Shown here: positions 1 to 20,150 of the stretch, piece by piece
Position numbering within the stretch: position 1 is the first letter of the stretch
How the letters are laid out: every line of letters starts with the position of its first letter
Source of the DNA: a virus
Direction: 5' to 3' (one strand)
Virus record (IMG/VR): IMGVR_UViG_3300037160_000057
Location: 1 to 20,150 of that record
DNA: 20,150 bases
Program-made: the position numbers and the translations under genes
The notes under the pieces: model-generated
Seen by the model: only the letters and a program-made list of their open reading frames with translations
The model's database searches: none
What the model was told of the DNA's origin: nothing

Positions 1-1
1 C

Positions 2-1126
2 CTCCGCGCCATGGGGTGCGACCAGACTTTGGAGCTACGCAGCGAAGGCGGCATCCGGTCGGCGCTCCAAGCGTGGGATCATCTGGAAAGGACGGGTATC
101 AAGGCCGAGGGCGCGTCGAACCTGTCCATCAGCAACATTCTCGCCAACGTCCTGAACAAGTTTGCGCTGCAAGGCTACCTGTTCGTCGAGCAGGCGTGGC
201 GGGACATTTGCGGCATTCGGTCGGTGAACGACTTCAAGCCGGTGAAGTCCATCAACCTGCTCGGCGACGTGATGTTCAAAGCGCTGGGACCGGTCGGCGA
301 ATTGAACAACGCCAGCCTGGAAGATCAGGCGTTTGCCAACATCGCGGCGCCCTACGGCCGCATCGTGACCATCCCCTGGACGCACCTGGTCAACGATGAC
401 CTGGGAATGCTGACCGGCGTACCGCTCAAGCTGGGTCAGGGCGCCGGCCTCGCGCTGAACGATTACATCTGGTCGTTGTGGGCCAGCCTCGCTTCCGGCT
501 CCGTGGTTAACAGCGGATCGGGCAACTTCCCTTCCGGCGCCAGCCTCAACGGCGACGACGGCAACGCCTTCTGGCGGACCTCTTCCTCGCTCACGGCCGT
601 GGCGAAAAAAGCGGGGACGGCCTACAACCTCAACAAGATCAGCGGCGTCGGATCGCCACTGTCGGCTTCTTCTTTGCTCACAGCGAAAAAGACCTTCGAC
701 AACCAGGTCGATCCGAACGGCAACCCGCTGGGCTTCGACGCCTCGACGCCGATCCTGCTGTTCGGCCCGTCGAATTGGGTGACGGCGATGGAGCTGATGC
801 ACGGGGTTGGTCTGGTCTACGGCGGCTCGGCGGCCAGCCGCCAGCCGAACCTCAACGTCTGGCAGGGCGTCATGCGGCCGGTGATGAGCCGGTACATCGA
901 GAACGCGAACTACGGCAACTCGACGACGGCGTTCTGGATTCTGTTCGACCCAGCCGCGCTGCCGGTCATCGAAGCGTGCTTCCTGAACGGCGTAGACACG
1001 CCGGCCGTGTTGCAGGCGTCGCCGGATTACCAGTTCGATAAGCTCGGCATCAGCATCAGGGGCACAATGCCGTTTGGTGCGAATCAACAGAACTTCCGAG
1101 GCGGAGTTTATAGTGTTGGTGCGTAA
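2..1126 (+). CDS. Major capsid protein, 5'-partial (possibly the C-terminal part of a protease-capsid fusion)
   Basis: Shell-forming subunit of the phage head. The reading frame is open to the left edge with no stop, so the gene probably begins outside the window; the first in-frame ATG is at 11. The segment from about residue 115 of that ATG (GRIVTIPWTHLVNDDLG, then a Leu/Gly-rich helix ending YIWSLWAS) resembles Mu gpT-type major head subunits. The C-terminus (FWILFDPAALPVIEACFLNG, later IRGTMPFGANQQNFRGG) matches capsid proteins I recall from planctomycete-type phages, where the capsid domain often follows a prohead protease in one polypeptide. Whether a protease domain lies upstream cannot be seen here. 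The next gene encodes a DUF2190-type capsid protein, which fits a head module. The family call is from memory of conserved segments, not a search. Confidence 0.82.
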   Translation, partial: LRAMGCDQTLELRSEGGIRSALQAWDHLERTGIKAEGASNLSISNILANVLNKFALQGYLFVEQAWRDICGIRSVNDFKPVKSINLLGDVMFKALGPVGELNNASLEDQAFANIAAPYGRIVTIPWTHLVNDDLGMLTGVPLKLGQGAGLALNDYIWSLWASLASGSVVNSGSGNFPSGASLNGDDGNAFWRTSSSLTAVAKKAGTAYNLNKISGVGSPLSASSLLTAKKTFDNQVDPNGNPLGFDASTPILLFGPSNWVTAMELMHGVGLVYGGSAASRQPNLNVWQGVMRPVMSRYIENANYGNSTTAFWILFDPAALPVIEACFLNGVDTPAVLQASPDYQFDKLGISIRGTMPFGANQQNFRGGVYSVGA

Positions 1127-1182
1127 GGAGTTACGGCATCGACGCGAGGTGAAATCAAGGTCAGCAACCAGAGGGTATTCCG

Positions 1183-2259
1183 ATGACAATGATGGCTGGG
1201 TATGTGCGCGGCAAGCCGATCATGCAGGAGCACACGCCGGCGACGGCGTACAACGCCGGCGACGTGATTATCGTCGGCACCCTGCCCTGCGTGGCGCACG
1301 AGGACAATCCGCCCTTCACCGGGGCGGTACAGTCGGCCGGCGGCACGGCGACGATCAAGGACGCGCTGTCGATCTTCGGCGGCATCTATCAGATGGCCGG
1401 CGACTCGACGCTTAACAGCGCCGGCAACGGCACGGACGTTTATTGGGACGCGACCAATCACGTCGTCACAACCACGGCAGCGGGCCACAACCATTTTGGC
1501 AAGGTCGTCGGCGGGCCAAACGGCAGTCTCGATGACGGCGGCCCGATCAACACGGGCGACCCCGTGTTGGTCTTTCATTGCCCCGCCCTGCTGGAGTCGG
1601 GAGCCTCGATCAGTTCGCCGCTCACGATCACATCGAACAGCGCCAGCGCCATAGCGGCTGGCCGCCTGGGGGGGACGACGCCGGCTCTGCAAGTGGACGC
1701 CAGCACGGCGACCTCCATCACCGGTCTGCTCATCAAGTCCGCAGCCTCGACCGGCGGTCTGGCGGTCAAGGCGCAGGGCGAGACGAACGTCGCCCTCACC
1801 CTCGACGCTAACGGCACCGGGACGTTAACGTTGAACGGGACGGCGACGGGAAATATCGTGCTGGGCCGCGCGGCGACGGGCGTTAGCTTGGCCGTAACGG
1901 CGGGATTGACCTCAAGCGGCGGGACCGGCGCCGGCATCGGATATGCCACGGGAGCTGGCGGCGCGGTGACGCAGATTACCACGCGCACGACCGGCGTAAC
2001 GCTGTCGAAACTCTCGGGTGCGATCACGCTTGTGAGCGCGGCCGGCAGTGCGACGCCGTTCACGTTCGTCGTGACGAACACGACTGTTGCGGCTACCGAC
2101 ACCATCGAGGTCTGCCAGCAGTCCGGCACGGACGCCTACGCCGCGGATGTATCCGCTGTCGCGGCCGGGTCGTTCAAGCTGACGATCACGGACATAACCG
2201 GCACGACCACGGAAACGCCGGTCTTCAATTTCGCGGTCCTCAAGGCGGTGGCGGCGTAA
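1183..2259 (+). CDS. DUF2190-type capsid stabilising/decoration protein with C-terminal extension
   Basis: Probable head decoration protein. Residues 1-130 have the DUF2190 pattern: an early Tyr-Val segment, TPATAYNAGDVIIVGTLPCV, and a Gly-rich loop before SIFGGIYQM. After it comes a Ser/Thr/Ala/Gly-rich extension (about 130-240) with short beta-like repeats such as LTLNGTATGNIVLG. A distinct terminal domain (about 240-358) has the signature GAGIGYATGAGGAVTQITTR, then VTLSKLSGAITL and FNFAVLKAVAA; I recall this block from many phage and prophage surface proteins. The start follows AGAGGG (1170-1175) at 7-base spacing. DUF2190 proteins are often only 100-130 residues, so this 358-residue version looks like a decoration domain carrying an exposed add-on. 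The position directly after the capsid gene supports the role; the function of the extension is inferred. Confidence 0.72.
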   Translation: MTMMAGYVRGKPIMQEHTPATAYNAGDVIIVGTLPCVAHEDNPPFTGAVQSAGGTATIKDALSIFGGIYQMAGDSTLNSAGNGTDVYWDATNHVVTTTAAGHNHFGKVVGGPNGSLDDGGPINTGDPVLVFHCPALLESGASISSPLTITSNSASAIAAGRLGGTTPALQVDASTATSITGLLIKSAASTGGLAVKAQGETNVALTLDANGTGTLTLNGTATGNIVLGRAATGVSLAVTAGLTSSGGTGAGIGYATGAGGAVTQITTRTTGVTLSKLSGAITLVSAAGSATPFTFVVTNTTVAATDTIEVCQQSGTDAYAADVSAVAAGSFKLTITDITGTTTETPVFNFAVLKAVAA

Positions 2260-2261
2260 TC

Positions 2262-2435
2262 ATGGAAACGAATCTGAACCACTTGCTCGCCATTATCGGG
2301 CGACAAGCTGTGGAAAACGATCTCCTTCGGAGCCAGCTGCAAGAGTTGCAGGATCGGTTGCGGAAGGTTCTGGCCGAGAAGGAGTTTGCAAAAGCCAAGT
2401 CAAACGGCGTTCACTCCGGAGGTTCTGATGGATGA
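2262..2435 (+). CDS. Small coiled-coil protein, unknown function (57 aa)
   Basis: Short gene 2 bases after the preceding stop. It reads METNLNHLLAIIGRQ followed by a long charged helix with leucine spacing (LLRSQLQELQDRLRKVLAEK), consistent with a coiled coil, and a Gly/Ser tail. Its last bases overlap the next start by 8 nt, and the ribosome-binding site of the next gene (GGAGG, 2418-2422) lies inside it. Phage genomes often carry a small helical protein here that may act in assembly, but I do not recognise this one. Support is gene packing, strand and coiled-coil character. Confidence 0.6.
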   Translation: METNLNHLLAIIGRQAVENDLLRSQLQELQDRLRKVLAEKEFAKAKSNGVHSGGSDG

Positions 2436-2739
2436 GAAAACGACAGCCGCCGTCGCCAATTTGCGCGAGGCGGCGAAGGATTACCCGCGCGGCACGAAGC
2501 GGCACAAGCCGCGTGCGCGGGGCGTCCATGAGCAGTGGGGCGCTTTGGTCCCGGTCATGGTTGGCGACCTGACGGCCGCCATCGAGTCTGTGCCGGCCGA
2601 ACGGCGCTGTAAATCCTTGGCGGAGATGATTTCCTGCTTGTCGCCGGAGAGCAAGGCGAAGTTCCCGCCCGAAATGGTCGTGACGGTGTGCGCTGACGAC
2701 CTTTTCGACCTGCTGGACCTGGCGGAGAAATCGCCGTGA
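2428..2739 (+). CDS. Hypothetical protein between head genes (103 aa)
   Basis: Unrecognised protein. An upstream ATG at 2386 is in frame, but the ATG at 2428 is preceded by GGAGG (2418-2422) with 5-base spacing and fits the packing, so I take 2428. The N-terminal third is basic (YPRGTKRHKPRARG); the rest is mixed alpha with a leucine-rich acidic end (DDLFDLLDLAEKSP). Two cysteines (ISC and TVC) do not form a metal motif. Its stop overlaps the next start as GTGA, and its last 17 bases recur exactly at the end of the next gene. Confidence 0.6.
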   Translation: MDEKTTAAVANLREAAKDYPRGTKRHKPRARGVHEQWGALVPVMVGDLTAAIESVPAERRCKSLAEMISCLSPESKAKFPPEMVVTVCADDLFDLLDLAEKSP

Positions 2740-2740
2740 C
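2724..2740 (+). repeat. Copy 1 of a 17-nt duplicated stop/start module
   Basis: GGAGAAATCGCCGTGAC here is identical to 2948-2964. Each copy holds a Shine-Dalgarno sequence (GGAG), a GTG start 8 bases later and the overlapping TGA stop of the upstream gene; each also encodes the same upstream C-terminus, EKSP. Confidence 0.9.
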
Positions 2741-2963
2741 TTACTTGCCCTTTTTTCCCGATGATCCTGAGCAAGATCGGTTAGCGCGCATCATCTGGGA
2801 CGTGCGCCGGGAACTGTTCCGTCTCACTATTTACAGTCGGGCGCATGAGAGGGAATGGGAAGACGATGAGCATGAACGCCTTCGCGAGAAGTCCAACGAG
2901 GATCGGTTGCGAGAGTTTGACCGAGAAACTCGGCTCCTCATCCTATGGGAGAAATCGCCGTGA
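2736..2963 (+). CDS. Small charged hypothetical protein (75 aa)
   Basis: Starts at a GTG overlapping the previous stop, with GGAG 8 bases upstream. The product has a hydrophobic start (MTYLPFFP) and then an almost continuous Arg/Glu/Asp-rich helix (HEREWEDDEHERLREK, DRLREFDRETRLLILWEKSP), likely a highly charged helical or coiled-coil protein. No family recognised. Its last residues and 3' bases duplicate those of the gene before it, which points to local duplication of a coupling segment or of whole small cassettes. It sits between capsid and head-completion genes. Confidence 0.6.
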   Translation: MTYLPFFPDDPEQDRLARIIWDVRRELFRLTIYSRAHEREWEDDEHERLREKSNEDRLREFDRETRLLILWEKSP

Positions 2964-2964
2964 C
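2948..2964 (+). repeat. Copy 2 of the 17-nt stop/start module
   Basis: Exact second copy of 2724-2740. It places GGAG 8 bases before the GTG at 2960, which decides the start of the next gene over the ATG at 2945, which has no ribosome-binding site. Confidence 0.9.
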
Positions 2965-3343
2965 CGACGTGCTGCAAACCGCCGCGACGTGGCTGGCAAA
3001 ACAGCGGGACGCCAACACGACTCAGATGATCGTTTACCGCCGCGCGGCGCAGTACATCATCATATCGGCGACGTTCGGCCAGTCACTTCTCAAGCTCACC
3101 GACGGACACGGCGGCGTCAAAATTGAGCGGACGGAGCGGGACTTGATCGTGACGGCCACGGAGCTGGACTTCGGCGCGGGGCCGGTGCAACCGCAACGCG
3201 GCGACTTCGCGGACTGGACCAATCCGGCGGGTCAGACGTTGCGCTACGAGGTGATGGCGCCGCCGAACGAGCCGGAATACCGGCGGGCCGATCCTTGGGG
3301 TGTGACGCTGCGGATCCACCTGAAATTCAAAGCGGCCTTGTAA
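2960..3343 (+). CDS. Putative head-completion / head-tail connector protein (127 aa)
   Basis: Probably a connector or stopper protein closing the head or neck. Residues 1-20 form a helix (LQTAATWLAKQRDAN), followed by beta strands, a segment RGDFADWTNPAGQTLRYEVM, then PPNEPEYRR.DPWG and a terminal TLRIHLKFKAA. This order (helix, beta barrel-like body, ending D-x-x-G-x-x-x-RIH-x-K) matches small proteins I recall between the capsid and tail genes of planctomycete-type phages. The length fits head-completion proteins (roughly 100-130 residues). The start chosen is the GTG inside the duplicated coupling module; the alternative ATG at 2945 adds five residues but lacks a ribosome-binding site. Role inferred from position and motif memory. 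Confidence 0.6.
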   Translation: MTDVLQTAATWLAKQRDANTTQMIVYRRAAQYIIISATFGQSLLKLTDGHGGVKIERTERDLIVTATELDFGAGPVQPQRGDFADWTNPAGQTLRYEVMAPPNEPEYRRADPWGVTLRIHLKFKAAL

Positions 3344-3379
3344 TCACGACAACGGCGATCTTTGAAAGGGAAGTGACGT

Positions 3380-3727
3380 ATGGCGAATATCACCAGTCCG
3401 CAGGTCGTGGCGTGGGCCAACGGCCGTGCCCGCACAATCAGTGATTCGATCCGGCAGATGTACGACAAGCTGAAGTCGTACCAGACGGATTACGTCGCCG
3501 AGAGCGTCAACGCAGCCATCGTCGCGGACCCGGCCGGCTCAACGGCTGTAATCGCGGACGGGTCGGCGGCGGACGGCCGGCAGTCCATCACTGGCACGCA
3601 GATTCAAAACCTTATCGCGTGCATCAATCAGGTTGTGACGGCGATGGACACGACTAACGTGACGGGCGTGGGCAGTCCGCCCATGACGACGGCGAATGCG
3701 ATTCAGGTCAACGGATCGGTGAAATGA
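3380..3727 (+). CDS. Phage structural-region protein with helical N-terminus (115 aa)
   Basis: The N-terminus ITSPQVVAWANGRARTISDS followed by a helix with Tyr/Lys/Leu spacing recalls a widespread but uncharacterised phage family beginning SNPQIxxFANExxRPL, usually encoded among virion genes. The C-terminal half is Ala/Thr/Gly-rich with TGTQIQNLIACINQVVTAM, another helix. The start has an AAGGGAAG element 5-12 bases upstream. Its stop overlaps the next gene as ATGA, so it is translationally coupled to the beta-helix gene. Perhaps an adaptor or structural component; function not known. Confidence 0.6.
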   Translation: MANITSPQVVAWANGRARTISDSIRQMYDKLKSYQTDYVAESVNAAIVADPAGSTAVIADGSAADGRQSITGTQIQNLIACINQVVTAMDTTNVTGVGSPPMTTANAIQVNGSVK

Positions 3728-5169
3728 CCTACACTGAGTTCTACTGCGATCCGGTCAACGGCTCGAACCTGAACGCCGGCAGCGCCAACGCCGCGCCCGT
3801 TTACACCGGCGTTGGCGACTCGGATGGTACTAGCGTTTTCACCCCCAGCGACGGTAGTACGCCGGCCTCCACGGTCAGCGTTGGCATGTTCGCCTCGATC
3901 TACGTCACCAGCGGTGCGACCGTCGCCGTCTACATCAGCCGCATTACGGCGGTCGCGGCCGGCGTCAACGGGGCGATCACTACCAGCACCACGGCGAAGG
4001 CCGGCACAATCCCCACAAATAGCGCTGGCGCCCACACGATCACTTGCGTCGTGGGCGGCTATCAGAAAGGGCCGAATGGGGCGGTCGGTTTTCCGTTTGG
4101 ATTTATCACGGCGACGCTTACGGATGCCGCCGGAGACTTTCCGCGCGTCAATTTCATAAACTCGGCGACTTACTCCATCACGGCCGCGATGACGCACTCT
4201 ATCGCCGGGCCGTGCTATTTTCAGGGCATGACCACGACGCCGGGCGACTTGGGTCGGGCAATCATTGATGGGGGGACGTCGGGTGCAAGCTATGTCTTGC
4301 TTGCCGTGAGCGGCACCCAAGACAACTTGCGAGATTTGATTTTCCAAAATAACGGAGCGACGGGGGCGGCGGTGGGGCTGCTTTTATCAGGCAGTAGGAT
4401 TTTTGCCGAAAGGCTCACGGTCAACAGCACTCGCGGGGCCGGATTCTCTTTTAGTACCCTGTTTATCACGGGAATTGAATGCGAGGCTTACGGCTGCAAT
4501 CAAAATAACAGCGCTTCTAGCGGCGGTTTTCTTTGCCCCGGCTTGCCTAATCTTCGCCGGTGTATTAGCCACGACAACACCGGGTCGAATAACTGTGGGT
4601 TCGTTTTTACTGGCAACGGATCAAATATAGTCTTGCAAGATTGCGTAGCGGGCTCAAACGGCCTGGACGGGTTCCGTTCTACCGGGTCCACCGATGTTAT
4701 CTGCCTTGGGAACTTCACTGCCTACAACAATGGCGGTTCCGGAGTGTTTACCACCAGCGGATTGACGGCATTCCTTCTTGTTGAAAATTCCGTACTGGCA
4801 GGCAACGGCGCGTTTGGAGTCAACAACGCCGGCACAACAAACGTCGTCCGCTTATCCAGCAACGCCTACTACTCTAACACCAGCGGCCAAACCAACGGCG
4901 TTAAAGACGAGACCGGGGCGATCACCTGCACAGTCCAGCCGATGAACGATCCGGCCAACGGAGATTTCAGCCTGAATAACACGGCCGGCGGCGGGGCGCT
5001 TTGCCGCAACTTGGGACGCGGCAAGTACACCCAAAACGCCGGGAGCTTCACCAAGACGACGACGGGCTTTCCGGATGTAGGCGTGCAGCATCAGGATGCG
5101 GGCGGTGGTAGCAGCGGCGGCACTCCCATACTTCAGTCGGGAATAATCCAAGGACTGGGGGCAATCTAA
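3724..5169 (+). CDS. Parallel beta-helix (pectate-lyase-like) surface protein, tail-spike candidate
   Basis: Probable right-handed beta-helix virion protein that could bind or cut host surface polysaccharide. Residues 1-140 are a Thr/Ser/Gly-rich N-terminal part beginning with a pattern typical of these proteins (FYCDPVNGSNLNAGSA). From about 150 to 420 there are short irregular repeats with recurring Asn/Gly turns and cysteines, e.g. RDLIFQNNGATGAAVGLLLS, RRCISHDNTGSNNCGF, LGNFTAYNNGGSG, VENSVLAGNGAFGV, the usual look of beta-helix coils. The C-terminus is Gly/Ser-rich. No catalytic residues could be assigned. The middle (about 4320-4860) is clearly more AT-rich than its surroundings, suggesting separate origin or exchange of the repeat domain. 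Overlaps the previous stop by 4 bases and abuts the next start. Confidence 0.68.
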   Translation: MTYTEFYCDPVNGSNLNAGSANAAPVYTGVGDSDGTSVFTPSDGSTPASTVSVGMFASIYVTSGATVAVYISRITAVAAGVNGAITTSTTAKAGTIPTNSAGAHTITCVVGGYQKGPNGAVGFPFGFITATLTDAAGDFPRVNFINSATYSITAAMTHSIAGPCYFQGMTTTPGDLGRAIIDGGTSGASYVLLAVSGTQDNLRDLIFQNNGATGAAVGLLLSGSRIFAERLTVNSTRGAGFSFSTLFITGIECEAYGCNQNNSASSGGFLCPGLPNLRRCISHDNTGSNNCGFVFTGNGSNIVLQDCVAGSNGLDGFRSTGSTDVICLGNFTAYNNGGSGVFTTSGLTAFLLVENSVLAGNGAFGVNNAGTTNVVRLSSNAYYSNTSGQTNGVKDETGAITCTVQPMNDPANGDFSLNNTAGGGALCRNLGRGKYTQNAGSFTKTTTGFPDVGVQHQDAGGGSSGGTPILQSGIIQGLGAI

Positions 5170-6144
5170 ATGAGCGTCCGCAGCGCGCAGTCTGTCACCG
5201 TACTTTTTACTACAAGGGTTTTTTCGACCGGCGTCGGCACGAACGCTGACAGCCTCCCCACAGGCGTGCTGTACCTAAACGGCACGGCGAACGGGGCGAC
5301 GGTGACAGTCACGAATATCAGCGCCGGGTTATATAAGGCGGCTGTCACTCTTCCGACGTTGGCGGTCGGCGACGAAGTAGAGATCATCATCGCCGCCACG
5401 GTAAGCACCATAGCGGACACGGCCGTAGTGTGGGGCGACACAAAGGACTTCTTCGCTGGAGCCATTCCTGACGTGGCCGCCGGCGGAACGAACGGGTTAT
5501 TCATCGCAGGAACTAATGCAGCCACGGTTATCACGACCAGCCTGACGACCCACCTGGTCGGGACCGTCGATACGCTCACCACCTACACCGGGAACACGCC
5601 GCAGACCGGCGACGCCTTCGCGCTGATCGGCACGGCCGGGGCGGGACTGACGGCCCTGGGGGACGCGAGAATCACGCATCTGAACGCGGACGTGTCGTCC
5701 CGCATGGCGACGTACACTCAGCCCACCGGCTTCCTTGCGGCGACGTTTCCTATAGCCGTGGCCAGCCCGACGAACATCACGGCGGGCACAATCACGGCTG
5801 TGACAACGCTGACCAATCTGCCGCCGATCCCGGTCAACTGGCTCACCGCAGCGGGCGTTGAAGCCGACGCCGTGACAAAGATTCAAGCCGGGCTATCCAC
5901 CTATGCGGGCGGTGACACGGCCGGCACGACAACGCTGCTGACTCGCGTATCCGGATCTGTGGCTCTGGCGTCTCAGATTCCGGCCAATTTTACGGCAGCG
6001 ACGTTTGTTTCGGCGGGCGTGTTTTCCGTCGGGGCGCTCGCCAACTCCCCTTCAGGCGGGGGCGTCGTGGACGCGAATATCGTCCAGGTTAATTCCGTCC
6101 CGGTGACGGGCGCGGGAACTGACGTTTCGCCGTGGGGACCATAA
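5170..6144 (+). CDS. Virion fibre/collar-like protein with N-terminal Ig-like domain (324 aa)
   Basis: Residues 1-85 form a beta-sandwich-like domain (DSLPTGVLYLNGTANGATVT, then GLYKAAVTLPTLAVGDEVEI) that I recall from many phage structural proteins and that resembles BppU/upper-baseplate N-terminal domains. The rest is low-complexity Thr/Ala/Gly sequence containing GNTPQTGDAFALIGTAGAGL and ALGDARITHLNADVSSRM, a linker widespread in environmental phage fibre or collar proteins. The C-terminus ends VNSVPVTGAGTDVSPWGP. It starts immediately after the preceding stop and its own stop overlaps the next start by one base (TAATG). Probably a fibrous or decorating component near the neck or tail; exact place unknown. 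Confidence 0.6.
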   Translation: MSVRSAQSVTVLFTTRVFSTGVGTNADSLPTGVLYLNGTANGATVTVTNISAGLYKAAVTLPTLAVGDEVEIIIAATVSTIADTAVVWGDTKDFFAGAIPDVAAGGTNGLFIAGTNAATVITTSLTTHLVGTVDTLTTYTGNTPQTGDAFALIGTAGAGLTALGDARITHLNADVSSRMATYTQPTGFLAATFPIAVASPTNITAGTITAVTTLTNLPPIPVNWLTAAGVEADAVTKIQAGLSTYAGGDTAGTTTLLTRVSGSVALASQIPANFTAATFVSAGVFSVGALANSPSGGGVVDANIVQVNSVPVTGAGTDVSPWGP

Positions 6145-6701
6145 TGGGATCAGCGTGGGGGAATAGTTGGGGTTTGGTTTCGGTCCTTCCGCCCTCTCCG
6201 GGCGGCGGCGGCGCGATCATCCCCCCGGCACGCCCGACTTCCTTCATCGACGCCATTGAAGTGAGAATCGCGGCGGCCGTCGTCGCCGAACTGACGGCCG
6301 GTGCCTGGGCAACGAACCTCAACGCCCAGCGCAGCTGGAACCCGTGGCTGTCGGGGCAGGACTTGGCCTCGCTGCAAGCCTTCGTGCTGCCGCTGACGAT
6401 CCCGGCCGCGACACGGCAACAGCGGGGTCCGACGTGGGAGTTTGATTACGGCATCGTCATCGACCTGCAACAGTCAGTGGACCTGGACGCGGGCGGCAAC
6501 CCATCGCAGGCGGAGATTGATACGCTGTCTCGGCTCGCTGAACAGGTGATGGACTTTTACCGCGACAACCACCAGCTAACGGGTATGACCGGCTGGTACG
6601 CGGTGACAGTTGAGCGGCCGGAAATCTTCGTCCCGGAGCGGCTGTTTTCTGAGCATGTTTGGGAGTCGTGGATTGAATTAACATTTAGAGGATATCGTTA
6701 A
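6144..6701 (+). CDS. Putative tail terminator / tail completion protein (185 aa)
   Basis: A GTG at 6132 is in frame, but the ATG at 6144 overlaps the previous TAA (TAATG) and has TGGGGA 5-10 bases upstream, so it is preferred. A short N-terminal tail (MGSAWGNSWGLV, then Pro/Gly-rich) precedes an alpha/beta domain from about residue 30: a helix with VRIAAAVVAELTAG, strands around WEFDYGIVIDLQQSV, a helix DTLSRLAEQVMDFYRDN, and a final strand ESWIELTFRGYR. This matches a family I recall immediately before the neck and tube genes, with a layout like tail terminators (gpU/gp37-type): helix, strands, helix, and a last strand ending in an Arg-containing tail. Position directly upstream of the tail-completion and tube genes agrees. 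Confidence 0.58.
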   Translation: MGSAWGNSWGLVSVLPPSPGGGGAIIPPARPTSFIDAIEVRIAAAVVAELTAGAWATNLNAQRSWNPWLSGQDLASLQAFVLPLTIPAATRQQRGPTWEFDYGIVIDLQQSVDLDAGGNPSQAEIDTLSRLAEQVMDFYRDNHQLTGMTGWYAVTVERPEIFVPERLFSEHVWESWIELTFRGYR

Positions 6702-7156
6702 TGTTCGATCTTCACGTTCCTAGCATCGGCTCCATCGAATCGTCGATGGCCAACTTTTTCGACCGGCCCAAGGTCCTTCACGCCGTCGATTCGGCGCGGC
6801 GTAAGGTGCTGTCCAAGTTCGGCGCCTTTGTGCGGACGCGAGATCGGAGCAGCCAGCGGAAACGCAAGGGGATCAGCAAGCCGGGCGCCCCGCCGTCTTC
6901 TCACTTGGGCCTTGTGCGGCAGTTTACTTTTTTCGCCTACGACCCGGAGGCGAAGTCCGTAGTCATCGGGCCGGCCAAGCTGAACCAGCGCAACTCCGAT
7001 ACACTCGTTTCGCTGGAGAAGGGCGGGACCGTCGAGCGGATGTTCAAGGGGCATCGGGTGCAAGCCCATTATCAGTCGCGGCCGCACACGAAGCCGGCCT
7101 TCGACATCGAGTTGAAGAAAATGCCAATGGCCTTTCAGGACCAAGTAAAGGGGTAA
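6701..7156 (+). CDS. Putative HK97 gp10-like neck/tail-completion protein (151 aa)
   Basis: Starts on the last base of the previous stop (TAATG). A helix (KVLHAVDSARRKVLSKFGAF) is followed by VRTRDRSSQRKRKGISKPG, with APPSSH next, then LVRQFTFFAYDPEAKSVVIG and KPAFDIELKKMPMAF. The pattern 'xxARxSxRxRKxxSxPGxPPxSHxG... FxYDxxxxSVVVGP' is a conserved phage family of gp10-like or tail-completion type, normally sitting between terminator and tube genes as here. It likely acts at the neck or tail joint as an oligomeric ring. The highly basic segment at residues about 45-62 could contact nucleic acid or a partner ring. Confident of the family, less of the exact position in the particle. Confidence 0.63.
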   Translation: MFDLHVPSIGSIESSMANFFDRPKVLHAVDSARRKVLSKFGAFVRTRDRSSQRKRKGISKPGAPPSSHLGLVRQFTFFAYDPEAKSVVIGPAKLNQRNSDTLVSLEKGGTVERMFKGHRVQAHYQSRPHTKPAFDIELKKMPMAFQDQVKG

Positions 7157-7160
7157 TACC

Positions 7161-7610
7161 ATGACTCAGCCAATCGCAGAAACCGGCGTACAGTGCGACG
7201 CCTATCTCAACGCGGGGACGTTTGCGGGGCCGGCCTGGGTTCTGATCGCCTCGGCCCGCGACGTGACGCTTCTGAACGAATATACGGAAGCGGACGCCTC
7301 GATCCGCGGCGACTCCGGCCTGGCCTCCACGCTCACCGGCCTGCAAAAGATCGGGGCCGATTTCGAGATTCTCTGGAAGCCCTCATCTCCAGAGTTCGCC
7401 CTGATGTTGGCGTGCTACCTGGGCCGGACGCCGTTGGAGTTTCTTTTCCTGGACGGTCCCGTTTCTGGAGGGTCGGGGGCGCAAGGTTTGCGCATGACCT
7501 GCTTGATAACGAAGTTCTCTCGCAAGGAGCCTCTGGACAATTCGGTCACGGCGGATATTTCCGTGCGGCGTACCATCAGCCTGAACCCTTCCACTTGGTA
7601 CACAGCATGA
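7161..7610 (+). CDS. Major tail tube protein (149 aa)
   Basis: Stacked-ring protein of the tail tube. Residues 1-60 hold WVLIASARDVTLLNEYTEAD, then ASIRGDSGLASTLTGL; the middle has a helix for SPEFALMLACYLG; the C-terminal part reads GAQGLRMTCLITKFSRKEPLD and ISVRRTISL. The order DVTL...EAD.S.RG...... 'FSRxEPLxxxxxxxxxxxPT/S' is a tube protein pattern I recall from planctomycete-type siphoviruses. The length (about 150) fits tube proteins without an extra Ig domain. AAGGGG (7147-7152) lies 8 bases before the start. It is followed by the tail assembly chaperone and tape measure, the normal tube-chaperone-tape order, which strongly supports the call. Confidence 0.72.
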   Translation: MTQPIAETGVQCDAYLNAGTFAGPAWVLIASARDVTLLNEYTEADASIRGDSGLASTLTGLQKIGADFEILWKPSSPEFALMLACYLGRTPLEFLFLDGPVSGGSGAQGLRMTCLITKFSRKEPLDNSVTADISVRRTISLNPSTWYTA

Positions 7611-8080
7611 AATCGTTCAAGGACACCAAGGGCCGCACTTGGCTCCTGACAATCACCGTCGCCGCCGTCAAGCGCGCGAAGTCGCTCACGGGCGTGGATT
7701 TGTACACGCTGCCGGACGACGGCTTGAAGCCGCTCGCGGAACTGATGCGTGACGTGGTGAAGCTGGTGGACGTGCTGTTTGTGTTGGCACGCGACCCCAA
7801 CGGCGGGCCGCCGACTTCGGACGAGGACTTCGCCGAGGGCCTGGCCGGGGATGCGTTGGGCGATGCGTCCGACGCCTTTGTGGAGGCGCTCATTGATTTT
7901 TTCCCCAGGGCGGGAGCGAGGAAAGCTCTCACGGCGGTTCAGAGCAAGGCGCAGCAGGTGCGGGAAGTGATGCTTCGGAACGCGATGAAGGATCTAGAGA
8001 AGATCGACCCGGAGGATCTGGCACAGAAGATATTGGCTGGGAAAGCGTCGTCTGGAAAATCGCCGGCCGACTCGGAATAG
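7607..8080 (+). CDS. Tail assembly chaperone, short (zero-frame) product, lambda gpG-like
   Basis: Starts at the ATG overlapping the tube gene stop (ATGA); a longer in-frame ORF from 7193 only shadows the tube gene. The 157-residue product is mostly helical: MKSFKDTKGRTWLLTITVAA, a helix KRAKSLTGVDLYTLP, a hydrophobic stretch VVKLVDVLFVLARDP, then DEDFAEGLAGDALGDASDAF and VEALIDFFP. Residues 1-100 match chaperone-type proteins I recall upstream of tape measures. The sequence contains a slippery run at codons 97-100 (D-F-F-P). Ribosomes staying in frame finish with a helical basic/acidic tail ending ADSE; those slipping -1 make the longer form. Such chaperones normally coat the tape measure during assembly and leave before the virion is complete. 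Confidence 0.72.
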   Translation: MKSFKDTKGRTWLLTITVAAVKRAKSLTGVDLYTLPDDGLKPLAELMRDVVKLVDVLFVLARDPNGGPPTSDEDFAEGLAGDALGDASDAFVEALIDFFPRAGARKALTAVQSKAQQVREVMLRNAMKDLEKIDPEDLAQKILAGKASSGKSPADSE

Positions 8081-8310
8081 ACCCCGAGCCGCGGTCGTTG
8101 CGTGAGCTGTGCTGGATGGACGCGGCGAGGCAGGAGGCGGACTGGAACCACACGGCGTTGCTGGCGTGCCTCTTGTTCAACGCGAACCGCGACCCGAAGA
8201 AAACCGCAGCCGCGACGCCGGCGACCTTCAACCCCTACTCGCCGCGACCGAAGCGGATAGAAACGCCCAAGGTAAGGTTGCGCGACCTGAAGTCAGCGTA
8301 TGTGAGGTGA
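7607..8310 (+). CDS. Tail assembly chaperone, -1 frameshift extension product, lambda gpGT-like
   Basis: Fusion product of about 234 residues: 99-100 codons in the starting frame, then a -1 shift at 7897-7906 into the frame that runs open from 7897 to the TGA at 8308-8310. The extension begins with a Gly/Ser/Glu-rich linker where both frames overlap. It then has a compact conserved-looking domain starting about 8036 (WESVVWKIAGRLGIDPEPRS), followed by LRELCWMDAARQEADWNHTA, LLACLLFNANRDPKK and FNPYSPRPKRIETPK. That domain begins upstream of any ATG or GTG in its frame (first candidates are TTG 8098 and ATG 8122), so independent translation would truncate it. Position between tube and tape measure is exactly that of lambda G/GT. 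Extension proteins in this position typically recruit tape measure and tube. Confidence 0.72.
7882..7930 (+). other. Programmed -1 ribosomal frameshift signal (SD-like element, slippery run, hairpin)
   Basis: Three parts in order. GGAGG at 7882-7886 ends 10 bases before the slippery run, the distance at which SD-like elements stimulate -1 shifts in dnaX-type sites. TTTTTTCCCC at 7897-7906 supplies two in-phase slippery heptamers, T TTT TTC (7897-7903) and T TTC CCC (7900-7906), read in the chaperone frame as GAT TTT TTC CCC. A hairpin follows after 5 bases: GGGAGC (7912-7917) with GCTCTC (7925-7930), six pairs including one G-U, loop of 7. The -1 frame has a TGA just before the run (7894-7896) and is then open to 8307. 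Confidence 0.75.
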
Positions 8311-8313
8311 ACG

Positions 8314-9987
8314 ATGGCGGGCAACCAGACTCAGATTCGGGCCGGCAAAGCGTTCGTCGAGCTCGGCACGAAAGACGACAAGCTGCGCGAAGGCTTGAAG
8401 AAAGCCAAAGAGCGTTTGGAAAAGTGGGGCGAGTCAATCCGCGGCGTCGGCGAACGGCTCGCTGGGCTGGGCGCGGCAGGCATCGCCAGCCTGGGCGGTC
8501 TGTCGGTCCACTTCGCCGACGCGGCTGTCGATGCCAATAACCTGTCGATACGCACGGGTGTAGCGCTCGAGGAGATCCAGGCGCTCGCCGGGGCCGCCGG
8601 CGGCGTCGAGGTCCTGGAGCATGCGTTCGACAAGATCGCTGAGAAAATCGACGAGGCAAGGCAGGGCGGGGGCGAAGCGGCGAACGCCTTTGCGCGTCTG
8701 CATCTCTCGGTGGGGCAGCTGCTGAAACTGCGGCCCGACGAACAATTCAAACTCGTCGCTGAGCAGCTGGCCAATTTGAAAGACAAGGCGGCGCAAACCA
8801 ACCTCGTCAAGCAGATTTTCGGCCGCGGCGGCGCCGAGCTGATTCCGCTCCTAACGAAAGGCGCGAAAGGCATTGAGGAGCTGGAAAAGCGGTTTAAGGC
8901 GCATCACACCATTTTCACCCAGGCGGATGTGGCGACGGCCAAGGCGTTCAAGCTCACGATGTCCGACCTGACAGGCGACCTGGAGCGCGTCGGCCTCGCC
9001 ATCGGCAAGGCGGTCCTGCCCTACCTGGAAATGTGGGTGACAAAGCTGGTTCCCGTCATTGATTCAGCCGTGAAATGGATCGACACGAATCAGGAGCTGA
9101 TCGTCAACGTGGCCGAATGGGCCGGCGCCGCCGTCGCGGGCGGCATCGCTCTCATCGGGCTGGGGTATGCGTTTTCCTACCTCGCCATGCGCGTCGGCGT
9201 CGCGTATCAAATTCTGTCCTTCGCGCTGGGATCGTGGATGCTGCTGCCGGCCTTGGCGGTCGGGGGGATCGCTGCCGTGCTTTACTTCGCCGGAGCGTTC
9301 GACGCCTCGATGGGGGACGTGAAAGAGTCCTGGGGCGGCGTGGTGGATGCGATCCGGGCGGGGGACTTGGAGCTGGCGTGGAAGGTCGTCATTGCCGGGG
9401 GGAAGGCCATCTGGCTCGACTTCCGCAACTGGCTTGCCGATACCTGGGACGCTATGGTTTTGGTCGCGTTTAACGCGGGAAACGAGATCGAGCGGAGCTG
9501 GAACGACACGATTACGAATCTCAAAATCGGCTGGGAAGGTCTGCAGGAAGCGATCGGCCTGGCAAGCAAAGCCGCCGCCGATCAAGAGTACAAACGCCTC
9601 GACGATGAGCTGCGGGCAAACGACGCAAACGCCGACGCCAAGATTGATGCGCTAACGAAGGTTCAGGGGGCAGCCAAGGACGCTCGCCAAAAGGAGTTGG
9701 ACGACGTGCAAGGCGAATTGCACGGGCTGACCCAGAAGGCGGCGAAGGAGGCGGCGGCGGCGAAGGCGCCCAAGGAAATGCCGGCTTTCACGCTGCCGGG
9801 TTTGCCGCAGCCGGCCGGAATGCACGGCGAATCGGTCGGCTCGTTTAGCGCGGCGGCGGCGGGCGGGTTAGGGCTGGGCACCAGCACAACAGGATACCTG
9901 CAATCGACCGCGCAGGCAACGCAGGCGACGGCGACGAACACGGCGGCGATAGCGGCGGTAATCGGGTCTGTTTTCGCGGTGGCGTAA
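8314..9987 (+). CDS. Tail tape measure protein (557 aa)
   Basis: Sets tail length and is probably ejected with DNA. Start has GAGG (8304-8307) six bases upstream. Residues 1-60 are a charged helix (FVELGTKDDKLREGLKKAKE, RLEKWGESIRGVGERLAG), typical of tape measures. Residues about 70-110 include NNLSIRTGVALEEIQALAGA, the small motif seen in many tape proteins; about 120-230 has the pattern 'LRPDEQFKLVAEQLANLKDK' to 'RGGAELIPLL'. A hydrophobic region at about 266-330 (WAGAAVAGGIALIGLGYAF, LLPALAVGGIAAVLYFAGAF) could insert in the host membrane. Then Trp-rich helices, a charged helix (YKRLDDELRANDANADAKID), and an Ala/Gly/Thr-rich tail. 557 residues is short; at the usual ~0.15 nm per residue it implies a tail near 80 nm (inference). 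Confidence 0.82.
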   Translation: MAGNQTQIRAGKAFVELGTKDDKLREGLKKAKERLEKWGESIRGVGERLAGLGAAGIASLGGLSVHFADAAVDANNLSIRTGVALEEIQALAGAAGGVEVLEHAFDKIAEKIDEARQGGGEAANAFARLHLSVGQLLKLRPDEQFKLVAEQLANLKDKAAQTNLVKQIFGRGGAELIPLLTKGAKGIEELEKRFKAHHTIFTQADVATAKAFKLTMSDLTGDLERVGLAIGKAVLPYLEMWVTKLVPVIDSAVKWIDTNQELIVNVAEWAGAAVAGGIALIGLGYAFSYLAMRVGVAYQILSFALGSWMLLPALAVGGIAAVLYFAGAFDASMGDVKESWGGVVDAIRAGDLELAWKVVIAGGKAIWLDFRNWLADTWDAMVLVAFNAGNEIERSWNDTITNLKIGWEGLQEAIGLASKAAADQEYKRLDDELRANDANADAKIDALTKVQGAAKDARQKELDDVQGELHGLTQKAAKEAAAAKAPKEMPAFTLPGLPQPAGMHGESVGSFSAAAAGGLGLGTSTTGYLQSTAQATQATATNTAAIAAVIGSVFAVA

Positions 9988-9988
9988 T

Positions 9989-10837
9989 ATGGCATTCAAC
10001 ACGGCTTGGCAGGAGAAAATGGAGTCGCGGCCGGCCAACATCGGCCGGGCCGAGCAGAGCGCCGACCTCCTTTTCATCGGCCAAAACACTGCCGCCGTCG
10101 ATGACGACCTCGACGCGAACCAATCCCTGATATCCATTCTGCCGCTGGTCTATCCCGGAGCCGGCTACGCTCTGTTGACGTTCCAGGGCTACCAAATCAC
10201 CAACGCGGGGGGGGGAGTTTGGCAGGCGACGGCCCATTACACCCGGCAAGCCAACCTGTTCACGTTCGAGATCGGCGGCGCGAGCCAGACAATCACGCAA
10301 TCGTTACAGACCTTCAACCGCTACGCGCCCGCGGGTCAGACCGCGCCCAACTTCAACGGCGCGATTGGAGTGGACCAAGATAAAATCAAGGGCGTGGAGA
10401 TTCAGACGCCGACGTTTGAGTGGGAAGAAACGTACCATTTCAACCCGGCATTCATAACTCAGGATTACTACGTGCGGCTGGCAAACCTCAAAACCACCCC
10501 CATGAACCAGGCGTCGTTTCGGGGATTTGCCGCATCCGAAGTATTGTTTCAGGGGGCGCGTGGTTCGCAGAAAGGAATTGAAGACACTGAGATAACGTTT
10601 AAGTTTTCCCGCCAAGCGACGCGGGAGAACTTTGTAATCGGTAGGGCGAATCCTGACGGCACGCCGATGGCCGGCTCTATCCTGGTCGCTCTCAAGAACG
10701 GCTGGGACTATATGTGGATCTTATACCAGCCGACTATGGACACTGTGACCAGCGTGATGGTCCAACGACCCGTCGCGGTGTACATCGAGCAAGTCTATTT
10801 GACGGGCGACTTTACCGTCCTCGGCATAGGGAGCTGA
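9989..10837 (+). CDS. Putative distal tail / baseplate protein following tape measure (282 aa)
   Basis: Starts one base after the tape measure stop. Beta-rich protein with a probable N-terminal domain (NIGRAEQSADLLFIGQNTAA, then YALLTFQGYQITNAGGGVW) and a second domain containing VEIQTPTFEWEETYHFNP, NQASFRGFAASEVLFQGARG, TEITFKFSRQATRENF and GWDYMWILYQPTMD, ending RPVAVYIEQVYLTGDFTVLG. The motif order 'ETYHF... FRGFAAxEVLFQGAxGS... ITFxFxxxxN... GWDYxWVxY... RPVAVYxExVYxxGDFxxLGxG' is one I recall for proteins placed right after tape measures in planctomycete-type phages. By gene order it would be the distal tail or hub component joining tube to adhesion proteins; no enzyme motif is visible. 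Confidence 0.6.
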   Translation: MAFNTAWQEKMESRPANIGRAEQSADLLFIGQNTAAVDDDLDANQSLISILPLVYPGAGYALLTFQGYQITNAGGGVWQATAHYTRQANLFTFEIGGASQTITQSLQTFNRYAPAGQTAPNFNGAIGVDQDKIKGVEIQTPTFEWEETYHFNPAFITQDYYVRLANLKTTPMNQASFRGFAASEVLFQGARGSQKGIEDTEITFKFSRQATRENFVIGRANPDGTPMAGSILVALKNGWDYMWILYQPTMDTVTSVMVQRPVAVYIEQVYLTGDFTVLGIGS

Positions 10838-10839
10838 CC

Positions 10840-11034
10840 ATGCAGCAAAAGACCGAACATGAGGCGTTAGCGATGGCATTTGTGGCCATGTCGGACATGC
10901 TGAGCTACCTTAGCGTGCCGATGACTTTGGAGCAAAAGAAGGACGCCAAGCGGAAATTGCGAATGGCGATGGACGCGGCGGAGGCGCACTTTTGCCCCGA
11001 CGAGCCGGCGGCGTTTTATCAAGTGGTGGAATAA
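10840..11034 (+). CDS. Small helical hypothetical protein (64 aa)
   Basis: Short gene 2 bases after the previous stop, with GGGAG about 6-10 bases before ATG 10840; a longer in-frame ORF from 10714 only overlaps the previous gene. The product is helical and Met-rich (ALAMAFVAMSDMLSYLSVPM, then LEQKKDAKRKLRMAMDAAEA), ending in a short acidic tail. Its stop shares a base with the next start (TAATG). No family recognised. Confidence 0.6.
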   Translation: MQQKTEHEALAMAFVAMSDMLSYLSVPMTLEQKKDAKRKLRMAMDAAEAHFCPDEPAAFYQVVE

Positions 11035-12026
11035 TGCCAGGCGACGAGTTCCGGAAAAAACTGAGCGGTCAGGTCTGGCGCCCCGGCTCTCACGCCCTCA
11101 ATTCCATGATGGACGCGGCGGCCGACGCGAAGGCGGCGCGGGCGCCTTCGTTCCATTCGCCGGCCGTCGATCAATTTTACCAGAGCGGCATCGTCAAGGT
11201 TCTCAACACGACGGGCCAGCCCATACCGCGATTCGGAGTGCTGGGAATCACCGGGCCGATCATCACGCCGGCGGCCAACCTGGACGAGTTCCAGCGGCAA
11301 GTTGCGCTGAACGGGACGACGCCAGCGGCTGCGCAAGCGGGCAATTTCGCCGTAATGATGGATGCCGTTCCGGCCGGCTGGATTGGCCGGGGCGTCGTCA
11401 GCGGCGTAACCCCGTGTCAGGTCAAGGTAGGGTCGGGCGGGTTCGCGGACCTGCTGGCCGGCGACGTAACGCAGCTTCAGCAGCAGGGCGGCGGCGGGGC
11501 GCAAATCCTGTGGCAAGACCCGGCCGTTTCGGTCGGGGGAACGGCGTGGGCCGTGGTGCGGATAGGAGCGTCGGGCAAAGGAGGTCTGATCGGCTGCTCG
11601 CTTTTGGGTGATACTGCCAGCTACGCCAGCACCCCCATCGTTTGGACTCCGAGCAACAACACTGCCCCGCCTGGGCTGTATGACACGTCGGGGTTCGTCG
11701 CCGCCGCGACGCCGGCCGTCATTACTATTCCGACGGATGGACTGTATACGGTCCACGTTGCGGCATTCTTGGGTGACACGACCATTTCGTCCGGGCAGCC
11801 CTTCATAGGGTACCTGACCCTCGGCCTCGACTCGTACAGCTTGGCAGCGTGCCCGCTTTATGCCCCTAGCGGGTTCAGTGCGTCGGGGCTAGTAGTGGGC
11901 GAGAAAACCCGTTGGTTCACCAAGGGGAGTACGTTTAGCGTGGGCTACTCAATCGCGCCGGTCAGCGCAAATCCGCAGATTCTCGCGCCGACCGGCGCCG
12001 CCCTGACCATATCCAAGATCGGCTAA
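11034..12026 (+). CDS. Virion protein with C-terminal C1q/TNF-like jelly-roll domain (330 aa)
   Basis: An in-frame ATG at 10992 exists, but ATG 11034 overlaps the previous stop (TAATG) with GGTGGAA upstream, so it is preferred. Residues about 40-195 carry VKVLNTTGQPIPRFGVLGIT, DEFQRQVALNGTTP, GWIGRGVVSGVTPCQVKV and GAQILWQDPAVS.. TAWAVVRIG, a pattern I recall from planctomycete-phage structural proteins following the baseplate gene. Residues about 195-330 look like a C1q/TNF-type jelly roll: DTSGFVAAATPAVITIPTDG, LYTVHVAAFLGD, FIGYLTLGLDSYS, TRWFTKGSTFSVGYSI and a final strand AALTISKIG. Such domains often trimerise and act in receptor or surface contact. Tail-tip adhesion is the likely job, by inference. 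Confidence 0.6.
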   Translation: MPGDEFRKKLSGQVWRPGSHALNSMMDAAADAKAARAPSFHSPAVDQFYQSGIVKVLNTTGQPIPRFGVLGITGPIITPAANLDEFQRQVALNGTTPAAAQAGNFAVMMDAVPAGWIGRGVVSGVTPCQVKVGSGGFADLLAGDVTQLQQQGGGGAQILWQDPAVSVGGTAWAVVRIGASGKGGLIGCSLLGDTASYASTPIVWTPSNNTAPPGLYDTSGFVAAATPAVITIPTDGLYTVHVAAFLGDTTISSGQPFIGYLTLGLDSYSLAACPLYAPSGFSASGLVVGEKTRWFTKGSTFSVGYSIAPVSANPQILAPTGAALTISKIG

Positions 12027-12035
12027 CCGGTCGGC

Positions 12036-12064
12036 TTGTCCCTCGCATGACGTTTCGGTATGAT
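12036..12064 (+). promoter_or_regulatory. Candidate sigma70-type promoter
   Basis: In the 78-base gap after the 330-residue gene, TTGTCC (12036-12041) and TATGAT (12059-12064) are separated by exactly 17 bases: 4/6 match to TTGACA and 5/6 match to TATAAT. Transcription would start near 12071 and leave a short leader before ATG 12105. This is one of the few gaps of this size in the window. Host sigma preferences are unknown, so it stays a candidate. Confidence 0.4.
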
Positions 12065-12104
12065 GGGCGCTAACAGCACCCAACCTCGGCAAGGTGTCAG
12101 CGGT

Positions 12105-12434
12105 ATGAAGCTCAACTACAAGATTCTTGGCCGGCGTCCTCTCGGTGAAATCGTCGTCAGTCAGGACGGCGCCCGCAAGGTGGTGATCGAGGCCGTGAGC
12201 GTGGAGTGGAGGCACGACGACGGCCCCATTTCTGACACGGTGATGATGCCGACGAACCACCCGCCTATTCGACCCGAAGACCCGCCGATTCAGTACGCCG
12301 AAACGAAAGCCGGCGAACGCACCGTCATCCTCGATCAAATCAACGTGCCGACCGGAACGCCGGATAGCGTTGTGGCGATGATTCTCGAAGAAAAGCGAAC
12401 GGCGCTGGCGACGTGCCTGCGCATCGAACCGTGA
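12105..12434 (+). CDS. Hypothetical protein, first gene after candidate promoter (109 aa)
   Basis: An in-frame ATG at 12060 lies on the -10 of the candidate promoter and has no ribosome-binding site, while ATG 12105 has AAGGTG (12090-12095) 9 bases upstream, so 12105 is chosen. The product has beta-like N-terminal strands (MKLNYKILGRRPLGEIVVSQ, then RKVVIEAVSVEW) and helices at the end (SVVAMILEEKRTALATCLR). A proline-rich middle contains TNHPPIRPEDPPIQY. Not recognised; it lies among probable virion-surface genes. Confidence 0.6.
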   Translation: MKLNYKILGRRPLGEIVVSQDGARKVVIEAVSVEWRHDDGPISDTVMMPTNHPPIRPEDPPIQYAETKAGERTVILDQINVPTGTPDSVVAMILEEKRTALATCLRIEP

Positions 12435-12454
12435 ACCGTTAAGAGGGGACCGCA

Positions 12455-12931
12455 ATGGCAGCCGCCGCAAGTCGGGTCTACGTCGTATCCATGACGCGCG
12501 TCAGCGTCAGCGGAGCGATCACGCTTCTCCAGATCAAGGCCGGGGCGACCGTGCCTCTGCAAATCATCCGTATGGTCATCGGGCAAACCAGCTCGACGAC
12601 CAGCACGCAGCAAGCCGTGCAGATCAACCGCAAGTCGGCGGCGGCGACCGTGACGACTTTCACGCCGGTCATCACCGGACCTGTGACGGACCCCGCGGCG
12701 TCGGCGGTGGGAGGCACCTCGGCAACCGGTACCAATGCCTCGGCCGAGGGCACCGACAGCGGCATCGTGAAGCAGGACGTTTTCAATTACCTGAACGGCT
12801 GGCAGTTCTTGCCGACGCCGAAGGAATACACCTTCGTGGACGCTGCAAGCATCCTGGGCCTCAAGCTGCCCGTGGCGCCGGGTTCCTCGACGACTTTCAC
12901 GGCAGATGCTGTAATGGAGGAGTTGGCATAG
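12455..12931 (+). CDS. Putative virion-associated beta protein (158 aa)
   Basis: AGAGGGG about 6-12 bases upstream supports the start. The N-terminus VYVVSMTRVSVSGAITLLQI followed by TVPLQIIRMVIGQTSSTTS and AVQINRKSAAATVTTF recalls a widespread phage family with a beta-sandwich body (an axial strand, then 'RMxIGQT' and 'QINR' patterns). Later WQFLPTPKEYTFV and a terminal strand STTFTADAVMEEL. These proteins are commonly encoded among virion surface genes, but no precise function is known. Its stop TAG overlaps the next start GTG by one base. Confidence 0.6.
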   Translation: MAAAASRVYVVSMTRVSVSGAITLLQIKAGATVPLQIIRMVIGQTSSTTSTQQAVQINRKSAAATVTTFTPVITGPVTDPAASAVGGTSATGTNASAEGTDSGIVKQDVFNYLNGWQFLPTPKEYTFVDAASILGLKLPVAPGSSTTFTADAVMEELA

Positions 12932-13359
12932 TGCTGGACTATCATATCCGGATTGAGGTCGAGGACGGTCAGCGTCATCTGCTGATCGCCCTCGGTCGCA
13001 GTTGTGAGTACATTGGCGTCCATTGGCAGGACGCCTTCGCGCTGGCCGAAACGCTGGACCTGGCTATCACCGACATCACCGACCCTTTGGATGTGATTTC
13101 CGTCGGCGAACTGGACCGGGAGGCGAGTCAGGTCAAGCTCAACCACCGCGGCGAAATGGTCTTCGTTTTCTTCGCGTGGACGGATAGGTTGCGGTTTTCC
13201 TGGCGGCCGGCGTCGCTCTTCCGCGACGCGCTGAAGAAGGTCGCGCAAGACGCGCAGCTGGCCGGCAAGGGCGTCCACCTGGTCTACAATCAGTACGGCA
13301 TGATCCGCCGGCTCTTCAACCGCAAGACCGGCTGCACACAGCACATTCCAGGTAGGTAG
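12931..13359 (+). CDS. Hypothetical protein (142 aa)
   Basis: Starts at GTG overlapping the previous stop; GGAGG about 8-12 bases upstream (12916-12920) supports it. The sequence is mixed alpha/beta: YHIRIEVEDGQRHLLIALGR, then a helix WQDAFALAETLDLAI, a beta stretch LNHRGEMVFVFFAWTDR and a C-terminal helix RDALKKVAQDAQLA followed by LVYNQYGMIRRLFNRKTG. The last basic segment may bind a partner or nucleic acid. No family recognised; translational coupling to the preceding virion-type gene suggests they act together. Confidence 0.58.
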   Translation: MLDYHIRIEVEDGQRHLLIALGRSCEYIGVHWQDAFALAETLDLAITDITDPLDVISVGELDREASQVKLNHRGEMVFVFFAWTDRLRFSWRPASLFRDALKKVAQDAQLAGKGVHLVYNQYGMIRRLFNRKTGCTQHIPGR

Positions 13360-13371
13360 CTCAGGAGTGCC

Positions 13372-15240
13372 ATGAGCCTTATCCTCCAGCAAACCGATGG
13401 AGCATCGGCTGACCCTGTAGGAGCCTTTGGCACAGGGCTTGGCACGCCTTCCAGCAGCTTTTCCAAGGCGGCTACAGTTGGCGGGACGCCTGGGACAGGA
13501 TCGAACACGGTAGGCAATTCTAGCAGCACCAGCAGCCCCGCATTCGGATTCATGTTTGAGGCTGCGTCGTCTCAAGTCGGTAGTTTGAGTTTCCCGTTGG
13601 GAGAGCTGTGGACTTGCAATTTCGACGCCCTCACGATTTCGGCCAACGTCACTTGGGACTCACTTTACTTTATCCGCATCAACAGCTCTGGCGTCGCCCA
13701 ACAGACCATCGCCTCCGTCACCGGATTGGCCCAGGCGCTCAGCCTTGGAACGAACTCGACCCTTTCTCTTTCTGGGGCCTCTGTCAACTTCGGCGCGACC
13801 GACCGATTGGTTGTGCTGTTCGGGTTTAACTGGTCTGCCTTAGGGGTGTTTACCGTCAAGCCGGATTTGGCAATCACGGTTGTCGCCGCTCCCACCAACC
13901 CGCCAACGGCCCAACCTTCCCAGCACTTCGACCCGATCCCGGATTACAACGCGGCCTGGTGGCAGATCTCGCAATACCAGCCGCGTGTTTTGCCTCCCAA
14001 CTATATTCCGACGCCGCCGCCTCCGGCTCAACCTTCCCAGCGCTTTGACCCGCCGTTTGACGCGGCGGCGTCATGGGTTCCGTGGCAACCGCCGAGGCCG
14101 AACAAGCAATTCCTAACGCTGCTGATTCCTCCGGCGCCGGTGCAGCCTTCGCAGCGATTCGACCCCCTTCCAGACCATAATGGCGTGTGGTGGCAGCCGG
14201 CGCCGCCGCCCGTTCGGGCGCTTCCATCCGTCCTCGCGCGGCCATCGCCGCACCAGCCCGATCAGCGTTTTGACGCGGCGGCGCCGGCTGATTTCCACTG
14301 GTGGGAAACGCCGGTCAAGACACCCCCGCCCGTGGCGACGGCAAGCCTTGTCCCGAGGCGGCAGGCGGACCAGCGGTTTGACGCGATGCCGACGTTGGAT
14401 TCGGTTTGGTGGGCGCGACCCGCTGAAATCATCCCGTCTTCCGGCGGCCAGGTCACGCGGCAACCCGACCAGCGCTTCGACGCGCCGCCGGCTTTCGATG
14501 CGGTCTGGTGGACGCCGGCGGCAAAGATTCCGCTGACGAGCGGCAGTCGGATTACGCGGCAGCCCGTGCAACGGTTCGACGCGGCGCCGCCGACAGATTG
14601 GCTTTGGTGGGAAGCGCAGGCGAGAGCGATTCCTCCGGACCCGGCTCAACCGAATCGGCCGACGGCCGCCCCGTTTCCAGTGGCCGCCGATCCGGGCTTT
14701 TTCTGGTGGACGCCGGCCCGGTCGTTCCCAGGTGCGCCGGGGGGCGCACCTGCAGCGAGCCGCCAACCGGACCAACGATTCAACGCGCCGCCGGACGGAA
14801 ACGCTATCTGGTGGCAGACCTATCCGCGTCAGATTCTGGCGCCGCAGCCGGCCCCCATGCGCCAACCGGATCAACGGTTCGATGCGATGCCGGCGCCCGA
14901 CTTCACGGCCTGGTTGCAAATCCGGCCGCGTCAAATGCCAGTGGCCGCGCCGGTCCTGCTGCGTCAACCGGACCAACGATTCAACCACGCCGTCGATCTT
15001 GGGGGAGTCTGGTGGACGCCGCTAGCCCGGGCCTTGCCCCCCACCGCCTCGCCCGTCCCGAGGCATCAGCCGGACCAACGATTTGACGCGCTCCCCGATT
15101 TCAACTATATTTGGTGGCAGCGGCCGACGTTGTTGCTCATGCCGACGTTGCTGATTCTTGGGCCGCCCCGGTTCGGAAATCGCGGCGCCTACCTGCCCGG
15201 TGGATACAACCTCGGCGGCTCCACGAAGGGGGCGAAATGA
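13372..15240 (+). CDS. Large protein with N-terminal beta domain and 12 tandem Trp/Pro-rich repeats (622 aa)
   Basis: Start is preceded by CAGGAG. Residues 1-170 form a Ser/Thr/Gly-rich beta domain (FMFEAASSQVGSLSFPLGEL, later FGATDRLVVLFGFNWSALGV) of the sort found in phage surface proteins. Residues 181-597 are 12 tandem units of 32-39 residues with core Q-P-D-Q-R-F-D-A-x-P-x-x-D-x-x-W-W, each followed by a proline-rich tail. The eighth unit has lost QRFD but keeps the WW; units 2 and 10 have a split Trp. The C-terminus is Gly-rich (GNRGAYLPGGYNLGGS). No signal peptide or transmembrane region. Likely an extended, Trp-studded fibre or binding scaffold; target and role are unknown. Stop overlaps the next start as ATGA. 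Confidence 0.72.
   Translation: MSLILQQTDGASADPVGAFGTGLGTPSSSFSKAATVGGTPGTGSNTVGNSSSTSSPAFGFMFEAASSQVGSLSFPLGELWTCNFDALTISANVTWDSLYFIRINSSGVAQQTIASVTGLAQALSLGTNSTLSLSGASVNFGATDRLVVLFGFNWSALGVFTVKPDLAITVVAAPTNPPTAQPSQHFDPIPDYNAAWWQISQYQPRVLPPNYIPTPPPPAQPSQRFDPPFDAAASWVPWQPPRPNKQFLTLLIPPAPVQPSQRFDPLPDHNGVWWQPAPPPVRALPSVLARPSPHQPDQRFDAAAPADFHWWETPVKTPPPVATASLVPRRQADQRFDAMPTLDSVWWARPAEIIPSSGGQVTRQPDQRFDAPPAFDAVWWTPAAKIPLTSGSRITRQPVQRFDAAPPTDWLWWEAQARAIPPDPAQPNRPTAAPFPVAADPGFFWWTPARSFPGAPGGAPAASRQPDQRFNAPPDGNAIWWQTYPRQILAPQPAPMRQPDQRFDAMPAPDFTAWLQIRPRQMPVAAPVLLRQPDQRFNHAVDLGGVWWTPLARALPPTASPVPRHQPDQRFDALPDFNYIWWQRPTLLLMPTLLILGPPRFGNRGAYLPGGYNLGGSTKGAK
13912..15162 (+). repeat. Tandem coding repeats: 12 units of about 96-117 bp
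   Basis: In-frame repeat units starting with codons for Q-P-[DSV]-Q-R-F-[DN], with unit starts from 13912 to 15067. The sequence diverges between units at the base level while the protein core persists (QRFD, and WW at a fixed distance of about 10 residues). This suggests old duplications kept by selection rather than recent slippage. Unit lengths vary from 32 to 39 residues in the proline-rich tail. Confidence 0.85.
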
Positions 15241-15656
15241 TAGGGGTGCTCTGGCAGACCAACGGCTCCGCGACGGTTCTGGCGAGGCTCTGCACCCGCG
15301 ATGGGTCCGGCGGGCCGTCGCCGGTCCCCAGCGAAGGCAACCTGAACACGGCCGGCGACTATGGCTCTCCGGGGTCGATCACGCTCACGGTGTACGACGT
15401 GACAGCCGGCGGGACGGAAACGTATACGGCCACGCTCACGGCGTCGGCGGTCACGGCGCTTCAGACGGGCGGAATTTTCTCGCCCCCGAACGTGCCGGAC
15501 GGGAAGGGCTGCAACTTCCTGGCTGATGTTCCGGGGAGCGCCTTTCCCTTGGCCCATCATGTTTATAGGGTGGTAGTCGCAGCCGTCACGTCGGGCGGTA
15601 CGATGGGGTGGGGCGTCTGGGAATCTGTCGCCTCGCCGACCATCCCGCCGAATTAA
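15237..15656 (+). CDS. Ig-like / beta-sandwich virion protein (139 aa)
   Basis: ATG 15237 overlaps the preceding TGA (ATGA) and has AAGGGGG upstream; the longer in-frame ORF from 15111 only shadows the repeat gene. The protein resembles a common phage module: VLWQTNGSATVLARLCTRDG, SPGSITLTVYDVTAGGTETY, TALQTGGIF, GCNFLADVPGSAFP and HHVYRVVVAAVTSGG. The combination 'ITLTVYD...' and 'xNFxxDVPxxxFPxxxxxYRV' is a beta-sandwich domain often used in upper baseplate or fibre proteins, related in style to the N-terminus of the 324-residue protein at 5170. Coupling to the repeat protein suggests a joint surface structure. Confidence 0.62.
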   Translation: MIGVLWQTNGSATVLARLCTRDGSGGPSPVPSEGNLNTAGDYGSPGSITLTVYDVTAGGTETYTATLTASAVTALQTGGIFSPPNVPDGKGCNFLADVPGSAFPLAHHVYRVVVAAVTSGGTMGWGVWESVASPTIPPN

Positions 15657-15670
15657 CCGGAGGGAGTCCA

Positions 15671-15856
15671 GTGACCGACGTAGAGGAAGAGCGGGAAGCG
15701 TGCGCCAAGATTTGCGAAGGTCGGGCGATCTACTACCGGGCGACTGGCGGCCAAGCCAAGCAAGCTGCGGAAGCGGACGGCATCGCGCGGGCGATTCGGG
15801 ACAGGACGCTTTATCCGGACACAGTAAAGAAAAGGAGCCGCCATGCTATTCGCTGA
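15671..15856 (+). CDS. Small helical phage protein (61 aa)
   Basis: GTG start with a strong GGAGGGAG element at 15659-15666; an earlier in-frame start at 15608 lies inside the preceding gene. The N-terminal TDVEEEREACAKICEGRAIY followed by a helix ending AEADGIARAIRDR recalls the small phage proteins of the type 'REACAKxCExxA... AAAIRARxxP'. Their role is unknown. Its last 14 bases overlap the start of the next gene, whose ribosome-binding site lies within it. Confidence 0.62.
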   Translation: MTDVEEEREACAKICEGRAIYYRATGGQAKQAAEADGIARAIRDRTLYPDTVKKRSRHAIR

Positions 15857-16289
15857 CGCCGCCGCTGACGCTGTTACAGCCGCCATCGCAGCATCCGCCG
15901 TCGCAGCTACCCAGCAAGCCTTGAACGCGCTCTACTCGGCGCTTGCGGGCGTACTGGTAATAGTGGCTCTGATTTTGCAGACCTGGTATCAGGATTACCG
16001 GCTCCGAATGGCCGCGAAGCGCTTGGAAGCCGCCGCAACGAAGGAGGCGCAATCGGTAAAGGTGAAATTGGAGAACCTAGCCGATGTAACGACGGACACG
16101 AACGAGACGGGCAAAACAGTCGCTAAAGCGATTAACGGGCAAACAACGGACCTGTTGAGGCAGGCCGCGAAATCCTTGCGGCACGTCGCCACGCTAACAA
16201 GGAAGCCAAGCGACGACACGACGGCGACAGTGGCAGAAACCGCGTTAGAGCGCCACGAAAAAAAGGGCGACAGCGGCATCTTAAAATAA
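15843..16289 (+). CDS. Single-pass membrane protein with helical cytoplasmic or periplasmic domain (148 aa)
   Basis: AAAGGAG (15831-15837) sits 5 bases before the ATG. An Ala-rich N-terminus is followed by one hydrophobic segment at about residues 33-47 (ALAGVLVIVALILQTWYQ), then a long charged helix (LRMAAKRLEAAATKEAQSVK) and a Thr/Lys-rich region with TTDTNETGKTVAKAINGQTT, ending RHEKKGDSGILK. The layout of one membrane segment and a coiled-coil-like tail could be a holin-like or spanin-like component, but no diagnostic motif is present. It lies directly upstream of another small membrane protein, which makes a membrane or exit role plausible, not proven. Confidence 0.6.
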   Translation: MLFADAAADAVTAAIAASAVAATQQALNALYSALAGVLVIVALILQTWYQDYRLRMAAKRLEAAATKEAQSVKVKLENLADVTTDTNETGKTVAKAINGQTTDLLRQAAKSLRHVATLTRKPSDDTTATVAETALERHEKKGDSGILK

Positions 16290-16299
16290 GGGGAAGCTC

Positions 16300-16464
16300 A
16301 TGTACATTATCATCGTCGTCCTTCTCGTCCTGCTGCTGTTCGGGGGCGTTGGGTACGGCGGGGGCTGGCATAGTAACAGCCCAGGTATGTACTTCGGGGG
16401 CGGCGGCCTGCTGGGGCTTATCCTTGTCATTTTGCTGGTACTCTTCCTGCTGGGAAGGCTGTGA
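16300..16464 (+). CDS. Tiny two-hairpin membrane protein, DUF3309-like (54 aa)
   Basis: Not covered by longer reading frames, but well supported: AAGGGGAAG upstream and both ends fit the packing. It has two hydrophobic stretches (YIIIVVLLVLLLFGG and LLGLILVILLVLFLLGRL) separated by a Gly/aromatic-rich loop (GYGGGWHSNSPGMYFGGGG). The pattern hydrophobic-GGxGYxxGW-GGG-hydrophobic-LGRL recalls the DUF3309 family of very small bacterial membrane proteins, whose function is unknown. With two membrane segments in 54 residues it could serve as a pinholin- or holin-like protein, but this is inference. Its stop overlaps the next start (TGATG). Confidence 0.72.
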   Translation: MYIIIVVLLVLLLFGGVGYGGGWHSNSPGMYFGGGGLLGLILVILLVLFLLGRL

Positions 16465-16628
16465 TGGACGCTCCCATTCTTACAGTAGTCTACCGATGTC
16501 CCGACTGCGGCCGCACCATAAAGGTCGATGTCCGCGCCGCCGCCCCGCTGTGCTACAACCACCACTGCGGAAAAGTGGTTGAAATGGCTCTGGATAGAGC
16601 CAAAACGAAAAGGGGTAAAACTCTATGA
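16464..16628 (+). CDS. Zinc-ribbon miniprotein (54 aa)
   Basis: Starts on the last base of the previous stop and ends overlapping the next start (ATGA). It has a C-x2-C pair (YRCPDCGRTIKVDV) and a second pair PLCYNHHCGK, fitting a zinc-ribbon or knuckle, followed by a basic tail (DRAKTKRGKTL). The pattern is small DNA/RNA- or protein-binding like; the partner is unknown. The 3' end carries two perfect hairpins (16561-16602). Confidence 0.65.
   Translation: MDAPILTVVYRCPDCGRTIKVDVRAAAPLCYNHHCGKVVEMALDRAKTKRGKTL
16561..16602 (+). other. Two adjacent perfect hairpins within coding sequence
   Basis: ACCACT (16561-16566) pairs with AGTGGT (16574-16579), loop 7; TGGCTCT (16585-16591) pairs with AGAGCCA (16596-16602), loop 4. 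They end 22 bases before the next ATG, with AAAAGGGG between. There is no T-run after either stem on the + strand, so they are not intrinsic terminators. They could affect mRNA stability or initiation of the secreted protein gene, but chance is possible. Confidence 0.5.
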
Positions 16629-17476
16629 AGTATCTGCTGTGTCTCATTCTATCGGCCGGCCTTTCCTACGCCGCGCCGCCCATGACCAAAGCGGACCCGC
16701 CGGCCCCAGCGCCGACGCCCGCCCCTTACATCCTGCCCGTGGTTCCTACGCCGCCAGTGCCGCCGCCCACTCCCGGTACGCCAATCCAACTGACGCCTGG
16801 GCATCCCTTCGTGATTCGTCTCAACGCCGCGATGGTCCTAGCCTCCCCGCAAGGGCTGGTTCGGATGAAAACGAAGGCTGAGCCGTTGACCATCGTGGAC
16901 GCGGAAGGCGTGGATACGGAGTACGCCGGCGACAAATCTGTCTGCTTCGTGTGGCCGGTCAAGGGATCGTCCGGGCCGTGTGAGCTTCTAATCGTGCCGA
17001 CAGACGGCAGCGCCGTGGGGCGGGTGTCGCTGATGGTCGGGACGCCGACGCCGCCTGTTCCTCCAACCCCACCGACGCCTCCAACCCCACCGAAGCCGCC
17101 GGCGCCGCCCGACCCCTTCTCTGCGGGAATGACGGCGGGAGACGCCGCCACCCTACGGGTGCTGATCGTCTATGACAACGCCGCCGTCGCCAAGCTAACC
17201 GCTGGTCAGTATTCGGCGGTCTACGGCGCGGCGATACGCGCTTACCTCAACTCGCACTGTGCGGTAGGAACAGACGGCAAGACCCACGAGTGGCGAATCT
17301 GGCCAACGGCGATGGACGGCAGCGGGGACGAGCCGGTCTTTGCCAAGGCGTTCAAGCGGCCTCATGCGAGTGTGCCGTGGGTGATAATTGGAAATGGCAC
17401 TACTGGCTTTGAGGGAAAACTCCCCGACACGATTGATGAAACAATGACCCTGTTAAAGAAACTGGGAGGCGAATAA
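16625..17476 (+). CDS. Secreted proline-linker protein with thioredoxin-fold-like C-terminal domain (283 aa)
   Basis: Probable exported protein. Residues 1-17 form a signal peptide (MKYLLCLILSAGLSYAA). Then come a Pro/Ala/Thr-rich linker (about 20-53), a beta-rich domain (about 54-138; PGHPFVIRLNAAMVLASPQG), a second proline linker of PTPP repeats (about 139-164), and a C-terminal domain (165-283). The last has VLIVYDNAAVAKLTAGQYSA, EWRIWPTAMD and RPHASVPWVIIGNGTTGFEG, recalling thioredoxin-fold proteins by the VPW (cis-Pro-like) turn; no CxxC redox pair is present. I recall this architecture from planctomycetes and their phages. A 14-base direct repeat with 18-base period (17061-17074, 17079-17092) underlies the linker. 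Function unknown; may act in the periplasm or outside the cell. Confidence 0.66.
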   Translation: MKYLLCLILSAGLSYAAPPMTKADPPAPAPTPAPYILPVVPTPPVPPPTPGTPIQLTPGHPFVIRLNAAMVLASPQGLVRMKTKAEPLTIVDAEGVDTEYAGDKSVCFVWPVKGSSGPCELLIVPTDGSAVGRVSLMVGTPTPPVPPTPPTPPTPPKPPAPPDPFSAGMTAGDAATLRVLIVYDNAAVAKLTAGQYSAVYGAAIRAYLNSHCAVGTDGKTHEWRIWPTAMDGSGDEPVFAKAFKRPHASVPWVIIGNGTTGFEGKLPDTIDETMTLLKKLGGE

Positions 17477-17478
17477 CC

Positions 17479-17940
17479 ATGCCGCTGGAAAAGCTCATGG
17501 CAAAAGCCACGCTCAGCCCAGAAACCGGATGCCTTGAATGGCAGGGACATAAGGACGACTGGGGATACGGCGTCTATGTGTTGGGCGGTAGGGAAAACCG
17601 CAAGTCATGGAAGGCCCATCGGCTGTCTTGGAGGTTGCAAAAAGGCGAAATCCCAGCCGACCTGTGCGTTCTACACAAATGCGACAACCCATGCTGCATC
17701 AACGTAGACCATCTGTTTTTGGGTACCAATGCTGATAACGTCTTGGATAGAGACACAAAAGGCCGTGGCGCCGATCACTCAGGCGAACTAAACGGCAAGT
17801 CAATCTTAACGGCTGAACAGGTGCAATTGATCCGTGCAAGGTACGTCCCCAAAAAGGTAACGCGGAAGCATTTGGCAGCCGAGTTTGGCGTTTCAGTTTC
17901 GGCGATAAAAAAGGTGGTCAATTATGTCAATTGGAGATGA
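17479..17940 (+). CDS. HNH endonuclease (HNH_3 type) with C-terminal helix-turn-helix (153 aa)
   Basis: Site-specific DNA nuclease, probably a free-standing homing-type element. The HNH core is at residues 47-82: AHRLSWRLQKGEIPADLCVL and H66-K-C-D-N-P-C-C-I-N75-V-D-H78-L-F-L-G-T, followed by DNVLDRDTKGRG; this is the classic phage HNH pattern with the H, N and H in place. The C-terminal third has a helix-turn-helix-like end: LTAEQVQLIRARYVPKKVTR and EFGVSVSAIKKV. It starts 2 bases after the secreted protein gene. Base composition is more AT-rich than its neighbours, especially toward the end. Inserting between an exported protein and a protease gene without breaking them is usual for such elements. 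Confidence 0.88.
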   Translation: MPLEKLMAKATLSPETGCLEWQGHKDDWGYGVYVLGGRENRKSWKAHRLSWRLQKGEIPADLCVLHKCDNPCCINVDHLFLGTNADNVLDRDTKGRGADHSGELNGKSILTAEQVQLIRARYVPKKVTRKHLAAEFGVSVSAIKKVVNYVNWR

Positions 17941-17944
17941 TAAC

Positions 17945-18739
17945 ATGGCCGGACTCATTACCATCCACGACCAGAACTTTCAGGATCACCTCGCGCCGCC
18001 GCCCGGCTACGGCAAGGGGTTAATCCCCCGCAACTTCCGCCAGAAGCCCTACGGCACGCTGATGTTCGCCAAGCCGTTTAGCCTGCCGCTCATCCCTGAG
18101 TCGGATTGGCAGGGCTTGCTCGACGCGCAGAAGGCGGCGAAAGCGCAACTGACCGACATCCGCAACACCGGCATGAACGGTCAGCCGATCCCGAGCCGCG
18201 ACCAGGCGCAGAAAGGTTACTGCTGGGCGCACAGCAGTGTGTCAGCCGCCTTGATCGCCCGCGCGGTCAACGGTGAGCCTTACGCGGATTTGAGCGCCTA
18301 CGCCGTGGCCTGCATCATCAAGAACTACCGGGACGAAGGCGGTGAAGGTTCCGATTCGTTGGAATGGATCGCCCAGAACGGCGTCCCGACTTCGCAGTTC
18401 TGGCCGCAGCAGTCGATGAGCCGGTCGAACGACAACCCAGCGATGCGAGCGAACGCCGCGCTGCACAAGTACACGGAATGGATGGACCTCGACCCGGCGA
18501 ACATGAAGGCCCAACTGGTGACGTGCCTACTGATGGGCATTCCGGTGGTGAGCGATTTCAACTGGTGGTCGCACTCGGTTTGCAGTGTTGACCTTGTGAG
18601 CCTCAACCCCTTCACCACGACCATCTGGAACTCGTGGGGCGACTCCTGGTCGCAGAACGGCATGGGCAATCTGGTTGGTTCAAAAGCCATCCCCGATAAT
18701 GCTTTGGCCGCGATGGTGCAGACGCCTTCGTTGGTGTGA
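17945..18739 (+). CDS. Papain-like cysteine protease (C1 family type, 264 aa)
   Basis: Peptidase-like protein with the complete papain catalytic signature. Numbering from the ATG at 17945: oxyanion Gln87 in RDQAQKGYCWAHSS, catalytic Cys93 (GYCWAHSS), His210 (NWWSHSVCSVDL), Asn229 in IWNSWGDSWSQNG. The spacing Q-x5-C and the NSWG-x-x-W pattern match papain family members. No signal peptide. An in-frame ATG at 17924 (AAGGTGG upstream) overlaps the HNH gene and gives a 271-residue form; ATG 17945 has GGAG 8 bases upstream and lies after the HNH stop, so I prefer it. I recall such NSWG proteins as frequent in planctomycete phages. Possible substrates are virion proteins, a host protein or an antitoxin; unknown. 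Confidence 0.8.
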   Translation: MAGLITIHDQNFQDHLAPPPGYGKGLIPRNFRQKPYGTLMFAKPFSLPLIPESDWQGLLDAQKAAKAQLTDIRNTGMNGQPIPSRDQAQKGYCWAHSSVSAALIARAVNGEPYADLSAYAVACIIKNYRDEGGEGSDSLEWIAQNGVPTSQFWPQQSMSRSNDNPAMRANAALHKYTEWMDLDPANMKAQLVTCLLMGIPVVSDFNWWSHSVCSVDLVSLNPFTTTIWNSWGDSWSQNGMGNLVGSKAIPDNALAAMVQTPSLV

Positions 18740-18752
18740 CCTGTTTCGCCCC
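18740..18752 (+). promoter_or_regulatory. Repeated post-stop leader motif, copy 1
   Basis: CCTGTTTCGCCCC begins immediately after the TGA of the protease gene and lies 16 bases before the ATG of the next small gene. It recurs at 19082-19094 and, with one change, 19255-19267. Role unknown. Confidence 0.6.
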
Positions 18753-18768
18753 GCAAAGGAAAAATCTC

Positions 18769-18954
18769 ATGATGACGCCGGAGCAAGTGAGGGCCGAGGC
18801 GCTCGCAAGCGCAACCGCGGTGCTGGCTCACCCCTTCCTGTCGGGGCTGTTCACCACGCACCAAATCGAGATGGCCGAGTCGTTTAAGTTGTTTGTCCAA
18901 CAGGAAATCACGACCGAACAGTTGACTGTGATCGCCGGTCGTGTGACGAGTTGA
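18769..18954 (+). CDS. Small hypothetical protein, cassette gene 1 (61 aa)
   Basis: AAAGGA is 8 bases before ATG 18769; the next codon is also ATG. An upstream in-frame start at 18736 lies on the protease stop. Sequence: MMTPEQVRAEALASATAVLA, then HPFLSGLFTTHQIEMAE and FKLFVQQEITTEQLTVIAGR, suggesting two helices and a turn. No family recognised. It is the first of four small genes in a row, and its leader carries the shared motif. Confidence 0.6.
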   Translation: MMTPEQVRAEALASATAVLAHPFLSGLFTTHQIEMAESFKLFVQQEITTEQLTVIAGRVTS

Positions 18955-18975
18955 CCTCTACGAAAGGAGAAATCC

Positions 18976-19080
18976 ATGCCAGAGAAAATCCTCAAACCGC
19001 GTTGGAAGTGCGCCAAGTGCGGCAAAACGAATCCCGGCCGAGCGACCGTCTGCAAACACTGTGGGGCCGCCAAGCCGTAA
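18976..19080 (+). CDS. RanBP2-type zinc finger miniprotein (34 aa)
   Basis: Preceded by AAAGGAG with 6-base spacing. The whole protein is one finger: W-K-C-A-K-C-G-K-T-N-x6-C-K-H-C followed by a short GAAKP tail. This fits the RanBP2 zinc finger rule W-x-C-x2-4-C-x3-N-x6-C-x2-C exactly. Such fingers bind ubiquitin or single-stranded RNA in eukaryotes; the bacterial versions are small and little studied. At 34 residues it is too short for other domains. Confidence 0.68.
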   Translation: MPEKILKPRWKCAKCGKTNPGRATVCKHCGAAKP

Positions 19081-19095
19081 CCCTGTTTCGCCCTT
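19081..19095 (+). promoter_or_regulatory. Repeated post-stop leader motif, copy 2
   Basis: CCCTGTTTCGCCCTT begins directly after the TAA of the zinc-finger gene. Its core CCTGTTTCGCCC is identical to 18740-18751. Confidence 0.6.
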
Positions 19096-19108
19096 GGAGT
19101 ATCTGAAA

Positions 19109-19252
19109 ATGCCGAATCCGAAACCGCCCTGTCCGTGCTGCGGAGAAGCGAAGTGTAAGTGCGGGCCAAAGTGTCAATGCGGCTGCATGTTGGTGTGCTG
19201 CTGCGGGTGCGGAAAGTGCAAGAAGTGTTGCACCCGTCCCAAGCCGTGCTGA
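19109..19252 (+). CDS. Cysteine-rich, metallothionein-like miniprotein (47 aa)
   Basis: Preceded by TTGGAG about 10 bases upstream. 16 of 47 residues are Cys, arranged as C8, C10, C11, C16, C18, C22, C24, C26, C30, C31, C32, C34, C37, C40, C41 and C47, mixed with Lys, Gly and Pro and almost no hydrophobic residues apart from MLV. C-x-C and C-C pairs predominate. This is the composition of metallothioneins, though the spacing does not match a family I can name. It probably binds several metal ions or forms disulfides. An upstream in-frame start at 19061 overlaps the previous gene. Translation is plausible from the leader, but not shown. Confidence 0.62.
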   Translation: MPNPKPPCPCCGEAKCKCGPKCQCGCMLVCCCGCGKCKKCCTRPKPC

Positions 19253-19253
19253 T

Positions 19254-19268
19254 CCCTATTTCGCCCCT
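19254..19268 (+). promoter_or_regulatory. Repeated post-stop leader motif, copy 3
   Basis: CCCTATTTCGCCCCT begins one base after the TGA of the Cys-rich gene. It differs from copies 1 and 2 by one base in the core (A for G). Confidence 0.58.
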
Positions 19269-19289
19269 ACCATGAAAGAGGAAATGCAA

Positions 19290-19610
19290 ATGGCAGTGCA
19301 AATGAGCAAGAGTCTTCAGATGACGAAGAGCCAAATCAGCGCGTACCTGGCAGCCATGTTTGCCACGGTCAGCGGCTTGCCGGGGTTGATGTTCTTCCCG
19401 CGAGTCCGGGCGTTAATCACCACGCTCACGACCGCCGTTCAGGCGGAGGAAGCCGTGATCTTCGCGGCGCTGCCCGAGACGTTCACCGTGGCCAACCTCG
19501 TGGACACCCTGTTCGCGTGGGCCAAGACCAAGTACCCAGCGGTACTGTCGCTGCTGGAAATCCTTCAGTTCGTTTTGGACGGCATGCTGGTCGCCGTGCC
19601 GTCGCTGTAA
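19290..19610 (+). CDS. Hypothetical protein, cassette gene 4 (106 aa)
   Basis: Three in-frame ATGs (19272, 19284, 19290). AAAGAGGA at 19275-19282 has good spacing only to 19290, so that start is chosen. The product is mostly helical and rather hydrophobic: TKSQISAYLAAMFATVSGLP, a segment GLMFFPRVRALITTLTTAV, an acidic turn AEEAVIFAALPETFTVANLV and LLEILQFVLDGMLVAVPSL. No clear signal peptide; the final helix could be membrane-associated. No family recognised. It follows the third copy of the leader motif. Confidence 0.58.
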   Translation: MAVQMSKSLQMTKSQISAYLAAMFATVSGLPGLMFFPRVRALITTLTTAVQAEEAVIFAALPETFTVANLVDTLFAWAKTKYPAVLSLLEILQFVLDGMLVAVPSL

Positions 19611-19639
19611 CGATCCGCAGCACCCACGAGGGTACGATT

Positions 19640-19999
19640 GTGTGGAATCTGAACCCATTCGCACCGACGAACGCCCTGATTCAGCAGGCTAATTCGTTGT
19701 TGCAATCTCTTATCACGAAAGTGACAAACATGGCAAACTCGACTGACTTGGCGATCACGAAGCTCCAGGGAGACGTGACCAGCCTCACTACCGTCGTCTC
19801 CTCGGCGACGGCGCTCATCAACGGCTTCGCCGCTCAACTGGCAGCGGCCATCGCTGCTGCGCAGGCGGCGGGGGCGACTCCGGCCGAACTGCAAGCGCTG
19901 AGCGACCTGTCCACGGCGATTGTGGCTCAGGGTGCCAGTCTGGCCGCCGCAGTGACGGCCAATACGCCGCCCGCTCCGACTGGCCCGACCGGGCCGTGA
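19640..19999 (+). CDS. Coiled-coil phage protein (119 aa)
   Basis: GTG start with GAGGGT at 19628-19633; an alternative ATG at 19730 would remove the first 30 residues and has only a weak ribosome site. A longer in-frame ORF from 19517 is a shadow of the previous gene. Residues about 30-100 are a heptad-like helix (DLAITKLQGDVTSLTTVVSS, then ALINGFAAQLAAAIAAAQAA) followed by ATPAELQALSDLSTAIVAQG and a Pro/Thr-rich tail. The motif 'I..L..DV..LT.VV.SA..LI.G.AAQLAAA' with a terminal 'LAAAVTANTP' is widespread in phages of many hosts, but its function is not known. Confidence 0.62.
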   Translation: MWNLNPFAPTNALIQQANSLLQSLITKVTNMANSTDLAITKLQGDVTSLTTVVSSATALINGFAAQLAAAIAAAQAAGATPAELQALSDLSTAIVAQGASLAAAVTANTPPAPTGPTGP

Positions 20000-20018
20000 T
20001 GATCCTCTGTGGCAGAGG

Positions 20019-20062
20019 GCCGGGGATCAAGAGGAATGTCTGAGACTCCACCCCCGGCTTTT
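20019..20062 (+). terminator. Possible intrinsic terminator
   Basis: GCCGGGG (20019-20025) pairs with CCCCGGC (20052-20058), followed at once by TTTT (20059-20062). The 26-base loop is long for an intrinsic terminator, and only four Ts follow, so confidence is low. It lies in the 96-base gap after the coiled-coil gene, the largest gap near the end of the window. Confidence 0.35.
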
Positions 20063-20095
20063 GAATTGAGGCGCGACGATGGAAGGCAAGGCGTT

Positions 20096-20150
20096 ATGAA
20101 ACTGTCTGAAATTATTGCCGCTCTCCAAAATGAACAGGCGTCTTACGACA
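20096..20150 (+). CDS. Start of a small phage protein, 3'-partial
   Basis: ATG 20096 with AAGG upstream; the window ends after 18 codons. The visible N-terminus MKLSEIIAALQNEQASYD fits a common small phage/bacterial family that begins MKLSELIAALxxx and usually continues with an acidic D-x-x-V stretch. The remainder is outside the window, so only the family resemblance is offered. Confidence 0.45.
   Translation, partial: MKLSEIIAALQNEQASYD

Follow-up and report, generated by a model that had tools for sequence, protein, structure and literature searches.

The stretch from 7607 to 8310 of the window, by which we mean the whole 20,150-bp record of an uncultured virus analysed here, very probably forms one translational unit in which a -1 frameshift of the lambda G/GT type yields two tail assembly chaperones. 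This reading draws on features read directly from the sequences of a family of relatives, namely the frame relation between the two parts (G and T), the conserved slippery codons, selection in two frames, the lack of a start for T, and an SD-like element and a stem that recur in the family. Slippage as such, how often it takes place and what the products bind are inferred.

Results

Layout of the locus

The G/T pair sits between a probable major tail (tube) protein gene upstream (7161-7610; PHROG 1407, major tail protein, E 6e-4) and a tape measure protein gene downstream (8314-9987; PHROG 8462, tail length tape measure, E 5e-23), and all features of the locus lie on the plus strand. The stop of the tube gene overlaps the start of G in the sequence ATGA (7607-7610). 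G, the short form of the chaperone, occupies 7607-8080 in the 0 frame, ends with TAG at 8078-8080 and has 157 aa. Within it, the run TTTTTTCCCC lies in phase at 7897-7906, and the 0-frame codons at 7895-7909 are GAT TTT TTC CCC AGG, which puts both slippery heptamers, T_TTT_TTC (7897-7903) and T_TTC_CCC (7900-7906), in phase. A TGA at 7894-7896 shuts the -1 frame immediately 5' of the run; from 7897 this frame is open to 8307 and stops at TGA 8308-8310. Slippage on either heptamer would give the same long protein of 234 aa. The first-pass annotation of this DNA, made from the letters only, had predicted a 157-residue short form and a long form of ~234 residues, and these sizes hold, as do the positions it gave for every element of the signal.

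Beyond the run, the -1 frame encodes a Ser/Gly/Glu-rich, poorly conserved linker of ~45 residues (7903-8034), followed by the T domain of the long form (8035-8310, up to the same TGA). The 0 frame encodes there a C-terminal segment found in the short form only (7907-8077), with predicted helices at residues 102-132 and 135-148.

The signal in the window and in its relatives

Judged by codon resampling of G, the frameshift signal is not significant in the window alone. At least one in-phase XXXYYYZ heptamer is present in 58% of G genes redrawn from the codon usage of the window, the tandem overlapping pair has P = 0.10, TTTTTTC at the 7897 site has P = 0.07 given the protein, and 28% of the redraws leave the -1 frame open throughout the overlap. 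As the signal is unremarkable in this one sequence, the verdict rests on the relatives, where sequence comparison places it far beyond chance. Another in-phase TTTTTTC, at 6928-6934 in the neighbouring gene 6701-7156, is followed by a -1 frame open for at least 60 codons and is probably a chance occurrence.

Starting from G, from T and from an alignment of either, the searches gathered 284 loci, some of which are overlapping views of one contig; a representative set of 173 relatives was kept at less than 90% nucleotide identity. G is conserved in 283 records, the window counted among them, and a bacterial genome collection contributed 39 loci, mostly on contigs of Planctomycetota MAGs. The nearest relatives found share ~51% amino acid identity in G, and the constraint is therefore inferred from the family and not from near kin. 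The G-based search patterns demanded a related peptide, not particular codons, and nominal P values for codon constraint, which ignore phylogeny, were set aside.

Of the 203 records that have both parts, 201 have T in the -1 frame relative to G and none has the two in the same frame; among the representatives, the -1 relation is found in 172 of 173. TTTTTTC occurs in phase at the aligned codon in 148/173. These two counts bear out the earlier proposal of a lambda-type -1 shift between the tube and tape genes. The frame break in itself, and nothing else, would fit a broken fusion or a sequencing error, with G and T no longer joined; this reading is refuted by the family data, that is, by the persistence of the -1 relation in so many diverged relatives and by purifying selection in both frames (see below), and its probability is negligible.

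The codons at the site are nearly frozen. GAT is used for 134 of 135 Asp residues at the site, against a background of 0.35 upstream in the same genes, and TTT for 167 of 172 Phe residues, against 0.24; the second Phe codon of the run is TTC in 150/151. The same was seen in loci found only via T (GAT 44/44, TTT 57/57, TTC 50/51). A codon-substitution test around the run had been suggested by the first-pass annotation, and at the run the GAT and TTT counts reveal synonymous constraint at the level of the family.

The first heptamer is present in 149 representatives (148 with TTTTTTC and one with TTTTTTT), 40 of which do not have the second, whereas the second without the first was found only in the relative L005. 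This asymmetry identifies T_TTT_TTC as the core of the site, in agreement with slippage propensities determined in E. coli, where UUN codons slip more than CCN codons and homogeneous-pyrimidine motifs perform better (PMC4066793). T_TTC_CCC, present in 110/173 relatives, appears from the alignment to be dispensable. CCC is nonetheless over-used for the Pro after the two Phe residues (53/133, against a background of 0.20), which suggests that the second heptamer may add slipperiness. Both this over-use and L005, which has just that one of the two heptamers, would be expected if slippage took place mainly on T_TTC_CCC, but the 40 relatives with the first heptamer alone, against one with the reverse, make this unlikely. 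Given that both heptamers lead to the same product, T_TTC_CCC may just add efficiency to slippage on T_TTT_TTC.

Coding in two frames and the absence of a start for T

Across 398 pairs of moderately close relatives, 72% of the differences upstream of the run fall on 0-frame third positions. This share is 55% just 3' of the run and 45% in the later overlap, and in the T domain 65% of the differences fall on -1-frame third positions. Such a pattern indicates that G is still coding past the run, that the -1 frame there encodes a loose linker and that T is coded in the -1 frame; purifying selection thus acts on both frames. From the run onward, 170/172 relatives have an open -1 frame, against 26% under synonymous resampling, and this frame starts exactly at the run in 10 representatives.

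The first ATG, GTG or TTG of the -1 frame in the window is the TTG at 8098, within the conserved T domain, which confirms the earlier remark that this frame begins before any ATG or GTG. The TTG lies shortly after the G stop at 8080, and T could in principle be a separate gene translated by reinitiation after that stop, from this TTG or from a non-standard start. However, a start at 8098 would remove the conserved WKIAGRLGIDP, in which A19, G20 and P26 are invariant in alignment A4. A start codon for the second ORF, which the first-pass annotation had named as grounds against its proposal, was looked for upstream of T in the family: among 113 representatives, none has an ATG between the run and the T domain, 93 have no ATG, GTG or TTG between the run and the conserved T motif, and none has a start plus SD (2/172 in a wider set). 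Reinitiation also leaves the frozen GAT TTT TTC codons and the open overlap unexplained, and we regard it as very improbable next to a frameshift within G.

Stimulatory elements

An SD-like GGAGG lies at 7882-7886, 10 nt 5' of the run. It is found at the same spacing in 65/113 relatives, against 29.7 expected by codon usage (z 7.9), and codon preference could account for part of its occurrence. Downstream, a 6-bp hairpin (7912-7930) begins 5 nt 3' of the run, with a stem formed by GGGAGC (7912-7917) and GCTCTC (7925-7930), one pair being G-U. In the window this hairpin is not more stable than shuffled sequences (z -1.38 for 29 nt and +0.65 for 47 nt) or synonymous shuffles (z +1.24). Across the family, the minimum free energy in 45-nt windows reaches its lowest value 5 nt after TTTTTTC, with -17.6 kcal/mol versus about -11.5 kcal/mol elsewhere. 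At this offset the mean z against synonymous shuffles is -1.37 (controls, -0.42 to +0.28), and z falls below -1.5 in 49% of cases, compared with 10-15% at control offsets. Stems of at least 6 bp at +4 to +12 occur in 45/113 relatives, versus 4-20 at control offsets. The stem is thus conserved across the family and weak in the window phage.

The tandem in-phase heptamers, GGAGG and the 6-bp hairpin described in the first-pass annotation are all present, but its description of the signal as unusually complete was overstated, because 40 of the 149 relatives with the first heptamer lack the second, and because the hairpin of the window is weak. Three further candidates were discarded. One, a putative attenuator at a second free-energy minimum ~70 nt 5' of the run, is accounted for by synonymous shuffles (z -0.42). 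Pairing of GGAGGAA with the T-run, possible in 54% of the relatives, looks like trivial purine/pyrimidine complementarity. The lambda-like GGGAAAG at 8039-8045 does not have the phase that a shift from the 0 to the -1 frame requires.

The distances of these elements also bear on whether the -1 reading could be made by RNA polymerase slipping at the T6 run instead of by the ribosome. A conserved homopolymer run would be compatible with such slippage, and both transcriptional and ribosomal slippage yield mixed products; six Ts are, however, short for polymerase slippage. Moreover, the phase for tandem tRNAs is kept, L005 has T_TTC_CCA with only five Ts, another relative (L282) has changed to A_AAA_AAG, and the SD-like site and the stem are enriched at ribosomal distances. 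Polymerase slippage is consequently a most improbable source of the -1 reading, and slippage by the ribosome is preferred.

Exceptional relatives

According to the first-pass annotation, relatives with both ORFs intact and the run absent would speak against a frameshift. Such relatives exist, since 24/173 representatives do not have the first heptamer; the frame relation is kept in all but one of the 173. One of the 24 is L005, which keeps the second heptamer only, and the other 23 have neither. Fourteen representatives read TTT TCC CCN at the site and retain the T_TTT tetramer. This group, with TTT TCC CCG or CCC (L149, L151, L207-L211, L216, L218, L219, L224, L231, L108 and L155), has no canonical heptamer at the aligned site, and the -1 relation of T to G is unchanged; in L224, a stop separates the site from T. 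Other sites among the representatives without a heptamer are TTT ACC, TTC TGC, CTT ACC and TTC CTC.

In L282 the T-run is lost and A_AAA_AAG is found 12 nt downstream, precisely where the -1 frame opens, so this phage has apparently swapped one slippery motif for another. In L144 and L145, which come from the same contigs as L214 and L215, T is in the +1 frame of G and the site reads TTT CCC CGA, with one T fewer than in the sister L149. Such a site would suit a +1 slip on CCC_C, and the direction of the frameshift may possibly have changed within the family. Nothing in the data other than these exceptional relatives speaks against the simple model, and the window is not one of them.

Identity of the proteins

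In 44 of 60 relatives, the T domain has a match to Pfam PF06223 (Phage_tail_T, Minor tail protein T) at E <= 0.01, the best E being 1e-5. For T of the window, PF06223 is the only match at E <= 10, with an E of 0.086 that is below the curated cut-off; G and T of the window, searched alone against Pfam and PHROG, gave no match above cut-off. An AF2 model of G (pLDDT 88.9) was compared with 350,542 PDB chains using Foldseek, and the HK97 chaperone 2ob9 ranked first and second (E 0.12-0.13, probability 0.77-0.84, TM 0.30-0.45), a match that is weak in absolute terms. The T domain had no structural match in the PDB; its fold gave weak matches to viral models, with GT of phage N15 ranked second and two proteins named 'Minor tail T' in the top seven. 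Searches of PDB sequences with the G and T alignments found no match, no relative emerged when G and T were compared by tblastn with 50,697 GenBank phages, and the literature covered contained no report of Planctomycetota phages with such a frameshift. The chaperones belong to an undescribed family.

Discussion

In phage lambda, gpG binds the tape measure protein and the rare gpGT brings the tube protein through T, and the ratio between the two matters (PMC5009743). By analogy, most ribosomes would read 7607-8080 of the window and produce the 157-aa G, which would coat the tape measure protein. A minority would be paused by the downstream stem-loop and drawn back by pairing of GGAGG with the 16S rRNA, and would slip by -1 with two tRNA-Phe on T_TTT_TTC, or else at T_TTC_CCC, one codon further on. 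The resulting 234-aa GT would combine 99 residues of G with the flexible linker and a lambda-T-like helical domain, and this rare form would recruit the tube protein.

The window and lambda share the position between tube and tape genes, the 0-frame G, the startless -1 T and the in-phase XXXYYYZ heptamer, and relatives of T in the window family match Phage_tail_T. The slippery motif is different, being G_GGA_AAG in lambda and T_TTT_TTC in the window. The HK97 tail assembly chaperone (2ob9), which supplied the top two matches of G, has the same gene role, with a low similarity and no match at the level of PDB sequences. Frameshifting of 6-7% has been measured for two genes of an HK97-like cluster (PMC3711429). 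Concerning the arrangement of run, SD-like element and stem, the window also resembles the dnaX-type signal, in another gene and with other slippery letters. In E. coli, that -1 signal has an SD-like element about 10 nt upstream and a downstream hairpin.

The mechanism is a textbook one, and what varies is the architecture within this known kind. The lambda shift occurs near the end of G, whereas that of the window lies about 58-60 codons before the G stop: the end of TTTTTTC is 174 nt from the 0-frame stop in the window, with a family median of 195. The usual position near the 3' end, which we do not take as a defining feature of the lambda G/GT type, is thus not found here, since described shifts of tail chaperones lie on average 26 and 36 nt from the G stop (PMC10885494). 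With a shift ~60 codons before the stop, the short form has a 58-residue C-terminus of its own and the long form shares only 99 of the 157 G residues, so that the two products differ in their C-termini and are not nested, a point that the first-pass annotation missed. The segment absent from GT is largely helical in the model and is under 0-frame selection. The chances seem to us evenly poised that G and GT act as alternative C-terminal isoforms, in which a conserved 58-residue helical tail is swapped for a flexible linker and the T domain. If so, the tail of G would have a job that GT must not do, such as the packing of chaperones against one another along the tape measure protein.

With these results, the tail-chaperone frameshift known from lambda is extended to a large family of uncultured phages whose links are mostly to Planctomycetota. 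Its signal is preserved almost to the letter in over 140 distinct relatives, many of which have such links. The relatives without the second heptamer, with A_AAA_AAG, with the five-T site or with T in the +1 frame constitute natural experiments, which could be used to test what a slippery site needs in bacteria and why the short chaperone keeps a C-terminus of its own.

Elsewhere in the window, positions 2-1126 encode a major capsid protein, truncated by the contig end, that matches the C-terminal half of PHROG fused protease-capsid families. The gene at 13372-15240 encodes a Pro/Trp-rich protein with no Pfam match and with ten QRF(D/N)-containing repeats, spaced mostly by 33-38 aa. An HNH_3 endonuclease gene, possibly of a homing endonuclease, is found at 17479-17940 (E 5.6e-12), and at 17924-18739 the phage contig encodes a papain-family cysteine protease (PF00112, E 3.7e-6).
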